A DNA stretch of 59,681 nt, from the IMG/VR virus record IMGVR_UViG_3300040816_000388, positions 1-59,681 of that record; one strand, written 5' to 3'. This document shows, piece after piece, positions 1 to 59,681 of this stretch. Position 1 is the first letter of the stretch. The number at the start of each line of letters is the position of its first letter. Both the position numbers and the translations under genes were made by a program. The notes below the pieces were generated by a model that saw only the letters and a program-made list of their open reading frames with translations, did no database searches and was not told the origin of the DNA. This DNA is from a virus.

Positions 1-11
1 TTATTCAATCT

Positions 12-19
12 GATAAATA
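12..19 (+). promoter_or_regulatory. T4-type late promoter box (GATAAATA)
   Basis: GATAAATA lies 28 nt before the ATG at 48. It matches the T4 late -10 element TATAAATA except at the first base. No -35 element is expected for this class. Confidence 0.6.
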
Positions 20-47
20 GTATTAAGTATTAAACAACGGATATTTT

Positions 48-2054
48 ATGAAACTTTATAAATTTTTAACAGAAGCAATAAACTATGCAGAACCAGATCC
101 CAAACCAGAACAAGATATCGTAGATAAGTTTGCTGGTGTAAGTGATAGTCAAAGATCATACTACATATACCATTGGGCAAAAGACAAAGGCATGGACACT
201 GATGAGGCTATGTTTAAAGCAGGCTATGTACAAGATGGTTACTTAGGTGCTGGTGCCTGGAACTGGCGTTATGTAGGTATGGGCGAAAGTATTCAGGAAG
301 GCGAAGAAAGAAGTATTATACAAGATGCAGTAGTAGATCATTTAATAGACACATTTGGTGGTCAAAATTGGATGATATTTGCTGATACTAGAGAACAACT
401 AGAAGCAAAAATGTATGATGAGATTGAAACGTTAAGTGTAGAAGAAGTAGTAGATTCAAGTATGGAAGTAGGTGGACAACCAATTGGTAACTTTGCTAGT
501 GGTAGAGTATTAGATGTTATAGATAGCAGTAGTGCTATTGAAAGTGCAATGCAACATGTAGAAGGATTAGACGAAGGCAAAAGTCCACACAAGAAAGGTT
601 CAGCAAAATACAAAAAACACATGGCGGCAATGCATGCCGAAGATGTAAATGACAGTGGTATGATTGGCAAGCCTGATTCATACTATGATGAAGAAGATCG
701 TAAAGAAGCATACAACGAATTACAAGATGCATTAGATCAATGTCGTGGTGTTGAAGCAGAATATGTTAAAGATGGAATATGTCCTAATTGTGCAGGTAGC
801 AGTTATATTGATGGCGACTACGATGAAGAAGAAGATAGTTGCGATGGTTGGGGCAATTACGGATGTGACGAAGGTGAAATGGAATACATGAATGATTCCG
901 TGAGTTGGAAACAAATTATGGACCATGATAAAAAACAAGAACAAAAAGCCAACAGAGGCCCTGCTCCAGATAAAGAAACAGTAATGAAAGTACTACCACG
1001 TTTACATGATGACTATGTTAAGAGTGGAAGATTTAATGCTATGGAACTACCTGGCATACTTAGACAAATGTATCCAGAGTTAGGAAAAAGAGAAGCCGCT
1101 GGTTATACAGCAGAGTTTTTCAAAACCTTCAAAGAACATGCAGAATTACAAAGATTAGCAGGTATGGAAGAATCTGTACCTTACAGTAAAAGTACTGAAA
1201 AAGATTTAGCAGATAAAATGTTTAAAGCGGCAGATGAAAGAAAACGTAAAGAAAAAGATGCCGAACATGATAAAAAACAAAAAGTTAAAGAAGACGACAG
1301 TGGTGAGGCAATAGTTGCCAAGATGCTTGCCAAAGCATTAGGTGATGAAAATCGTTGGACCGACATGTCAGCACCTGAACTACATGCAGAACTTGAAAGT
1401 GAAAACACATACTTAGCAGATATGATTAAATATCTTGCAAAAATGTTATATGATGTTAAACTATCTGAAAGAGCATACAAAGATGTTGGTGTAGCAGATG
1501 TTGTTAAAGATCAAAGAGGCAAAGAATTTAAATTTGATAAGAACACTAAGAAGTTTAAATCACAAGATGGCGAAGAAGCAGATGTTAGCACTAAGTTGGG
1601 CAAAGACTTAATGAGACTTAGGAAGAATCACATGAAGAGAACCTCGCCAAGTTATCCTAAAAAGCATAAAGTAATGGCTTCTATTGAAGAAGCATATGGC
1701 GATGCCCATGAGATAACATTAGAAGATAACGAAGATTTCAATGATGTATTCGGAGTACTAGGCTACAGTTTATGTGAAGTAGATACATTCGAAGCAGAAT
1801 ACCAAGGACGTAAAGTAAAACTAAACAAACCTATGCAAGGTGATGTTAAGAAGTTTAAAGTTTATGTCAAAGATCCTAAAACAGGAAATGTTAAAAAAGT
1901 AAACTTTGGACACGGCGGTAGTAGTGTTAAAGGTAAAGCAATGAAGATTCGTAAGTCTAATCCTAAGGCTCGTAAGAGTTTTAGAGCAAGACATAATTGT
2001 GATAATCCAGGACCTAAGACAAAAGCAAGGTACTGGAGTTGTCGTAAGTGGTAG
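48..2054 (+). CDS. Predicted capsid-targeted virion protein, 668 aa, unknown function
   Basis: No enzyme family recognised. The N-terminus MKLYKFLTEA resembles the T4 capsid-targeting peptide of internal head proteins (MKTYQEFIAE) and carries an LTE site of the (L/I)xE type cut by the T4 prohead protease gp21. A Cys-rich acidic stretch (about residues 245-275, two CxxC-like groups) could bind metal. A short LQRLAGMEES motif near residue 370 recurs in neighbouring proteins. The last ~65 residues are strongly basic with two Cys and end in YWSCRKW, like other basic tails in this phage. It lies behind a late promoter box, which fits virion expression. Packaging into the head is an inference; the molecular function is unknown. 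Confidence 0.75.
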   Translation: MKLYKFLTEAINYAEPDPKPEQDIVDKFAGVSDSQRSYYIYHWAKDKGMDTDEAMFKAGYVQDGYLGAGAWNWRYVGMGESIQEGEERSIIQDAVVDHLIDTFGGQNWMIFADTREQLEAKMYDEIETLSVEEVVDSSMEVGGQPIGNFASGRVLDVIDSSSAIESAMQHVEGLDEGKSPHKKGSAKYKKHMAAMHAEDVNDSGMIGKPDSYYDEEDRKEAYNELQDALDQCRGVEAEYVKDGICPNCAGSSYIDGDYDEEEDSCDGWGNYGCDEGEMEYMNDSVSWKQIMDHDKKQEQKANRGPAPDKETVMKVLPRLHDDYVKSGRFNAMELPGILRQMYPELGKREAAGYTAEFFKTFKEHAELQRLAGMEESVPYSKSTEKDLADKMFKAADERKRKEKDAEHDKKQKVKEDDSGEAIVAKMLAKALGDENRWTDMSAPELHAELESENTYLADMIKYLAKMLYDVKLSERAYKDVGVADVVKDQRGKEFKFDKNTKKFKSQDGEEADVSTKLGKDLMRLRKNHMKRTSPSYPKKHKVMASIEEAYGDAHEITLEDNEDFNDVFGVLGYSLCEVDTFEAEYQGRKVKLNKPMQGDVKKFKVYVKDPKTGNVKKVNFGHGGSSVKGKAMKIRKSNPKARKSFRARHNCDNPGPKTKARYWSCRKW

Positions 2055-2057
2055 ATC

Positions 2058-2297
2058 ATGATGCTTGATAACGAAAAAATATTTGATCTAGATGCGCCAG
2101 ATAAAGAATACACATGGCATAAAGATAAAACCACTAGGTTTATGAAAGTTATCGAAGGTTTAGGATGGAAGTTCCAATATTCAAAAGAAGAACCAAAAGA
2201 TATTAGACCAGGAACAACTATACACATCAATAAAAATTGTTTTCACAGACTTATCAAAGGCAATACCCCACTTAAAGTAAGAATAGTTGAATTATGA
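2058..2297 (+). CDS. Small conserved phage protein, cupin-like C-terminus
   Basis: 79 aa, starting 3 nt after the preceding stop and overlapping the next gene by 4 nt, so translation is probably coupled to both. The second half (GTTIHINKNCFHRLIKG, then a hydrophobic beta-strand-like end) resembles the metal-binding strand pattern of small cupins, but only two His are visible and no full cupin motif can be drawn. ATG-ATG at the start allows either methionine. Its position between a head-protein-like gene and a nucleotidyltransferase-fold gene gives no firm functional clue. Confidence 0.7.
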   Translation: MMLDNEKIFDLDAPDKEYTWHKDKTTRFMKVIEGLGWKFQYSKEEPKDIRPGTTIHINKNCFHRLIKGNTPLKVRIVEL

Positions 2298-3838
2298 AAA
2301 AGGTAGTTATATACCCAGGTAGATTCCAACCTATGCTACCGCATCATGCAGAAGTATACAAAAAGTTACAGGCACAATTTCCTGATGCTGATGTATATGT
2401 AGCAACATCAGATAAGGTTGAAATGCCTAAGTCACCATTTAATTTTAAAGAAAAAGCAGAAATTATGACACAATTACATGATATTCCTGCTGATAAAATT
2501 ATACAAGCAAAAGTACCTTACTTAGTAGATTCTTATACAAAAGCATTTGATCAAGAAAATACCATGGTTATATTTGCTGTTGGTGAGAAAGACACTGATA
2601 GATTTCCTATGTCAAACGTAGATACAGAGACAGGTTTAGATATGAAAGTACGCGGGGAACCTGGTCCAAAGTTCTATCAAATGATAAATACATTAGAGAA
2701 ACATCCTGCTTTGCCAATGTCGCAAAGAGGATACATATATGTAGCACCCAATATTGATAAGGGTGATGTAGTAGCAAGTGCAAGTGCTTTTAGAAATGCG
2801 TTTAATAGTGCTACTGATAATGAACATAAAAAAGAAATTTTTGTCAAATATATGGGAACATTTAACCAAGGTATATTTGACTTACTAAAAAATAAAGCAG
2901 AGAAAAAAATGAGCGAAGAATTAAACATAATGAAATACTTAGCAGGCATGCTTCAAGAAGCACCTATGGATTATTCAGATAATGACGATAGAGATATAGA
3001 CGATACTGATGACGATGGGTACAAGCCAGGGTTTGCACAAAAGAATATGATTACTCAATTGGGTAAAGTAGCAGACAGTGAAGATGCAAGTAAAGATGCT
3101 GAAGTAATGAAAGTTAAGAAGTTTGATAAAATTACATCTGTAACTACTGATGATGGTGATACACATGAAGTTAGTGGTGCTGAAGCAGATGCTTTAATTA
3201 AAATGTTTAACATGCTTAGTTCTCAAAGAGCAGGTGAAGAAGAATCACCTAGAGAAAAATTTAACAGAACAATACAAAAAAGTCAAGGCTTAACACAAAT
3301 GTTAGATTTTGCTAAAGCAAAAGGTTTAGTAAAAGAAGAAAGTGCTGAACTACCTACATTAGACTTAGCAGATATTAGATCTGACTACCAGCCTGAATTA
3401 GAAGAAGGTGGTGATTGCTATCACTGTGATGGCAAAGATCCAGACTGTGAACATTGTAGTGGTGATGGGTATGTTAAGTTTGATGACGATCCACAAGAGC
3501 CAAGCCAAGAAGAAATGGACAAACATGCTAAAAAAGAAAGTGCTCCATTTGGTGAACCAAGTCAGCAAGACATGATGGCAGATAAATTGATGTCAGCATA
3601 CGAAAAAGGTGAAGAAGCATTAGCGAAAGCCATGGGTTTAAGTCTAGAAGAATTAGACCAAGAAATGACTGAGTATGCAATGGATCATAATTTACACATG
3701 GACGACGACAGAGATGAAGTAGTTCAAGGCTATATCGAAGATGTAGTTAGTAGTGCAGATTATAAAGACCACGGTGAATACGAAAGCATAGAAGAAAAAG
3801 AGTTAGAAACACTTAAAAAGTTAGCAGGATTAAATTAA
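2294..3838 (+). CDS. Cytidylyltransferase-fold protein with internal capsid-targeting-like segment
   Basis: 514 aa. Residues 1-~195 look like a HxxH-type nucleotidyltransferase (NMNAT/cytidylyltransferase fold): an opening beta strand with YPGRFQP, the HHAE motif at about 17-20, and a later acidic/Ser region. From residue 213 the sequence MKYLAGMLQEAP looks like a capsid-targeting peptide with an LQE protease site, and a Met a few codons before it could be an internal start. Residues ~374-392 hold a CxxC-x6-CxxC zinc-ribbon-like pattern (CYHCDGKDPDCEHC). The C-terminus ends LKKLAGLN. The protein therefore looks like an enzyme domain fused to an acidic virion-type region. Substrate unknown. 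Confidence 0.7.
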   Translation: MKKVVIYPGRFQPMLPHHAEVYKKLQAQFPDADVYVATSDKVEMPKSPFNFKEKAEIMTQLHDIPADKIIQAKVPYLVDSYTKAFDQENTMVIFAVGEKDTDRFPMSNVDTETGLDMKVRGEPGPKFYQMINTLEKHPALPMSQRGYIYVAPNIDKGDVVASASAFRNAFNSATDNEHKKEIFVKYMGTFNQGIFDLLKNKAEKKMSEELNIMKYLAGMLQEAPMDYSDNDDRDIDDTDDDGYKPGFAQKNMITQLGKVADSEDASKDAEVMKVKKFDKITSVTTDDGDTHEVSGAEADALIKMFNMLSSQRAGEEESPREKFNRTIQKSQGLTQMLDFAKAKGLVKEESAELPTLDLADIRSDYQPELEEGGDCYHCDGKDPDCEHCSGDGYVKFDDDPQEPSQEEMDKHAKKESAPFGEPSQQDMMADKLMSAYEKGEEALAKAMGLSLEELDQEMTEYAMDHNLHMDDDRDEVVQGYIEDVVSSADYKDHGEYESIEEKELETLKKLAGLN

Positions 3839-3855
3839 ATTTAATTTACACTATA

Positions 3856-3863
3856 TATAAATA
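3856..3863 (+). promoter_or_regulatory. T4-type late promoter (TATAAATA), leaderless spacing
   Basis: A perfect TATAAATA ending 5 nt before the ATG at 3869. A T4-like start site would fall on the A of that ATG. Confidence 0.7.
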
Positions 3864-3868
3864 GTGTT

Positions 3869-5125
3869 ATGGCTTTCACAGTAGTACCCGATAACAGAAT
3901 TTATTACGACATGGTAGAAGAATCACAAATCAGTGATTTCTTTGAATTCCTATATTTAGATCACTTACCAATCTTAGATAGAGGTTACTATCTAAATATA
4001 AAAGATGATGTATATTCAAATAATTGGCAAGGCCCTATACATCAAATACCTATATGGCATAGTGTACCTGGTCATGTTGAACCTAGAAGAAAAACCAAAA
4101 CAATATCATTAAATGATATTAAACCCAGTGATCAATTACAAATTTTACATTTTACATGGCATACTCATTCTTTTACTCATTACGAAGAAAATACAACTTA
4201 TCTCCAAGACGTAGTTGATGCTGTTAAACATTGTCCTAATATAAAAATTGTTTTTACAAATATTTGGGACGTTTGGTCAACTACTATTGTGTTAGATGAT
4301 AAAGAAGTAAATCTTATTAAATGGTTATGCGATATATTAAAGCCTGTACAACAAAATGTTTTCTTTATGATTGGTAATAAAATTGTAGTGGATTTAATAA
4401 ACAAATACTTACCTAATACTAATGCTGTGTTTAATTTGGTATACTTTAGAAATACTGTAAATTTAAATAATGCATTTGTACCAAGTACAGAATTTAGATC
4501 TAAGCATTTTGTATGCTTAAATAATCGTATAAAAAAACATAGATTAGAAGTATTTAATGTACTTGATCCTAATAAATCTGTTAGAAGTTTTGTAGAAAAT
4601 GGTATATTACTAGATTCAGAACAGGTGAATGGTTGGGAATGGTGGACAGGACTAAATGGTCATTACCAAGATAGTGTTATTAGTATTTCTACAGAAACAT
4701 GTTTTAGAAAAAAACAGTCAGAGTCTGCATCATATGTAGACTTTGGTAATTTTGAAGGTAGATTAAGTGATTGGTATAACGAAGGATTTTACACAGAAAA
4801 AACTATAAAATCGTTTGTAGCAAGACAAATACTTTTTGTAGTTGGTACATATCATATACATAAGGTTATTAAAGATTGTGGTTTTAGATTATGTGAAGAT
4901 TTTATAGATTACAGTTTCGATAACATAGAAGATGATGATAAACGGTTAGATGCTATAAAAACTGAAATAAAAAGATTACAAGATATAGACATAGAAGTGA
5001 TAAATAAGTATTACTACAGTGATCAATGTCAAGAAATTTTAGATCATAATTACGAACTTTGTAAAAAGTATAGTAAATTTAACTTTAACACTTATATATT
5101 AGGTAGAAGTAATGGAACAAGATAG
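3869..5125 (+). CDS. Glycosyltransferase-like protein (GT10-like C-terminal region)
   Basis: 418 aa. The region from about 208 (KHFVCLNNRIKKHRLEVFN) to the end resembles phage proteins with a GT-B-type, fucosyltransferase-family-10-like C-terminal half. EKTIKSFVARQILFVVG around 310-326 corresponds to the usual EK-x-FKPI-x(5)-PFVV-G pattern, followed by a dropped Phe/Gly-rich loop. The same pattern occurs in the protein at 38920-40242. No catalytic residue can be named with certainty, so donor and acceptor are unknown. The start is supported by the late box only 5 nt upstream; no ribosome site is visible. It overlaps the next gene by 14 nt. Confidence 0.65.
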   Translation: MAFTVVPDNRIYYDMVEESQISDFFEFLYLDHLPILDRGYYLNIKDDVYSNNWQGPIHQIPIWHSVPGHVEPRRKTKTISLNDIKPSDQLQILHFTWHTHSFTHYEENTTYLQDVVDAVKHCPNIKIVFTNIWDVWSTTIVLDDKEVNLIKWLCDILKPVQQNVFFMIGNKIVVDLINKYLPNTNAVFNLVYFRNTVNLNNAFVPSTEFRSKHFVCLNNRIKKHRLEVFNVLDPNKSVRSFVENGILLDSEQVNGWEWWTGLNGHYQDSVISISTETCFRKKQSESASYVDFGNFEGRLSDWYNEGFYTEKTIKSFVARQILFVVGTYHIHKVIKDCGFRLCEDFIDYSFDNIEDDDKRLDAIKTEIKRLQDIDIEVINKYYYSDQCQEILDHNYELCKKYSKFNFNTYILGRSNGTR

Positions 5126-5726
5126 AACAAAATTAAACTTTAAATCTGCAGGTGCAAAAGCAGATGCTAACAGAGATGCTAAACAAGGAAGACAATTTGG
5201 TATTGGTAACTTCTTTGCTTGGGCAATGGAAAAATATCCCAAAATGACATTAGGTCAACTAGAAATGAGAATGCCTCAACTTGAAAGAGAGTATGGGCAG
5301 GAAAAGGCTATGCGTAAAGCAGAACCTGATATGAAACCTAGTGTAAACTCAGCATTTGATGACCGCGGTGAAGAAATGAAAGCAAAAGGTCTAGAAAGTA
5401 TTCAAAGAATAAAAGAACTTGCTGGACTTCCATTAAATGAAGAAGAAGTTGAAAAGATTGCTGTTGGTCATGTTGATAATGAATCAGATATGTTAAGAAA
5501 GGAATTATTTAAAATTGGAAAGTATAGTGTTGAACTATACAAAATGTTAGGTAAACTTCCTGAAGCAGATTATCCACATTGGTGGCAAGCAAAAATTGTT
5601 AAAGCAGGAGACTATATAGGTTCTGCTAAACATTACTTAGAAGGTGAATTAGAAGCACCAGAAGAAGAAAGTCCATTAGATAGAAAACCAGAAATGGACG
5701 ATGAAGTAAACCCATCAGGCGTATAA
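5112..5726 (+). CDS. Conserved T4-like marine phage protein with GHVDNE/PHWWQ domain
   Basis: 204 aa. The second half (VGHVDNESDMLRKELFKIG, then PHWWQAKIVKAGDYI and an amphipathic helix) is a module I recognise from many marine T4-like phage proteins that are called structural or hypothetical. The first half is basic and precedes IKELAGLPLNEEE at about residues 101-113, which contains both the recurrent LAG motif and an LNE site of the (L/I)xE type. The acidic tail is low complexity. A virion or prohead-core role is inferred from these features and from neighbouring genes; nothing points to an enzyme. Confidence 0.7.
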   Translation: MEQDRTKLNFKSAGAKADANRDAKQGRQFGIGNFFAWAMEKYPKMTLGQLEMRMPQLEREYGQEKAMRKAEPDMKPSVNSAFDDRGEEMKAKGLESIQRIKELAGLPLNEEEVEKIAVGHVDNESDMLRKELFKIGKYSVELYKMLGKLPEADYPHWWQAKIVKAGDYIGSAKHYLEGELEAPEEESPLDRKPEMDDEVNPSGV

Positions 5727-5729
5727 AAA

Positions 5730-6356
5730 ATGGCACAACTTAATTGGTTACACAATTACGACACAGACATAACCTCTCTAGATATTGATAACATTCGATA
5801 TGAAACTGTAGATGGTGGTCAAAATATTTACAAATACGTTGATGGTGAACTAGAAAAACGTATCAGACAATTCCCAGAAGAAGCAGATGATTATCTTTGG
5901 GAATACAACGAAGAAGAAAGATTTAAGGAATGCCCCCATGATGAATGGGGCAGAGAAATGAATTGGTTAGTAGAAACATATACAGACATAACCGGTCCTC
6001 TACATCTAGATGTAACTGCATACAAAGACGACGCTGGAAACCTTGTAGAACATGGTAGAACATTAGGCTATGGAGCAAATAATTTAGATGAACTTATTCC
6101 AGTCAACAGAATGCTAATACCAGCAAGTATACAAGAGCGTTGGGGATATACTTTATTAGCAGATAGCCAAGAAACTCAAGAAAATGCCCCAGAAGGTCTA
6201 GAATGGGTACAAGATAAAGAAACTAAAAAAATATATCGCATAGGTAAATTACAATGTTATCCTTGTCATGTATTTCCTAAAGTATACAAACCTGTAGAAA
6301 TTAGTCACGTAGATTTTAACGACGACGTTGAATCTTTTAATGGCCGGTTTGTATAA
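5730..6356 (+). CDS. Hypothetical acidic protein, 208 aa
   Basis: No family recognised. The protein is acidic and rich in Asp, Glu and aromatic residues, without membrane segments or a signal peptide. A stretch near residues 168-195 (WVQDKETKKIYRIGKLQCYPC) contains a short beta-hairpin-like motif and two Cys close together. It starts 3 nt after the previous stop, so it is probably co-transcribed and translationally coupled with 5112-5726. A short gap and a new late promoter separate it from the methyltransferase downstream. Confidence 0.65.
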   Translation: MAQLNWLHNYDTDITSLDIDNIRYETVDGGQNIYKYVDGELEKRIRQFPEEADDYLWEYNEEERFKECPHDEWGREMNWLVETYTDITGPLHLDVTAYKDDAGNLVEHGRTLGYGANNLDELIPVNRMLIPASIQERWGYTLLADSQETQENAPEGLEWVQDKETKKIYRIGKLQCYPCHVFPKVYKPVEISHVDFNDDVESFNGRFV

Positions 6357-6374
6357 TATCAACAAACTCCCAGT

Positions 6375-6382
6375 TATAAATA
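6375..6382 (+). promoter_or_regulatory. T4-type late promoter (TATAAATA)
   Basis: Perfect TATAAATA, 26 nt before the ATG at 6409. This unit has a normal leader with a strong ACAGGAG ribosome site, unlike the leaderless units. Confidence 0.7.
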
Positions 6383-6408
6383 TATCATAACAACACAGGA
6401 GAATCAAC

Positions 6409-7155
6409 ATGACTGTTGAAGCATATATACCCAAATACGAATTTATTACCACTACATTAAATAGTGCTAACATTGATATGGATTTATCAGAAGCAAAAGT
6501 TTTAGAACTATATGGTAATGCAGGAACACTACTAAACGATCCAGCAAACGATGTAGAAGAAGAAAACTATGTTTGTGTAGACTGTGACTTTGAAGCAATA
6601 GAACAAGGTAAAGAAGATTTTCCAGAAGCAAGTTTTAGGTTTTGGGATAGACATAATCAAATGGTTCATCCTAATGGTCAAATAGATTTACCAATTCCAT
6701 TAGAAGAAGGTGATAAATTTGATTTAATTTTCTGCTTTATGAAAACTGCAAACGTAGACCCTGAAATATTATTTGCAGATTTAGATAAATGTTACGAGCA
6801 TTTGAATCCAGGTGGTGCAATTATATTTACTGTGTTCATCAGAGAAGTAGCATTAAATTATTTTGTTGTAAGACGTACACATGAATACGGTATGTTAAAT
6901 AATAACCTTGTAGAGAGTACAGAAGGTTCAGGTGTTTTTGCTTTAATCAATAACGATGATGTAAGAGTTGATGTTGAAAGAGTACCAACTGAAGGTGATG
7001 ATGCTGTATTAGAAGCAACACATTACACTTGGTTTTGGAGTAACGAGTATTTAACACAAAGAACTAAAGATCACTTCCCAGAAGCAACTGTTACTACAAG
7101 GCGTTTACCACCTATGTGGAGTATTCAAAATCCTTTTGTTATTCAAAAGCCTTAG
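6409..7155 (+). CDS. SAM-dependent class I methyltransferase
   Basis: 248 aa. Shows the Rossmann methyltransferase order: motif I VLELYGNAGTLL (31-42), an acidic strand end in CVDCD (about 58-62), motif IV-like FDLIFCFMKTAN (about 104-115) and LNPGGAIIFTVF (about 134-145), which is the post-II LxPGG turn. No target-recognition domain is visible, and there is no DPPY/NPPY motif, so a DNA base N-methylase is unlikely; small-molecule, lipid, glycan or protein methylation are all possible. A strong AGGAG site precedes the ATG. It ends convergently, overlapping the opposite-strand oxygenase gene by 17 bp. A second methyltransferase of similar design lies at 14300-15082. Confidence 0.8.
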   Translation: MTVEAYIPKYEFITTTLNSANIDMDLSEAKVLELYGNAGTLLNDPANDVEEENYVCVDCDFEAIEQGKEDFPEASFRFWDRHNQMVHPNGQIDLPIPLEEGDKFDLIFCFMKTANVDPEILFADLDKCYEHLNPGGAIIFTVFIREVALNYFVVRRTHEYGMLNNNLVESTEGSGVFALINNDDVRVDVERVPTEGDDAVLEATHYTWFWSNEYLTQRTKDHFPEATVTTRRLPPMWSIQNPFVIQKP

Positions 7156-7825
7156 CGGCATCAGTAGACATACTAGCAATTAAATGTATTCTTTCTACAT
7201 TACTGTAGTTTGTAGCACAATGAGTCTTACTAGTATTTAAAAGATAAGAAGAACCGGCTTTAAAATGTGCCATTTCTAAAGGTATTGTTTCGCCATCTTC
7301 TTTTGGTGTGTTAAAGTTTTCGGGCCAGTTTACTAAAAAACATCTATTATTAGTTGTGATAGGAAAATGTATTCTCCAATCCATTATAGTGCCAGTACCA
7401 TTTAAAGTCATCATTAAAGGACTACCGTCTTTATGTATACTTAATGTTGTTCGTGGTGGTAACACACTTATACGCCATCTAAAGGCACCTTCTATACTAG
7501 TTACTAGTTGTTCTAAGTATGTGCCTTTTATGTTGTTTATAGGATGTATAAATCTACTTTCATCCACAAATTCATTTGTTTCATTTTCAAATTGTGTTTT
7601 TAAATCGTAACGTTGCTGTTGATTGTTGCTATATGTTTTACCAGCAATACCATCATACCATTCATCGCTATCAGGTTTAGAAACTGTAATGCATTGGTTT
7701 CTATGTGATATGTCTGCTAATTCTGTACCTAATGCTGATTCTTTATTTTTAATAAATGTTTGCTCAACATCACGTCTTAATTGTTGATAGTCAAAATCTA
7801 CTTTTATTTTTCTAAAAGGTTTCAT
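7139..7825 (-). CDS. Aspartyl/asparaginyl beta-hydroxylase-like 2OG-Fe(II) oxygenase
   Basis: 228 aa. Iron-ligand candidates are H131-x-D133 (IHKDG) and H202 (KTHCATN); R212 (ERIHL) is placed to bind 2-oxoglutarate. The strand RIHFPITTNN after the HxD and the Asn-Thr-Ser before the distal His are typical of the aspartyl/asparaginyl hydroxylase group. The substrate could be a protein side chain or a small molecule. Last gene of the six-gene operon starting at 11046, overlapping the previous gene by 4 nt (ATGA). Two other 2OG oxygenases directly upstream suggest a multi-step oxidation or several targets. Confidence 0.8.
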   Translation of the reverse strand: MKPFRKIKVDFDYQQLRRDVEQTFIKNKESALGTELADISHRNQCITVSKPDSDEWYDGIAGKTYSNNQQQRYDLKTQFENETNEFVDESRFIHPINNIKGTYLEQLVTSIEGAFRWRISVLPPRTTLSIHKDGSPLMMTLNGTGTIMDWRIHFPITTNNRCFLVNWPENFNTPKEDGETIPLEMAHFKAGSSYLLNTSKTHCATNYSNVERIHLIASMSTDAAKAFE

Positions 7826-8496
7826 GTTTGTAAACTAAAATCTTTTGGTTCTTTTAAATGCAATGCACTAGGTGTTACAACACCTGTAATAGTTAAGCAA
7901 TACCTAGGCCATAACCCTGCATTACCAGTAGCATGATATATACCTTCGGGCCAACAATGTATGTCTCCCATTTTATATTGATGTATTACATCATTGCCCA
8001 CACTAACATAATGTCCCCATTGCCAATCATTAAGTTGTACTAAGTAACGTATTACTTCAGTGTCGTCACTAACTTTAGCATGATTACGTCTATAGTTATT
8101 ATAACTATCTCTGTGCCATGGAACAAATTTTCCAGGTGGTTGTTCTAAGAACATAATTTGGGGATTCCACAAACCACTTGCTTGTCCTAATATGTTAAAA
8201 AATGGTCCTAAATTTCTAGTTTGTCTGCCGCCTGTATTGTGTTTAGTATATCCTGCTCTTGTTAAATCATTATGATATCCTTCCATAATTTCTTTTGCTT
8301 CATCATTAAAAGGTTTACCTTTGATACTTACTTCATCATAAGTATCGTCATCTGTTAAGTTATCAATTGTTTCTTGTACATATTTTTCTAACTTGTCGTG
8401 TACAAATCTACCAACGTATTGCACATCAGATTGTTTACTACTTGGGTCATAATGCCAAGGAAAATTTTGTTTATTCCATTCCCAATAACTGTCCAT
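7822..8496 (-). CDS. 2OG-Fe(II) oxygenase-like protein
   Basis: 224 aa. The double-stranded beta-helix signature is visible as H128-x-D130 (PWHRD), distal H188 (IYHATGNAG) and R198 (WPRYCLTITG). The phrase GDIHCWPEGIYHAT is typical of hydroxylases acting on amino-acid side chains, but the substrate is not predictable. GGAG lies about 4-5 nt before the ATG at 8496. It follows the 206-aa oxygenase gene immediately, with no gap, and overlaps the next one by 4 nt. It differs too much from its two neighbours to be a recent duplicate. Confidence 0.75.
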   Translation of the reverse strand: MDSYWEWNKQNFPWHYDPSSKQSDVQYVGRFVHDKLEKYVQETIDNLTDDDTYDEVSIKGKPFNDEAKEIMEGYHNDLTRAGYTKHNTGGRQTRNLGPFFNILGQASGLWNPQIMFLEQPPGKFVPWHRDSYNNYRRNHAKVSDDTEVIRYLVQLNDWQWGHYVSVGNDVIHQYKMGDIHCWPEGIYHATGNAGLWPRYCLTITGVVTPSALHLKEPKDFSLQT

Positions 8497-9117
8497 TTAT
8501 TCTCCATGTTCCATTCTAATTAAGGAACTGTTTACATACTCGGCACCTAATATAAATCTGTAACCGTCTATTCCATGTGTAAAGTCTGTGCCATGATATG
8601 ATTTATCAGTTGCTTCAAAACACATAGCATTTCCAGGAACATATTCTATTTCTTTTACAAAACTGCTATAGTCTGCTTCTTTAGTGTATAGTTTTGTACC
8701 CCAATCTTTGTATTCTCTGTCATTGAGACCTAAGTACACTAATAATTTTAATTTTCCTGCTCCATATTTACTTAGTTTTTGCCAGTCATCATTGTGTGGT
8801 CTTAATGGTTTATCTGGATTATCATATGTAAGGTTACAATTAAATACCCAATCAAATTTTTCATCTAATAAATCAAAGTAGTCTGCAACTTCATTTAATT
8901 GGGTTGTAATTTTTTTATTTAAATCAGGAGTAAATTCTATATCTACACCCGAGTTGTTTTGATATTCTCCATGTTCAAAGAACATACTCTTATCGTTAAA
9001 TTTATCTATATTTAATTTATTTTTACATCTATAATATAGTAAATGTGTTTCTTCTTCAGTGAGAAATTCTTCTAAAACAATATGTTTATAAGGATTATTG
9101 TATTCAATTATCTTCAC
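8497..9117 (-). CDS. 2OG-Fe(II) oxygenase (prolyl-4-hydroxylase-like)
   Basis: 206 aa. Iron ligands appear as H108-x-D110 (LRPHNDD) and H175 (SYHGTDF), with R187 (GYRFILG) as the 2-oxoglutarate arginine. The PGNAMCFEATDKSYHG stretch is the usual turn before the distal His in phage prolyl-hydroxylase-like enzymes. No extra domains. It overlaps the GH6 gene upstream by 14 nt and abuts the next oxygenase, so the three oxygenases are expected to be made in similar amounts. Substrate unknown. Confidence 0.78.
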   Translation of the reverse strand: MKIIEYNNPYKHIVLEEFLTEEETHLLYYRCKNKLNIDKFNDKSMFFEHGEYQNNSGVDIEFTPDLNKKITTQLNEVADYFDLLDEKFDWVFNCNLTYDNPDKPLRPHNDDWQKLSKYGAGKLKLLVYLGLNDREYKDWGTKLYTKEADYSSFVKEIEYVPGNAMCFEATDKSYHGTDFTHGIDGYRFILGAEYVNSSLIRMEHGE

Positions 9118-9955
9118 TGTTTCTCACTAATTGCTCTGCCATTTCTCCCCAAAATCTTCCTGCCCGAGGACCTTTGTTGGCTTTACCATCGCTTTCGCCT
9201 GGTATCTTAATCCATAAAAAAGCATCACATTGTTTCTCACCTGTATTACATGTTGGTGGTTCTCCTAATGCTCTTCCTGGAGGGTTACACCATTCGTTTC
9301 CATGTGGTCCATTACCATTACGACTAGTGTCTATTACAAAGTGGTCTTGAGGTCTGTGTTCACATACTTTTAAACCCCAATTCATACTTTCTTTTGTACT
9401 ACGATAATTGCTAACATTTACTGCAAAGCCTCTAACTTTATCGTTACATACACTATTTAACAATTTAGCGGCATCTTTAGGACTTAACCAATTACTATGT
9501 CCTATATCGACATAAACATGGGCTCTACAACTGCGTGTAAGCAATTCTAAGCCTTCTTTCATGAGGTCCATGCGCCAAAGTGCATCTTCTTCTTGCATCA
9601 TTGTAGTATGTGGGAGACTATCCGGTTCGTAAATCACAATAGGGGACTTATCTTTTATACCATTAGCAAAACTTTCTATAAAGTACAAATAACTATCTCT
9701 AGTTTTAGCACCACCTTTGCTGTATTGTCCTATATCTCTATTAGGCATATTATACAAAACTAATATTGGTAAGCCTGGATGTGTGCGTTTGAGTAATCTT
9801 TCTATGCTGTAATCTAGGTCACTTGTTTCTTTTCCGTTACGCTCTCCGTACCAGAATGAAACTGGATGTTCAAATATTTTACTTGCTAGTGGATATTGCT
9901 GTTTGTGATCTTTTACTCTATCAAAGTTATTGACCCAAAAAGGATAGTCCAACAT
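9104..9955 (-). CDS. Glycoside hydrolase family 6 (cellulase/cellobiohydrolase-like)
   Basis: 283 aa, close to a bare GH6 catalytic domain. Matches GH6 through the opening FWVNN, LPILVLYNMPNRDIGQYS (62-79), the catalytic-acid motif IYEPD (D112), FAVNVSNY (177-184), the signature FVIDTSRNGNGP (206-217), WCNPPGRALG (222-231) and KIPGESDG (250-257, candidate base D256). GH6 enzymes invert beta-1,4-glucan linkages. No signal peptide, carbohydrate-binding module or linker is seen, so the enzyme would act inside the cell, after lysis, or on the virion. It sits between peptide deformylase and three oxygenases in a late operon. Family assignment is firm; the natural substrate is not. Confidence 0.88.
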   Translation of the reverse strand: MLDYPFWVNNFDRVKDHKQQYPLASKIFEHPVSFWYGERNGKETSDLDYSIERLLKRTHPGLPILVLYNMPNRDIGQYSKGGAKTRDSYLYFIESFANGIKDKSPIVIYEPDSLPHTTMMQEEDALWRMDLMKEGLELLTRSCRAHVYVDIGHSNWLSPKDAAKLLNSVCNDKVRGFAVNVSNYRSTKESMNWGLKVCEHRPQDHFVIDTSRNGNGPHGNEWCNPPGRALGEPPTCNTGEKQCDAFLWIKIPGESDGKANKGPRAGRFWGEMAEQLVRNSEDN

Positions 9956-9956
9956 A

Positions 9957-10589
9957 TTATGCCTTCTTTAATTCTTTTTGTAGTCTTCTAATAGTTTTAT
10001 CTCGTTTCTTCATTGCTCGTTGTAATTTAAAATCACTAACATGTTGTATAAACAATTCGCCTTGTAAATGTTCAAACTCATGTTGGAAACATCTAGCATC
10101 AATACCATCCATCCAAGTTTGAACAACTGTTTCGCCATCTGACTTTGTGTATTCTACTTTTACTTTTTCAGGTCTTGTAATTTGTAAATAAATTAAAGGA
10201 AAACTTAGACAGCCTTCTTCATATAAATCATCACTGCCTGCTGTTTCTAGTATCTTAGGATTAAAGCAACCAATGTCACCAAGTATAGAGTGCTTCATGA
10301 CAAACAAGTTATAACTATTTCCTATTTGAGGACATGCTAAACCTATGCCAATTTTGTCATGCATTAGGTTGCACATTTCAATTTCCCTAGCATTCCAATC
10401 TGCGTCAACACTAAAAGGGTCAATGTTTGCTCTTCTTCTTAATGCTGGGTGATTAGGTTGTACAAGTTCACATTTCCAATTATCTGCAGATACACTTATA
10501 TCTGATGTAGATGCCATATTGGCAAAAGGATCGTATGCTCTAATAGTAGGAGTTGCTGAGACTACAGTTATATCAGGTTTTTTTGACAT
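9957..10589 (-). CDS. def: Peptide deformylase
   Basis: 210 aa. All three deformylase motifs are present: GIGLACPQ (family GxGLAAPQ), EEGCLSFP (family EGCLS, the Cys being a metal ligand) and HEFEHLQG (family HExxH, the other two ligands and catalytic Glu). The enzyme removes the N-formyl group from new proteins. Phage deformylases are known from marine cyanophages. The N-terminal ~40 residues (from the ATG at 10589) precede the core and might be shortened; an internal start is possible. Gene is flanked by the membrane protein gene (17-nt overlap) and GH6 (1-nt gap). Confidence 0.92.
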   Translation of the reverse strand: MSKKPDITVVSATPTIRAYDPFANMASTSDISVSADNWKCELVQPNHPALRRRANIDPFSVDADWNAREIEMCNLMHDKIGIGLACPQIGNSYNLFVMKHSILGDIGCFNPKILETAGSDDLYEEGCLSFPLIYLQITRPEKVKVEYTKSDGETVVQTWMDGIDARCFQHEFEHLQGELFIQHVSDFKLQRAMKKRDKTIRRLQKELKKA

Positions 10590-11046
10590 GTTTCTTTTTA
10601 AAATCTATTTTAATTACTTCTGCTCGATTTAAACGTTGAGCAATATCATATGCAACTACTACGGTTAAGCCACTTGCTAAAAATCTTAAATCAAACAATA
10701 ATGCTTCTAAACTAAATGGTGGGAACCATTGTCCGGTGTTTGCAAATATATGCCACACAAACCAACTAGCAAACAAAGATGTATACATACGATCTTTAAA
10801 AAATTCACTAATAAAAGGTGCTAATGCAATAGCGGTATATGTTGCTATCATACTGTTATGGAAACCTATAATAGCATCAGACACAAACATTACTGCTAGT
10901 GGTAATAAAAATGCAAAATTATTTTTTGTTAGGAATGGTGTTAAAACAGCAAGACCTAGCAAAGGTTCGCTATTGGCGGGAAGTGGTAAAAGTCTACTCA
11001 ATACTAATACTCCAAATATTAGTATTGCTGTTTTTAAATAATTCAT
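10573..11046 (-). CDS. Multi-spanning membrane protein (DUF6580/ECF S-component-like)
   Basis: 157 aa from the chosen start. Four to five hydrophobic helices cover most of the protein (ILIFGVLVLSRLLP, AFLLPLAVMFVSDAI, IATYTAIALAPFI, an aromatic stretch with WFVWHIFANTGQWFPP, and FLASGLTVVVAYDI). The pattern resembles small membrane proteins of the DUF6580 or ECF-transporter substrate-binding type; the ligand is unknown. An upstream extension in frame would run through the tRNA-Pro gene, so it is rejected. The ATG at 11046 is preferred because a GATAAATA late box ends 5 nt before it. First gene of the operon with deformylase, GH6 and the oxygenases. Confidence 0.75.
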   Translation of the reverse strand: MNYLKTAILIFGVLVLSRLLPLPANSEPLLGLAVLTPFLTKNNFAFLLPLAVMFVSDAIIGFHNSMIATYTAIALAPFISEFFKDRMYTSLFASWFVWHIFANTGQWFPPFSLEALLFDLRFLASGLTVVVAYDIAQRLNRAEVIKIDFKKKHVKKT

Positions 11047-11051
11047 ATCTA

Positions 11052-11059
11052 TATTTATC
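11052..11059 (-). promoter_or_regulatory. T4-type late promoter (GATAAATA), leaderless spacing
   Basis: On the minus strand GATAAATA is followed by 5 nt and the ATG at 11046. It drives the six-gene operon down to 7139. Confidence 0.7.
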
Positions 11060-11068
11060 ATTTGAATA

Positions 11069-11145
11069 TGGTCGGAGCAGTAGGATTTGAACCTACGACC
11101 CCCGCCTCCCAAAGGCGGTGCACTACCAGGCTGTGCTATGCTCCG
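11069..11145 (-). tRNA. tRNA-Pro (TGG)
   Basis: 77 nt with CCA encoded. Acceptor CGGAGCA/TGCTCCG pairs fully, the anticodon stem CGCCT..AGGCG closes a loop with TGG, and the T arm contains GGTTCAAATCC. The body resembles bacterial tRNA-Pro. Confidence 0.93.
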
Positions 11146-11148
11146 ATT

Positions 11149-11239
11149 TGGCGGAGAAGATGAGATTCGAACTCATGAAAGGCTACTAACCTTTGCTGGT
11201 TTTCAAGACCAGTGCATTCAACCACTCTGCCACTTCTCC
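11149..11239 (-). tRNA. tRNA-Ser (TGA)
   Basis: 91 nt with CCA encoded and the long variable arm of class II tRNAs. Acceptor GGAGAAG/CTTCTCC, anticodon loop CTTGAAA with TGA, T arm GAGTTCGAATCTC. Confidence 0.93.
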
Positions 11240-11241
11240 TT

Positions 11242-11508
11242 TTACTCTTTGTGTTGTGCTATTTTCTCCTTGAACAATGCAATAGCATGTTCCAAGCCAG
11301 CAATGGTTTTTTCTAACCGTTCAACATCTGCTGACCTAATGGTGTTACTACCTGGAACAAGATGGTATTCAATATTGCGTTCAACAATCTCTTCCCAAGT
11401 TTCTACACCTTCAAAGTTAGGTTCACATGCTTGACCTAAATACAATGCTCGTAAAATGCCTTCAGGCTCTACATCAGCATACAATTCAATTTCAAGTTCT
11501 GCTTTCAT
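11242..11508 (-). CDS. Hypothetical small protein, 88 aa (GC-richer cassette)
   Basis: No family recognised. Acidic protein with a predicted C-terminal helix (ERLEKTIAGLEHAIALFKEKI) of coiled-coil character. The ATG at 11508 overlaps the stop of the upstream gene (TGATG), which decides the start over the GTG one codon earlier. The stop lies only 2 nt before the tRNA-Ser gene. Last gene of a six-gene block whose GC content and codon use are visibly higher than the surrounding phage genes. Confidence 0.7.
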   Translation of the reverse strand: MKAELEIELYADVEPEGILRALYLGQACEPNFEGVETWEEIVERNIEYHLVPGSNTIRSADVERLEKTIAGLEHAIALFKEKIAQHKE

Positions 11509-11915
11509 CACTGCACCTCAACAAATAATCCGTCATGAATTTTGTACAATACAACATCACCGCTTGAGCGAATGTATGCTCTGCCACCATCAATCATGTT
11601 GTCACCGATCATTTTGCAGTCATGTCGATGAGCACTGTAATGTAGGTTACCTTTGCCATCCTGGATCATGGCAAACTCGGCTCCCTCAATAACGTCCGCA
11701 TTGGTAATCATCACACGATCCTGTGTGTCAATAAACATACCAAAATAGCGATTACCAAACTCAGGATGCGGAGTATCGCGATAGAAGATATCCATAGCCT
11801 GTGCTTCGCCACTTAATGCACTAGTGCAAACATATTTCACAGGTACGCCGTCCTTCTTGGAATAGTGTTCGACTACAGTATCTGTTTTAAAAATAGGTTT
11901 ATGTTTTATATTCAA
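11508..11915 (-). CDS. Hypothetical protein, 135 aa (GC-richer cassette)
   Basis: No family recognised. Mixed alpha/beta composition without membrane segments. The C-terminal half alternates short beta strands (VMITNADVI, GNLHYSAH, DVVLYKIHDGLFVEV) with Gly/Asp turns. Overlaps the upstream BPSL0761-like gene by 17 nt and the downstream gene by 1 nt, so the block behaves as one translationally coupled unit. Base composition matches the other genes between 11242 and 13123 rather than the phage genes around them. Confidence 0.7.
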   Translation of the reverse strand: MNIKHKPIFKTDTVVEHYSKKDGVPVKYVCTSALSGEAQAMDIFYRDTPHPEFGNRYFGMFIDTQDRVMITNADVIEGAEFAMIQDGKGNLHYSAHRHDCKMIGDNMIDGGRAYIRSSGDVVLYKIHDGLFVEVQ

Positions 11916-12087
11916 AACGTTCCTCCATTTCTTCCATATCGTATTGTGTAGGGTAGTGCTTCAGCAGTCTGCCTGCCTCTTGCCTCACTGCTCGTGGAAC
12001 CCTGGGAGTCTTTTTAGGATCCAATAGATCAATTAGAAACCGTTCAGTTCGCAACACAGCATTGGTTCTTTCAGTTGGTAGTGTCAT
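11899..12087 (-). CDS. BPSL0761-like family protein
   Basis: 62 aa. Begins MTLPTERTNAVLRTERFL and continues with DPKKTPRVPRAVRQEAGRLL and HYP, a pattern I recognise from the small BPSL0761 family found in proteobacterial genomes and phages. Function of that family is unknown to me. The ATG at 12087 is chosen because AAGGA lies 8 nt upstream and because it forms an exact ATGA overlap with the preceding gene; a TTG five codons earlier is less likely. Presence of this family supports transfer of the cassette from another phage or bacterium. Confidence 0.7.
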   Translation of the reverse strand: MTLPTERTNAVLRTERFLIDLLDPKKTPRVPRAVRQEAGRLLKHYPTQYDMEEMEERFEYKT

Positions 12088-12593
12088 AGATATTCCTTCC
12101 AACTTAGCTCGTCAATAAAGACCTTTAATGTTCTGTTATCATCTTGTAAAGCATAAAAGATTCCTTCTTCTTTGTTGAGATACTTTACATAAGTTCGTCC
12201 ATTATCGTCAATTACTTCAAAACGTGTGACACCTTTCATAGCCTGCAGGTCCTCGCCATCGTAAATAGCATTGTGCAGAGCCATGTAACCACAGTCCATG
12301 CCACGACCATACATGCTGAGATCAAACCCAAACACATCATACAGTGCATAACGGTAAGTGCCGCGATCCTGTAGATCTGCTTTGTGTATACGCTTACACA
12401 CAGCATAGAAGGCATCTTCACGCTCTTGTTCAGTTAGCCCGTTCCACCAATCGTCATTATCGGCTTCGTACTGCTTACGAGCTTTTTCCATTTCTTGGCT
12501 TAGTTCTGTTAGTGCATCTAGTGCCTCAGACTGTTTATTGCGAGGATCCATACCACCATCGCTCACAATATTTGTATACTTGTCATCGCTCAT
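12084..12593 (-). CDS. Hypothetical acidic protein, 170 aa (GC-richer cassette)
   Basis: No family recognised. Acidic, with a helical first half (ALTELSQEMEKARKQYEAD) and a conserved-looking GMDCGYMALHNAIYDGEDL segment near the middle. The end (NRTLKVFIDELSWKEYL) is beta-strand rich. The ATG at 12593 has GGAG 7 nt upstream and is preferred over the ATG at 12599. It overlaps the neighbouring gene upstream by 11 nt and the BPSL0761-like gene by 4 nt. Confidence 0.68.
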   Translation of the reverse strand: MSDDKYTNIVSDGGMDPRNKQSEALDALTELSQEMEKARKQYEADNDDWWNGLTEQEREDAFYAVCKRIHKADLQDRGTYRYALYDVFGFDLSMYGRGMDCGYMALHNAIYDGEDLQAMKGVTRFEVIDDNGRTYVKYLNKEEGIFYALQDDNRTLKVFIDELSWKEYL

Positions 12594-12939
12594 GGCCATG
12601 CTCCATTTGTAATACCATCCAATTAGTATCTTTAGGCATCAGAGTAATCTGACCTTCAAATACTTCATTCTCTTTGAGACTATTATACACTCCAGCGATT
12701 GCCATTGTCAAGCGATAACTTCCTTGATGACACCAATACACAGAACCAGAACTACCATAGAATCCATACAGATATGCCTGTTTCTCTACACCCGTGATAC
12801 CGCTGTTCATACGCCAACTGTCACCTGAAAGGTATCCTCCTGACCATCCGGCAAGCACTTTGTAGAATCCTTTATCATACTTGCCTTCTTTGATTTTCAG
12901 TATGACCCAGTTATCTGGAAAATAGTTTTGTTCACTCAT
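12583..12939 (-). CDS. Hypothetical protein, 118 aa (GC-richer cassette)
   Basis: No family recognised. Rich in Gly, Tyr, Trp and Ser in the middle (GGYLSGDSWRMNSG, YGFYGSSGSVYWCHQGSYRL), which suggests a small beta-sheet domain. The N-terminus NWVILKIKEG and the C-terminal TNWMVLQMEHGHER look like paired strands. No signal or membrane segment. It overlaps the AbrB/MazE-like gene upstream by 8 nt and is co-transcribed with it. Confidence 0.68.
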   Translation of the reverse strand: MSEQNYFPDNWVILKIKEGKYDKGFYKVLAGWSGGYLSGDSWRMNSGITGVEKQAYLYGFYGSSGSVYWCHQGSYRLTMAIAGVYNSLKENEVFEGQITLMPKDTNWMVLQMEHGHER

Positions 12940-13123
12940 TATTATCCTTCTTCTTCAAAGTGTAACCAGGATATTCTCCGGTTTCTTCACATATTAAGGT
13001 TTCTTCCCATTCGAGCTCGTCACCTTCTCTCCAACCCATCTCTGCTAACAGTTCATCAGGGATAGGTAAAATCAGATCTCCGGTATCTGGATCTTGTTCA
13101 ACTTTAACTGTGTACTTACTCAT
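12932..13123 (-). CDS. AbrB/MazE/SpoVT-like small protein
   Basis: 63 aa. The core DLILPIPDELLAEMGWREGD followed by ELEWEE matches the swapped-hairpin AbrB/MazE fold (strand, LP-x-LL-x-x-LG-x-x-x-GD, strand). Such proteins bind DNA as dimers, often as antitoxin or transition-state regulators, but phage versions are also found alone, and no partner toxin can be recognised next to it. The N-terminal DPDTGD and acidic C-terminal half make strong DNA binding uncertain. First gene of the cassette, starting just downstream of a tRNA gene. Confidence 0.75.
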   Translation of the reverse strand: MSKYTVKVEQDPDTGDLILPIPDELLAEMGWREGDELEWEETLICEETGEYPGYTLKKKDNNE

Positions 13124-13137
13124 TGCTTCTCCTTATT

Positions 13138-13214
13138 TGGTGGGCCCTGTAGGATTTGAACCTACGACCTGCCGATTATGAGTCGGATGCTCTAACCAAC
13201 TGAGCTAAGGGCCC
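13138..13214 (-). tRNA. tRNA with CAT anticodon, probably Ile2 (lysidine type)
   Basis: 77 nt with CCA. Acceptor GGGCCCT/AGGGCCC, anticodon loop with CAT, T arm GGTTCAAATCC. The 5' half (CCTTAGCTCAGTTGGTTAGAGCA, CCGACTCATAATCGG) is closer to bacterial tRNA-Ile(CAT) than to elongator Met, but Met cannot be excluded. No initiator features. Confidence 0.88.
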
Positions 13215-13259
13215 TGCATCTGCTCTCTGTTTTTACCCTGGGAGAGCCTTACCAGAATG

Positions 13260-13346
13260 TGGTGCCTTGAGCCGGAATCGAACCGGCACGACCTTTCAGT
13301 CGACAGATTTTAAGTCTGTTGTGTCTACCTATTCCACCACCAAGGC
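13260..13346 (-). tRNA. tRNA-Leu (TAA)
   Basis: 87 nt with CCA and a long variable arm. Acceptor GCCTTGG/TCAAGGC (one G-T pair), anticodon stem-loop CAGACTTAAAATCTG with TAA, T arm CCGGTTCGATTCCGG. Confidence 0.93.
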
Positions 13347-13350
13347 TAAT

Positions 13351-13427
13351 TGGCCTGCCCAGCAGGAGTCGAACCTGCAACCTACGGCTTAGAAGGCCGT
13401 TGCTCTATCCAGTTGAGCTATGAGCAG
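13351..13427 (-). tRNA. tRNA-Arg (TCT)
   Basis: 77 nt with CCA. Acceptor CTGCTCA/TGGGCAG, anticodon stem-loop CGGCCTTCTAAGCCG with TCT, T arm GCAGGTTCGACTCCTGC. Reads AGA/AGG, codons favoured in AT-rich phage genes and common in this window. Confidence 0.93.
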
Positions 13428-13445
13428 TTATTCTGTTCCTTTTTT

Positions 13446-13715
13446 TTAATTTGATTTTTCGTATGCCCAAAGAAGTTCGTCACCTTTGAGTACTTCACCA
13501 AAGTACACTTTAGTTCCATTTTCTAACGTTCTTTCTGTAAGTCCGCTATTAAATGAAATATCAGTTACGAATTTTCCATCGGCTGTGTCTTGTGGTCTAT
13601 CATCGTACCACATACTGTCTAATGAATGGACATGAAGGCCCTTAACAGTTTTTGCCCACTCTTCTGCTAAGAGTAGTGTTCGTTGTTTGTCAACTAAATC
13701 TTGATATTGTCCCAT
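13446..13715 (-). CDS. Hypothetical early protein, 89 aa
   Basis: No family recognised. A helical N-terminus (LVDKQRTLLLAEEWAKTV) is followed by a beta-strand region ending GTKVYFGEVLKGDELLWAY. It has its own sigma70-like promoter 28 nt upstream and a GAGAAG ribosome site, and lies between tRNA-Thr and tRNA-Arg, so the same transcript probably continues through three tRNAs and the GC-richer cassette. Base composition is like the rest of the phage, unlike that cassette. Confidence 0.7.
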   Translation of the reverse strand: MGQYQDLVDKQRTLLLAEEWAKTVKGLHVHSLDSMWYDDRPQDTADGKFVTDISFNSGLTERTLENGTKVYFGEVLKGDELLWAYEKSN

Positions 13716-13742
13716 AATCTCTACTTCTCAAGTTATGTGTAT

Positions 13743-13770
13743 ATTATAGCAAATAATAACTTAATGTCAA
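13743..13770 (-). promoter_or_regulatory. Sigma70-like early promoter
   Basis: On the minus strand TTGACA, 16-nt spacer, TATAAT: both hexamers are perfect. Located between tRNA-Thr and the 89-aa gene. Confidence 0.8.
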
Positions 13771-13782
13771 CCTTTTTAAGAA

Positions 13783-13858
13783 TGGAGCTCGTAGACCGAT
13801 TCGAACGGACGACCTACTGATTACAAATCAGTTGCTCTACCAACTGAGCTATACGAGC
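13783..13858 (-). tRNA. tRNA-Thr (TGT)
   Basis: 76 nt with CCA. Acceptor GCTCGTA/TACGAGC, anticodon stem-loop CTGATTTGTAATCAG with TGT, T arm GTCCGTTCGAATCGGTC with one G-T pair. Confidence 0.92.
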
Positions 13859-13979
13859 CTAAATTCTCTTTTATCAACTCTGGATCTGATTATAGACGTT
13901 GATCAGTTGTCTTGCAAATTATGTTCTAAGGTTTAACGTGCAGTAAACACCCGGGCACCCGGGAAAAGTTGCACAAAAC
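13859..13979 (-). other. Intergenic spacer between tRNA genes with a GC hairpin
   Basis: 121 nt without a gene. It holds two copies of CCCGGG at 13950-13955 and 13958-13963 separated by CA, able to form a 5-bp GC hairpin with a 4-nt loop (13950-13963). There is no T-run after the stem on the minus strand, so it is not a standard terminator. It may be a processing signal for the tRNA transcript; that is a guess. Confidence 0.4.
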
Positions 13980-14054
13980 TGGCACCCCGTAGGAGAGTCG
14001 AACTCCTGTTGCCGAGATGAAAACCCGGTGTCCTAACCACTAGACGAACGGGGC
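13980..14054 (-). tRNA. tRNA-Glu (TTC)
   Basis: 75 nt with CCA. Acceptor GCCCCGT/ACGGGGT (last pair G-T), D arm TCGTCTAGTGGTTAGGACA typical of tRNA-Glu, anticodon loop TTTTCAT with TTC, T arm AGGAGTTCGACTCTCCT. Confidence 0.92.
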
Positions 14055-14057
14055 AAA

Positions 14058-14279
14058 CTAATCTTGCTGAAGTTTATTGTAATTGAGTTGTATTAAATAC
14101 TCTTTAACATCATCAACTTCATGTAATTTCTTAAGTGCTTGAAAAGGAGTCATATCTCCATCTCTAGCGACTTTAGTTGCTAATAAGATAAGATCATGTC
14201 TACCTAGTTCAAGTTTATCACATAGTTTTTCAATGTCATATCCATCTAGATCGTCATATAACTTATCTTTACTGTTCAT
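14058..14279 (-). CDS. Hypothetical early protein, 73 aa, predicted leaderless mRNA
   Basis: No family recognised. Acidic, mostly helical protein (KLYDDLDGYDIEKLCDKLEL, DMTPFQALKKLHEV) with no membrane segment. The -10 element TATAAT of a sigma70-like promoter ends 5 nt before the ATG, so the transcript should begin at or next to the start codon; no other in-frame ATG and no ribosome site are present. The transcript would continue into tRNA-Glu and tRNA-Thr. Confidence 0.65.
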   Translation of the reverse strand: MNSKDKLYDDLDGYDIEKLCDKLELGRHDLILLATKVARDGDMTPFQALKKLHEVDDVKEYLIQLNYNKLQQD

Positions 14280-14284
14280 GTCTT

Positions 14285-14313
14285 ATTATAACACCATGTT
14301 TATATAAGGTCAA
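14285..14313 (-). promoter_or_regulatory. Sigma70-like early promoter with leaderless spacing
   Basis: Minus strand TTGACC, 17-nt spacer, TATAAT, then 5 nt to the ATG at 14279. The -35 overlaps the last codons of the upstream methyltransferase gene. Confidence 0.75.
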
Positions 14314-15082
14314 CCAAAAAGTCTGCATTATTATAAAATTTTTGCAAATCTTCTATTGTGTTGTCCACCTCATTTCTGTTTATTACCACAGTACGTTGAA
14401 CGTGATGCTGTGGAGGAAACTTCATTTTATGTTTTATATTTAGTTTATTTAGGTATGATGACAACCATTTAATATTATAAATGGTAACTAAAAAGTCAAC
14501 ACTTGCATCACTGTACATCTCATCTACTAATAAGTCGTGATCTACTAGATACATATAATCTGTAATGTTTGATTTTGATATTTCTTCGAATGTAACAGTT
14601 TTCTTACTAGGATTATCATATGCTCTCTTTTCGGTAAAAAACTTAACACCAGGAGTGTCTATTACTGTAAATGCAATTGAGCCGTTTGGTTTACATACTC
14701 TAAGTAATTCAATTAAATCAAATATCATTTGTTTAAATGTAGTGTGGCTGTATATACTATATCCACAAATTAAATCAAATGTTTCATCCTCAAACGGAAA
14801 GGGAGTTTCGTGTGTGCCGTTTTCATTGTAAGCATGATTAAATGCTTCGTGCTTTACCCAGTTAGCATCTGGATTATTCATTTTACCAAAGTCTAAACCT
14901 TCTTGATCGACATCTAAAGAAGTGTATTGCTGTGGTGAAATTAGTTGTAAGTCTAAAAGGTCTTCTAATAAGTTTCCTCTGTTACCACCTATATCTAATA
15001 TAGTAGCATTAGACCAATCCGGTCTACCATGCATCATATCAAAAAAATCGTATCTAGGTTGCCTAGGGAATATATTGCCCAT
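14300..15082 (-). CDS. SAM-dependent class I methyltransferase
   Basis: 260 aa. Motif I is ILDIGGNRGNLL (28-39), followed by SLDVDQEGL (acidic residue that holds the ribose), FDLICGYSIYSH near the middle (motif IV position) and RVCKPNGSIAFTVID. Built like the methyltransferase at 6409-7155 but not a close copy. No NPPY-type motif, so a DNA N-methylase is unlikely. It overlaps the GT2 gene upstream by 1 nt (TAATG) and belongs to the two-glycosyltransferase unit, so methylation of a sugar or glycan is a reasonable but unproven role. Confidence 0.82.
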   Translation of the reverse strand: MGNIFPRQPRYDFFDMMHGRPDWSNATILDIGGNRGNLLEDLLDLQLISPQQYTSLDVDQEGLDFGKMNNPDANWVKHEAFNHAYNENGTHETPFPFEDETFDLICGYSIYSHTTFKQMIFDLIELLRVCKPNGSIAFTVIDTPGVKFFTEKRAYDNPSKKTVTFEEISKSNITDYMYLVDHDLLVDEMYSDASVDFLVTIYNIKWLSSYLNKLNIKHKMKFPPQHHVQRTVVINRNEVDNTIEDLQKFYNNADFLVDLI

Positions 15083-15999
15083 TACAATATCAACTTATGA
15101 TCGTCTGGTAGTCTTTCCTTAGTAGACGGGATATCCTCTTCTTTTTTATTGATGCTATCAAATTGACCAGCACCTTTTGGGTTATGTTTGCCAGCAAAAT
15201 CAAATGGATTTATTTCCCCTGCTAAGAATTGTTCAAATGGACTCGGTGAACCTACTTCTCCTACTCTTTTTAAGAACCAATCAATCTTAGTTGCATGATG
15301 CATTCTTGCTTGTTGCATATTAGGGTGATTGAAATCTGCTGGATCTTCTGGATTTCCTTCCATGTACTTTCTATTTGCAAAAGTTTCATCATCGTTACCA
15401 CCAGTCAAGTCTGCTCTATCGTGTAACACTTCGATATCAATCTTTTCAAATATGCCGGTCATTTTAGCAATAACACTAACCCATGTATCATTTTGTGCAT
15501 TCATACTCCATGCATCACATAGTATAAACCAGTCTGCTGGAATAAGTGGGAAAATAGCAAAAGGATGATCATGGTTATCATGAGGTGATAACAATTTAAA
15601 CTGTCCATCATACTCTCTGACTTTGCTATCCCAACCTTTTGTTTGCATTAAACAATCATCATTCCATAAAAATAACCACTGCCCACTTGAACTATGTGCA
15701 AGTAAGTTTACATAAACATTTAGTTTTTCATATCCCAATGGTTGAAATACTTTTGCTTTACAGGCACAGCCATATGGCTCTACAAATTTTGCGGCTTTAT
15801 CGTTTACCCAATCTAAACTTTCTTGATCGTCTTCATCAATGCCAAGCATTATTTCAATGCCTTGTGGTTCGTCTGCTAGTTCTAAAAGACTTTTTAAACT
15901 TGCTTCTAGTGTTCCACTTTCAACCCTACCTCTTGTAGGAAGTATAATACTAATAGAACTTTTTCTAATAGACTGTTCTGGATTTGCTTGTATTCCCAT
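15082..15999 (-). CDS. GT2-like glycosyltransferase
   Basis: 305 aa. Starts with the GT-A nucleotide-binding strand SISIILPTRGR (about 16-26), has a mid-domain LGIDEDDQES and a DxD-like WLFLWNDDCLM (around 117-126), and continues to about residue 220 before a Pro/Asp-rich tail without a known domain. This order fits family 2 glycosyltransferases. No membrane helix. Donor and acceptor unknown; phage targets could be virion proteins or modified DNA bases. It is 4 nt downstream of the next glycosyltransferase gene and 1 nt overlapped with the methyltransferase. Confidence 0.75.
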   Translation of the reverse strand: MGIQANPEQSIRKSSISIILPTRGRVESGTLEASLKSLLELADEPQGIEIMLGIDEDDQESLDWVNDKAAKFVEPYGCACKAKVFQPLGYEKLNVYVNLLAHSSSGQWLFLWNDDCLMQTKGWDSKVREYDGQFKLLSPHDNHDHPFAIFPLIPADWFILCDAWSMNAQNDTWVSVIAKMTGIFEKIDIEVLHDRADLTGGNDDETFANRKYMEGNPEDPADFNHPNMQQARMHHATKIDWFLKRVGEVGSPSPFEQFLAGEINPFDFAGKHNPKGAGQFDSINKKEEDIPSTKERLPDDHKLIL

Positions 16000-16003
16000 A
16001 TCT

Positions 16004-16936
16004 TTACCCTGTTATTAGTTTTCTAATGTTACCACGGAATGTGTAATGCCCTACATGATTAAGAGCAGTTCTTGGATCTAAGTATACTTCACCTCCCATA
16101 TTTTGCCACAGTCTACAGAATGTGTAGTCTTCTGACAAGTAACGTCTACTTTCAGGATCAATCATTGTATCAAACAATGCATACATGTGTTTTTCAAACT
16201 TTTGATCAACATTGATATCATTAGCATATTTTAATTCTGGATGTTTATCAAACATTTTTTGAATAACGTCTCTTTGAATACACATAAATCCTGTACCAGC
16301 ATCTTTTAACTTAATTAAATTATCTCTAATTTGAATTTGTGGTAATGGTTTACCTTGTTCATCTTTCAAGAAATCAAAGTTTACAACATAGTTTGAACTA
16401 TGTCCTTCAATTGTTTGTGCTGTTTCTTGATCGTTACTTCTAGCGGCATTTACAATGCTATCCCAATTGATTGCTTTTTTAGGATATGCACCTACTGTAA
16501 CTGGTTTATCGTAAGCAACCATTCTCAATAAATCGTTTGGGTCAAATTCAATATCTGCATCAATAAAGAATAAGTGTGTTGCTTCAGGATGTTCCATAAA
16601 GAAACTTACAAGTGTATTTCTACCTCTTGTAACTAAACTTTCATTTGCTAATGTGCTTACAGTATATTGAATATCAAATTTATTACAGAGAATAGCAAGT
16701 CTCATCATACTTCTAAAGTATGGTTCACCAATTTGCCCACCATAACAAGGTGTAGCAATAAAGATATGCTTATCTCTTAAAACTTGTACTGGAATTTCTA
16801 TTTTGGAATCTAATAGATTGTATAGAACATCGTCGTTTTTGTTTACATCTACATTTTTATTCACTACTTGTTGCTCCTGCTGAGCTGGTGCGTTCTTTGT
16901 AGTATTTTTTGTGGTTTTCTTTTTGCTTCTTGCCAT
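16004..16936 (-). CDS. GT-A fold glycosyltransferase
   Basis: 310 aa. A Lys/Thr/Gln-rich tail (1-~45) is followed by a GT-A domain: KHIFIATPCYGGQIGEPYF, then ATHLFFIDADIEFDPNDLLR, which contains the DxD metal site (about 127-129). Further along, AGTGFMCIQRDVI and SEDYTFCRLWQNMGG are typical acceptor-side motifs of Anp1/GT2-like enzymes. Similar proteins occur in T4-like marine phages. First gene of the unit with GT2 and methyltransferase; the promoter is a sigma70-like one 34 nt upstream, so this unit is expected early. Confidence 0.8.
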   Translation of the reverse strand: MARSKKKTTKNTTKNAPAQQEQQVVNKNVDVNKNDDVLYNLLDSKIEIPVQVLRDKHIFIATPCYGGQIGEPYFRSMMRLAILCNKFDIQYTVSTLANESLVTRGRNTLVSFFMEHPEATHLFFIDADIEFDPNDLLRMVAYDKPVTVGAYPKKAINWDSIVNAARSNDQETAQTIEGHSSNYVVNFDFLKDEQGKPLPQIQIRDNLIKLKDAGTGFMCIQRDVIQKMFDKHPELKYANDINVDQKFEKHMYALFDTMIDPESRRYLSEDYTFCRLWQNMGGEVYLDPRTALNHVGHYTFRGNIRKLITG

Positions 16937-16970
16937 CTTGTTGTGCCTTATAAAGTACTCTTAGTATCTA

Positions 16971-16999
16971 AGTTTACTATATTTACTCTATAAGGTCAA
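16971..16999 (-). promoter_or_regulatory. Sigma70-like early promoter
   Basis: Minus strand TTGACC, 17-nt spacer, TAAACT. Drives the glycosyltransferase-methyltransferase unit (16936 to 14300). Confidence 0.65.
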
Positions 17000-17008
17000 C
17001 AATTTAAT

Positions 17009-17176
17009 TTATTTTTGGTCTGGTTTTTTAGATATAAAACTATTAAGTTTCTCTGCCTCTGTAATTACTTCTTCTGTTGATGGCATGTGGTCAGGTTTGC
17101 CTGCTTTAGCCTGAAGTATCAGCCGAGCTTCTTGAATAAGTTCTAGTCTAATCTCATAAGGTGTTTTATTAGACAC
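17009..17176 (-). CDS. Conserved small T4-like phage protein
   Basis: 55 aa from a GTG start. Sequence opens VSNKTPYEIRLELIQEARL and closes STEEVITEAEKLNSFISKK, two helices that I recognise as a small protein conserved in T4-like marine phages; its function is not known to me. The GTG at 17176 is preferred over a TTG 18 codons earlier because TAGGAG lies 6-7 nt upstream of it and because the longer frame begins inside a late promoter box. The gene follows the oxygenase-like pair. Confidence 0.7.
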   Translation of the reverse strand: MSNKTPYEIRLELIQEARLILQAKAGKPDHMPSTEEVITEAEKLNSFISKKPDQK

Positions 17177-17220
17177 ATTATCTCCTACATTTTTATTACG
17201 GCTGAAGCCTGTTATACACT

Positions 17221-17228
17221 TATTTATC
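17221..17228 (-). promoter_or_regulatory. T4-type late promoter (GATAAATA)
   Basis: GATAAATA on the minus strand, 44 nt before the GTG at 17176, giving a leader with an AGGAG ribosome site. Confidence 0.55.
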
Positions 17229-17230
17229 AA

Positions 17231-17944
17231 TTATTTAAATAATTTACCTTTTGTGTACTTACGATGACAAACATTTATATCCGAGTAATCTTCCACAGCA
17301 CAGGACAAAACAACTCTATCCATATTACTTAATTCATTATAACCTCTATGGAATATCATAGTATTATAAAATGCAGGAACTGTAGGTTTATCCCAACGAC
17401 AAAGTATTTCTGTGTCTTCCATATCTGTCTTTGTAACAAATCCATGCTTTTCATTATCACGTGGATCTACATCTTTGAATCTTGGGAACGTTGCCCATTG
17501 TCCTTCCATAACTGATGCATCGCCGTATACTGGAAAATTTAATGCACATTGTCTTGTATGGAATACTGGGCCTTCACAATGCCATCTACTGTTTGCGTTT
17601 GCAGGAGTACGCAACATAAGTATGCTTGTAAATTTTAAATTTAATGTATCATGTAACCATTCTTTCATTAGTTTTGATAATTCAAAATTTACATCTTCGA
17701 ACAAATTTACTTCTTTAAAGTCCCTTTTGTTCATAGGACTATTTTCTTCTACCTTAATATAACTTTGATACCAATTAGCACTTTGGCTTCTAGATTCATC
17801 ATTCATTAAATCTTCTGGATTTTTGTTATCTTGCATTGCTATTTCACGTTGCAACTCTGAAGTAAAGTATTGTGTTACATCAAAAGGTATAAGTGGCATT
17901 TCTGGCACTTCAAAATAATAAGGTAAAAATTCTCTTGAACTCAT
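17231..17944 (-). CDS. 2OG-Fe(II) oxygenase-like protein with HxE site (paralogue B)
   Basis: 237 aa. A cupin/2OG-like core carries H122-x-E124 (RWHCEGP), the strand QCALNFPVYG, distal H199 (MIFHRGYNE) and R210 (MDRVVLS). HxE instead of HxD is used by a minority of 2OG oxygenases; the active state is therefore not certain. Related along its whole length to the next gene upstream (shared PYYFEVPE start, WHCEGP, RxCALNF, FYNTM, HRG, KLFK end). Overlaps that gene by 4 nt. Substrate unknown. Confidence 0.65.
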   Translation of the reverse strand: MSSREFLPYYFEVPEMPLIPFDVTQYFTSELQREIAMQDNKNPEDLMNDESRSQSANWYQSYIKVEENSPMNKRDFKEVNLFEDVNFELSKLMKEWLHDTLNLKFTSILMLRTPANANSRWHCEGPVFHTRQCALNFPVYGDASVMEGQWATFPRFKDVDPRDNEKHGFVTKTDMEDTEILCRWDKPTVPAFYNTMIFHRGYNELSNMDRVVLSCAVEDYSDINVCHRKYTKGKLFK

Positions 17945-18666
17945 TTAAATAATTTTCCTGCTTGGTATAGTTTATAAACTCCTTGTATATCAACACTTTC
18001 CGCAACTGAAATACTTAAAATACTTCTTCTTACATCAGAATTTGAATTTGTACCTCTGTGTAAGTACATTGTGTTATAAAAAAATCCTGTGTTTAATTCA
18101 GGTGATTCGTACTCGTCGAGTACTTCTATATTATCTATATCTTCTTTTTTTACATATCCTTGAAGTTCTACTTGTTCGGGCGGAAGGTTACCCCAACTCT
18201 TATTATATCCCCATTGTGCAGAAGTTTTTCCTATATTGCCTTCAACTAAAAAGTTTAATGCACATCTTCTACTGCGTAACTGTGGGCCTTCACAATGCCA
18301 ATAACCGTCTTTGCCTGGTAATGTTCTTAATAACATACAACTTGTCATTCTAATATTAAGTAAGTCATTTGCCCATTCTCTAACAATCCTACTCATATCT
18401 GGGTGTTGTTCTTCTGACATACCAGTTGCGTCACTTAGTGTTGCACCATAGCCGCCTTGTCCTGTGCCACCAGTATTACCAAATGCTCTCATGTACCAAC
18501 CGGCGTCCATTGAAGTTGCTTCTTGACGTTTTAATTTATCAACATAACTATGATTACCATCGTCTACTCTATCGTCTGCTTTCATTACTTTTTCATCATC
18601 TACATATTGTAAAACATCAAAAGGTAATTTAAGTTCTGGTACTTCAAAATAGTATGGTAAGCTCAT
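17941..18666 (-). CDS. 2OG-Fe(II) oxygenase-like protein with HxE site (paralogue A)
   Basis: 241 aa. Same architecture as the following gene: PYYFEVPE start, H124-x-E126 (YWHCEGP), RRCALNFLVEG, distal H203 (YLHRGTN), R214 (VRRSILS), and a KLFK end. A Gly-rich insert at about 63-75 is specific to this copy. The pair arose by tandem duplication and has diverged widely, which argues for different substrates. The ATG at 18666 has no ribosome site but a GATAAATA box ends 5 nt upstream. Confidence 0.65.
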   Translation of the reverse strand: MSLPYYFEVPELKLPFDVLQYVDDEKVMKADDRVDDGNHSYVDKLKRQEATSMDAGWYMRAFGNTGGTGQGGYGATLSDATGMSEEQHPDMSRIVREWANDLLNIRMTSCMLLRTLPGKDGYWHCEGPQLRSRRCALNFLVEGNIGKTSAQWGYNKSWGNLPPEQVELQGYVKKEDIDNIEVLDEYESPELNTGFFYNTMYLHRGTNSNSDVRRSILSISVAESVDIQGVYKLYQAGKLFK

Positions 18667-18671
18667 ACTTC

Positions 18672-18679
18672 TATTTATC
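18672..18679 (-). promoter_or_regulatory. T4-type late promoter (GATAAATA), leaderless spacing
   Basis: Ends 5 nt before the ATG at 18666 on the minus strand. Confidence 0.7.
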
Positions 18680-18688
18680 AGTTATTTG

Positions 18689-18856
18689 TTAAGGTTTTAA
18701 AAATAAACTGGCGATAGCCATCAAGGAAAGTACTATAGATAGAAAACTGAAACAAAGAAGTATAGCAAAAAGAAGTACATTGCGTGATGTGATTTCAAAT
18801 GGTTTATCATGTTGTTTGCCAACTCCAATTAGTGCTTTAAAAATAGATTTTAACAA
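18689..18856 (-). CDS. Small single-span membrane protein, 55 aa (TTG start)
   Basis: An open frame after the 62-aa gene encodes a basic, amphipathic N-terminus (LKSIFKALIGVGKQHDKPFE) and a long hydrophobic helix at about 28-53 (VLLFAILLCFSFLSIVLSLM). The only plausible start is TTG at 18856, 1 nt after the stop of the preceding gene, which suggests coupling. No ribosome site is visible. The protein-like helix pattern and the tight packing with other small membrane genes support it. Function unknown. Confidence 0.45.
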   Translation of the reverse strand: MLKSIFKALIGVGKQHDKPFEITSRNVLLFAILLCFSFLSIVLSLMAIASLFLKP

Positions 18857-18857
18857 T

Positions 18858-19046
18858 TTAGAATATCAAACTGTTAAAAAAGAAAACTGCTAACATCATT
18901 CCAAACACAACTACTTGAACAACTGCTGGAACAACCACAAAGAGTTTCATGGCATCAAAATTGCCAGTCATAAAAAAGTCGCCGCCGTTCTGCCATTCAT
19001 GTACTTCTTCTGGCGTTGCTTCTATGTAATTTTTAGTTTCACTCAT
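18858..19046 (-). CDS. Small single-span membrane protein, 62 aa
   Basis: An acidic N-terminal half (NYIEATPEEVHEWQNGGDFF) is followed by a C-terminal transmembrane helix (about 34-60, MKLFVVVPAVVQVVVFGMML then FFF). Topology would place the acidic part on one side of the membrane and nothing on the other. Such a layout is seen in phage inhibitors and holin accessory proteins, but no specific family is recognised. Member of a run of very small genes between 18689 and 19531. Confidence 0.6.
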   Translation of the reverse strand: MSETKNYIEATPEEVHEWQNGGDFFMTGNFDAMKLFVVVPAVVQVVVFGMMLAVFFFNSLIF

Positions 19047-19099
19047 ATTATTTGTAAGGGATAGGTGCCCAAGGTAATATCCAATATTTAAAAAATGTT

Positions 19100-19324
19100 T
19101 TAAACATCTATTACCTCAAATTCATCTTCACATTCTGTTGTATAAGATGTCATATCATATAAAACATCATGTACTTTGCGTTTAATTTCTTGGTTATGAC
19201 CTGTTTTAATTATAAAAGGTGTATTCCAAGTATTTTCCATTACAAAGTCTTTGACTATATTTGTTACGTTAGGTTCGTACTGAGCATTACTTAAATCTAA
19301 TGTTGCTTTCTCTAACCAACCCAT
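19100..19324 (-). CDS. Hypothetical protein, 74 aa
   Basis: No family recognised. Soluble, acidic C-terminus (YTTECEDEFEVIDV), helical middle. Its ATG follows the stop of the 31-aa membrane protein by 2 nt (TAACAATG), showing that the small genes are tightly packed and probably translated from one transcript. There is a 53-nt gap to the next gene. Confidence 0.6.
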   Translation of the reverse strand: MGWLEKATLDLSNAQYEPNVTNIVKDFVMENTWNTPFIIKTGHNQEIKRKVHDVLYDMTSYTTECEDEFEVIDV

Positions 19325-19326
19325 TG

Positions 19327-19422
19327 TTACCCCGTAATTGCAGTAGTACTAAAAATAAATATCAAGCCAAGAGCCGCTACTTCCATGTGATCTCTAAGTT
19401 TATTTAATTTTTTTTCGCTCAT
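19327..19422 (-). CDS. Tiny membrane protein, 31 aa
   Basis: MSEKKLNKLRDHMEV precedes a hydrophobic helix AALGLIFIFSTTAITG that runs to the end. Positive residues at the N-terminus suggest N-in topology. It starts inside the end of the 43-aa frame and stops 2 nt before the next ATG. Short, but the spacing and the lysine/hydrophobic design look like a real phage microprotein. Confidence 0.4.
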   Translation of the reverse strand: MSEKKLNKLRDHMEVAALGLIFIFSTTAITG

Positions 19423-19531
19423 TACTAATGCCCCAGCCGACAATCTGATTTACACTTCGTAATGCACCGTATAGGTTGTCAGATGTCTGAATGGACATAC
19501 TTAACCATATTGTGAATAAACTTCTAATCAT
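19400..19531 (-). CDS. Possible small protein, 43 aa
   Basis: MIRSLFTIWLSMSIQTSDNL opens a weakly amphipathic sequence ending ERKKIK. It overlaps the 31-aa gene by 23 nt. No clear ribosome site. Supported only by position at the head of the small-gene run and by an unbroken frame; it may instead be leader sequence. Confidence 0.3.
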   Translation of the reverse strand: MIRSLFTIWLSMSIQTSDNLYGALRSVNQIVGWGISNERKKIK

Positions 19532-19688
19532 GTCGTACTAGTGTTTATGCTTACATTATTGTAAACATTTAGTATAAGAGTATATAATTGAAGTAATATA
19601 TTTGGGAGAATATTATAACTAAATATTATATCTACTTATAACGGATATTTATACAATTATTTTGAAAGTAATTAGAAACGTGGTATTT
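19532..19688 (-). promoter_or_regulatory. Non-coding leader with late box (TATAAATA at 19646-19653)
   Basis: 157 nt without a gene. It contains a perfect TATAAATA on the minus strand at 19646-19653, two copies of AATATTATA nearby, and a short TTACA/TGTAA hairpin closer to 19531. It could give late transcription of the small membrane genes, with a leader of roughly 110 nt. Confidence 0.45.
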
Positions 19689-20711
19689 TTACAACGTTTT
19701 AGTAATGCTGATGTCATTGAGGTTATTGCAAAATTCATATGGACAAACAGTTTCTGATTCTGGTAACTGCCAAGAATCTAATTGTGTGATATTTCCAAAA
19801 CTTTTTGCACCACACCAACTGCTAATTATCTCACCATTCATGTCAATGTTGATTCCATCATAACCTAATTCACACTTCATGCCTTGAAATTTATTAAGTC
19901 CTTCATTTATGATTTGATGACTTTGCACATATTTAACAGTACCGTCTTCATATAAAAACTCTGTTGCCCAAAAACGTTCATGTTCTGGTTCTTGTGATTC
20001 ACTTGGTTGCTCTGGTTGTGGCTCCGGAGGTCTGGGTATTACACCTGGACGTTGTAATATTTCTAATTCTTCATTAGTGTAAGCATAGTAAGGTGCTTGT
20101 TGTTCGTTGTTATTACCTAAGTATTTTTGATACATAGTCTTAACTGTGATGTTTACATCATATATACTTTGTTGTGCGTTGTCTTTAAATAGTTCTCTTA
20201 GCCTATCTGCTACTTTACCTAATTCAACAACTTGACCACCTATACCAGCAATGTTTAAGTCTATAGTACAATGTCCTTTTAATGTTTTAACAACTTCAAA
20301 TAAATGTTCTTCGTCCATTGTAAGTGGGTGGTATGTTATAACTACACCCTCTAGATATTCTCTTGCTTCTTCCCACCAACGTATAGTTCTACTACCATTA
20401 GTATAAACTAAAACACTAGCACCGTATTCAGCAATAGTTTTTAGTATAGTTTCAAATCCTGGTATTGTTGTTACTTCCCCACCTATGAGTTCAAAATGCA
20501 AATGCCTATTTTTGTCTCGATAATATTTACATATCTTATGTATAGTGTTTAAGTACATTTCTGTAGATAAAAAAGGTTTAGAACCATCATGCAGAGTTGT
20601 AGGACAGTATTCACAATCATAGTTACATGTATTACCCATGCTCCATTGTATGTGTACTGCTCTATCTGGGTCGGTTGTATGTGGACCTTTTACTGATATG
20701 AGTTTGCTCAT
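19689..20711 (-). CDS. Radical SAM protein with C-terminal Cys cluster
   Basis: 340 aa. The CxxxCxxC cluster is C29-x3-C33-x2-C36 (NTCNYDCEYC), followed by HFELIGGEVTTIPG (the GGE motif) and VLVYTNGS, all expected of the radical SAM barrel. A Pro/Glu-rich linker (about 218-245) leads to a C-terminal part with FQGMKCELGYDGINIDMNG, SWCGAK and VCPYEFC, like a SPASM or twitch cluster that binds a second iron-sulfur cluster. Such enzymes often act on peptides or sugars. Substrate unknown. The ATG has a late box 6 nt upstream and no ribosome site. Confidence 0.85.
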   Translation of the reverse strand: MSKLISVKGPHTTDPDRAVHIQWSMGNTCNYDCEYCPTTLHDGSKPFLSTEMYLNTIHKICKYYRDKNRHLHFELIGGEVTTIPGFETILKTIAEYGASVLVYTNGSRTIRWWEEAREYLEGVVITYHPLTMDEEHLFEVVKTLKGHCTIDLNIAGIGGQVVELGKVADRLRELFKDNAQQSIYDVNITVKTMYQKYLGNNNEQQAPYYAYTNEELEILQRPGVIPRPPEPQPEQPSESQEPEHERFWATEFLYEDGTVKYVQSHQIINEGLNKFQGMKCELGYDGINIDMNGEIISSWCGAKSFGNITQLDSWQLPESETVCPYEFCNNLNDISITKTL

Positions 20712-20717
20712 ACAGTA

Positions 20718-20725
20718 TATTTATC
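20718..20725 (-). promoter_or_regulatory. T4-type late promoter (GATAAATA), leaderless spacing
   Basis: Ends 6 nt before the ATG at 20711; it abuts the stop codon of the SGNH gene at 20726. Confidence 0.7.
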
Positions 20726-21604
20726 CTATTTTGCAAAAGGATAAACAATGCTGTTCCAATACAATTGATGTGCTAATGGACACGGATGGCCGCCATGCTC
20801 ACCATTATGAGGCATAATATCATACACAAACTTTTCTTCTAAATGTTTTTGTGCATAACTTATTATGCTATCTTGTGATAACAAGTACGGTTTTACATAC
20901 TTGTTATATTTTTTATTAAAATATTCAGTTGTGTTTTCAGGTATATTATCCCAACCATGGAAATACCCTAACTTAATATTGTTTACTTTACAAAAATTAG
21001 TTAAACTTTGTAATTGTTCTATTGCTCTTATATGATACTCTTCTTGATCAACTATTGAATAAAATTTTGCTGATGCCAATCTAAGAGGATCTTTGACTCT
21101 TTCATTTTTAATTTCATTAAGATCTATACACCCATGATGTTTTATGAAGTTTGCATCATCATAATTCGTAACATTAAAAATATAATCAGAAAAAGTAACA
21201 GCATGTTCTAATGCTTCTGCATTAGAAGAAAATATTTCTCTTCTAGCAAATCCACTAAGTTGCATTACAACTGTGTCTATATCATGTTCATAGTTTTCTA
21301 TAAAGTGCATAACACATCTTGCTGTATCTGTATTACTGTTAGAACCTCTTCCAAATATGTTTATTTCATAATGTTCTTTTGGAAGTTTGTGAGAGTTTGT
21401 CCAAAACGTTGCCGGGTCAAACGCATTTTTAATACCATATAATTTTTCTACCCATTCACTTTGTTCTCTTAATAAATGATTGCCCCAATGTCCACCCGGT
21501 TCATCAATCACTTCGACGTGTGGTGTATTATTTGGTTGTGGTTGATATGCCCAACTGTCTCCACTGTGAGTAAAACTACAACCTGCAAAAACTAATCTGT
21601 TCAT
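20726..21604 (-). CDS. SGNH/GDSL hydrolase-like protein
   Basis: 292 aa. Block I is LVFAGCSFTHSGDSW (nucleophile Ser in GCSF), a Gly/Asn block appears as IFGRGSNSNTDT, then TVVMQLSGFARRE, and the end GGHPCPLAHQLYWN places a His pair like the catalytic block V (DxxH). This outline fits SGNH esterases or acetyl transferases. Related but not identical proteins lie at 54872, 55591 and 35249. Last gene of the seven-gene operon from 26679; overlaps the hydrolase gene by 4 nt. Confidence 0.7.
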   Translation of the reverse strand: MNRLVFAGCSFTHSGDSWAYQPQPNNTPHVEVIDEPGGHWGNHLLREQSEWVEKLYGIKNAFDPATFWTNSHKLPKEHYEINIFGRGSNSNTDTARCVMHFIENYEHDIDTVVMQLSGFARREIFSSNAEALEHAVTFSDYIFNVTNYDDANFIKHHGCIDLNEIKNERVKDPLRLASAKFYSIVDQEEYHIRAIEQLQSLTNFCKVNNIKLGYFHGWDNIPENTTEYFNKKYNKYVKPYLLSQDSIISYAQKHLEEKFVYDIMPHNGEHGGHPCPLAHQLYWNSIVYPFAK

Positions 21605-22458
21605 TTTAATTTAAATATAATGTCATCTAGTACACGTTCTGTTGCCATTTGGTCATAAGCCAATTTCGCATCTACTCGTAACCAATCAGTATCTTTCCAA
21701 ACTTTGCCTTTTTGAATCCAACCAAATACATCTCTTAATCTTGTTGGTACTGGAAATTCTGCATGATAATTTACTATTACATCATTTGCAACTTCCTGCT
21801 TGTCGTATCCTGGTTTACAAAATCCGTGTACAACATCAAAAAATTCTACAAAATTACTGTTTGTTTCATCACAGAATTGTTTACCTCTCTCTGGACTAGT
21901 CCAGTTATCATCTGCACCATGATAAACTGTAACATCAAAATCTTTTGCATTATAAAATTCTTCTTCAAATGGCCACAAGTTACCGTAACATAATGCAAAA
22001 AATGTATCTTTAGGAATATCATCTTTATAATGTGCAAAAATATTTGCCATGGAATCAGCTCCCCAACTAAAACCAACACATGCTACTTTGTCTAAGTCTA
22101 AACCAGCAAACATAAGTTCTCGATTATCTTTTAAATATTTGTATGCTTGTACTGTTTCTAATGCTCTCATTCTAGGACTTACATATCCACTAAAGTCATT
22201 CCAACCAATGGCCTCCATACTTCTACCGGTAAAACTGTCCACACACAAAGTTGCAATACCTTGTGCCGCCAAACTGTTTACAAATAAATCAGTATCACTA
22301 CCTAATCCTCCGGAACCATGACTCACAATACATAATGGTTGGTTACCTTCAAATTTGTTAGGTATTACCAATTGGCATCCTACTGTTATTGGAGTATTAT
22401 CCCAATAAATATTTCTTGTACTCTCCACAGAGAATAATACTCTTTTCATATTTTTCAT
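21601..22458 (-). CDS. Alpha/beta hydrolase, dienelactone-hydrolase-like
   Basis: 285 aa. Oxyanion-hole strand CIVSHGSGG (43-51), nucleophile elbow GFSWGADS (129-136, Ser131), acid candidate Asp183/184 in HGADDNW, and His211 in DVVHGF complete a catalytic triad in family order. The dienelactone hydrolase group and related esterases have this design. No signal peptide. It lies between an unknown gene and the SGNH gene, each overlapped by 4 nt, so the three are likely made together. Substrate unknown; an ester product of the desaturase operon is possible. Confidence 0.82.
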   Translation of the reverse strand: MKNMKRVLFSVESTRNIYWDNTPITVGCQLVIPNKFEGNQPLCIVSHGSGGLGSDTDLFVNSLAAQGIATLCVDSFTGRSMEAIGWNDFSGYVSPRMRALETVQAYKYLKDNRELMFAGLDLDKVACVGFSWGADSMANIFAHYKDDIPKDTFFALCYGNLWPFEEEFYNAKDFDVTVYHGADDNWTSPERGKQFCDETNSNFVEFFDVVHGFCKPGYDKQEVANDVIVNYHAEFPVPTRLRDVFGWIQKGKVWKDTDWLRVDAKLAYDQMATERVLDDIIFKLK

Positions 22459-23060
22459 TTTGCTAAGTCCTTAAATTTGTCAAAGTGCATACGCCACACT
22501 ACTTGTGGTACTGCATAAAATTCTGTAATGCCTTCTGGTTCTGCTATGCCTTTACGTTTCCACCAATTTTTTGCTACATAATCTGTAATGGTATTTGCTG
22601 TTTTAACATAATTATCAGAATATGCTTTATTGGCTAATGTTGTTCCAAAGGTTGCTTTGTAGTTAGGCTGTTGCGTTGCCCATTCACAATTAAAATATAG
22701 TAAGCCATCAAACTCAGGCATTTCACCTCTACCATATCTTCTTGTTGTTGTCATTGGTATATCTTGATTAGGTATTCTACATAGCCTTGTCCAAATTCTA
22801 TAATAACCTTCTTTGTATTCAGGCATGTACTGTACACCAGCAACTGCATATATTTTTTTAGTTGGAATATGTATCATGCAATGATATTGAATTTCATCGA
22901 TTTTCATTGCTTCTGGTGATGCGTTGTTGATATAACCTAAATCTTTTGCTACACTACAAAATTCTTCTAATTGAGGTAACCAGTCATTGTCGTATTCTAT
23001 ACAACCAATTTCACCGTTAAAGAAAGTTCTTAGGATTTTTTTACTGTTGAGATCAACCAT
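22455..23060 (-). CDS. Hypothetical protein, possibly GNAT-like
   Basis: 201 aa. The central KIYAVAGVQYMPEYKEGYYRIWTR resembles beta strands of the N-acetyltransferase core (AVAGVQ, then a strand with Arg), but the acetyl-CoA-binding Q/RxxGxG/A loop cannot be identified, so the link is weak. Conserved-looking aromatic residues in the second half (FNCEWATQQPNY, WWKRKG). The ATG at 23060 has AGG at -6 and gives a shorter overlap with the desaturase gene than the ATG at 23084. Confidence 0.6.
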   Translation of the reverse strand: MVDLNSKKILRTFFNGEIGCIEYDNDWLPQLEEFCSVAKDLGYINNASPEAMKIDEIQYHCMIHIPTKKIYAVAGVQYMPEYKEGYYRIWTRLCRIPNQDIPMTTTRRYGRGEMPEFDGLLYFNCEWATQQPNYKATFGTTLANKAYSDNYVKTANTITDYVAKNWWKRKGIAEPEGITEFYAVPQVVWRMHFDKFKDLAK

Positions 23061-23797
23061 CTGCCTACGTCCAATTCGTACCATTTAGTATTAAAGTTTA
23101 GTCTTCGAGGTTTAGCATGATGATTGTTATGTAAACTTTCACCCCATGTAAATAATGCTAACCAAGGATTGTTTGTACTGTTATTTTTCATTGGAGTAGT
23201 TGCATACGTCAAACCTTTGATAGGTGTATGTCCAAATACATTTACTATTCCACTTATAACTAAACTTAAATAACTTGCATTTAAACTTGCAAGTAAATAT
23301 CTTCCGTCATGCCACCATATAGTCATTAAACCTATAATTACTAAATTTAATATTACTAAAAAGTAATAATTTCTATGACACCAAATTGAATAAGGATCTA
23401 AAATCTTTTTTACTTTAAAAATTTCTTGTTGTGCAAATCTGTGATTCTCTTTATGAAAAATCCATCCTGCAAATGCATACCATAATCCTTTTGTAGGAGT
23501 ATGCACATCTTTATCTGTGTCTGTATGTGCGTGGTGACTTCTGTTGTGTATTAGGCTCCATGTTACTGGTGAGCCTTGTGCTCCTTGACAACCTAAATAT
23601 AATAAAAACTTTCTTATAGGTTCCCAAGTTTTAAAACTTTTATGACTATGTAATCTATGATATCCAACTACTATTCCATATCCACTATACAATGTTGTAA
23701 AGAATAATGTTGCTAACCAAAGTTCTGTTGAGCCATAGACAAGACTCCAAACAAAACTTAATATTGTAACAGGTATAAACAGTAAGTAAAATATCAT
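23030..23797 (-). CDS. Fatty acid desaturase (membrane, copy 2)
   Basis: 255 aa. Three histidine boxes are present: H47RLHSH52, HNRSHH (84-89) with following HTDTDKDVHTP, and SLHNNHH near residue 220; these hold the diiron centre of acyl desaturases. Hydrophobic spans at 1-~20, ~25-45, ~125-140 and ~160-175 fit the usual four-helix membrane arrangement. Likely introduces a cis double bond into an acyl chain, delta-9 type by resemblance. Overlaps desaturase copy 1 by 4 nt. The two copies differ clearly. Confidence 0.9.
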   Translation of the reverse strand: MIFYLLFIPVTILSFVWSLVYGSTELWLATLFFTTLYSGYGIVVGYHRLHSHKSFKTWEPIRKFLLYLGCQGAQGSPVTWSLIHNRSHHAHTDTDKDVHTPTKGLWYAFAGWIFHKENHRFAQQEIFKVKKILDPYSIWCHRNYYFLVILNLVIIGLMTIWWHDGRYLLASLNASYLSLVISGIVNVFGHTPIKGLTYATTPMKNNSTNNPWLALFTWGESLHNNHHAKPRRLNFNTKWYELDVGRWLISTVKKS

Positions 23798-24621
23798 CTT
23801 TTTCTCAGTCGTTCAATAACTAAACCACTTATATCTATTTCACTCCAGTGTTGGCTATTGTTTGTTGCTTTCCAATATCTATGATGATTGTTATGTAACA
23901 TTTCACCAAAAGTTAGTATTGCTCCAACTCTATTATTTACACTATTGTCTTTTGTTTCAAAGTTTCTGTAACCAAACCATTTCTTGTGACTGAATGCTGT
24001 TACAGTACTAGTATTTAAAAGTGTGAACCATATGCCCATCCAAAAACCGTATAGTGCTACTTTCCAACCGAACAGTAGTGCTATCAGTATAAGTGTGCCA
24101 TAGTTTATTGCCATATGATAATCGTTTAGTATTTGATAAAACTTATCATTTACAAAACCTCTTCTCACATAGTTTACTAACACTCTTCTACTAACGTGTT
24201 GATCAAAATATTTTTGTTCTTTGTGCCATGTTAAAAAAGCATACCACATTCCTTTGTTCGGTGTATGTGGATCTTCTTCAGTGTCGCTGTGGACATGATG
24301 TCCTTTTTCGTGTACCATTACCCATGGAAATATACTTCCATAGCCGTTGAATACACCCATAAGTGTTACAAAACGTTCTTTCCATTTTGGCATTTCAAAT
24401 GCACCATGGCCCCAATATCTATGTAAGCCAATAGCCATTCCAATACAGCCAAAAAAGAAATAAAAGACGAACGTATATTTTAGATAATTCCAGTCTCCAA
24501 AATAAGCCATGGCACCTAATCCTACTAGGCCTAAGAAATGTACTGGTAATGTATACAGCCAGAAATTGGCTTTTGCTTTGTCTTTAAAAAAGTTTGTCAA
24601 TGAATTCAAAAGTTTCTTCAT
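23794..24621 (-). CDS. Fatty acid desaturase (membrane, copy 1)
   Basis: 275 aa. Histidine boxes H67RYWGH72, HEKGHHVHSDTEEDPHTP (around 100) and LHNNHH (around 235) are complete. Membrane spans flank them as in delta-9 acyl-CoA or acyl-lipid desaturases. It begins inside the end of the preceding gene (38-nt overlap), and no better downstream ATG restores the N-terminus. Having two desaturases in tandem is unusual for a phage; each may act at a different position or chain length. Confidence 0.9.
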   Translation of the reverse strand: MKKLLNSLTNFFKDKAKANFWLYTLPVHFLGLVGLGAMAYFGDWNYLKYTFVFYFFFGCIGMAIGLHRYWGHGAFEMPKWKERFVTLMGVFNGYGSIFPWVMVHEKGHHVHSDTEEDPHTPNKGMWYAFLTWHKEQKYFDQHVSRRVLVNYVRRGFVNDKFYQILNDYHMAINYGTLILIALLFGWKVALYGFWMGIWFTLLNTSTVTAFSHKKWFGYRNFETKDNSVNNRVGAILTFGEMLHNNHHRYWKATNNSQHWSEIDISGLVIERLRKR

Positions 24622-25540
24622 GATAATGTTCTAACATCTCTTTAAGTTTAGTGTCTACTTTTACTGTGTACTGTAGACTCGCATACTTCAGAGTCAAAGG
24701 TGAAAATGGTGCTAATCTTTGTCTGAATGCTATATCGTATTTATCATGACCGAAAAAACTTTTTAGCATTTCAATGCCAATTAGTTTTTGTGTTGTGGGT
24801 TTTATATTAAACCCTGCTTGTTTAATAGTACGCATTTCGTATTGATAATACCTATGTGGAGCATTATCTACAAATTCTTGCGTTGCTGATTTTAATACCT
24901 CTCCATAACTTTGTGTAAACATCCAACTGCTATACATATCTACATAATGTTCTTGGAAATTAGTATACTCTTTACCAAATACTGTTGCGGCATGTTCTTG
25001 TGTTTCATGAGGTACAAAAGGCATAAAGCCATTATTTTTACTTCTAGTCCAATCACTGTTACTAACATGCATCATAAAGCCAGGATACACAATACAACAA
25101 TCTGGTAGCATATCAAAGAACTTACCAGCAATAGTCATTTGTGGTTGCGTTGTAGGAAACTTTTCTCCATAGTATTCTAAGTCTGGACCATTAAATAATT
25201 CAGGTACATCTATATAAAATAATTCATATGTTATATTATGTTTCTCACAATATGCAATAGTGCATTCGTTTTCTCTTTTACTTAAATCATTACTAAGTAA
25301 AGGTATAGCCGCTTTAAATTCTATACCTGCCATTTTAAATGCCTGCATGGCTATTTGGGAATACATGTGTTGTACACTATAATCGCACCATACATATAAA
25401 TCTTTGGTGTACTTTTCTCTAATTGCTTTTGCAGTTTTTATTGCTTCTTGCATTGGAGTACCAGGAATATTTTTTGGTGCGTGTACAAACATATCTACAG
25501 GCTTACCGCCTCCAAACTCGCTAAACGTTACCCCTCTCAT
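24584..25540 (-). CDS. Conserved phage protein, possible PP-loop-like fold
   Basis: 318 aa. The segment LYVWCDYSVQHMYSQIAMQAFKMAG (begins about residue 48) followed by a strand, ECTIAYCEKHNITYELFYID, has the order of PP-loop ATPases (signature loop, helix, then a CxxxH-x-I strand), but the SGGxDS loop itself is replaced, so ATP-pyrophosphatase activity is doubtful. The C-terminal ~150 residues are aromatic-rich with no recognised domain. Overlaps 25537-26679 by 4 nt and desaturase 1 by 38 nt. Confidence 0.55.
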   Translation of the reverse strand: MRGVTFSEFGGGKPVDMFVHAPKNIPGTPMQEAIKTAKAIREKYTKDLYVWCDYSVQHMYSQIAMQAFKMAGIEFKAAIPLLSNDLSKRENECTIAYCEKHNITYELFYIDVPELFNGPDLEYYGEKFPTTQPQMTIAGKFFDMLPDCCIVYPGFMMHVSNSDWTRSKNNGFMPFVPHETQEHAATVFGKEYTNFQEHYVDMYSSWMFTQSYGEVLKSATQEFVDNAPHRYYQYEMRTIKQAGFNIKPTTQKLIGIEMLKSFFGHDKYDIAFRQRLAPFSPLTLKYASLQYTVKVDTKLKEMLEHYHEETFEFIDKLF

Positions 25541-26679
25541 TTTAGACCTCTATATAAATGATAGTCATTTAAATTATAAGTTCTAATAAACGGATCACCT
25601 GGTTCTAAAAGTTTTACAGGTCTTGCCATAGGCACCCAGTATTCTCTAATTGTAAAAGGTGGTGCATCATATGGTTGATTGAAATACTTTTGTTTTACAT
25701 CTTCATATGTAAGTTTATTATCTGCATCGCAACTTATAATATGGTATTCGAATTTATGATCATTAAATCTAACTACAAATTTATGAAATAGATCTTTCTT
25801 AAATTTAAATGTGCCATACATCCAACCACTGTCAGTATTAAATGTAATACCACGTGGTAAGTCTTTGTCTACTGTAATACTTTCTGCGTTTACAAAATCT
25901 TCTAATTCACAAGAACCATATTTAACTTCTACTATGTCACCTGGCCTAACTGGCAATAAATGTTCACCGGCAAAATATCTTAAGTTTGATACTGGCAAAA
26001 ATTCATAAACTTTGTTTAATTTTTCTGGAGTCTTTACTAAACGTCTTGGCCATGGAGCACTTTTTACATTGCTTTCACTATAAAAATCTAAATCATATTC
26101 TAATTGTAATTCTTTAGTAACTAATTTTTCACAAACAATGTGTACTGCTTCATTACTGTTTGGCACATCAGGTACAATAAAATCATACACATCAATCCAA
26201 TTAGCATAGTGTCCATTATGCAAATTTCCACCTACTCTAAATACCCCATCAACTGCTACTGGACTAAGATCTAGTATTGGTAAATCCTCGTTTCCACCGG
26301 AACAAACTACTATATTTCCTGCTTTAATTAGTTGATTTATACGATAATCTAATATATAATTACGATCTATTTGCCAGTCAAAACACAATATCTGTGGTTT
26401 TTGCGTCTCTAACAGGTCTAATTTTTCAATGAGTGGCGCAAGTGTATCTTCTAATAAAACATGCGTGTAAGACGGTGTATGTGCGTTTAAACCACCGAAA
26501 TACGCAATATCTTCGTTGTTTTGCATGTTTAAAACAGGGTAGTTTGCTGTAATGTAATTTATAGTCTCATATTCGTTGAGTTGGCAATCTATTAGATATG
26601 TGTTATGTTTAAAAGATTGTATTATATCAACAGGAAACGTAGATATGTTTATAGGATCAACAAATTGTATAATAAGCAT
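25537..26679 (-). CDS. Hypothetical protein with subtilase-like core and Ig-like domain
   Basis: 380 aa. Residues ~110-175 (INQLIKAGNIVVCSGGNEDL, then FRVGGNLHNGHYANWIDVYD) follow the subtilase pattern AGI-VVxAAGN ... VGA ... N ... VD, but the catalytic Ser/His/Asp motifs are absent, so it would be inactive. Around 260-300 the sequence DLPRGITFNTDSGWMYGTF resembles cadherin/He_PIG-type Ig modules. It may be a surface or adhesion protein. The ATG has an AATAAATA box 6 nt upstream. First gene of the seven-gene operon. Confidence 0.5.
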   Translation of the reverse strand: MLIIQFVDPINISTFPVDIIQSFKHNTYLIDCQLNEYETINYITANYPVLNMQNNEDIAYFGGLNAHTPSYTHVLLEDTLAPLIEKLDLLETQKPQILCFDWQIDRNYILDYRINQLIKAGNIVVCSGGNEDLPILDLSPVAVDGVFRVGGNLHNGHYANWIDVYDFIVPDVPNSNEAVHIVCEKLVTKELQLEYDLDFYSESNVKSAPWPRRLVKTPEKLNKVYEFLPVSNLRYFAGEHLLPVRPGDIVEVKYGSCELEDFVNAESITVDKDLPRGITFNTDSGWMYGTFKFKKDLFHKFVVRFNDHKFEYHIISCDADNKLTYEDVKQKYFNQPYDAPPFTIREYWVPMARPVKLLEPGDPFIRTYNLNDYHLYRGLK

Positions 26680-26685
26680 GTTGAA

Positions 26686-26693
26686 TATTTATT
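26686..26693 (-). promoter_or_regulatory. T4-type late promoter (AATAAATA), leaderless spacing
   Basis: One mismatch to TATAAATA; ends 6 nt before the ATG at 26679. Confidence 0.6.
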
Positions 26694-26708
26694 ATTGTGT
26701 AGGCTAGT

Positions 26709-26972
26709 TTAGCCAGCAAATACGGTACTAGAACCGTTAGCGGCATGTCCGCAAGTTGCGGAATCACCTGATCTTACAACTGGTTTACCTTGAGCAAATA
26801 CTGTTTTGCTAGATTCTACCATTGTTGGTGATGTATGTGGTGGCTTACCATGAGGAGCAACTTGGTCACCAAGTAAACTAGTACGTTGTCCTTCAGTAAA
26901 AACTGTAGAAGCACCAGGTCCTAATATAGCACCTTTGGCTTGATTGGCTGATACTTTTGTTACACCTGGCAT
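26709..26972 (-). CDS. PAAR-motif spike tip protein
   Basis: 87 aa. Shows the repeated PAAR pattern: TVFTEGQRTSLLGDQVAPHG, then TVFAQGKPVVRSGDSATCGH and a final GSSTVFAG. PAAR proteins cap the central spike of contractile tails (T4 gp5.4-like) and carry a metal ion held by His and Cys. It begins 1 nt overlapped with the stop of nrdB (TAATG), so it is translated with the ribonucleotide reductase genes, an odd place for a virion gene. Confidence 0.85.
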   Translation of the reverse strand: MPGVTKVSANQAKGAILGPGASTVFTEGQRTSLLGDQVAPHGKPPHTSPTMVESSKTVFAQGKPVVRSGDSATCGHAANGSSTVFAG

Positions 26973-28069
26973 TATAAACTAAATCCTTTAAATGTATCTT
27001 GTTCTACATCTTGCTTAGTACCACCAATAACATAACTGCTAATTTCAGTTTCTTGTGGTGCTACTTGTACACTACCACCTGCTATCCATGATTGTGTCCA
27101 TGGTAAAGGGTTGGTACCAGTATTATAAATCTTTTCTTGTCTAACGGCATGCATTCTTTTACCAGCAATAAACTCTACATACTGCTTTAGTAGTTCTGCG
27201 TTTAATCCAATAATACTTCCGTCTTTGAACAAATAGTCTGCCCATTTCTTTTCTTGCTCAACAGCATCAACGAACATCTTAGTACATTGCTCATATGTTT
27301 CTTTTTCTATTTTTGCAAAGTCTTTATCGTCTTGCGGTAAAATCTTTAGCATTTGTTGTGTACTTGCTAAGTGAACGTTTTCGTCTCTAGCAATCAGTTT
27401 AATAATTTTAGCATTGCCTTCCATTTTTTTAAGTTCTGCAAATGCCCAACTACATGCAAAGGACACATAAAAACGTACACCTTCTAAGATGTTTACACTC
27501 ATTATTGCTAACCATAGAGCCTTTTTGTGTTCGTATTCATCGTACTTTTTACTTGCTTGTTGTCTTAACAGGTTGTATTCAATGAGTTTATCGTAGTTAG
27601 CAGTAATACTATCAGCACAATCTACAATCTCTTTAACGTCAAGCATTTCATCAAATATTTTACTAGGATCTGCATATACGTTTCTGATAATATGTGTATA
27701 ACTTCTGCTGTGAATAGTTTCACTGAATGCCCAAGTCTCAATCCAGGTTTCTAATTCTGGCAGAGTTACTATAGGCAAGAAAGCAAGATTAGGTGAACGT
27801 CCTTGTACACTATCCAACAATATTTGTCTTTTTAAATTGCTTGTAAAGATATGCTGTTCATGAGCAGAAAGATTTTTAAAGTCGGTTGCATCACGTAAGA
27901 TATCTACTTCTTCAGGTCTCCAAAAGAATCCTAACTGCTTATCAGTTAGTTTATCAAACTGTTTATATTTAAGTGTATCAAATCTTTGAATATCTACCGG
28001 ACCACTTTTATCTAAAAACATTTTAGATTCTGTGTGCTTTGTTTTTCTGTTAGGATTAAAAACTGTCAT
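26972..28069 (-). CDS. nrdB: Ribonucleotide reductase class I, small subunit
   Basis: 365 aa. Metal-site motifs in order: FFWRPEEVD, ETWAFSETIHSRSYTHI (Glu and the E-x2-H pair) and ARDENVHLAS (E-x2-H). The C-terminal tail DVEQDTFKGFSL would dock into NrdA. Length is typical of class Ia R2. It supplies the radical for reduction of ribonucleotides to dNTPs for phage DNA synthesis. It overlaps nrdA by 1 nt and is followed by PAAR. Confidence 0.95.
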   Translation of the reverse strand: MTVFNPNRKTKHTESKMFLDKSGPVDIQRFDTLKYKQFDKLTDKQLGFFWRPEEVDILRDATDFKNLSAHEQHIFTSNLKRQILLDSVQGRSPNLAFLPIVTLPELETWIETWAFSETIHSRSYTHIIRNVYADPSKIFDEMLDVKEIVDCADSITANYDKLIEYNLLRQQASKKYDEYEHKKALWLAIMSVNILEGVRFYVSFACSWAFAELKKMEGNAKIIKLIARDENVHLASTQQMLKILPQDDKDFAKIEKETYEQCTKMFVDAVEQEKKWADYLFKDGSIIGLNAELLKQYVEFIAGKRMHAVRQEKIYNTGTNPLPWTQSWIAGGSVQVAPQETEISSYVIGGTKQDVEQDTFKGFSL

Positions 28070-30363
28070 TATATTTTACAACTCTCGCAATCGTCATCAT
28101 CTAAAGATGACACCATGTTTACTTCTATTGTTTCTGTAGTGTCTTTATTTATATCAATTTCACCTTGACCATCAAACGTGTTATTATAATACATCTGCTT
28201 TCCACCATATTTATAAAAAGTTAAGATGTCTTTAATTAGTACACTTACTGGAACTTTTTCATCTTCAAAATATTCTGGATTATATGATGTGTTTACACTA
28301 ATACCTTGGTCAATATATTTTTGTAATACGGCCATAATCTTTAAGTACCCCTCTGGAGATTTTTGATCCCACAGCAAATCATACTTGTTCTTAAGTCTTG
28401 GATATCCAGGAACTACTTGTTTAAGTACACCATGTTTACTTTGTTTAATACTTACATAACTACGTGGTGGTTCAATACCATTTGTACTGTTACTAATCTG
28501 TGCTGATGTTTCAGCAGGCATAAGTGCCATTAGTGTTGAATTACGGATACCTGTTTCTTTAAGTTGCTTACGCAATCCTTTCCAATCCATACGTTCTTTA
28601 TTTTTAACTAATTCGTCAACGTCTTTTTTATATGTTTGGTTAGGTGTAATACCGTGTCCGTATTTAGTTTCCATTACACCTGGAATAGCACCTTTCTCAA
28701 TAGCCAAGTTTGCACTTGCTTTGATTAAGTAATAACTCCATGCTTCTGCATACTCATCAATCAATTCTAAATTAGGCTCTTGATAACTAGTATCATTTTT
28801 TGCTAACCAATATGCAAAGTTGATAATGCCGACACCGAGAGGGCGTCTCTTTTCAGTACTAAGTTCGGCGGCTAATACAGGATAACTTTGGTAATCCAAA
28901 AGTTCATCCAATGCTCTTACAGCCAGATCACAAATTTTTTCAAAGTCGTCTGGTTTCTTTATGACACCCCAATTTATCGCACTCAAAGTACATAGAGATA
29001 TCTCACCATCTCGGTCATCGGTATTACTTAAAGGTTTAGTAGGTAGGTCAATTTCACAACACAAATTACTTTGTTTGATTGGTGCTACATCTTCTATAAA
29101 TGCTCCATGTGTATTAGCATGGTCTACATTCATAAGATATATCCTACCCGTGTCTTTTCTTTCTTGCACAAACGACGAAAATAAATCCATAGCAGGAATA
29201 GTCTTTTTCCTAATATTTGTTTTACGTTCAGCCGCTTCATATAACTCTTTGAACTTGTCCTGATCTGCAAAAAAAGAATCATATAGTCCTGGCACATCAT
29301 GTGGCGAGAACAATGTGATGTTTTCACCACTAATGAGTCTTTCATACATCAGTTTATTAAATTGCACACCATAATCCATATGGCGTACTCTGTTGTCTTC
29401 TGTTCCTTTATTGTTCTTTAATACTAGTAAGTCTTCAACTTCTAAATGCCAAATAGGATAGTATAGTGTTGCCGCTCCACCACGTACTCCACCTTGTGAG
29501 CATGACTTAACTGCTGATTGGAATAGTTTATAGAAGGGGATAACTCCTGTGTGAGTTGCGTCTCCACTCCTGATAGGCGAGCCTACTGCTCTTATACTTC
29601 CAGCACCAATGCCAATACCTGCCTTCTGGCTAACGTATTTTACAATACTACTTGCTGTAGCATTGATACTATCTAAACTGTCATCTGTTTCAATTAGTAC
29701 ACAACTACTGAATTGTCTTTGTGGTGTTCTAACACCTGCCATGACTGGAGTAGGTAAACTAATTTTAAATGTACTAATAGCATCATAATATCCCTTAATA
29801 TATTTCATTCTTGTATCAGCAGGATATTTTGCAAACAATGTTGCCGCAATCATCATATATGCAACTTGTGGAGTTTCAAAAATTTGTCCTGTTGATCTAT
29901 TTTGTACCAGATACTTGCCACGGAATTGTTCCATAGCCGCATAAGTGAGATACTCGTCTCTGTTATGGTCTATAAAACTTTGTAATTCGTTGATTTCATC
30001 TTTTGTGTATAGATCTAAAAATTCTGCATCATACATTCCATCATCAACATTCTTTTGAATAATATCACACAGACATGGAGGTTCAAACTCACCATATACC
30101 ATTTTACGCAAATGATAACTGATTAGTCTACCAGCAACATACTGATAGTTAGGTGCTTCTTCAGAAATAAGATCAGCGGCACTTTTAATAAGTGTCTCTT
30201 GAATATCTTCTGTTTTGATTGACTCGAAAAATTGAATTTGAGAATTGATTTCTACTTCACTAGCACTTACGCCAGTGATACCTTCACATGCATAAGCAAC
30301 TACTTTATGCAACTTGTCTATGTTTATGTCTTCTAGTTTGCCGTCTCTTTTTTCTACTTGCAT
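28069..30363 (-). CDS. nrdA: Ribonucleotide reductase class I, large subunit
   Basis: 764 aa. An N-terminal ATP-cone (MQVEKRDGKLEDINIDKL onward, ~1-90) is followed by the class I barrel with QFSSCVLIETDDSLDSI (first active-site Cys), NLCCEIDLPTKP (second Cys and Glu), SLCTLSAIN and ALMPAETSAQIS. The C-terminal CESC (759-762) is the redox pair. Its own sigma70-like promoter with perfect hexamers lies 26 nt upstream of the ATG. No intein or split is seen. Confidence 0.96.
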   Translation of the reverse strand: MQVEKRDGKLEDINIDKLHKVVAYACEGITGVSASEVEINSQIQFFESIKTEDIQETLIKSAADLISEEAPNYQYVAGRLISYHLRKMVYGEFEPPCLCDIIQKNVDDGMYDAEFLDLYTKDEINELQSFIDHNRDEYLTYAAMEQFRGKYLVQNRSTGQIFETPQVAYMMIAATLFAKYPADTRMKYIKGYYDAISTFKISLPTPVMAGVRTPQRQFSSCVLIETDDSLDSINATASSIVKYVSQKAGIGIGAGSIRAVGSPIRSGDATHTGVIPFYKLFQSAVKSCSQGGVRGGAATLYYPIWHLEVEDLLVLKNNKGTEDNRVRHMDYGVQFNKLMYERLISGENITLFSPHDVPGLYDSFFADQDKFKELYEAAERKTNIRKKTIPAMDLFSSFVQERKDTGRIYLMNVDHANTHGAFIEDVAPIKQSNLCCEIDLPTKPLSNTDDRDGEISLCTLSAINWGVIKKPDDFEKICDLAVRALDELLDYQSYPVLAAELSTEKRRPLGVGIINFAYWLAKNDTSYQEPNLELIDEYAEAWSYYLIKASANLAIEKGAIPGVMETKYGHGITPNQTYKKDVDELVKNKERMDWKGLRKQLKETGIRNSTLMALMPAETSAQISNSTNGIEPPRSYVSIKQSKHGVLKQVVPGYPRLKNKYDLLWDQKSPEGYLKIMAVLQKYIDQGISVNTSYNPEYFEDEKVPVSVLIKDILTFYKYGGKQMYYNNTFDGQGEIDINKDTTETIEVNMVSSLDDDDCESCKI

Positions 30364-30389
30364 GTGTTTTTATCCAAAGTGTGTTCTAC

Positions 30390-30418
30390 ATTATAACACT
30401 AACGTATTACAATGTCAA
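30390..30418 (-). promoter_or_regulatory. Sigma70-like early promoter of nrdA
   Basis: Minus strand TTGACA, 17-nt spacer, TATAAT: a perfect consensus, within an otherwise AT-rich gap. Confidence 0.88.
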
Positions 30419-30421
30419 TAA

Positions 30422-30847
30422 TTAAATTATTGGTATATATAAATTTTTAAAAGTGGTCAATTCTACATAGTAATCTTTTGCTATGTCAATTGGTACTGGC
30501 TTTGAGGTATCTAGATTATACATATTTTCATTATGTACAAAGACTGCACCGTCAAATCCATTCATGCTATTACTTATCACTTTCCATTCTGTTTCATATG
30601 GATTTAGGTAATCTAAATGGCCGAGTAATTGGTACAATAATATGGATATGCCCGTAGTACAAAAATAGCCATGCTCTAAGATTTCAAACGGCTTTGGCCA
30701 GGACTTAGGAGTCCAATAATCTATGTATCTAGAACGTGGTTTTATCTCGCCGAAGTGCTCGAGTATTTTGGATTTTGAAAGTTTGCTTGTTCGTAACTCT
30801 CGGTATTGTTCTAATCTAGTCGCAACTGTAGTGTGTTTTTCAAACAT
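30422..30847 (-). CDS. Hypothetical protein downstream of tail fibre, 141 aa
   Basis: No family recognised. N-terminal half is basic (RLEQYRELRTSKLSKSKIL) and the middle contains many aromatic residues (PRSRYIDYWTPKSWPKPFEI). It starts 13 nt after the end of the large fibre-like gene and has no promoter of its own, so it is co-expressed with it. A fibre-assembly or fibre-attachment partner is a position-based guess. Confidence 0.65.
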   Translation of the reverse strand: MFEKHTTVATRLEQYRELRTSKLSKSKILEHFGEIKPRSRYIDYWTPKSWPKPFEILEHGYFCTTGISILLYQLLGHLDYLNPYETEWKVISNSMNGFDGAVFVHNENMYNLDTSKPVPIDIAKDYYVELTTFKNLYIPII

Positions 30848-30860
30848 TTAAAATCCTGTT

Positions 30861-33476
30861 TTAGTAGGATTTCCATCTTCTAGTAATATACTTCATTGTA
30901 ACATTACTAGGAGTAGGAGATAATGATATGTTAGAACTAATTGCTACAGTACCACTTGATATAGAACCAGTAAACTTAATACCGTCATTTATATCTACGC
31001 CAGTGTCTGCAAATTCAGTACCAATATCATTTATAACAACTGAACCATTACCACCATCTGCCAATGGATTAGCAACATATTGTAATGTGCCTACTTTATT
31101 GTAAAAGTCGCCTCCTGGCATTCTTGCGTCTAGTACATAGTCAAACATCATGGTATCTATAATACTTGAATCTGTACCTAGTGAAGATACAACAATTTCT
31201 GTATTTGGTGATGAAGTGTCTAATAGCAATTCATTTGGTTCACTGTATTCAATTGTGCTTGAACGAGCCTCTTGAGCTTCTGTAGTCAATAACTCGATAT
31301 TTGTTTTGATTGTTGCAAGTCCTTTGATATTAGAATCTGATTTATCAAAGTATAACTTGTTTACTATTTCTGAGAAGTTACCTGATTCCTCGTGACCGTC
31401 AAAATCAATCTCTCCGGTTGTACTGTTTACATCTAAATCGTAAGTACCAAACTGTGTACTAACAAAAGGAGAGTTTACAAACACATTACTTAAAATATTA
31501 TGTCTATCAGATGCCTCATTAAATAAAGACTCTAACCATTCTTCTAATTTTGCTTTTACAGTAGTATTCTGTTTTAAGTATTTGTTATTAGTTGATGTAT
31601 TTAAGTTTATACCTATATTGCCCCATGAACTAATTCCATCTGCTGGGTCATTAAACAATAAGTATTCTTTTTGATCTGAACTTCTCACATAAGTTTTATC
31701 TGTGCTATTGGGTATCAAACTCATCTTAATCCAATCACCATCTGCGTTTACTTTTTGGATAGCACCATTAAGTGTTGTTTCGCCACTTAAACTAATGTAT
31801 CTACCTGGAGACACTACCATGTTATCACTTGTTGTAATACTTGATGGAATTTCTGGAGATACATTACCAAGTACACTAGTACCAGCAACATTAGGTGTGA
31901 TGTTACCAGTTCGTTGAATAACAAACGTATTTGGTTGACTATCAGAGATTGTGAAAGTTGTATTGTTTATTTCTGCGGTGTCATCTGAACCACTAACTGT
32001 TATTACATCACCATTTGCAAATCCATGATTTTGACTGTAAAGTTGGACTTCATCTGTGTTAGTTTTTAAATTTATAAACGTAACACCTGCTGTGATGTTG
32101 GCACTTAAACCTGGATCTGTTACAGTAAATGATGTACCACTTGCATTTTCTACCGTATATTCACTTGTACCAATTTCTGTATTACCATTAAATTTAACTT
32201 TATCGCCATTTACAACAGAACCTGATAAACCAGTAATGTCTATTACTAAATTACCACTACTAATGGTTACATTGTTTACAGTTTGTCCTGTAACAAAAGC
32301 ATTAGCAGGAACATCTACTGTGAATGTTGTACTTGCATTTGCACTTGAAATAGGTAATAATTTTTGGTTTAACCAACCGATTGCTGTATTACTACTTGCA
32401 CTAGTACCTTCTACCCATATAAAAGAATTAGTACCTGTTGTTTTTGTACCGCTTAAATCTAATACAGTTGAACCTGTATTAAATGTAATTGTTGTAGCAT
32501 TTGATGTAGCACTTGCAACTGTGCCTGTGTATGTAGATGCATTGTAAGTTGCACTACCACCAAACAATGCTTGGTCTAAAGGATTCTTTACACCAATAAC
32601 ACCACCTGCTGAAATTAAACTTACATTACTTACTGCATCACTACCTAAACCAGCAACAACATCTAAATGTTTTGTATCTAAACCTAACCAGCCAGTTCCT
32701 GTTTCGTTGTTTACTAAAATATATTCATGGTTTAGTTTTTGCCAATCTTCAATACCTTTTGCAGTATAAAAACCTTGTGTGCTTGAACCGTTAGTAACAA
32801 TACCACTTGCTGTAAGTAAATGTATTACTTGTGCATTACCATAATATGTAATACTAACATCTTGACTATTAGTTGGTGCTGTTCTCATGTACAACGTGTG
32901 ACTGTCATTTAATGCATTACCACTTACAAAGTTGTAATCAAATGCGGCATTTACGTTTGCATTAGTTCCGTCATTATCACCTATTTGAGTAACACCGTCA
33001 ATGATAACTGTGATATCATTGGATTGAAATTTTTGATTGGAGATATTTTGATTTATAATAGAATTTGCATTTCCAGTTATTTCGCTACCAAATGTTTCTC
33101 TGGTTATTGAATCACCAGTTGAAATAGTATATGTAGAACTTGTATTTGCTTTCCAACTAACCGACTTGCTTACACCGTCAAAAGTGTTAGAGCCTTTAGG
33201 AAATCTAATATGAGGAACTTCAAATTTCAGTATTTGACTGTTAGCCAATGCTATAGTAGAGTCTTGAGCATTTTGTGTTGTCTCAAATACTACTGTTTTG
33301 TTATAATTATTACTTACAGGATCGCTTGTATCAGCACCAATATAAATTTGTCTGCTGTCTGTAGCAAAACCAATTTCTCCAGGTCGTAAAGGTTGAGGAA
33401 GATCTTGCTTAAGACCTCGCCTTTGCTGGATTCTACTTATTATAACTTTTAAATTTGCATCGTCTTGGTGTGACAC
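30861..33476 (-). CDS. Tail fibre/appendage-like structural protein
   Basis: 871 aa. The N-terminus IISRIQQRRGLKQDL, then RPGEIGFATDSRQIYIGADT, is the conserved phage module that connects fibre-type proteins to the tail and is found at the head of many fibres. The rest is Thr, Ser, Asn and Gly-rich with repeated beta-strand segments (for example ISSGNLVIDITGLSG, TSEYTVENASGTSFTV), typical of fibre shafts and receptor-binding domains. GTG start with GGAG 9 nt upstream and a late box 30 nt upstream. Likely determines host range. Confidence 0.85.
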   Translation of the reverse strand: MSHQDDANLKVIISRIQQRRGLKQDLPQPLRPGEIGFATDSRQIYIGADTSDPVSNNYNKTVVFETTQNAQDSTIALANSQILKFEVPHIRFPKGSNTFDGVSKSVSWKANTSSTYTISTGDSITRETFGSEITGNANSIINQNISNQKFQSNDITVIIDGVTQIGDNDGTNANVNAAFDYNFVSGNALNDSHTLYMRTAPTNSQDVSITYYGNAQVIHLLTASGIVTNGSSTQGFYTAKGIEDWQKLNHEYILVNNETGTGWLGLDTKHLDVVAGLGSDAVSNVSLISAGGVIGVKNPLDQALFGGSATYNASTYTGTVASATSNATTITFNTGSTVLDLSGTKTTGTNSFIWVEGTSASSNTAIGWLNQKLLPISSANASTTFTVDVPANAFVTGQTVNNVTISSGNLVIDITGLSGSVVNGDKVKFNGNTEIGTSEYTVENASGTSFTVTDPGLSANITAGVTFINLKTNTDEVQLYSQNHGFANGDVITVSGSDDTAEINNTTFTISDSQPNTFVIQRTGNITPNVAGTSVLGNVSPEIPSSITTSDNMVVSPGRYISLSGETTLNGAIQKVNADGDWIKMSLIPNSTDKTYVRSSDQKEYLLFNDPADGISSWGNIGINLNTSTNNKYLKQNTTVKAKLEEWLESLFNEASDRHNILSNVFVNSPFVSTQFGTYDLDVNSTTGEIDFDGHEESGNFSEIVNKLYFDKSDSNIKGLATIKTNIELLTTEAQEARSSTIEYSEPNELLLDTSSPNTEIVVSSLGTDSSIIDTMMFDYVLDARMPGGDFYNKVGTLQYVANPLADGGNGSVVINDIGTEFADTGVDINDGIKFTGSISSGTVAISSNISLSPTPSNVTMKYITRRWKSY

Positions 33477-33506
33477 TATGTAATCTCCAAATACTTTTTA
33501 TAAATG

Positions 33507-33514
33507 TATTTATC
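33507..33514 (-). promoter_or_regulatory. T4-type late promoter (GATAAATA)
   Basis: 30 nt before the GTG at 33476 on the minus strand; leader includes a GGAG ribosome site. Confidence 0.65.
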
Positions 33515-33533
33515 ACTTTAAGCAAATTAGGGA

Positions 33534-34550
33534 TTATATCTTACATAGCCTTTTGCCAATATTACCTTCAAATCCTTTAAAATGACCTACAAATTGTGCT
33601 GGCATACTTTCTAAACCATGTGTTAGTGTACTTAAACATTTAATTTTAGTTTTGTTAAAGAAACTTTGTAGTTCTTGATTCCACTCATTACTAAAGGTAG
33701 TGTTTTTTGCTGAAAAATTACAACCACGTATTGTTGCATCATTGTAGATCACCGCACCTAGATTTGGACCAGGACCATGAGAAGCATCATTGTAATGTTT
33801 CATTGCTCCACATAATACAAGAGTTCCGCCGTATGCTAGATTTTGTAATCCTGCTAATGTATAATCATTGCCAACATTAGCATGGTAATAATCAAACTTT
33901 TCACCTATATCATTGTATGCTTTTAATTTTTTTTGCAGTGGCCAATCGGGTAAAACTTTAATACCAATACCACCAAGGTTATTTATTGTTGATACTTTTT
34001 CATCAGTACTAGTAATACCATAAACTTTTGCACCTTTAGATACTGCTATCTGTACTGCTAGGTGTCCTACACCTCCAGTTGCTCCATCTATTCCTAATAC
34101 ATCTCCTTGTTGGATGTTACATACATTAGCAATGCTGTAGTATGATGTCCTACCAACTAAACTAAATGCTGTTGCAAAACGTATAAGTGATTCATCTAAA
34201 TTATCTAAGTCTGGATCAACTTTAAGTACTGCTGTAGTATCTTTACATATACCATATTCTCTCCAACCTTTATTATGCCATACATAGGTTCCAACTGGGT
34301 AATCAGCACATTTACTTTCTACAACTATGCCAATAGATTCTCCATATAAAGGAGCATCAGGCTCCATTCTGAAAAAACCACCCTCAAAGCCCATATTTGA
34401 TCTCATAAAAGGATCAGTGCTACAATATAAATTTTTAACTAAAAATTCACCTAATTCTATTTCAGGCAATTCTACATCAACAATGTTAAAATCATTTTCT
34501 GATACATGTTGGGATAGTTTATATTTTAAATGTATTTCTTTTGAAATCAT
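33534..34550 (-). CDS. MDR-family NADPH-dependent reductase (curcumin/enone reductase-like)
   Basis: 338 aa. The medium-chain dehydrogenase fold without zinc ligands: YCSTDPFMRSNM (about 42-53) is the substrate-domain motif of the alkenal/one reductase subgroup, followed by GIDGATGGVGHLAVQIA with nucleotide loop GATGGVG (156-162), and GGTLVLCGAM. The family reduces double bonds next to a carbonyl with NADPH. It overlaps the nuclease gene by 4 nt and shares its early promoter. Why a phage needs it is unclear; detoxification of reactive aldehydes or quinones is one possibility. Confidence 0.85.
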   Translation of the reverse strand: MISKEIHLKYKLSQHVSENDFNIVDVELPEIELGEFLVKNLYCSTDPFMRSNMGFEGGFFRMEPDAPLYGESIGIVVESKCADYPVGTYVWHNKGWREYGICKDTTAVLKVDPDLDNLDESLIRFATAFSLVGRTSYYSIANVCNIQQGDVLGIDGATGGVGHLAVQIAVSKGAKVYGITSTDEKVSTINNLGGIGIKVLPDWPLQKKLKAYNDIGEKFDYYHANVGNDYTLAGLQNLAYGGTLVLCGAMKHYNDASHGPGPNLGAVIYNDATIRGCNFSAKNTTFSNEWNQELQSFFNKTKIKCLSTLTHGLESMPAQFVGHFKGFEGNIGKRLCKI

Positions 34551-35221
34551 ATTTTATTGTAATATTGAGCTAGACGGTCTGCCCATTTCCCACAATATTG
34601 TTCAAACTCATCGCCTTCTATAACAAAGTCAGCATACTTGCCTTCTCTGTCTACCATTAAGATAGCAACTTGTTTAATTTGTGTACCAAACATTTCATTA
34701 TGTGCTAGTGCGTATGCACAACCTTGCAAAAAGTAATCTTCGATCCACTCTCTTTTTTTAATCTTCTTAGCAGTTTTAAAATCAATTATGCTGTCAACAC
34801 CATTAAACTTACCTACTGCATCACTTGTACCTGCATATAATCCTTTTGCAATCAAGGCTACTTCTACACCCCATACTTCATCAACTTGGCTTAAACCTTT
34901 TGCTATCATTTCTTCTAACATTGATTTAGCCATTATGCTGATATGGTTAGTACCTGATATTTTATACTCTTCTTGTAACACATATTTTTCTAAAGCATTA
35001 TGTACTTTAGTACCAAGTCCTGCGGCTTCTCTACTTACACGGTTTGCTTCTTCTTCGCCTACACGTTTACGCCAATTCATTAGTGCTGTTTTATCACCAG
35101 TATCGCCTAATACAGTGGTTACACTTGGCACTGGTTGATCATCATCACCAGTATATTGCCTTTGACCATTTTTGGCTGTAACCCTTTTAAGTGTTGGGTA
35201 TTCAAACTTTTCTACTAACAT
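34547..35221 (-). CDS. PD-(D/E)XK exonuclease (RecB/Cas4-like)
   Basis: 224 aa. Catalytic core order: GTKVHNALE (H74), VEVALIA (E120), GTSDAVGKF (D134), IIDFKT (D147-x-K149), YFLQGCAYALAH (the QxxxY-type motif). The N-terminal PSVTTVLG is typical of the phage PD-(D/E)XK group. No Cys cluster, so not an iron-sulfur Cas4. Likely processes DNA ends in replication, recombination or host DNA breakdown. Behind a perfect sigma70-like promoter, with GAGG before the ATG. Confidence 0.85.
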   Translation of the reverse strand: MLVEKFEYPTLKRVTAKNGQRQYTGDDDQPVPSVTTVLGDTGDKTALMNWRKRVGEEEANRVSREAAGLGTKVHNALEKYVLQEEYKISGTNHISIMAKSMLEEMIAKGLSQVDEVWGVEVALIAKGLYAGTSDAVGKFNGVDSIIDFKTAKKIKKREWIEDYFLQGCAYALAHNEMFGTQIKQVAILMVDREGKYADFVIEGDEFEQYCGKWADRLAQYYNKI

Positions 35222-35240
35222 TTATTTGTCCTCAATTTAT

Positions 35241-35269
35241 ATTATACACTATATTGCTTTAGTTGTCAA
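35241..35269 (-). promoter_or_regulatory. Sigma70-like early promoter
   Basis: Minus strand TTGACA, 17-nt spacer, TATAAT. Lies within the end of the SGNH-like gene and drives the nuclease-reductase pair. Confidence 0.85.
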
Positions 35270-36361
35270 CATGTATTCTGCTATTTTATCATGCCATAAT
35301 ATGCCAAAGTGTTGATGGTCTCTAGCAATATGTTTAGGCCATTCTGTTATATCAGCATTGCATTCATTTACTATTTTAACGCCTTTAATCATATTTTTGA
35401 ATACAAACATCCAGTTAGGAACATATAATTCATTTTCTGTACACCAAGTAACAGTAGCAAAAGTATTTTTATCAAATAAACGTACTTCAATATTGTTTAA
35501 TAAACAAAAATTTATAATGCTTTGTACTGCTACCCATCTATACATCTGTCTTGTATTATTATTTAAAACAATGTCAGAATGTTCAAACTGCTTTAGAAAC
35601 CAATGTTTTGCCGGAGTTAAGCCTTCAACCATACCTTTATCTGAAACTGCTGTAAATCTTTCTGAATGTGGAATGCAAATATATGTTTTCTTAAACTTTT
35701 TAGTTTTGTACATAGATACTAAAAGCATATATACATCCATTAAACTTCCACATATAGTACCAGCATTATAAATTGGTAATTCTTCTTTTAATTTACTGTG
35801 CCAAAGTTCACTTACAGGCAAACCCATGCCAACAGTATTGCTGTCTCCAAACACAGGTATAAATTCATTTTCTGTTAAATCGTCAAAATCAAAATCATTA
35901 CGATTGCCTTGCTTGTTTAATTTGTATGTAATTTTAGGGAATTGATCATACCAGCCTTGTTTATCAATGTTAAGTAAATCTTTATACTTGTATGTTTGTT
36001 CATGTACACGTTTATACAAACGTTTGGTTATAGGATCAAGTGTATTTTCATCAAAGTCTTTAGTAAATGCTGGACTACTTAGTGACATTTTTAAATCTTC
36101 TATTTGCTCATTTGCAACATCTAAACTTAAATAAGGAACTTCGGTTGGTAATTTTTCTACTTGTACAGTATACTCGTTATTTTGTTCTCTACGCATCTGT
36201 AGTGTAGTTTCTAAAAATTCCTCGTCTTTGTAATTATCAGGATCTCCGCCTCTAGTAATAGCCTTGTTAAATTTAAGTGCCATTTCAGAATAAGTTACAT
36301 TGAATTGTTCAAAGTATTCTTTATCGAGGTGCTGAGCCGCACGAAGTAATCTATCATCCAT
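35249..36361 (-). CDS. SGNH hydrolase-like protein, 370 aa
   Basis: The second half has the SGNH outline: FIPVFGDSNTVGMG (block I, Ser in GDSN), IYNAGTICGS (Gly block), a strand TYICIPHSERF, and near the end ARDHQHFGILWHDKI with the His pair expected of block V. The first ~170 residues are helical and charged. Start chosen at 36361 because an AATAAATA box ends 5 nt upstream and the longer frame runs through that box. Possible esterase or scaffold on the virion; no target known. Confidence 0.65.
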   Translation of the reverse strand: MDDRLLRAAQHLDKEYFEQFNVTYSEMALKFNKAITRGGDPDNYKDEEFLETTLQMRREQNNEYTVQVEKLPTEVPYLSLDVANEQIEDLKMSLSSPAFTKDFDENTLDPITKRLYKRVHEQTYKYKDLLNIDKQGWYDQFPKITYKLNKQGNRNDFDFDDLTENEFIPVFGDSNTVGMGLPVSELWHSKLKEELPIYNAGTICGSLMDVYMLLVSMYKTKKFKKTYICIPHSERFTAVSDKGMVEGLTPAKHWFLKQFEHSDIVLNNNTRQMYRWVAVQSIINFCLLNNIEVRLFDKNTFATVTWCTENELYVPNWMFVFKNMIKGVKIVNECNADITEWPKHIARDHQHFGILWHDKIAEYMLTTKAI

Positions 36362-36366
36362 GTCTA

Positions 36367-36374
36367 TATTTATT
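36367..36374 (-). promoter_or_regulatory. T4-type late promoter (AATAAATA), leaderless spacing
   Basis: One mismatch to TATAAATA; ends 5 nt before the ATG at 36361. Confidence 0.6.
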
Positions 36375-36380
36375 GGAGTA

Positions 36381-36725
36381 TTATTGTGGGAGGTCGTCTT
36401 TAACGGCAGACATCGCCTGGTCGCCGGCCATAGCACCAACATCAACTTGGTCTAATTCTTGCTCTGGGTCAACCATATCATTTGGTATTTTGCCTTTAGG
36501 TGTAATAGTATCAACAGTTGCACTTTGTACTACGTCCATTTGCTCTAAAGCCTTGACTAATTCTTCGGCACTCATTAGGAAACCGTCACTTGCTAGAGCG
36601 TCTCTAAATTCTTCTGTGGATATTTCGTTTTTGTCTGAACCTACAAACTGTGCTAATCTATCAAGTACTGCTACTTTAAGATCATCAAAGTATGCTTCAA
36701 ATAGCAATACTTCAAATATTTTCAT
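36381..36725 (-). CDS. Predicted capsid-targeted small protein, 114 aa
   Basis: The N-terminus MKIFEVLLFEAYFDDL has the layout of a capsid-targeting peptide with an LFE site for the prohead protease. The rest is acidic and helical (EEFRDALASDGFLMSAEELV) with a disordered acidic end. No enzyme motif. It is coupled to the 425-aa gene upstream (1-nt gap), which is also thought to be head-associated. Related small proteins probably fill the prohead core. Confidence 0.7.
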   Translation of the reverse strand: MKIFEVLLFEAYFDDLKVAVLDRLAQFVGSDKNEISTEEFRDALASDGFLMSAEELVKALEQMDVVQSATVDTITPKGKIPNDMVDPEQELDQVDVGAMAGDQAMSAVKDDLPQ

Positions 36726-36726
36726 G

Positions 36727-38004
36727 TTACACCTCTACTGGTGCTCTACCTAATGGCTCTTCCTCTGGTCCTGCCGCGGCTGGTAGATTATCTACTGGTT
36801 CATCCATTGGCATGTCATCTGCTGGCATATCCATTGGTGCTTCAGAATTGCCTAACCCCATATCACCTGCTGGAGCACTTGCAGGTGCTTCGCCTGTTAT
36901 AGTTCCAATAGCATTGTCCATCTCTGCTTTAGTAGATTTAGAATTACCTAAGTGTGCCTCTAGAGCGGCGTTCATGGCATTACCAAAACTTTGAGCCGCC
37001 TCTGCACCAAACTCTGCTCTCATTTGATCAGCAATAGCAGGAATATCTTCATTTTGCATTCTACCAAGTCTTTCAATTTGATCTTGAATATCATCACTTA
37101 ATGCTCTTGCCGCCATCACAACTTCTGCTTCTTCAACTGTTGATTCTGAAATCATATCATCAATGATATCATCAAACATGCTTTCTTTTGCTTGTTTCTT
37201 TTCGTCTTTAGTATCGCCTGTTATTTTGTAAGTTTCGCCGTCTACTTCAAACTCCTCTTTACCTTGTGCAATTGCGTCTTTTCTTGCACCTGTAAATTTG
37301 TTTTGCTCTGATACTTTCTTGCCAAACATTTGAATACCATTGCCTACAGCATCTTCTTCTAAACCGTTTAGGAAGCCAACGACTGCATCTCTGCTTTTGC
37401 CACTTACTTCTGCAAACATACCTAGTTTTTCTTCAATTGCTTTTAATGTATCTACACTGTCTAATTCCATTCCAACTTCTCTAGCCATTTCTTTAAATAA
37501 AAATTCGCCAATATCAGTTGATGGGAATGTAGGTACGTCTTCAGTTTTCATACCACAGGCTTCCATGTAATCTTTAGCCGCTTTAAGTACGATTGGTAAA
37601 ACAAATTCATCATCATGTGCAAATCGGGAATCTTGTCTGAATCTGTTCATGCATTCTGCACTTGCTTCGTCTACTGTATAGCCACTATCCATAAGTTGTT
37701 GAATACCATCATTGATCATTTGTTTCATTTCTTGCATTGCAGGACTTTCAACATACATGCCTTCTTCAAGCATAACATCAATAACGTCTTTAACACCTAA
37801 GTACTTTGCATACTCTGGATCTAAGTTAAACTTCTTGTTAGTATTTCTCAATCTAACAACATGGGCTTCAGCCTGTTCTCTTACGTTTTCTAGTTTATTT
37901 CTAGAATGAAACCCAGTGATTTTAACACCGTGATTTTCTTTGAGGTATCCATTAAGTTCTTTAAACTTAGCACTACCTGTTTTTTTGAAATTTGTAATTC
38001 TCAT
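36727..38004 (-). CDS. Head-associated or prohead-core-like protein, 425 aa
   Basis: No enzyme family. A central helical region (AARALSDDIQDQIERLGRMQ, then IADQMRAEFGAEAAQSFGN) is a pattern I recognise from marine T4-like phage structural proteins of unknown role. Residues ~375-425 are Pro/Ala/Met/Asp-rich and disordered, like scaffold tails. It has a late promoter 33 nt upstream and a CGGGAA ribosome site. A role in head assembly or as internal protein is inferred. Confidence 0.65.
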   Translation of the reverse strand: MRITNFKKTGSAKFKELNGYLKENHGVKITGFHSRNKLENVREQAEAHVVRLRNTNKKFNLDPEYAKYLGVKDVIDVMLEEGMYVESPAMQEMKQMINDGIQQLMDSGYTVDEASAECMNRFRQDSRFAHDDEFVLPIVLKAAKDYMEACGMKTEDVPTFPSTDIGEFLFKEMAREVGMELDSVDTLKAIEEKLGMFAEVSGKSRDAVVGFLNGLEEDAVGNGIQMFGKKVSEQNKFTGARKDAIAQGKEEFEVDGETYKITGDTKDEKKQAKESMFDDIIDDMISESTVEEAEVVMAARALSDDIQDQIERLGRMQNEDIPAIADQMRAEFGAEAAQSFGNAMNAALEAHLGNSKSTKAEMDNAIGTITGEAPASAPAGDMGLGNSEAPMDMPADDMPMDEPVDNLPAAAGPEEEPLGRAPVEV

Positions 38005-38037
38005 AATTATTCCCGATAAAATTATAATTGTTAAATG

Positions 38038-38045
38038 TATTTATC
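38038..38045 (-). promoter_or_regulatory. T4-type late promoter (GATAAATA)
   Basis: 33 nt before the ATG at 38004 on the minus strand. Confidence 0.6.
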
Positions 38046-38061
38046 AAAAACATCAAAAAAA

Positions 38062-38562
38062 TTACATCTTTTTGTAATCGATTACTTCTGTGAACTGGTT
38101 TTGAATTTGGCACATCATGTCATCCTTTACTTTATAGTAGTAATTTAGTGACATATCCTTTCTTGCTTCTGTGATAATTAGTTTATCTATGTCTTTGGTT
38201 GTTCTAATTGTGTAGTTGTAAAAAAATAAATCATTTATATGTTTGTTTAGTTCTCTACCATTCTTAGTTAAGACATTTTCTATAGTGCCTTTTACTTTAT
38301 TGATTTTTGTTTTAGATGTAGTATTGCAAAGTTTAACAATCATTTGGGCCGCTTCTGATATAGGTATCTCTTTAAAGATTGGCTTTTTAGTTGTGCTGTC
38401 AACTACAGAAAAATATTTTTCTTTATTACCACTAACAAAATAAAGGTTGCGTTTGCTTATACTCTTAACAGCATTATCAAGTTTATTGACTAATTCTGCT
38501 TTTTTCTTTTTAGAGAGTTTCTTGTTGAGGGTAGATTTTGTATTTTGTTTTACCATTGTCAT
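38062..38562 (-). CDS. Lys-rich conserved phage protein, 166 aa
   Basis: No function recognised. The first ~40 residues are very basic (NKKLSKKKKAELVNKL) and may contact nucleic acid. The middle includes GNKEKYFSVVDSTTKKPIF and the tail has several Tyr (LNYYYKVKDDMMCQ). Similar proteins occur in T4-like marine phages. It overlaps the 72-aa gene by 53 nt; the second ATG (38556) is an alternative start. Confidence 0.65.
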   Translation of the reverse strand: MTMVKQNTKSTLNKKLSKKKKAELVNKLDNAVKSISKRNLYFVSGNKEKYFSVVDSTTKKPIFKEIPISEAAQMIVKLCNTTSKTKINKVKGTIENVLTKNGRELNKHINDLFFYNYTIRTTKDIDKLIITEARKDMSLNYYYKVKDDMMCQIQNQFTEVIDYKKM

Positions 38563-38728
38563 TTACTTTAAGTACCAATCCACGTTGTCTGAGATTGCTT
38601 GCCATATGCAATTCTTTTTCTTGCAGGTCTACTTCATATATACCTTTTTCGTGCTTTAATTTATCAAAAAAGCGGAATTCATTTGAACTGACAACCGTTA
38701 GACCATGTTTGTTTTTAAGCATTTTCAT
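38510..38728 (-). CDS. Hypothetical small protein, 72 aa
   Basis: No family recognised. A strand-rich middle (LTVVSSNEFRFFDKL, GIYEVDLQEKEL) and GLVLKVNDNGKTKYKI at the end suggest a small beta fold. Starts 1 nt after the stop of the 61-aa gene, with GAGAT upstream as a weak ribosome site, so it is coupled to that gene. Confidence 0.6.
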   Translation of the reverse strand: MKMLKNKHGLTVVSSNEFRFFDKLKHEKGIYEVDLQEKELHMASNLRQRGLVLKVNDNGKTKYKIYPQQETL

Positions 38729-38729
38729 G

Positions 38730-38915
38730 TTATCTCTTTATGATTGTGCTTTCTTTTTTAGACTTTGGTCCAGGTTTTTTGTGAGCCCATTTAGTTTTTT
38801 TAGGCTTTTTAGGACGTTGGACCACACGTTGTACATCACTTTGAAGTGGCTTAACCACTGTGGCAACTGAGCCGGCTGTCATTGTTTCTGATAATATAAT
38901 GTCGTTGATCTTCAT
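38730..38915 (-). CDS. Predicted capsid-targeted basic protein, 61 aa
   Basis: Starts MKINDIILSETMTAGS: a capsid-targeting-like peptide with an LSE protease site. After this the protein is Lys/Pro/Arg-rich (RVVQRPKKPKKTKWAHKKPG), suited to binding packaged DNA. The start at 38915 is decided by a GATAAATA box ending 5 nt upstream; a longer in-frame reading would enter the box and the neighbouring gene. Mature, cleaved product would be a ~50-aa basic internal protein. Confidence 0.7.
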   Translation of the reverse strand: MKINDIILSETMTAGSVATVVKPLQSDVQRVVQRPKKPKKTKWAHKKPGPKSKKESTIIKR

Positions 38916-38919
38916 ACTG

Positions 38920-40242
38920 TTATTTATCTTCTTTGTTCTGTAATGGTAACTTATACCCGGGCCTAATTTCAAAAAATTCATGTAAACCTAAGGCTGAATT
39001 TTCTTTTATGGTATTTAAATTACTAACAAATAGATTATAATTATGAATAACATCAATAGAAATCTTGTCTTGTAAGTTCTTCCACTCTATTGGGTTGGAT
39101 TTAATTTCTTTTAATTGCTGTATTGCATCACACACCATAATAATTTTGCTAATATTATTCATTGTGGTATCTAATTTGTGTGTATCTATCAAATAATCAA
39201 AAGTATTATAACCTAATTCTTGTAAATGCTTATATGTTTTATTACTGCCTAGTACAATAAATGGTTGACACATAACTATAGGCTTGAATACTTTTTCAGA
39301 AACAAATAAATTATTATTAGAAAACGTTTCTGTGATAACTTGCACATCACAATTTAACATATTTTGTATAAAACTGTCATCACCAAACTCTTTCATATGT
39401 ATACTGTCTTCCGTTCTTTTGTCCGCAACTATAGGATAATGTGTTTTTAGTTTATCAAGCCATTCAACTGCTATTTCAAAGTCTTCTTTTTCTATAATTA
39501 AGTTTGTTAAATCCTCTGATAATTGTGTAATAGTTTTACTGTATAACTTATTATATTCTAAATCAGAACTACTTACATAACCGTCTTGTAATAGGTCTAA
39601 TTTGCTCATACAGCCTAGTAAAAGTGTTCTGTGATGTTTGGGTGCGTTATTTAAACAACTGAATACAGACGGTCTGTGTAAGTCTGTGTCTATGTCAACT
39701 AATTGGTCGTCTTCTTTAAAATCATACTCAATTATTTCGTATAATTCTGCCATGCTATCTTCCATAAAATTGTTTGCACAAAAAGTTTGAAAGTTATTAT
39801 AACCTAATTGTTGTTGTATGTCTTGTATGTTTATACTGCTATTACAATAATAGGTATTATCAGGATTTAAATTGTAATGATTTACAACTTGAGATATAAA
39901 ACTAAACATATATTCATCACTAAAACCTTCAGCACTATTATCAAATAGTATTACAGGTTCTGCAAAGTCTTTTACATATTCAGGAATAATTGGTTTGCAA
40001 CTGTACTTGTTGTCTTTCCACAAATTAAATAATTCTTTAGAACCTATGCCGTCTAAACTTATTACTATTATTGTTTTTAAAGATTTGTGTGCTTTATCTA
40101 ATTCTCTCCAGTATATATCTAAATGCCTACATTGTCCATATATACTATCTCTAGTATGTGCTGGAACATGTTCTAAAAGGTCTTTCTTTCCACAACTGGA
40201 TAGAAAACTAACAAAAGGATTGTTTATATCGAGAATCTGCAT
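38920..40242 (-). CDS. Glycosyltransferase-like protein (GT10-like C-terminal motif)
   Basis: 440 aa. SEKVFKPIVMCQPFIVLGSN followed by TYKHLQELGYNTFD (about 315-350) matches the GT-B C-terminal nucleotide-sugar pattern seen in fucosyltransferase-like (GT10) phage proteins; the same element, less complete, is in the protein at 3869-5125. RPSVFSCLNNAPKHHRTLLL (around 190) corresponds to the conserved FxCLNNRxKxHR of that family. Start supported by an AATAAATA box 6 nt upstream. Acceptor unknown; virion glycosylation is one option. Confidence 0.7.
   Translation of the reverse strand: MQILDINNPFVSFLSSCGKKDLLEHVPAHTRDSIYGQCRHLDIYWRELDKAHKSLKTIIVISLDGIGSKELFNLWKDNKYSCKPIIPEYVKDFAEPVILFDNSAEGFSDEYMFSFISQVVNHYNLNPDNTYYCNSSINIQDIQQQLGYNNFQTFCANNFMEDSMAELYEIIEYDFKEDDQLVDIDTDLHRPSVFSCLNNAPKHHRTLLLGCMSKLDLLQDGYVSSSDLEYNKLYSKTITQLSEDLTNLIIEKEDFEIAVEWLDKLKTHYPIVADKRTEDSIHMKEFGDDSFIQNMLNCDVQVITETFSNNNLFVSEKVFKPIVMCQPFIVLGSNKTYKHLQELGYNTFDYLIDTHKLDTTMNNISKIIMVCDAIQQLKEIKSNPIEWKNLQDKISIDVIHNYNLFVSNLNTIKENSALGLHEFFEIRPGYKLPLQNKEDK
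38921..38928 (-). promoter_or_regulatory. T4-type late promoter (GATAAATA), leaderless spacing
   Basis: Ends 5 nt before the ATG at 38915; overlaps the 3' end of the upstream gene. Confidence 0.7.
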
Positions 40243-40248
40243 TAGCAG

Positions 40249-40256
40249 TATTTATT
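40249..40256 (-). promoter_or_regulatory. T4-type late promoter (AATAAATA), leaderless spacing
   Basis: One mismatch to TATAAATA; ends 6 nt before the ATG at 40242 and touches the stop codon of the SOD fusion gene. Confidence 0.58.
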
Positions 40257-41383
40257 TAGGATTTTTTCTTGCCGCCTTTCATGTTGGCACACCAGTGATA
40301 CATTTTACCCTTCTCACCACTGTACTTTTTTGCTTTTGCACGGAGACTACTCACTGAGCCTTTGCAACTGGCTCCTGCCTTCTTTACTCGGCCTGGTCTA
40401 CTCTTGCCTTTCTTCTTGCCGTCAGCAAAGTTTTCGTCCATCTTAGAACGTAATAAATCCTTAAAGTAATTTTCTGCCATTACTGCTCTGTCACTTGTAG
40501 TGTGGTCAAATGCTTTCATTACGTCTTCAATGTCTGCATCAATAATTATTGCTGGTACTCTTTTAATACCTAATATATGTGCGGCATCGTATCTGTGATG
40601 TCCGTTTATGAGATATCCTTTCCTATCTACAATAAATGGCCTGTCTGCATTTTTTAAAAATACGTCTTCTGCTTTTTTACTTAATCCATCTACACGTTGG
40701 CTTTGTACTGGTTTAATTTTATCTATACTGATTTTACCTTCCTTATAATCAAAATCTGAGTTTTTGATATGACTTCTTCTAATTTGAGGTAATTCATTTC
40801 TGTTAAAATGTTTATCGCTTAATGCTCTGTTGTAATCTTCTTCTATTGAACCTTTTAATCTTATTACACCACAAGCAACTCTATCACCTGCATTGCCTGT
40901 TTTTGTGCTTTCTTCGTCTCCACCTTGACCTAAATCATCTGTATCAGCATGTATTACTATTGCTCTGCCTACTACATCATGTAATTGTACCCTCGGTGCT
41001 TTGAATTGGAACCTTGCAATACCTTGATCGTCTGCTTTGATGTTTCCTAAGTCACCCACATGTCCGTGTTCTAATCCACCGTGTTCTACGCCTTCTGGAT
41101 TATAATGTCCTCCGGCACTAGCACAACCGTCACTTAGATCGCCAAACTCATGTATGTGGAAACCATGTAATCCAGGAGTTAAACCTTTTACTATTCCTTT
41201 GATTATTGTTTCTTCGCCAAATTTTTGTTTGAATTTTACAAATCCTGTAACATCTTCTGGTGAATGTTCCAATTGACATATTGCTTTTATGGTTTCATTA
41301 GACTCTGTGATAGATTCTAACTTAGAGCACTCACAAGTTTTTGCTTTTGTCTTAGGACAACTTTGAAAATCTACTGCTCTCAT
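40256..41383 (-). CDS. Cu/Zn superoxide dismutase - ParB/Srx-like - basic phage module fusion
   Basis: 375 aa, three parts. (1) ~35-178: Cu/Zn SOD with GFHIHEFGD (H76, H78), GGHYNP (bridging H93), H101, H108, D111 as zinc ligands, IHADTDD (H145), disulfide pair C87/C171 and R168 in GDRVACG; all ligands intact, so activity is plausible. (2) ~245-285: FIVDRKGYLINGHHRYDAAH, the GHHR box of ParB/sulfiredoxin-like domains. (3) ~316-375: basic tail with C340 and C365 (ASCKGSVSSLRAKAKKYSGE) seen in other marine phage proteins. No signal peptide. Its ATG overlaps the stop of the 2120-aa gene (TAATG). Likely made late and possibly packaged. Confidence 0.88.
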   Translation of the reverse strand: MRAVDFQSCPKTKAKTCECSKLESITESNETIKAICQLEHSPEDVTGFVKFKQKFGEETIIKGIVKGLTPGLHGFHIHEFGDLSDGCASAGGHYNPEGVEHGGLEHGHVGDLGNIKADDQGIARFQFKAPRVQLHDVVGRAIVIHADTDDLGQGGDEESTKTGNAGDRVACGVIRLKGSIEEDYNRALSDKHFNRNELPQIRRSHIKNSDFDYKEGKISIDKIKPVQSQRVDGLSKKAEDVFLKNADRPFIVDRKGYLINGHHRYDAAHILGIKRVPAIIIDADIEDVMKAFDHTTSDRAVMAENYFKDLLRSKMDENFADGKKKGKSRPGRVKKAGASCKGSVSSLRAKAKKYSGEKGKMYHWCANMKGGKKKS

Positions 41384-44300
41384 TACTTAAATCCAAAGGC
41401 AAATTTGCCACCTATTCTTGAACTGTAGTAATTTTTACTGCCGTCTATTTCTACTGTACCTTGGAAGTTTGGCGGATATACAGCCTCCCATCCTGTTACT
41501 CTAGCATCATCTCCTTGTTTACCCATTTTACAATATAACTGTACAATACTGGATTGGTTAAGAAATGCTACACAACCTTGTCCAAACTCTGGACCCGATT
41601 CATTTATAAGTCTAGTAACCTTTTTAGCAAGTAAGGCCAACAATGCATAACCTGTATTAAACCCTGCAACATCTTGTCTCGGTGTACCATAATTAAATAG
41701 TTCTGTTGCGGCTTGACTTAATCCTGCATAGTCTTGTTTGCCTTGTTGTATATAACCATTGATTTCTTCTTCTAGCCCTTGTGGTAATGCTTTGTATAAT
41801 TCTGCTAATCTAAAAGGACCATCTTTAGCACTATTGCTTTGTACAATGTTTATGATTTTTACAGTTGTAGGATATTGTGCTTTTAATTCTTCTGATGCTT
41901 TTAATATAGCATCTTGTATATTCTTAACACTTGCTTTAGCACCTTTACCACCCTTACTGCTGATACCTACTCTAGTACCGTCTGGTGCTGTAAAGTAACT
42001 GTCAACTAGTGGGGCATTCATTGCCATAGGCCAAAATATACTACAACTTGCCCATGGTTGACCTTTTAATAAATCATTTTTGGCATCATCTGCCTGACCA
42101 CCTACCATTTCACTCATTAGTGCAACCGGACCCATTATCTCACCAAAGTAATCTCTTAATGCTGGTAAGTTTTTGATCTGTCCTGGAAACACAGGATGTT
42201 CCTGTGTATGAATTGTTTCTAATGCATTTACTAATGCTTCTGATAAGTCGTTACCTGCAGAATTTTTCTTTACTGTTTGTATAACATCCATTACACCATT
42301 AAATTCATCATCTGTTTTAATTAAATGTTGTGGATCTATGCCAATGTCTAATTTCATTGCTCCAGCAGTTTGTAATTTCCAACCAAGTGGTACTTGACCG
42401 TTGCTCCATTTACCCATCATATCTGCTGTTTTTTGTTTAAAGTATCTTCCCCAATATGTTGGTTTATCATTTAATTCTGGATCTGTAAGTGTAGCAATAC
42501 CAAATGCTAAACTACCATTATTAGGAGTATTAGTCCATTCTATTTGACTATTGATTTCTTGTTCTGTTGCTCTAATAAATTCATCTCTGCTTTCTGGATC
42601 AGGGAATTGCATTTCTTCTTGTGGGTATAAATCTACACGTTGAAACTCTAATTGATCGTTTCCTTTTTGAAATCTATCGCCAACAACTCTTCCCATTATA
42701 CCTTTTGCTTCTAAAAGAGATTTAACGTGTTGCTTACTCCACTCATTGATATTGAGTTTTGCTTTTACTTCCGGTCCTAGTGTTTCTGCATAACCTCTAA
42801 CAATACCTCTTGCACATGCATCATCACCGGCTTCTGCTCTTAAACGTTTAAAATCATTTAACATTCCTGGAACAGGTATTGCTGTAAAGGCTAACATTTG
42901 TTTTTTAAGATCGCTTACTGGAAAATGATCTGCTAATAATTTGTTTATAACTACAATAGTATCATTGTTTGGCGTGGCATCTTCTTTAACTTTTTTCTTT
43001 TTCTTTTTCTCTTTAGGTAAATCTTTAAGCAATGCCGCCATGTCTTGGCCTGCTTCTATTGTTTCATATAACTTATCAATTTTAGTTTTATTTACTTTTG
43101 ATATAATATCTAATTGTTCTTGTAAAGGTAATGCATCAAATTTATTAAACACACTTTCTAATTCTGGGTTACTAGGTGAATTGCTGAGTCTATTTCTAAC
43201 TATTTCTCGTGCTTGAGCTATGGTCATAGGTTCGCCGCCACCTGATTTATTACTTACAAGTGCTTGTAATATCATATTCTTAGTGCCGCCTGGAGTAACA
43301 TCTCCATTTAGTATAGCAACAAGTTTATTTACTTCGGCTTGAGGCATGTAGTTTTGTATGCCATCTTGCATCATTCTATCAAAAAGTTGATATGCATCTC
43401 TGGCAGATTGATAACCGCTATCACTACCATACATACCACTTACATCATCACCATCACTGCCGTCTGGATTCTTTCTGAAATAGTTTCCACCACTAACATT
43501 ATAGTTCTTTTTGATGTAATCTTCTGCGGCTAAAACTGCGGCGGCCCATCTACTGCCACTAACTACATTTCCACCATCTGGTGCATATTCTTTTTCTGGT
43601 CTCCAATCATGGTTACCGTCAAATTGTTTGTATGCTTTCTTTAAAAGTTCTGCACCTTGGTCATTTACACCACGTGTTATGCCTAAGTGGTCTGCCAAGT
43701 TGCCCCAATTTGTTTTACTTGCTATGCCATTAGAAGATTCTCGATCATAGTCTTCTACACCACCTGCTCTTAATAATGATTCTACTTTGGTATTAAATGC
43801 TGTTGCTTTGCTGTCTATTGCTTTTGCTTTTTTAGATAATTTTGGATTGTTTACATGCCATGCCGCGGCACTTGAAAACTCAAATGGTTCGCCTAAATCA
43901 CTGTTGAGTTCTTTTCTTGGCAATAGAGGTTCGTGCCCTAACCCATTCATTCCCTCTCTTCCGTCGCCGAGAGAACCATTGTCAAAAACAACTCCTCGTA
44001 ATTTTAACTTTTGTTTGATGTTATGATCGTTGCCACTAACATATCTATTCAAGAAATTATCTATACTAACTCTATACTTGTCTCTAAATGCATTGTAGAT
44101 CTTTTCGATTTTTTCTTCTCTCCAAGTATCTTTAATTTTTCTGTACATGTGATTTCGTTGCTTATAGGCTTCTCTGGCTATAGATTCATGACTTGTTGGC
44201 ATTTGTATACAGAAGTCATATGAGCTGTTTTGATTATTCCTAGCCCAATCTAAATAACCATATAAACTACGATCGGAATAAGAGTCTAATTCATCAATCA

Positions 44301-47300
44301 TTTCTTTTCTATAATATAAGTCGCCGCCAAAATCAAATGTTTTTACAGTTGCCAATACTTTACTGTTCTTTTTAGTAAACTCTCGATCTTTTTTATCTAC
44401 TTTGAGTTTATTATCTATTTGATCTTGTTGAGAGTCAAACCCTAGTTTTTGTGTAACTTTATCAAATGAAACCATAAACTGTTTAATTGCGTCTAAACGT
44501 TTTCTAATTAAGTCAGGTACAGGACCCATTTTATAAACACTTGGCTTTGTATCTTTTAATCTATAGTATTTGTCAAATGAACCTCTAAAGAAATCTTGTA
44601 GCAAATTTTTATAATCTTCTGCTACTGTATCTCCAATTGATCTAGGAGTGAATCTCCCGCCGTCTATTTCATCAATGATATCTTTTAACCTTTCTGCTGT
44701 ATATCCAGTTAGACCAAAAAAGGCTTGACCATCTCTTTGGGTACCTGCATCAGTACCATCTAGTTCACTGTATTTGTCAAGCATCATGTCATCGGATGTT
44801 TCAATAACGTCATACATACTTTTTACAGATTTGTTTATTTCTTTTAAACTATCTATATATAATTGTAAATCTTCATCTTTAATTCTATCTAATTCTTCCC
44901 AACGAGTTCTATACTTAATCATAAACTTGCTCAGCCAATTATCTGTATAATTGTCGCCGCCTTGCACTTTTAGATTTACACCTTTACCAACTGGTTGAGT
45001 GTAAGGTTTGTATGATTTTAAATGATCAATAAATTTATTGTATCCTTCTTTAGATATTGGATCGCCAGGGCTAACCCAATGGCCGTCAACTGGCCCGTAT
45101 CCAAAAGAGCCACGTGTTATACCACCAAAGAACTCTTTGTATTCCGTTTTAAAAGAAGGTTGCTCTATTTGTGTTTTCCAAGCATCTGCTACTACTTTTT
45201 TACTTCTAGTTGGTAATACATCTGCTAATTTAGAAATAAATTCATCATATTTTTTGCCTTTGAGATCATCACTGTTTATAGCACTCCAGATACCTGATGC
45301 TATTTTTTCTACTTGTGGACCTGATGCAAATGATGGTAATTCCACAAACTCCTTTTTAAATAATCTTTCTACACCATTTTGAGCTCTTTCCAATGTTGTT
45401 TGTGGAGAAACTGTTTTATTTGTAAAAATTTCTCTATAAGATTTAGTAATCATTTTGCCTAATTCATCGAGAGTAAGTTCAAAATCTTTAACAGTATTTC
45501 TCAATATCCCAATACCTTTTGCACTTATGACATCTCTGTTTAAATTTTGGTTTAAGTCATAACCTGCCTGTGCTACACCTAGTGCAAATTTTTCTTGAGC
45601 TTTTTTAAGTAAACCTTCTTTTTGTAATCTATCAGTCTCTACATCTTCTTTTAATCCAGGTTTTCTTGCTTTTAGTGTTTTATATCTATGTAAATTGTTA
45701 AATGCACTAGCAAGGATAAACATAGATTCTACATAATTTTGTTTGTTAAAAAATCCTTTCAACACATTTACTGCTGGATGTTCTGCACCATCATCAAATC
45801 GGCCTTTTGTTCTTTCATCATCACGATCACTAATTGAATCTAACTGATTTATAAAGCGGAATAATGCTTTTGCATAATCTTTATTATATGCGTCGTCACC
45901 TTCAGTAGTATATCCTGCTGTCATAGTTGTAGCATAACGGATTACTGCTTTTGCAACCTTGTTAAAATCTAAATGGTAATCGTCGCCGCCGCCTATTCTA
46001 AATTCTACAAGTTGTTTTCCGGTATCTGGATCTGTTTGATCTTTAAAGTTTATAGAACTAAATTTGGCACTATCAATGCCTTTGCTTAAAATACTTTCTA
46101 TACCTTTAATAGTTTTTGTATTTTCTGGATTTGCTTTGAGCTCTGCCGCTTTTCTTTTTAGGCTATCTATTTGGCTTTTTGCATAACTGTTATTTTGTCT
46201 GCCAAACGTACTTAATAAATATTTGTCGCCAAGTAGCATTGCTATTTTTAACTTGTTTGGGCTATTCTCCACCCTGTTATTTGAGGTTCCTTTGCCTTGG
46301 TAACTCATAGTAACATGTAACCCTGTTGAATGGTTTGTTTCTACCCCCATGTCACTAAAAAAATTAAAAAGACTTTTCATCTCTTCAAGCATTTTACCGG
46401 GTGAACTGTAAACTGGACTGATAATTTCTGCACCAGTACCTGAGTAAATATCTATACTACTATCATCTTCTACTGCCCATGTGTCATACCCACTAGTACT
46501 ACCATACTCTCCATATTCTGCACGATTGGTAAAATCACTATATTGCTCTGACCAGTTATTTAAATAGTCTGCTACTTCTTCTAATCCGCCGCCGCCCTCT
46601 GGATTACTTATATAATAATCTCCAAGCTCGGCTAAACAATTACCCCAACCACCATATTCTCTATTTGCCCATACATCTATGTCGTATTCGGTCTCTATTT
46701 CGTCAACGGCTTCATCCATTGCTTCACCAGACTCACGTATTGCTTCTTCTATCCATTCGATTAAATCATCTTCTCTTTCTTCTTCTGCGTACTGTCTTCC
46801 CCAAGCAATAAAATCCCAATCTTCGTATTCTTCTCGTTCTTCTTCTGGCAAGTCATCTAGTATGCGTTCTTTGTATTCTTCTATGTCGTCTTCGTCTAGT
46901 TGATCTTCAACAAAATCATTTATATAATCTTCATCTTCTTTTCTATCTTGTGTCATACGGGAAATAATTTCGCCTTCCAAATCAAATGCCATTTCGTAGA
47001 CCCATTCTCTGTATGCTTCTTCTATTTCATTTACAGCACGTCTGCCAATTTGATCATAAAGTGCATCTTGTATCTCATACCATGTATTTTCATCAGCCCA
47101 GTTTTCGTCTTCACCGCCGCCATATACTTCAGTCCAAACAGTTTCTGCTTCAAAACCACATTTAATTGGTGCTGTTAGAGCCGCTTGTCCTATTTCTTTT
47201 TTATTAAAATTGATTTCAAATATTTGCTCTCGGCCTTGTTCGCTGAGTTTATGCTTTCTTGCTAATTTTTTAACACCTTGATTATCTTTGCTTCTAAATT

Positions 47301-47745
47301 TTATTCCAGATTGTGTTTTCTTAACAAGTGTGCCCAACTTACCTTCATCAACTAAAGCATGTACTTCATCTTTGGGATCTAGTAATTGGTATTCACCTTT
47401 TTTGTCTTGTACTACAACTTTATCAGGATTTGGTTTATCACCTACTTTACTTACAACTTTACCCAATGGGTTTCCATCTTTGTCATTGTACTCTGAATCT
47501 ACATCTAAATCACCTGCTTTGATAGGTGTATATTTAGGTAGTTCCTCTGGTGTAGTGTCTACACCTTGTGTTGTTGGACTGCCTTTATCTGGTTTTGCTG
47601 TAGTTTTTTGTGTGGTGGGACTTGCTACAGCATTTGCTTTTGCATTTGCACCAATTTGTTGTCCACCTACTGCGGTAGGTGTGCCTGGCTTTAATCCATA
47701 TTCATTTAGTAATGATTGAAAAGTTCTTACATCCTTAAACTTCAT
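41383..47745 (-). CDS. Giant predicted capsid-targeted protein with amidoligase-like domain, 2120 aa
   Basis: The N-terminus MKFKDVRTFQSLLNEYGLK resembles a capsid-targeting peptide with an LNE protease site. A Thr/Pro linker follows. From ~195, KCGFEAE and downstream acidic/aromatic sequence with HSTGLHVTMSYQGKG (~465-480) and EFRIGGGDDYHLDFN (~590) match the layout of amidoligase/glutamate-cysteine-ligase-like enzymes. Residues ~600-1500 have no recognised domain. A KEKKKKKKVKED stretch lies near 1605, and a GTRVGISSKGGKGAKASVKN element near 1910 may be part of a nuclease-like fold, weak. Coupled to genes on both sides. Function unknown; head packaging is inferred. Confidence 0.75.
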   Translation of the reverse strand: MKFKDVRTFQSLLNEYGLKPGTPTAVGGQQIGANAKANAVASPTTQKTTAKPDKGSPTTQGVDTTPEELPKYTPIKAGDLDVDSEYNDKDGNPLGKVVSKVGDKPNPDKVVVQDKKGEYQLLDPKDEVHALVDEGKLGTLVKKTQSGIKFRSKDNQGVKKLARKHKLSEQGREQIFEINFNKKEIGQAALTAPIKCGFEAETVWTEVYGGGEDENWADENTWYEIQDALYDQIGRRAVNEIEEAYREWVYEMAFDLEGEIISRMTQDRKEDEDYINDFVEDQLDEDDIEEYKERILDDLPEEEREEYEDWDFIAWGRQYAEEEREDDLIEWIEEAIRESGEAMDEAVDEIETEYDIDVWANREYGGWGNCLAELGDYYISNPEGGGGLEEVADYLNNWSEQYSDFTNRAEYGEYGSTSGYDTWAVEDDSSIDIYSGTGAEIISPVYSSPGKMLEEMKSLFNFFSDMGVETNHSTGLHVTMSYQGKGTSNNRVENSPNKLKIAMLLGDKYLLSTFGRQNNSYAKSQIDSLKRKAAELKANPENTKTIKGIESILSKGIDSAKFSSINFKDQTDPDTGKQLVEFRIGGGDDYHLDFNKVAKAVIRYATTMTAGYTTEGDDAYNKDYAKALFRFINQLDSISDRDDERTKGRFDDGAEHPAVNVLKGFFNKQNYVESMFILASAFNNLHRYKTLKARKPGLKEDVETDRLQKEGLLKKAQEKFALGVAQAGYDLNQNLNRDVISAKGIGILRNTVKDFELTLDELGKMITKSYREIFTNKTVSPQTTLERAQNGVERLFKKEFVELPSFASGPQVEKIASGIWSAINSDDLKGKKYDEFISKLADVLPTRSKKVVADAWKTQIEQPSFKTEYKEFFGGITRGSFGYGPVDGHWVSPGDPISKEGYNKFIDHLKSYKPYTQPVGKGVNLKVQGGDNYTDNWLSKFMIKYRTRWEELDRIKDEDLQLYIDSLKEINKSVKSMYDVIETSDDMMLDKYSELDGTDAGTQRDGQAFFGLTGYTAERLKDIIDEIDGGRFTPRSIGDTVAEDYKNLLQDFFRGSFDKYYRLKDTKPSVYKMGPVPDLIRKRLDAIKQFMVSFDKVTQKLGFDSQQDQIDNKLKVDKKDREFTKKNSKVLATVKTFDFGGDLYYRKEMIDELDSYSDRSLYGYLDWARNNQNSSYDFCIQMPTSHESIAREAYKQRNHMYRKIKDTWREEKIEKIYNAFRDKYRVSIDNFLNRYVSGNDHNIKQKLKLRGVVFDNGSLGDGREGMNGLGHEPLLPRKELNSDLGEPFEFSSAAAWHVNNPKLSKKAKAIDSKATAFNTKVESLLRAGGVEDYDRESSNGIASKTNWGNLADHLGITRGVNDQGAELLKKAYKQFDGNHDWRPEKEYAPDGGNVVSGSRWAAAVLAAEDYIKKNYNVSGGNYFRKNPDGSDGDDVSGMYGSDSGYQSARDAYQLFDRMMQDGIQNYMPQAEVNKLVAILNGDVTPGGTKNMILQALVSNKSGGGEPMTIAQAREIVRNRLSNSPSNPELESVFNKFDALPLQEQLDIISKVNKTKIDKLYETIEAGQDMAALLKDLPKEKKKKKKVKEDATPNNDTIVVINKLLADHFPVSDLKKQMLAFTAIPVPGMLNDFKRLRAEAGDDACARGIVRGYAETLGPEVKAKLNINEWSKQHVKSLLEAKGIMGRVVGDRFQKGNDQLEFQRVDLYPQEEMQFPDPESRDEFIRATEQEINSQIEWTNTPNNGSLAFGIATLTDPELNDKPTYWGRYFKQKTADMMGKWSNGQVPLGWKLQTAGAMKLDIGIDPQHLIKTDDEFNGVMDVIQTVKKNSAGNDLSEALVNALETIHTQEHPVFPGQIKNLPALRDYFGEIMGPVALMSEMVGGQADDAKNDLLKGQPWASCSIFWPMAMNAPLVDSYFTAPDGTRVGISSKGGKGAKASVKNIQDAILKASEELKAQYPTTVKIINIVQSNSAKDGPFRLAELYKALPQGLEEEINGYIQQGKQDYAGLSQAATELFNYGTPRQDVAGFNTGYALLALLAKKVTRLINESGPEFGQGCVAFLNQSSIVQLYCKMGKQGDDARVTGWEAVYPPNFQGTVEIDGSKNYYSSRIGGKFAFGFK

Positions 47746-47746
47746 C

Positions 47747-48043
47747 TTATCGCCTGTTTGTTGCTCTATTTAAAGAACGTAATCTTTTTGATGCTGGATT
47801 CATTCTTTTTGTTCTTTGTGATTTTCTTGACATTCTAGCACCCATTCGTGCTTTAGTTTTTCTCAATGTCATTCTCTTTTTCATGTCAATTGGTTTATGA
47901 CATTGACTTGGGTTACTTACTACCCTTCCTTTTCTACGGCCACTAGTACAACGGACAGCACGTTTTACTTTGTTGCCCATTTTACGCCAAACCATTCTTG
48001 CTTCTATGATTGTGGCTTCTTCGCCTAGTTCTAATAATTTCAT
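47747..48043 (-). CDS. Predicted capsid-targeted, Arg/Lys-rich internal protein, 98 aa
   Basis: Starts MKLLELGEEATIIEAR: targeting-like peptide with an IIE cleavage site. The remainder is extremely basic (MVWRKMGNKVKRAVRCTSG, then KKRMTLRKTKARMGARMSR), with two Cys. This is a module known from many marine T4-like phages. A DNA-condensing protein packed in the head is the natural reading. It sits 1 nt away from genes on both sides. Confidence 0.78.
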   Translation of the reverse strand: MKLLELGEEATIIEARMVWRKMGNKVKRAVRCTSGRRKGRVVSNPSQCHKPIDMKKRMTLRKTKARMGARMSRKSQRTKRMNPASKRLRSLNRATNRR

Positions 48044-48044
48044 A

Positions 48045-48293
48045 TTATCCTAAAAAATTTACTAAAAGTCCAATTACCAATGCAACTAATGTTGTAAAAC
48101 TTGTACCAACTATTGCAACTAGCCAATTTTCTAATTTATTTAATCTTACTTTAGTATCTTCTTTGAATTCCCTGAGTTCGGTAGTTATGCTTTCTATACG
48201 CAACATATCCGCAATGATATGTGCCTCCATATTATGAGACTCTGCGTATATTTGTTTTTCTTCTGGCAGTTGCTCTGGTAATTTCTTTTTCAT
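48045..48293 (-). CDS. Coiled-coil plus C-terminal membrane helix protein (XhlA-like), 82 aa
   Basis: A heptad-rich helix (MLRIESITTELREFKEDTKV, then LNKLENW) precedes one transmembrane segment (WLVAIVGTSFTTLVALVIGL) at the C-terminus, the layout of XhlA-type hemolysin/holin partner proteins. No lysin lies beside it. Start at 48293 is chosen because it follows the previous stop by 1 nt; a longer frame would overlap that gene. A holin or membrane-anchoring role is possible but unproven. Confidence 0.6.
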   Translation of the reverse strand: MKKKLPEQLPEEKQIYAESHNMEAHIIADMLRIESITTELREFKEDTKVRLNKLENWLVAIVGTSFTTLVALVIGLLVNFLG

Positions 48294-48294
48294 T

Positions 48295-48699
48295 TTATAA
48301 TAAATCCTGTTTTGTAAATTCCATATTCTTAGAATTTTTAGTATCAACGGTACCTCCATTTAATACTATATTGTCAAACTCGTTTACTAGTGTCTCAACT
48401 GTATGTGCTCCTGGTCTTTCAGTTGCAAATTTAAAAATCCATCCTGCACCTGTCATACTTGGTGCTCCATAATTTTCTAATAAATTGTTACCTGTACCGT
48501 CTAACTCAACTGGATTGTTCATAACAATAGGCATTGCTCTCATTCCTATTACTTGTACAACACTTTCAAAATCTTTTTGACTGTTGTCACCAAAATCATC
48601 AGTGTTAGTAATGTCAATAGTAGTGTACAAAGTGAAAAATTCTATATCACCTGTAACAACTTCCATGGAAGTCATTGCCCCGCTTCTTTGTCCAACCAT
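48295..48699 (-). CDS. Putative virion structural protein, 134 aa
   Basis: No family recognised. Beta-rich with MTSMEVVTGDIEFFTLYTTI near the start and AGWIFKFATERPGAHTVETL later. ATG at 48699 has a strong ACAGGAGAC ribosome site and a GATAAATA late box 23 nt upstream; the frame could be read further upstream only from a GTG inside the box. Next to two small proteins with their own strong promoters, suggesting an abundant head or tail component. Confidence 0.68.
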   Translation of the reverse strand: MVGQRSGAMTSMEVVTGDIEFFTLYTTIDITNTDDFGDNSQKDFESVVQVIGMRAMPIVMNNPVELDGTGNNLLENYGAPSMTGAGWIFKFATERPGAHTVETLVNEFDNIVLNGGTVDTKNSKNMEFTKQDLL

Positions 48700-48722
48700 T
48701 GTGTCTCCTGTGTCTTTAGTTG

Positions 48723-48730
48723 TATTTATC
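48723..48730 (-). promoter_or_regulatory. T4-type late promoter (GATAAATA)
   Basis: 23 nt before the ATG at 48699, followed by an AGGAG ribosome site. Confidence 0.7.
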
Positions 48731-48768
48731 ACAATTTAAAAATTTATCCTAAGAACTAGAAGTCATAA

Positions 48769-48794
48769 AAAAAGCAGGCCTAAACCTGCTTTTT
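48769..48794 (-). terminator. Rho-independent terminator
   Basis: Stem AAAAAGCAGG/CCTGCTTTTT (10 bp) with a 6-nt loop and T-run on the minus strand, just after the 109-aa gene. Also nearly symmetric, so it could work in both directions. Confidence 0.85.
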
Positions 48795-48816
48795 AAAAAG
48801 TTGTTAAGTATTAAAC

Positions 48817-49146
48817 TTAGACTACTCTGTACTCACCTGCTGTTACAGTTGCGTTTGCACCTGAACCAGTAAGAACTGGTTGGATAGCCGCTAGTAAGTC
48901 AGCCGCACTTGGTTGACCTTCTACTGCTACATGCATTACTGTTGCAGAAATGCTGTTGATGATTACTGGTGTACATCTTGTTGCTAATGCTGATAAAACT
49001 AATTCACCTTTGTTAGCCGCACCTGCTGTGAAACCAAATGAACTAATGTCATCTGTTCCGTCTACTTCGTCTATGATGAAGTGACTTAAAGAACCTACTA
49101 ATAGTTGTCCTTCTGCCGCCGCACCGTTTACTCTTGTTAAAGCCAT
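48817..49146 (-). CDS. Abundant-type small virion protein, 109 aa
   Basis: No family recognised. Ala/Gly/Val/Thr-rich beta protein (GQLLVGSLSHFIIDEVDG, then NSISATVMHVAVEG) without Lys, typical of decoration or tail-tube-like subunits, but neither can be assigned. It is a single-gene unit: late promoter 77 nt upstream, structured leader, AGGAG ribosome site, and terminator right after the stop. This layout points to high expression late in infection. Confidence 0.7.
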   Translation of the reverse strand: MALTRVNGAAAEGQLLVGSLSHFIIDEVDGTDDISSFGFTAGAANKGELVLSALATRCTPVIINSISATVMHVAVEGQPSAADLLAAIQPVLTGSGANATVTAGEYRVV

Positions 49147-49166
49147 TTGCTTCTCCTAATTTGTTG

Positions 49167-49210
49167 TACATTCGTGGTCTTAAACCACCGCCGTTGTTAC
49201 TATGAATGTA
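49167..49210 (-). promoter_or_regulatory. Structured 5' leader (nested hairpins)
   Basis: Inverted repeat TACATTC (49167-49173)/GAATGTA (49204-49210) encloses a second hairpin GTGGT (49174-49178)/ACCAC (49184-49188). It lies in the leader between the late box and ATG 49146 and may stabilise the mRNA. Confidence 0.5.
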
Positions 49211-49223
49211 CTTTGGTTACTTT

Positions 49224-49231
49224 TATTTATC
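49224..49231 (-). promoter_or_regulatory. T4-type late promoter (GATAAATA)
   Basis: Followed by AAAGTAAC, the same 8 nt as at the 49692 promoter, which suggests a duplicated promoter. Confidence 0.75.
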
Positions 49232-49241
49232 AAAAATCCAC

Positions 49242-49267
49242 AAAAAAAGGGAGCCTAAACTCCCTTT
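49242..49267 (-). terminator. Rho-independent terminator
   Basis: Stem AAAGGGAG/CTCCCTTT with a 6-nt CCTAAA loop (TTTAGG on the minus strand) and following T-run, after the 122-aa gene. The loop is identical to that of the terminator at 48769. Confidence 0.85.
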
Positions 49268-49289
49268 AAATTTGTTTTAATGCTATATC

Positions 49290-49658
49290 TTATAGATCAA
49301 AAGCCGCAACTGTTACTGCTGACCATGTTACGCCATCAGCATCAGTAAGAGCTTGTACAACGTCTTCTAAGTGAGCCGCTAAAGTTTCACTGTTTGTTCC
49401 GTCATATGTATCTGTACCGTGTTCGCCTTCAAATAAAACTTTAAGACCTTGTCCTGTTCCACCTGTTGCGTCTACTGTACCGATTGCTAAAGGTGTTAAA
49501 CCTTCATTTGCTACTGCTTTCATAAAGATGTCTAATGCACCGCCGACTGCTGTCTTGGCTGATACGTCAACACCGAAATCTACCTGGATACCTGCTAGTA
49601 CTTTACCACCTAAGTGACCTGCACTAACAACTGCACCTGTATTTTGTGATTGTGCCAT
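49290..49658 (-). CDS. Abundant-type small virion protein, 122 aa
   Basis: No family recognised. Gly/Ala/Thr/Val-rich (SAGHLGGKVLAGIQVDFGVD, then GGTGQGLKVLFEGEHGTD) with a predicted beta fold. Single-gene unit with late box 33 nt upstream, GGAGA ribosome site and its own terminator, matching the design of the neighbouring 109-aa gene. The two proteins share composition but not obvious sequence similarity. Confidence 0.7.
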   Translation of the reverse strand: MAQSQNTGAVVSAGHLGGKVLAGIQVDFGVDVSAKTAVGGALDIFMKAVANEGLTPLAIGTVDATGGTGQGLKVLFEGEHGTDTYDGTNSETLAAHLEDVVQALTDADGVTWSAVTVAAFDL

Positions 49659-49691
49659 TTTAATTCTCCAATGAATTTATTAAGTTACTTT

Positions 49692-49699
49692 TATTTATC
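49692..49699 (-). promoter_or_regulatory. T4-type late promoter (GATAAATA)
   Basis: 33 nt before the ATG at 49658; followed by AAAGTAAC. Confidence 0.75.
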
Positions 49700-49710
49700 A
49701 AAAAAATGAT

Positions 49711-50205
49711 TTATTTAGGTGTTCTAGCACGATACTTTTTACCAATATCCATTAAACCTTGCAATTTTCCGGATAATCTATCGCCTAGTGTTTTACCTGT
49801 TGACAAAGATTTAGCCATTGTTGATGTATCTACATCTTGGAAAGGATTGGCCGGTCCGCCTTTGTATGCATTCTTATTACCTGCTTGACCACCTCGTTTT
49901 CTTTTTGGTTCTGCTTCTATCTCATCTCTACCGTATGTCATTTTGGTATTTGTCTTTTGATCTCTTGATTGTTTTTTGTCTTGATTTTTTCGCTTTTTAG
50001 CAGAATATTCTTCAGCGGCATTGGATATTGCATCCATTGGGCTCATTCCGCCGGCGCCAAATATTGCTTTTGCTCTAGCAACAATATAACTTCTAGCATC
50101 TGAACTATAATATGGACCTGATGTTTTAATCCACAACTGCATAGCACTATCGAAACGTTTAATTTCTTCGCCATCAGCCTCTACTATAATATCTTTAATA
50201 AGCAT
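49711..50205 (-). CDS. Predicted capsid-targeted basic protein, 164 aa
   Basis: Starts MLIKDIIVEADGEEIKRF: targeting-like peptide with an IVE cleavage site followed by Ala-Asp, as in the T4 family. Residues ~25-70 are helical; 70-130 are Lys/Arg/Gln-rich (AKKRKNQDKKQSRDQKTNT) and likely disordered, ending in a basic tail. ATG at 50205 lies 5 nt after a GATAAATA box and has no ribosome site. A packaged DNA-binding protein is inferred. Confidence 0.72.
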   Translation of the reverse strand: MLIKDIIVEADGEEIKRFDSAMQLWIKTSGPYYSSDARSYIVARAKAIFGAGGMSPMDAISNAAEEYSAKKRKNQDKKQSRDQKTNTKMTYGRDEIEAEPKRKRGGQAGNKNAYKGGPANPFQDVDTSTMAKSLSTGKTLGDRLSGKLQGLMDIGKKYRARTPK

Positions 50206-50210
50206 ATCTG

Positions 50211-50218
50211 TATTTATC
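50211..50218 (-). promoter_or_regulatory. T4-type late promoter (GATAAATA), leaderless spacing
   Basis: Ends 5 nt before the ATG at 50205. Confidence 0.72.
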
Positions 50219-50250
50219 TAAATGCATTTAAAAAAAGACTGATCAATAAA

Positions 50251-51018
50251 TTATACTTTTTTTCTGCCACTTGCCCAATACCCTGCTATTGCACCAATAC
50301 CTGCTCCAGTCTTACCGCCTAATTTATTTTTGGTAAGTTTAGGTATTGCTTTACTTCCAACGTAGGCTCCAACTGCTGTAGCCGCCGCTCGTTTTAATGT
50401 ATTTGATTTTTGAGGTACTGGTTTTAACTCGCGTCTAAGTTGCATTGAACTAGCATGTCTAAATACTTCACTTCCTGTTCCTTTAACTCTTAATTGCTGG
50501 ACCATTTTACTAATAACTGCCTGACGTTGAGAAAATTTTAATTGTGGCCATTGACAAATTAAACGTCTCATTTGTTTGTAAATAGGATTACTAATTTTTA
50601 ATTGTGATTCTAATCTAAATAAAAATGTTGTAGCATCACTAATTGATACATTGTCTTTTGATAGTCTTGTAATAAATTGATAGTATTTTCTATTTTGAAA
50701 AGATAGTGTTTTTAAAAACTTTCTATCTGCATTTTTAATTTTAATCTGTGGATAATCTGATTGGTTTACAGCAAAAGCCAACATATATAAATCTGTTGCC
50801 GCTGTTCTAAACACTGCAAAAGGTCCGTATTGTATTGTTTTATATGCGTATGCTAACCCATAATCACGTTGCTTACTGTCTTGTGTAAACATAAATGTTG
50901 CTAACGTTTGCAAGTAAAATAAGTCTGCAATTTCTCTGCCAGACAATCGTGAAAAACTTCCTGTAAATCTAAACAATTTACTTTCGGCGAGTTCTTGATT
51001 TATAAGTTGTAGTTCCAT
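50251..51018 (-). CDS. Virion-associated protein with Gly-rich basic tail, 255 aa
   Basis: Start MELQLINQELAESKLF at 51018 (just after the previous stop TAG) includes an LAE site, a weaker match to the targeting pattern. The body is helical and basic. The end (VGAYVGSKAIPKLTKNKLGG, GAGIGAIAGYWASGRKKV) is Gly/Ala-rich and could insert in a membrane, as in injected proteins. No enzyme family. Follows the ligase-like gene with a 1-nt gap. Confidence 0.65.
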   Translation of the reverse strand: MELQLINQELAESKLFRFTGSFSRLSGREIADLFYLQTLATFMFTQDSKQRDYGLAYAYKTIQYGPFAVFRTAATDLYMLAFAVNQSDYPQIKIKNADRKFLKTLSFQNRKYYQFITRLSKDNVSISDATTFLFRLESQLKISNPIYKQMRRLICQWPQLKFSQRQAVISKMVQQLRVKGTGSEVFRHASSMQLRRELKPVPQKSNTLKRAAATAVGAYVGSKAIPKLTKNKLGGKTGAGIGAIAGYWASGRKKV

Positions 51019-51019
51019 T

Positions 51020-52315
51020 CTATGAACCTGGTTTGCCTGAACCAAAATTTAGTTTACTGAATTCTAATCTATCTACTAATTTTAATGCGTTGCCTAATCT
51101 ATCTACAGCAACAAATCCTTCTTCACCAGTTATCTCATAACCTTTTTCTGTTTGTTTAAATGTTGGCATTTGTCTTATCTGCTCTAGTTTTCTAACAATA
51201 ATAATTTTTGCTTCTATGAGTTTTAAGTACAAATCATATACTGCAATAATACTCTGTAAATTTTCTTTAATAAATTTTACACCTTGTACCATTGTTTGTG
51301 TTTTAGCATCAATAGTTTTTTGTTGTTTAACTTTATCTATCTCTTTTGTCCAATAATTTACAAATTTTGTGATAAAGTCTTGTGCAAATTTAGTAGGTTC
51401 ATCAAAGTGTCCTTGACGTACTTGATTATTTGCATGAGCTTTTAACTGTTCTAAAAATGTTTTACCAACTAAGTCAGTTCCTTTTTGCAACCAACTAAAA
51501 GTATTTGCATCAATACTTTTTAAATAATTGTCTGCTTCTTGTATAGCACTAAGCATTTTATGACCTTCAGCATCACTTAGGGTTACTGTACCACTTAAAT
51601 CTTTAATGGTTGCATCTCTTTGCCATACACCAGCATTTGCCCCATTACCTAACACACTAGCATCAAAACCAAATTTTGCTTGAGTATCTGCTAGTGTTGG
51701 ACCACCTACATATTCTGTGTGCCATACAATACCAAATCCAGCACTTAATATTTCTTTTGCTAGATCACTATCTTTAGGTATAGCATAAACAATAGTATTT
51801 GGTTTGAAAACTATATATTGCTCACCGTCAATAACTTCTTCTTTTATATCTTCTGATCCGGCAAAAAGCATATCACCTTGTGCAACTGTGTCCCAATTTA
51901 ATCTGCTTAAATATTTCAATGCAAGTTTAAGTTTATCTCTCAAACCACTGGCATCTTTTTCGCCTTGATCGGCATGATATTTTTCTATATCCGAATTTGT
52001 AAAATTCATTTTAGGCTTTTTAGCAAAAACACCTTTGGTTCCTACAAAGAATTTTCCAGTTTGTGGGTCTTTACCTGCTACAATGGCTGGTGCTCCATCC
52101 CATTTAGTTGTCATTGATACTGGAGTTTTTGTATTACCTTCTAGCATTTGATGTAAACTGTATAGATAGTCTACTGCTTCTTTGGCACCTTCATGTCCTT
52201 TATTAAAGATATTATCTTCTAAATGTTCTAAGTGAGTATTTTTACCATCTGCTTCAAGTAAAGATTCTGTGAGGATTGTTGTTACTAGAGGTTTAGAAAT
52301 TTCTAAAAATTTCAT
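51020..52315 (-). CDS. Predicted capsid-targeted nucleotidyltransferase/ligase-like protein, 431 aa
   Basis: The N-terminus MKFLEISKPLVTTILTES and LLEADGK contains LTE and LLE sites, like a targeting peptide. Around residue 70, VSMTTKWDGAPAIVAGKD carries KWDG, the KxDG motif I of DNA/RNA ligases and capping enzymes; GTKGVFAKKPK follows and QGDMLFAG, FKPNTIVYAI are in the order of later motifs. Marine phage relatives are usually annotated only as conserved proteins. AMP transfer to a nucleic acid is plausible, not shown. AGGAG precedes the ATG. Confidence 0.72.
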   Translation of the reverse strand: MKFLEISKPLVTTILTESLLEADGKNTHLEHLEDNIFNKGHEGAKEAVDYLYSLHQMLEGNTKTPVSMTTKWDGAPAIVAGKDPQTGKFFVGTKGVFAKKPKMNFTNSDIEKYHADQGEKDASGLRDKLKLALKYLSRLNWDTVAQGDMLFAGSEDIKEEVIDGEQYIVFKPNTIVYAIPKDSDLAKEILSAGFGIVWHTEYVGGPTLADTQAKFGFDASVLGNGANAGVWQRDATIKDLSGTVTLSDAEGHKMLSAIQEADNYLKSIDANTFSWLQKGTDLVGKTFLEQLKAHANNQVRQGHFDEPTKFAQDFITKFVNYWTKEIDKVKQQKTIDAKTQTMVQGVKFIKENLQSIIAVYDLYLKLIEAKIIIVRKLEQIRQMPTFKQTEKGYEITGEEGFVAVDRLGNALKLVDRLEFSKLNFGSGKPGS

Positions 52316-52316
52316 A

Positions 52317-53222
52317 CTAAACTCCTGCTAATATTTTTGTTTCAAATAAATCTAAATCTTTTTGAGGAATTAAAACAACATCTGATTGTGATTCTGATAA
52401 TAAAACTTTATAACCTAATTGTTCCCATGTAATACCAGCATATTCTAATACACGATTTACATGTTCATATGATTCTCTGCTCATATTTCTTGCTACTTTA
52501 ACAAGTTCTTGGTAAGCAGGACTTGTTTTATCCATTTGTGTTCTCTTTAACATGGCAGGCAATGTTGCGGCATAGTTGCTAATATCAATATTTTGAGATT
52601 TCATCCTGGATAATTCATCCACAAATTTTTGTGCGGCTTGTTCATTACCACCTATAACTTGTTTTTGTAAATATCCCAAATCTGTTTTTGCAATATTTGG
52701 TACTGCTTTCTTATCAGGTGCTACTGGATCAAGTTTAGGTTTACTTCTAATCAAGTTACCTAAGCCTCTTCCTATTCCTGCACCTGCAACTGCACCCATT
52801 CTTTTACCTAAGTTTGCATCAGGATCTGCTAACGTTTTTGTTGCAAGTTGCCCACCCATTGCTTTTGTCAATCTGTCTTTCATTTTAGACATAAAGCCTT
52901 GTGGTTGCTTGCCTTTGTTTTGATAGATTTTGTTTAATTCTTTTGCTTGAGCAGATGTCGGGGAGATTGGTTGTGTCCCAGGTACTGGATTACCTTTTTT
53001 ATCTACTTCTTGCCAACCCTGTGCAGAATTATTGAATTGTCTACCATCTGGCAGTTTAACTGATGCTGATTGATAATCTCTAGTGGCCGCTTTTTGTCTA
53101 GCCTGTTGAGAATATTTTCCGTCTGCTGTTGCACCTTGTTGAAAGTTTCTTTTTTGTTTGTTTTTTAAAAACTGTTGTTTAGCCCTACTTTGAGGTGCTT
53201 CGAAAATATCACTTAATTTCAT
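52317..53222 (-). CDS. Predicted capsid-targeted protein, 301 aa
   Basis: MKLSDIFEAPQSRAKQQFL: targeting-like peptide with an IFE site. Residues 10-60 are basic and Gln-rich; a Gly-rich stretch (MGAVAGAGIGRGLGNLIRS) near 145-163 could contact membrane; the C-terminal ~80 residues contain MSRESYEHVNRVLEYAGITW. No enzyme motif. The gene overlaps the 86-aa gene by 14 nt and has an AGAGAG ribosome site. It may be an ejection protein; inferred. Confidence 0.68.
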   Translation of the reverse strand: MKLSDIFEAPQSRAKQQFLKNKQKRNFQQGATADGKYSQQARQKAATRDYQSASVKLPDGRQFNNSAQGWQEVDKKGNPVPGTQPISPTSAQAKELNKIYQNKGKQPQGFMSKMKDRLTKAMGGQLATKTLADPDANLGKRMGAVAGAGIGRGLGNLIRSKPKLDPVAPDKKAVPNIAKTDLGYLQKQVIGGNEQAAQKFVDELSRMKSQNIDISNYAATLPAMLKRTQMDKTSPAYQELVKVARNMSRESYEHVNRVLEYAGITWEQLGYKVLLSESQSDVVLIPQKDLDLFETKILAGV

Positions 53223-53469
53223 CGGTGCTCTCTTTAACTATTTTCTTGATACCTCGTGAAAATTTCTTAAAGTCACCGCTCTTAAGACTGTTGATAAGTC
53301 TTCTTTCTAAATCTAATGCTACATCATCTTCATACAATTCATATAATGTTTTTTTAATATTTTCTGCACTAGATACTAAATGCTCAACTCTATTCTCAAG
53401 AACATGGTGTTTACTCCTATCAATGCTGATGGAGTTTAATTCTTCTAATATACTTCTTGTTTTTTTCAC
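53209..53469 (-). CDS. Conserved small T4-like phage protein, 86 aa (GTG start)
   Basis: RSILEELNSISIDRSKHHVL then ENRVEHLVSSAENIKKTLYE and LERRLINSLKSGDFKKFSRG: an all-helical protein conserved in T4-like marine phages whose function I do not know. The GTG at 53469 has AGGGA 8-9 nt upstream and a late box 21 nt upstream. It is transcribed with the capsid-targeted genes that follow. Confidence 0.68.
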   Translation of the reverse strand: MKKTRSILEELNSISIDRSKHHVLENRVEHLVSSAENIKKTLYELYEDDVALDLERRLINSLKSGDFKKFSRGIKKIVKESTDEIK

Positions 53470-53490
53470 TTTAGTATTCCCTAATACACA

Positions 53491-53498
53491 TATTTATC
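53491..53498 (-). promoter_or_regulatory. T4-type late promoter (GATAAATA)
   Basis: 21 nt before the GTG at 53469; located just before the helicase stop codon. Confidence 0.6.
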
Positions 53499-53499
53499 A

Positions 53500-54879
53500 T
53501 TATATGTCATTTTTCTTAATAAACTCTCTGATGTTTAATGCCTGGTTTACTGTACTTTGTGCTTTTTCCTCGTCTGCCGCCATTGTATTAGTACGTCTTA
53601 CTGTTTCTAATACAGAAGAAGTAGTGAGTGTCATTGCATCTTCATCATCTTCATCTAAATCACTTACTCTAAGTGTATCTGGACAAAACTTCAAGTCTAC
53701 TTTACTACCAACACCACTACTAGAACGTGTTTTCATAAACTGTATTTGATATCTACCACGTTCTCTCATAGCATTACTTGTAAAAATACCCACAACATTA
53801 TCTGCTGTTTGTATTTTACTGATACCACCTGCAATATGATGGTGGTCAAACTCTATTTCTTCTACTGCACCTCTGTTTAACTGAGATGCTGTTACCATTA
53901 AGATACCTTTTTCTACTGCTAAGTTACGCAATTCCTCAGATACATACTTGTCTTTAATAAACAAATCACCCGGACTTACTCTAGCACTAATAGGCATCAT
54001 CAAATCTAAATAGTCAACCAGTAAGCAATCCACTTTTACATCAGTGTTTATTTCATATTCTCTAACAAATGCCCTAATATCGTTTGTTGTAACACCATTA
54101 CTCATTTGTTTTACTCTAAACTTACCAGCACTCTTAGACTTCATCTTAACTTTTAAGTGTACATCATCCATATTACGCATAATTTCTTTAGTGCCATATT
54201 CACTAACCATTGCATCTAGACGCATACTAATAAGTTGTTCACTTAACTCTAAACTAATATAAACAACGTTAAGTCCTGCTAATGCCCAATTGACACCTAA
54301 GTTCTGTAAGAACAAACTTTTACCTGCGCCTGAGCCTCCTGCGAATATTGTGATTTCTCCTCTGTTCAGACCACCGTAAAGTTTCTGATCGAACATTTTC
54401 CACCCTGTTGGTGTTGCTCCTGCTTGGTCTTTTATCCACTGTAATCTCTCTTTTGGATTGTCAAAGTAATCTAGTCCTAAATCTTTTACAAGCCCTACTT
54501 GACTTGCGTCTTTAATTTTAGTTTCTACGGCACCGTAATCACCTTTTTCTAAATCATCTGTGCTATCAAGTATTGCTTTTTCCAATGCTTTGTGTCTACA
54601 AAAAGTTTCTAGGCTATCTAAAAACCATTCAATATGATTATCGGTAATGTTTTCTACACGTTCTAAGTCTACATTAGTTGTTGCACTGATTTGATCAATA
54701 GTAGGTATACTATTATATTCTGTTGTGTGATCTTTTAAGAACTTCACTGCATCTTGAAACTTCTTATTAAACATGTAAGGTTCAACAATATTGTTTACCC
54801 TCACAAAAAGTTCAGGATCGCTTACTAAAAAACGTAAAAATAGTTCTTGTACTTCTTCTGTGTATTCTTGTCTATCCAT
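53500..54879 (-). CDS. DnaB-like replicative helicase (T4 gp41-like)
   Basis: 459 aa. An N-terminal helical domain (1-~140) is followed by the RecA-like motor: Walker A GGSGAGKS (181-188), the VVYISLELSEQLISMRL segment, Walker B-like DCLLVDYLDLMM and a QFMKTRSSSGVG arginine-finger-type loop. Works with the primase at 56388-57368 to unwind DNA at the fork. It overlaps the first SGNH gene by 8 nt and is transcribed from the primase promoter or an internal one. Confidence 0.92.
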   Translation of the reverse strand: MDRQEYTEEVQELFLRFLVSDPELFVRVNNIVEPYMFNKKFQDAVKFLKDHTTEYNSIPTIDQISATTNVDLERVENITDNHIEWFLDSLETFCRHKALEKAILDSTDDLEKGDYGAVETKIKDASQVGLVKDLGLDYFDNPKERLQWIKDQAGATPTGWKMFDQKLYGGLNRGEITIFAGGSGAGKSLFLQNLGVNWALAGLNVVYISLELSEQLISMRLDAMVSEYGTKEIMRNMDDVHLKVKMKSKSAGKFRVKQMSNGVTTNDIRAFVREYEINTDVKVDCLLVDYLDLMMPISARVSPGDLFIKDKYVSEELRNLAVEKGILMVTASQLNRGAVEEIEFDHHHIAGGISKIQTADNVVGIFTSNAMRERGRYQIQFMKTRSSSGVGSKVDLKFCPDTLRVSDLDEDDEDAMTLTTSSVLETVRRTNTMAADEEKAQSTVNQALNIREFIKKNDI

Positions 54880-55594
54880 ATATCTTACCTATTTGTTGCC
54901 AAAAGGATTGTGCTAATAATTTATGACCTTTTTCATTAGGATGTGTGTCATCTTGGCTAATTATATATTCCAAATTGTTGTTTAACATATTTGCAATTGA
55001 TAGTTTTGTCCAGTTATTTTTATTTACTGCACTTTCTAAAATATGTATAATTGGTTGTTTTTGCGGACTATACATATGAGTAAACATATTACCTGCTATA
55101 TGACTATCTGGACCCATACTAGTAAACAAATATTTAATGTTATGTTGTTCAAAGTAGTTTTGTAATATCAGTATGTTCTTCAAAGTACTTAGTCTGTAAT
55201 CAGTGATAGATTGCAAGTACATCATATCTTCAGTTGCCGCATTAGAAATATGTACTAAATCTTTATCACGTGTTGTTGAACCTTTTTCAACAATAATATT
55301 CATTGATAAGTCTTCTGCAGAATTGTTATTTAAAACTGTAGTACCACCAATCCATTCTTTTAAGTTTGCATTATAATATTCCTTGCGGAACAAACTAGTC
55401 CATTGTATTACCGCCATGTAATTGCTCATGTCATTTTTACTGCAAAAATCTAGAGTAGTTCTCACTATCCTGTCATTACTACCTCCGGCCATTGATAAAT
55501 TATGTACTTCTACAAACATGCCATTTTCTACTAGTTGCTGTGGCCATGTATTATCACCGTCAGTAAAACTACAACCATTTGCTAATAACTTCAT
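54872..55594 (-). CDS. SGNH hydrolase-like protein (tandem copy 2)
   Basis: 240 aa. LLANGCSFTDGDNTWPQQL (block I), NLSMAGGSNDRIVRTTLDF (Gly-Asn block), MAVIQWTSLFRKEYY, and DDTHPNEKGHKLLAQ with the Asp-x-x-His of block V are all in SGNH order. Very similar in layout to the copy at 55591; likely a tandem duplication. Lies between primase and helicase, an unexpected place, and overlaps the helicase by 8 nt. Confidence 0.75.
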   Translation of the reverse strand: MKLLANGCSFTDGDNTWPQQLVENGMFVEVHNLSMAGGSNDRIVRTTLDFCSKNDMSNYMAVIQWTSLFRKEYYNANLKEWIGGTTVLNNNSAEDLSMNIIVEKGSTTRDKDLVHISNAATEDMMYLQSITDYRLSTLKNILILQNYFEQHNIKYLFTSMGPDSHIAGNMFTHMYSPQKQPIIHILESAVNKNNWTKLSIANMLNNNLEYIISQDDTHPNEKGHKLLAQSFWQQIGKIYG

Positions 55595-56391
55595 ATGTAG
55601 TTCCTCTTAGACAGTTCACTTACTATTGCTTCACTTATTAGTCTATGACCCTCTTGGTTAGGATGGTGATCATTTTCACTGACGTAATTAGCACCCATAT
55701 ATCCTGTAAAAGGCTGTGCTGTCCAACTAGATTTATCTAAAATATTTTTTAAATCTATTTCTAATTTTGAAGGCGGTGTTTCTATAATGTCAATACTCAT
55801 ATAATCTTGGGCATTTACAATATGATTGTAAAAAGACATTGATGTAAATAAAAATGGAATATTATTGCTTTTAAAATATTGCTCTAACACATATACATTT
55901 TTATAAAATTGTATTTGATAATCATTGAGAGATTTTAAAAACATAAGTTGTTGCTGTGAAGCATTTGATATTTTACTGTATGCTTTATGATTTCTAAATT
56001 TTTCTAATGCTAATCCATCGTCCATGTGTATGTTTACTGTTAGGTCTTCATCTTTAATACCTCTAGACAAAGATGAATGTATAGATGTAGTTGTATTGTT
56101 GCATATTCCTAACCATGTTTTAAATAGTTCGTTGTATACTTCAAATCTTATTGGCGATGTCCATTGAATAATAGCAATGGTGTCTACTGGACCTTTACTA
56201 AAATATTCCATTGTTGTTCTAAGTATTCTATCATTACTGCCACCAGCAAGAGCATAGTTTGTAACTTTATCAAACTTATCTGCTATCTGATTTGACCAAA
56301 CATAATCAAGTGGAGGCGTAAGATTTCCTTGCTCGTCATGTACTTCACCATGCCCAGCACTAAAACTACAGCCGTTTACAAATAAATTCAT
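55591..56391 (-). CDS. SGNH hydrolase-like protein (tandem copy 1)
   Basis: 266 aa. LFVNGCSFSAGHGEV (block I), NYALAGGSNDRILRTTMEY, IAIIQWTSPIRFEVYN and ENDHHPNQEGHRLISEA (block V) parallel the next copy. The Ser-Gly-Asn-His set is present. Substrate unknown; esterase, acetyl transfer or structural use are open. Overlaps primase and copy 2 by 4 nt each, so translation is coupled throughout. Confidence 0.75.
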   Translation of the reverse strand: MNLFVNGCSFSAGHGEVHDEQGNLTPPLDYVWSNQIADKFDKVTNYALAGGSNDRILRTTMEYFSKGPVDTIAIIQWTSPIRFEVYNELFKTWLGICNNTTTSIHSSLSRGIKDEDLTVNIHMDDGLALEKFRNHKAYSKISNASQQQLMFLKSLNDYQIQFYKNVYVLEQYFKSNNIPFLFTSMSFYNHIVNAQDYMSIDIIETPPSKLEIDLKNILDKSSWTAQPFTGYMGANYVSENDHHPNQEGHRLISEAIVSELSKRNYI

Positions 56392-57368
56392 AACATTTTT
56401 GCCTGTACTTGAATTTTAATTTTATTATCTGTTGCATTATCAACAATACTCTTTACTGTAAGTAATCTACCATACATATCAACAGCATCAGCGGCATCTT
56501 TAATACTAGGTGCCCAACTTGGGAAACTAACTTCCCAACCCAGTTCAACTGCTTGATCAATAAGTTCTTTACCAGCACTATCTCTGTCAGGACAAAGTAT
56601 AACACGTTTGTTTAGTTTGTCAATTAAATGTGCTTGTTCACTAGTAACACCATTACCTAGCACACTAATACCATCGACAAGGATTGCATCAAACACACCT
56701 TCAGTTACTATTACAAAATCTCTATTGCTTTGCACAAATTGATCAAGGTTAAATACATAACCACTTTGCATGTTAAGTAAATATTTAGGGGTTTCCTTGT
56801 CCGGTGGATTTACATGTCTACCAGTCCAGCCTACTAATTGATTATTGTACATAAAAGGCACAACTAATCTTGAATTGTAAAGTTTGTTATCAATAAACAA
56901 TAATGGATAGTTTCCTAACAATCCTCGTTCAATAGCATATTGTTTTACCTTATGTGTATCATCTAAATTTTCTACTAGTTGTACTGTGTCTGGTAAAGAC
57001 ACTATATCAAAATTAGATGCACTATAAACATAACTGTCAATGTTTTCATCTATGTCTAATTCATCACCATGCTTCATTAAAGCCAATACAACTTCATGTA
57101 TATCTTTAGTTGATGCACCTAATGTTTCACATAACTTTTTGTACTTGCCTCCAAGTCTTGGACTTGGGCTCCAGCCTGTTGTGAAATTACAATTAAAACA
57201 ATGAAAACTTACTTTGCTATTGTTTTGTATTACACCACCACGTTTACGTTTATCACTACACATAGGGCAATTAAACGTAACCCAACCACTGGGCGTTTTG
57301 CCAGAGTTCAACGGAATTCTATCTAATAGAAGTCTATGTACTAATTCTACAAGGTCGTGATGATGCAT
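56388..57368 (-). CDS. DNA primase (T4 gp61-like)
   Basis: 326 aa. Zinc-binding C34-x2-C37 (NCPMCSDK) and C57-x2-C60 (HCFNCNF), then a TOPRIM domain from ~215: VIVTEGVFDAILVDGIS (Glu) and VILCPDRDSAGKEL (DxD). Makes RNA primers with the gp41-like helicase. The ATG has a sigma70 -10 box ending 6 nt upstream and no ribosome site, so its transcript may be leaderless. Operon continues into the SGNH genes and helicase. Confidence 0.92.
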   Translation of the reverse strand: MHHHDLVELVHRLLLDRIPLNSGKTPSGWVTFNCPMCSDKRKRGGVIQNNSKVSFHCFNCNFTTGWSPSPRLGGKYKKLCETLGASTKDIHEVVLALMKHGDELDIDENIDSYVYSASNFDIVSLPDTVQLVENLDDTHKVKQYAIERGLLGNYPLLFIDNKLYNSRLVVPFMYNNQLVGWTGRHVNPPDKETPKYLLNMQSGYVFNLDQFVQSNRDFVIVTEGVFDAILVDGISVLGNGVTSEQAHLIDKLNKRVILCPDRDSAGKELIDQAVELGWEVSFPSWAPSIKDAADAVDMYGRLLTVKSIVDNATDNKIKIQVQAKML

Positions 57369-57374
57369 AGTAGT

Positions 57375-57402
57375 ATTATAGCATCTTTACTGTAAAAGTC
57401 AA
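57375..57402 (-). promoter_or_regulatory. Sigma70-like early promoter with leaderless spacing
   Basis: Minus strand TTGACT, 16-nt spacer, TATAAT, then 6 nt to the ATG at 57368. Confidence 0.78.
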
Positions 57403-58233
57403 CTAGTTTCTAAGTAAAACTTTGTTGATTGTTCCGGCTGTTGGTTCTGCTTTTATTCTGATCCAATTAGTGTTTACAGTAAAGTTAAACGGGTCAACTC
57501 CATTGTATGCATCTGTGTACGGTACAAATGGTTGTCCGGCATCACCTTGAACATTTATATTGTACCAATCTGATTCTTGTGTAGGTGCTGTTTCTAATGC
57601 ACTACCTTGAACAAAAACGTTGCCAACAAAATTAGTTAAATAAAGTGCTAATGTATGCCTACTATGTTGATAATTGCTATCTTGATTTCCATACATTGCT
57701 GAACTAACAAATACATTAGAAGCATCACCTTGATCAGTGTTGCCTGTTTGAGTAAATGTTTTTTCTTGAGTGGGGATTGGTTCATATTCCAAACTACTCA
57801 AAACTTCCAAGTCAGTAATTATCCTATCGTTTTGATTTGCATATAAAGGATATTCTGTTACACCATCTGAGCTCTCACTAATAGCAATTTGGTATAAGCC
57901 TTTATTTAGATTCTTAAGATCACCAATTACTAAATCCAGTGTTGCTTCTCCGCTACTGCCACCACTAACCAAAGTAAGTTGCTTATGCAATACTCTACGT
58001 TTTGTATTAGGGTTTATGACACTTGCATACAATGTTTTACCACTAAGGCTTTGTAATACTCTATCTCTATTTCTTACAAAGAAACTTAATGTGTTATTAA
58101 ATCCTTTATGTACTACTAATTTTTTCTGATTCATAGGTCTATTATCCACTTTTATGCCTTCACTGGTAAGTACCAAATCAATATTTTGCATATCATTTAG
58201 TATATATAATGTGTGACTACTTGCGTGAGACAT
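57403..58233 (-). CDS. Putative virion structural protein, 276 aa
   Basis: Beta-rich protein with no recognised family. Early segment (LVVHKGFNNTLSFFVRNRD, KTLYASVINPNTKRRVLHKQ) looks like an Ig/BppU-like fold that binds appendages; later part is Asn/Thr/Gln-rich with NWIRIKAEPTAG at the end. Late box 24 nt upstream of the ATG. Likely a baseplate or neck component; unconfirmed. Confidence 0.65.
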   Translation of the reverse strand: MSHASSHTLYILNDMQNIDLVLTSEGIKVDNRPMNQKKLVVHKGFNNTLSFFVRNRDRVLQSLSGKTLYASVINPNTKRRVLHKQLTLVSGGSSGEATLDLVIGDLKNLNKGLYQIAISESSDGVTEYPLYANQNDRIITDLEVLSSLEYEPIPTQEKTFTQTGNTDQGDASNVFVSSAMYGNQDSNYQHSRHTLALYLTNFVGNVFVQGSALETAPTQESDWYNINVQGDAGQPFVPYTDAYNGVDPFNFTVNTNWIRIKAEPTAGTINKVLLRN

Positions 58234-58257
58234 AATTTTTTATCCATTCATTTATTG

Positions 58258-58265
58258 TATTTATC
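58258..58265 (-). promoter_or_regulatory. T4-type late promoter (GATAAATA), divergent pair
   Basis: 24 nt before the ATG at 58233. Only 9 nt separate it from the TATAAATA on the other strand. Confidence 0.65.
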
Positions 58266-58274
58266 TAGAATCCG

Positions 58275-58282
58275 TATAAATA
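58275..58282 (+). promoter_or_regulatory. T4-type late promoter (TATAAATA), leaderless spacing, divergent pair
   Basis: Perfect box ending 6 nt before the ATG at 58289. Confidence 0.75.
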
Positions 58283-58288
58283 TCTACG

Positions 58289-58660
58289 ATGACTAATGAG
58301 AATAAACTACAAAAAAAATTTCCATTTCTAACAGGCATCCAATACAACACAATAGAATATGTTGGTATAGTACAAAATACTGACAACCAAATCATTAGTT
58401 TTTATGATATTGACATGTGTCGTAATGATGTTGAAAAGAAACTAATGCTTGAATACGGTGATTTATGGTGGTGGGAATCAAACAGACAATTACCTATAGA
58501 CGTATTTTTATTTCAAGAAATGCAAAATTTTAGGCATTGTGTTAAAACTTTTATACTAAAAGAAACGGAAATTTTATTTGGACCTACAATAAGTATGCAA
58601 AACATACTTAAAAAACGAATAAAAAGACGAAGTATTCAATTAGTTAAGAAAACTGATTAG
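58289..58660 (+). CDS. Conserved T4-like marine phage protein, 123 aa
   Basis: The stretch YGDLWWWESNRQLPIDVFLF (around 55-75) followed by a helical basic end (KKRIKRRSIQLVKK) is familiar from marine T4-like phages, where it is unannotated. No enzyme motif. The only plus-strand gene in the last 51 kb; its late promoter gives a leaderless start. It overlaps the DnaE-like gene convergently by 17 bp. Confidence 0.7.
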   Translation: MTNENKLQKKFPFLTGIQYNTIEYVGIVQNTDNQIISFYDIDMCRNDVEKKLMLEYGDLWWWESNRQLPIDVFLFQEMQNFRHCVKTFILKETEILFGPTISMQNILKKRIKRRSIQLVKKTD

Positions 58661-59222
58661 CCTGCTCACAAATTAAATTTAACTGAACAATAATAGCAAC
58701 TGCATAACCTACGGCATGACTTTTCTTGAAAAAGTATTCATCTGTCTTTTCCCATACTTCTTTTTCAATTACTTCCCATGTGTTTCCTACCAGATACCGT
58801 TTACCTGGCCTAATCATTGCAAGTATCATTGCTAATTGTTCAATGCTAGTAGGCATGTGTTGTTTAACAATATCATAATGTTTGTTTATATGGAATAGTT
58901 GATCTACTATTTCTTTATGACCAAATAGTTCCCATAAAGGTTCAGTGTCTATCAATCTATCTAAGTGTGCTTCACTCTCAACACTTTCATATACATGGTT
59001 GTTAAGTACATCAAGTTTAAAATAACCCAACTTTTCTGCTTCTTTATGATCTATTGTGCTGAAGCCTTCTAGTGGAAAATGTGGTATAGGCTGTAAATAT
59101 ACACCTGTATTATGTTTATCAAATGATTCTTCTCTTTTAATACTTGCAGGTATATGATCGATGAACTTTAACAGTTCATCTCTGTTTGCCATATCTATAT
59201 CTACATCAAAATCTATTTTCAT
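58644..59222 (-). CDS. Small DnaE (DNA polymerase III alpha)-like protein, 192 aa
   Basis: Three stretches match the alpha-subunit polymerase region in order: GYFKLDVLN (66-74; family GLxKxDFLG), SIEQLAMILAMIRPGKR (126-142; family VALYRPG) and FFKKSHAVGYAVAI (164-177; family FNKSHAVAYA). The full alpha subunit is about 1100 aa, and its catalytic Asp region is absent here, so it is not an active polymerase by itself. Similar short proteins exist in other T4-like marine phages. Overlaps its neighbours by 4 nt and 17 bp. Confidence 0.65.
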   Translation of the reverse strand: MKIDFDVDIDMANRDELLKFIDHIPASIKREESFDKHNTGVYLQPIPHFPLEGFSTIDHKEAEKLGYFKLDVLNNHVYESVESEAHLDRLIDTEPLWELFGHKEIVDQLFHINKHYDIVKQHMPTSIEQLAMILAMIRPGKRYLVGNTWEVIEKEVWEKTDEYFFKKSHAVGYAVAIIVQLNLICEQANQFS

Positions 59223-59536
59223 TTCATTTTATCAAACATCTGTTGTGCATTATAACATTCTTTTAGAGGATTGTCATCCTCTAAATCTTCAATCACTTTA
59301 AGTAATGCATTTAACTTTCTTAATTTTTCTTCTGTAATTACTTCATTGCCAACAGTAATAGAAGTATCTACTTTATATCCATCATAATCTAATGTAATAT
59401 TTTTTGATGTATCTAAAGTATATGTTGTTGCAATGTTATCATAATCATTTAAAGTAACAGTAATATTATCAACATCGCAATCATTATTCATAGTAGTGTA
59501 AATTGGACCATTGTAAATATCATCTAGACTTTTCAT
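59219..59536 (-). CDS. Hypothetical acidic protein, 105 aa
   Basis: No family recognised. N-terminal part is beta-rich (DNITVTLNDYDNIATTYTL); the C-terminal part is helical (LRKLNALLKVIEDLED). Starts with a 4-nt ATGA overlap to thyX and ends with a 4-nt overlap to the DnaE-like gene, so all three are one unit, probably linked to DNA precursor or replication work. Confidence 0.65.
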   Translation of the reverse strand: MKSLDDIYNGPIYTTMNNDCDVDNITVTLNDYDNIATTYTLDTSKNITLDYDGYKVDTSITVGNEVITEEKLRKLNALLKVIEDLEDDNPLKECYNAQQMFDKMK

Positions 59537-59681
59537 AATTCTTTGCCTTTGAACTCTTCTGCAAGTGGAAATATGTTTGCTATAACATCTGCTACTGCAT
59601 GAGCAATATCAATATGTTCTTTTTGTGTACCATTAGCACCACGTAATTCAATGTAATGAATCCAACTACGCAACGTACCAT
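59533..59681 (-). CDS. thyX: Flavin-dependent thymidylate synthase, C-terminal part (5' truncated by window end)
   Basis: 49 codons to a TGA at 59533-59535. The frame reads TLRSWIHYIELRGANGTQKE and HIDIAHAVADVI, then FPLAEEF, matching the conserved end of ThyX including the RSWxHY and TQKEH motifs. The gene runs off the window at 59681. ThyX makes dTMP and fits with the ribonucleotide reductase genes. Confidence 0.85.
   Translation of the reverse strand, partial: GTLRSWIHYIELRGANGTQKEHIDIAHAVADVIANIFPLAEEFKGKEL

Follow-up and report, generated by a model that had tools for sequence, protein, structure and literature searches.

A conserved GH6 endoglucanase-like gene without export features in giant phages related to Pseudomonas phage PA5oct

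The stretch of DNA analysed here (the window: 59,681 nucleotides, a linear fragment of viral record IMGVR_UViG_3300040816_000388) encodes a complete GH6 catalytic domain, a match that is not due to chance, and, judged from tree and locus comparisons, the gene is fixed and old in one clade of giant phages. The reading that we prefer, at a probability of roughly 45%, is that an active GH6 enzyme is made late in infection, released at lysis and used to cut a cellulose-like host glucan for the spread of progeny; the activity, the late expression, the release at lysis and the nature of the substrate are each something that we infer. More tentative still is the broader proposition that a cytosol-adapted GH6 is the standing lysis or dispersal enzyme on which a whole giant-phage clade depends. 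The features on which the argument draws are the following.

7139..7825, minus strand: aspartyl/asparaginyl beta-hydroxylase-like gene (PF05118, E 5e-5, barely above the cut-off), with relatives in 54 loci
7822..8496, minus strand: 2OG-Fe oxygenase-like gene by pattern only (HRD..H), with relatives in 24 loci
8497..9117, minus strand: 2OG-Fe oxygenase-like gene by pattern only (HxD-type, by eye), overlapping the GH6 3' end
9955..9104, minus strand: GH6 endo-beta-1,4-glucanase-like gene (283 aa, from an ATG at 9955 to a stop codon whose last base is 9104)
9957..10589, minus strand: peptide deformylase (PF01327, E 6e-31; phrog_2890), its stop one base before the GH6 ATG
10573..11046, minus strand: DUF6580 membrane-protein-like gene (PF20221, E 7e-11), first gene of the predicted operon
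11052..11059, minus strand: late-promoter-like element GATAAATA, separated by 5 nt from the ATG at 11046, heading the predicted GH6 operon
15082..15999, minus strand: putative glycosyltransferase with a GT2-like N-terminus (weak SpsA profile match, E 0.04; tentative)
16004..16936, minus strand: putative glycosyltransferase-like gene (relatives match Anp1 weakly, below the cut-off; tentative), found in 34 viral loci

The earlier note on this DNA had proposed a GH6 cellulase-like glycosidase at 9104-9955, nearly complete and with intact motifs, and Pfam, phmmer and Foldseek agree with it down to the coordinates. By Pfam and by alignment to bacterial enzymes the ORF is a bare catalytic domain without a signal peptide; it matches PF01341 (Glyco_hydro_6) with E 8.2e-54 and 184 bits (the cut-off being 27), over profile positions 12-300 of 305, and phmmer against the PDB returns M. 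tuberculosis Cel6 (1up0, E=1.9e-54) and T. fusca Cel6A (1tml, 3.4e-51). Structure prediction, which the note had suggested as a check, gave a model with mean pLDDT 92.5 and pTM 0.92 from 36 aligned sequences, the addition of bacterial and distant viral rows having mended an earlier model (pLDDT 78.8) whose active-site loops were poor. In Foldseek the GH6 endoglucanases rank at the top (1uoz: TM 0.90, rmsd 2.1 A, 35% identity) and the best 50 matches are GH6 enzymes throughout, which gives the predicted model the distorted-barrel fold of the family; the best 50 matches in a viral structure library held no GH6 match for the window protein. Its length, set beside those found in the structure search, fits the endo type better than the longer exo enzymes.

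The active site is intact. In the phmmer alignment D74, D112, D150 and D256 of the window protein correspond to D79, D117, D156 and D265 of T. fusca Cel6A, and the subsite residues W35, Y68, W156, W222, K250 and E254 correspond to W41, Y73, W162, W231, K259 and E263; D117 of the T. fusca enzyme is the catalytic acid, and the roles of the matched residues are those of established GH6 enzymology. None of the four aspartates or of these subsite residues varies among the 45 representative phage sequences (45/45), so that the loss of catalytic Asp in relatives, which the earlier note had named as evidence against its proposal, was seen in none of the phage relatives examined. Phage GH6 is also under strong purifying selection, with a pairwise dN/dS of 0.02-0.11 in the 14 pairs with measurable dS (one more pair was saturated). 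A degenerate or inactive enzyme is ruled out by this conservation together with the dN/dS values, and the window gene probably encodes a catalytically competent endo-beta-1,4-glucanase, which as a member of the family would hydrolyse its substrate with inversion.

The phage origin claimed for the window is upheld by its collinearity over about 50 kb with a viral contig of 339,794 bp (G001), whose GH6 is 77% identical, and by the virus-only clade described below; the same two facts rule out a contaminating bacterial contig. The T4-like character attributed to it finds its support through G001, which has a T4-type capsid gene (the window itself has none) and resembles Pseudomonas phage PA5oct in capsid (70% identity), portal (53%), terminase (56%) and late sigma factor gp55 (45%), with further homologues of the PA5oct sheath, baseplate, tail lysozyme and endolysin, the last being a cell wall hydrolase (PF07486, E 6e-24). 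The collinearity and these genes assign the window to a giant phage of the T4 superfamily, PA5oct (Arenbergviridae) being the nearest isolated relative seen, a relatedness judged from selected genes of G001, all outside the window, in a contig that is perhaps incomplete. A cyanophage host was considered by way of psbA and set aside, none being present in the 340-kb relative, which is weak evidence; the closest phage genes for RNR, DnaB, deformylase and desaturase disagree as to host. The fatty acid desaturase (23030-23797; PF00487) has matches in only three phage records. Two further genes of G001 deserve mention: a ferredoxin-like 4Fe-4S protein with a DUF3470 tail (L096:13048-13395, minus; G001 ~153,048-153,395), which adjoins the PF07486 hydrolase gene, and a 690-aa protein with CHASE2 sensor and class III adenylate/guanylate cyclase domains (L101:9449-11521, minus; G001 ~249,449-251,521), preceded by a late-type motif, a sensor-type nucleotide cyclase being unexpected in a phage.

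Two scans of IMG/VR found 76 more loci with GH6 relatives at 53-92% identity, making 77 viral loci with the window. Peptide deformylase, which the earlier note had placed in the same operon, lies upstream of GH6 in 67 of the 77, usually directly before it, and 50 of 67 deformylase ORFs outside the window end between 25 nt inside GH6 and 10 nt before it; ten loci keep GH6 without a deformylase in the fetched sequence, two of them truncated by a contig end. One copy (L067:2086-2904) carries a TAA about 10 residues short of the usual end while a family-like frame continues past it, and is either slightly short or has a recoded stop. Prevalence was gauged independently of GH6 by anchoring on the upstream glycosyltransferase-like gene (16004..16936 in the window; 34 viral loci): each of the contigs reaching 10 kb downstream of the anchor carries GH6 (16/16), within that distance in 14 and elsewhere on the contig in the other two (L041, L022). 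Some of these represent one phage species sampled several times, and hence they are not all independent. A wider profile brought the total to 198 viral stretches with GH6-like matches, some from unrelated viruses; the PA5oct genome has no GH6 match, and of 50,697 phage records only three matched, two of them for Streptomyces phage Gilgamesh and the third a faecal contig without annotation. In the reading that we prefer, GH6 is a core, standing gene of a clade of giant phages akin to PA5oct.

A tree of 96 GH6 domains, made by a quick method with SH-aLRT support only, joins the phage clade and three deeper viral sequences in one group (99% SH-aLRT, stem 0.58) with no bacterial sequence inside it. 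A phylogeny with bacterial GH6 had been proposed as a check, with placement inside a bacterial group as the adverse outcome; the gene falls instead in this virus-only clade, and the best bacterial identities to phage GH6 are 40-47%. The bacterial sequences come for the most part from Actinomycetota, with two plasmid-borne ones from Pseudomonadota, since a genome scan with phage-derived patterns found Actinomycetota only, and a closer donor may belong to another bacterial phylum.

As to the compartment in which the enzyme folds, the absence of a signal peptide had been claimed and holds true: in the alignment the window protein begins at about the point where mature bacterial domains start after theirs. 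Bacteria and fungi ordinarily export enzymes of this family to degrade cellulose. Secreted bacterial GH6 enzymes typically have, besides a signal peptide, two conserved disulfides, traits that are not family-defining and that the phage enzyme lacks. The Cys75/Cys119 pair is found in 0 of 45 phage sequences as against 39 of 39 bacterial domains; of the second pair C223 is kept and its partner C259 occurs in only 11 of 45 phage sequences, while a new Cys243 is invariant across the 45. The missing signal peptide and the lost first disulfide make folding in the cytosol likely, the pattern being what would be expected of it rather than proof. M. tuberculosis Cel6 and T. fusca Cel6A, which resemble the phage protein in fold (TM 0.85-0.90, 34-35% identity), in catalytic and subsite residues and in having the length of endo enzymes, with none of the loops that cellobiohydrolases add, differ in precisely these respects, since they are secreted whereas the phage GH6 has no signal peptide, no Cys75/Cys119 and the new invariant Cys243. 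These features weigh against an auxiliary metabolic gene by which environmental or algal cellulose would be turned into sugars for the infected cell, the reading given to viral GH6 genes in sediment viromes (PMC8725595): without an export signal and with a disulfide lost, the enzyme would not act outside before lysis, and its predicted late expression also speaks against such a role, which we consider quite improbable.

Timing is suggested by a sequence element. The T4 late promoter is TATAAATA and its cyanophage counterpart NATAAATA (PMC2984593), both of which the ATAAATA element resembles, being a match to the consensus. Exact TATAAATA occurs in the window at few sites, fewer than chance, and it is the shorter ATAAATA together with its spacing to an ATG that is informative. 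Across the window and G001, 27 ORFs have ATAAATA (mostly GATAAATA) at a spacing of 12 or 13 nt from their ATG, with a gap of 5-6 nt between GATAAATA and the start codon; no ORF has it at spacings 7-11 and four have it at 14-23. In the same scan eight control 7-mers reach at most five at spacings 11-13. Seven of these ATGs are in the window (3869, 18666, 20711, 26679, 40242, 50205 and 58289) and the other 20 ORFs in G001 (L090-L105), and the genes so marked include terminase, tail tube and head-tail connector. The deformylase ATG has ATAAATA exactly 12 nt ahead of it in 25 GH6 loci; the window and several other loci have the element ahead of the ORF upstream of deformylase, L067 has it ahead of GH6 itself, and in 20 loci with a deformylase no such element was present in the 4.5 kb upstream that was scanned. 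The window arrangement, GATAAATA, five nucleotides and ATG at 11059-11046, fits that of a T4-type late operon with a TATAAATA-like promoter, its first ATG being that of the DUF6580-like gene, for which the listed ORF begins at a TTG (11112). Given the link of the motif with structural genes and the gp55 homologue encoded by G001, GH6 is predicted to be a late gene, and the late operon, a guess when first put forward, thereby gains the backing of a promoter-like motif. Should GATAAATA function as the T4 late promoter does, transcripts would begin at the ATG or next to it, and late mRNAs across the giant phage would be near-leaderless.

A late cytosolic glucanase without export could reach a polymer outside the cell only through lysis or on the virion. 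Under the reading that we prefer, GH6 would be transcribed late with peptide deformylase, would fold and accumulate in the reducing cytosol, would be set free at host lysis and would then cut a beta-1,4-glucan of cellulose type, in the host envelope or in the matrix surrounding host cells, allowing progeny to escape and spread. The earlier note's remark that a planktonic host offers no obvious cellulose finds support neither for nor against it: many bacteria secrete cellulose, and at least one phage, Erwinia phage S6, uses the bacterial polymer as a receptor (PMC9544554). The main rival, which we hold to be unlikely, is a virion-borne depolymerase that digests a cellulose-like capsule or matrix at attachment. 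A late-type promoter is compatible with a virion protein, the GH6 gene of phage Gilgamesh adjoins minor tail genes, and Erwinia phage S6 depends on bacterial cellulose for its first receptor and has a verified cellulase of family GH5 (PMC9544554). The phage GH6, however, is a single domain with nothing extra to anchor it, its operon partners are deformylase and oxygenase-like genes rather than tail genes, and it lies outside the structural module of G001, about 100 kb from the capsid genes. What favours release at lysis is that the protein consists of the catalytic domain alone and that its gene is not among structural genes; the lack of an anchoring domain and the distance from the capsid genes are the only points that tell it apart from carriage on the virion.

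Endolysins are typically late, cytosolic, signal-less and single-domain, a profile that GH6 would share if it were a muralytic helper cutting the glycan strands of peptidoglycan to aid lysis. This alternative is serious in kind and rather improbable in our estimate: the Streptomyces GH6 enzyme CslZ, which has no binding module, hydrolyses cellulose, chitin and peptidoglycan via its catalytic Asp (PMC9040799), but G001 already has a PF07486 cell wall hydrolase and a tail lysozyme, and the cellulose subsites of the phage GH6 are all retained.

An intracellular role, in which GH6 would trim or block the host's own cellulose-like polymer or work with the nearby putative glycosyltransferases, seems to us as improbable as a metabolic one. 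Since cellulose is synthesised at the membrane and leaves the cell during its synthesis, a cytosolic enzyme would rarely meet it. Many GH6 loci do have two glycosyltransferase-like families 3-6 kb upstream, that of 15082..15999 being kept 5 kb upstream with relatives in 45 loci, and the Streptomyces GH6 is part of a cellulose-synthase cluster (PMC9040799); the glycosyltransferase assignments are nevertheless weak, PDB searches for the identities of these and of the oxygenase-like genes yielding nothing firm. The oxygenases that the earlier note had listed stand in part: 7139-7825 has its weak Asp/Asn beta-hydroxylase match, while 7822-8496 (no family match in Pfam or PDB searches) and 8497-9117 (no Pfam family match) show a pattern only. 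The interpretation offered there is likewise partly supported, with GH6, phage origin, missing signal and late operon borne out and the role, given as host surface, virion or lysis, still a list of options, narrowed by compartment (cytosolic folding) and time (late) without direct proof.

The GH6 family and viral GH6 are already known, the latter listed among auxiliary genes on viral contigs of the Mariana Trench and Aral Sea viromes (PMC8725595, PMC9948696); in the accessible parts of these reports, with which we compare by description only, they are given as single genes without analysis of synteny, clade or compartment. What had been listed as stray metabolic extras is here fixed, old and under strong purifying selection in one clade, and a non-exhaustive search of the open-access literature found no account of a giant-phage clade in which a cytosol-adapted GH6 is fixed as a standing gene. 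Among the nearest comparisons, CslZ is of similar size and likewise lacks a binding module but is a cell-surface lipoprotein encoded in a cellulose-synthase cluster, acts on chitin and peptidoglycan as well as on cellulose, and is not phage-borne (PMC9040799). Gilgamesh protein 72 is a phage-encoded GH6 with 38% identity to the window protein, yet it is longer, adjoins minor tail genes and occupies a separate branch of the tree. Erwinia phage S6 directs gp095 (GH5) and gp094 (GH48) against cellulose, as proposed here, but these are multi-domain enzymes of other families in a small podovirus for which cellulose is the receptor (PMC9544554).

A fixed GH6 without export features shifts attention from borrowed host metabolism to phage biology, that is, to release, spread or entry. 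It suggests that these giant phages, mostly from environmental samples, must cut a cellulose-like coat in order to spread; if so, their hosts wear a cellulose-type coat as a third layer to be broken on exit, beyond membrane and wall, and the prediction is that those hosts carry a beta-1,4-glucan layer.

Two other ORFs of the window merit record: 40256-41383 has a Cu/Zn superoxide dismutase domain (PF00080) within a larger protein for which ParB-like PHROG families are matched as well, and 41383-47745, which is conserved in G001, encodes 2120 aa without a match in PHROG or, above the cut-off, in Pfam.
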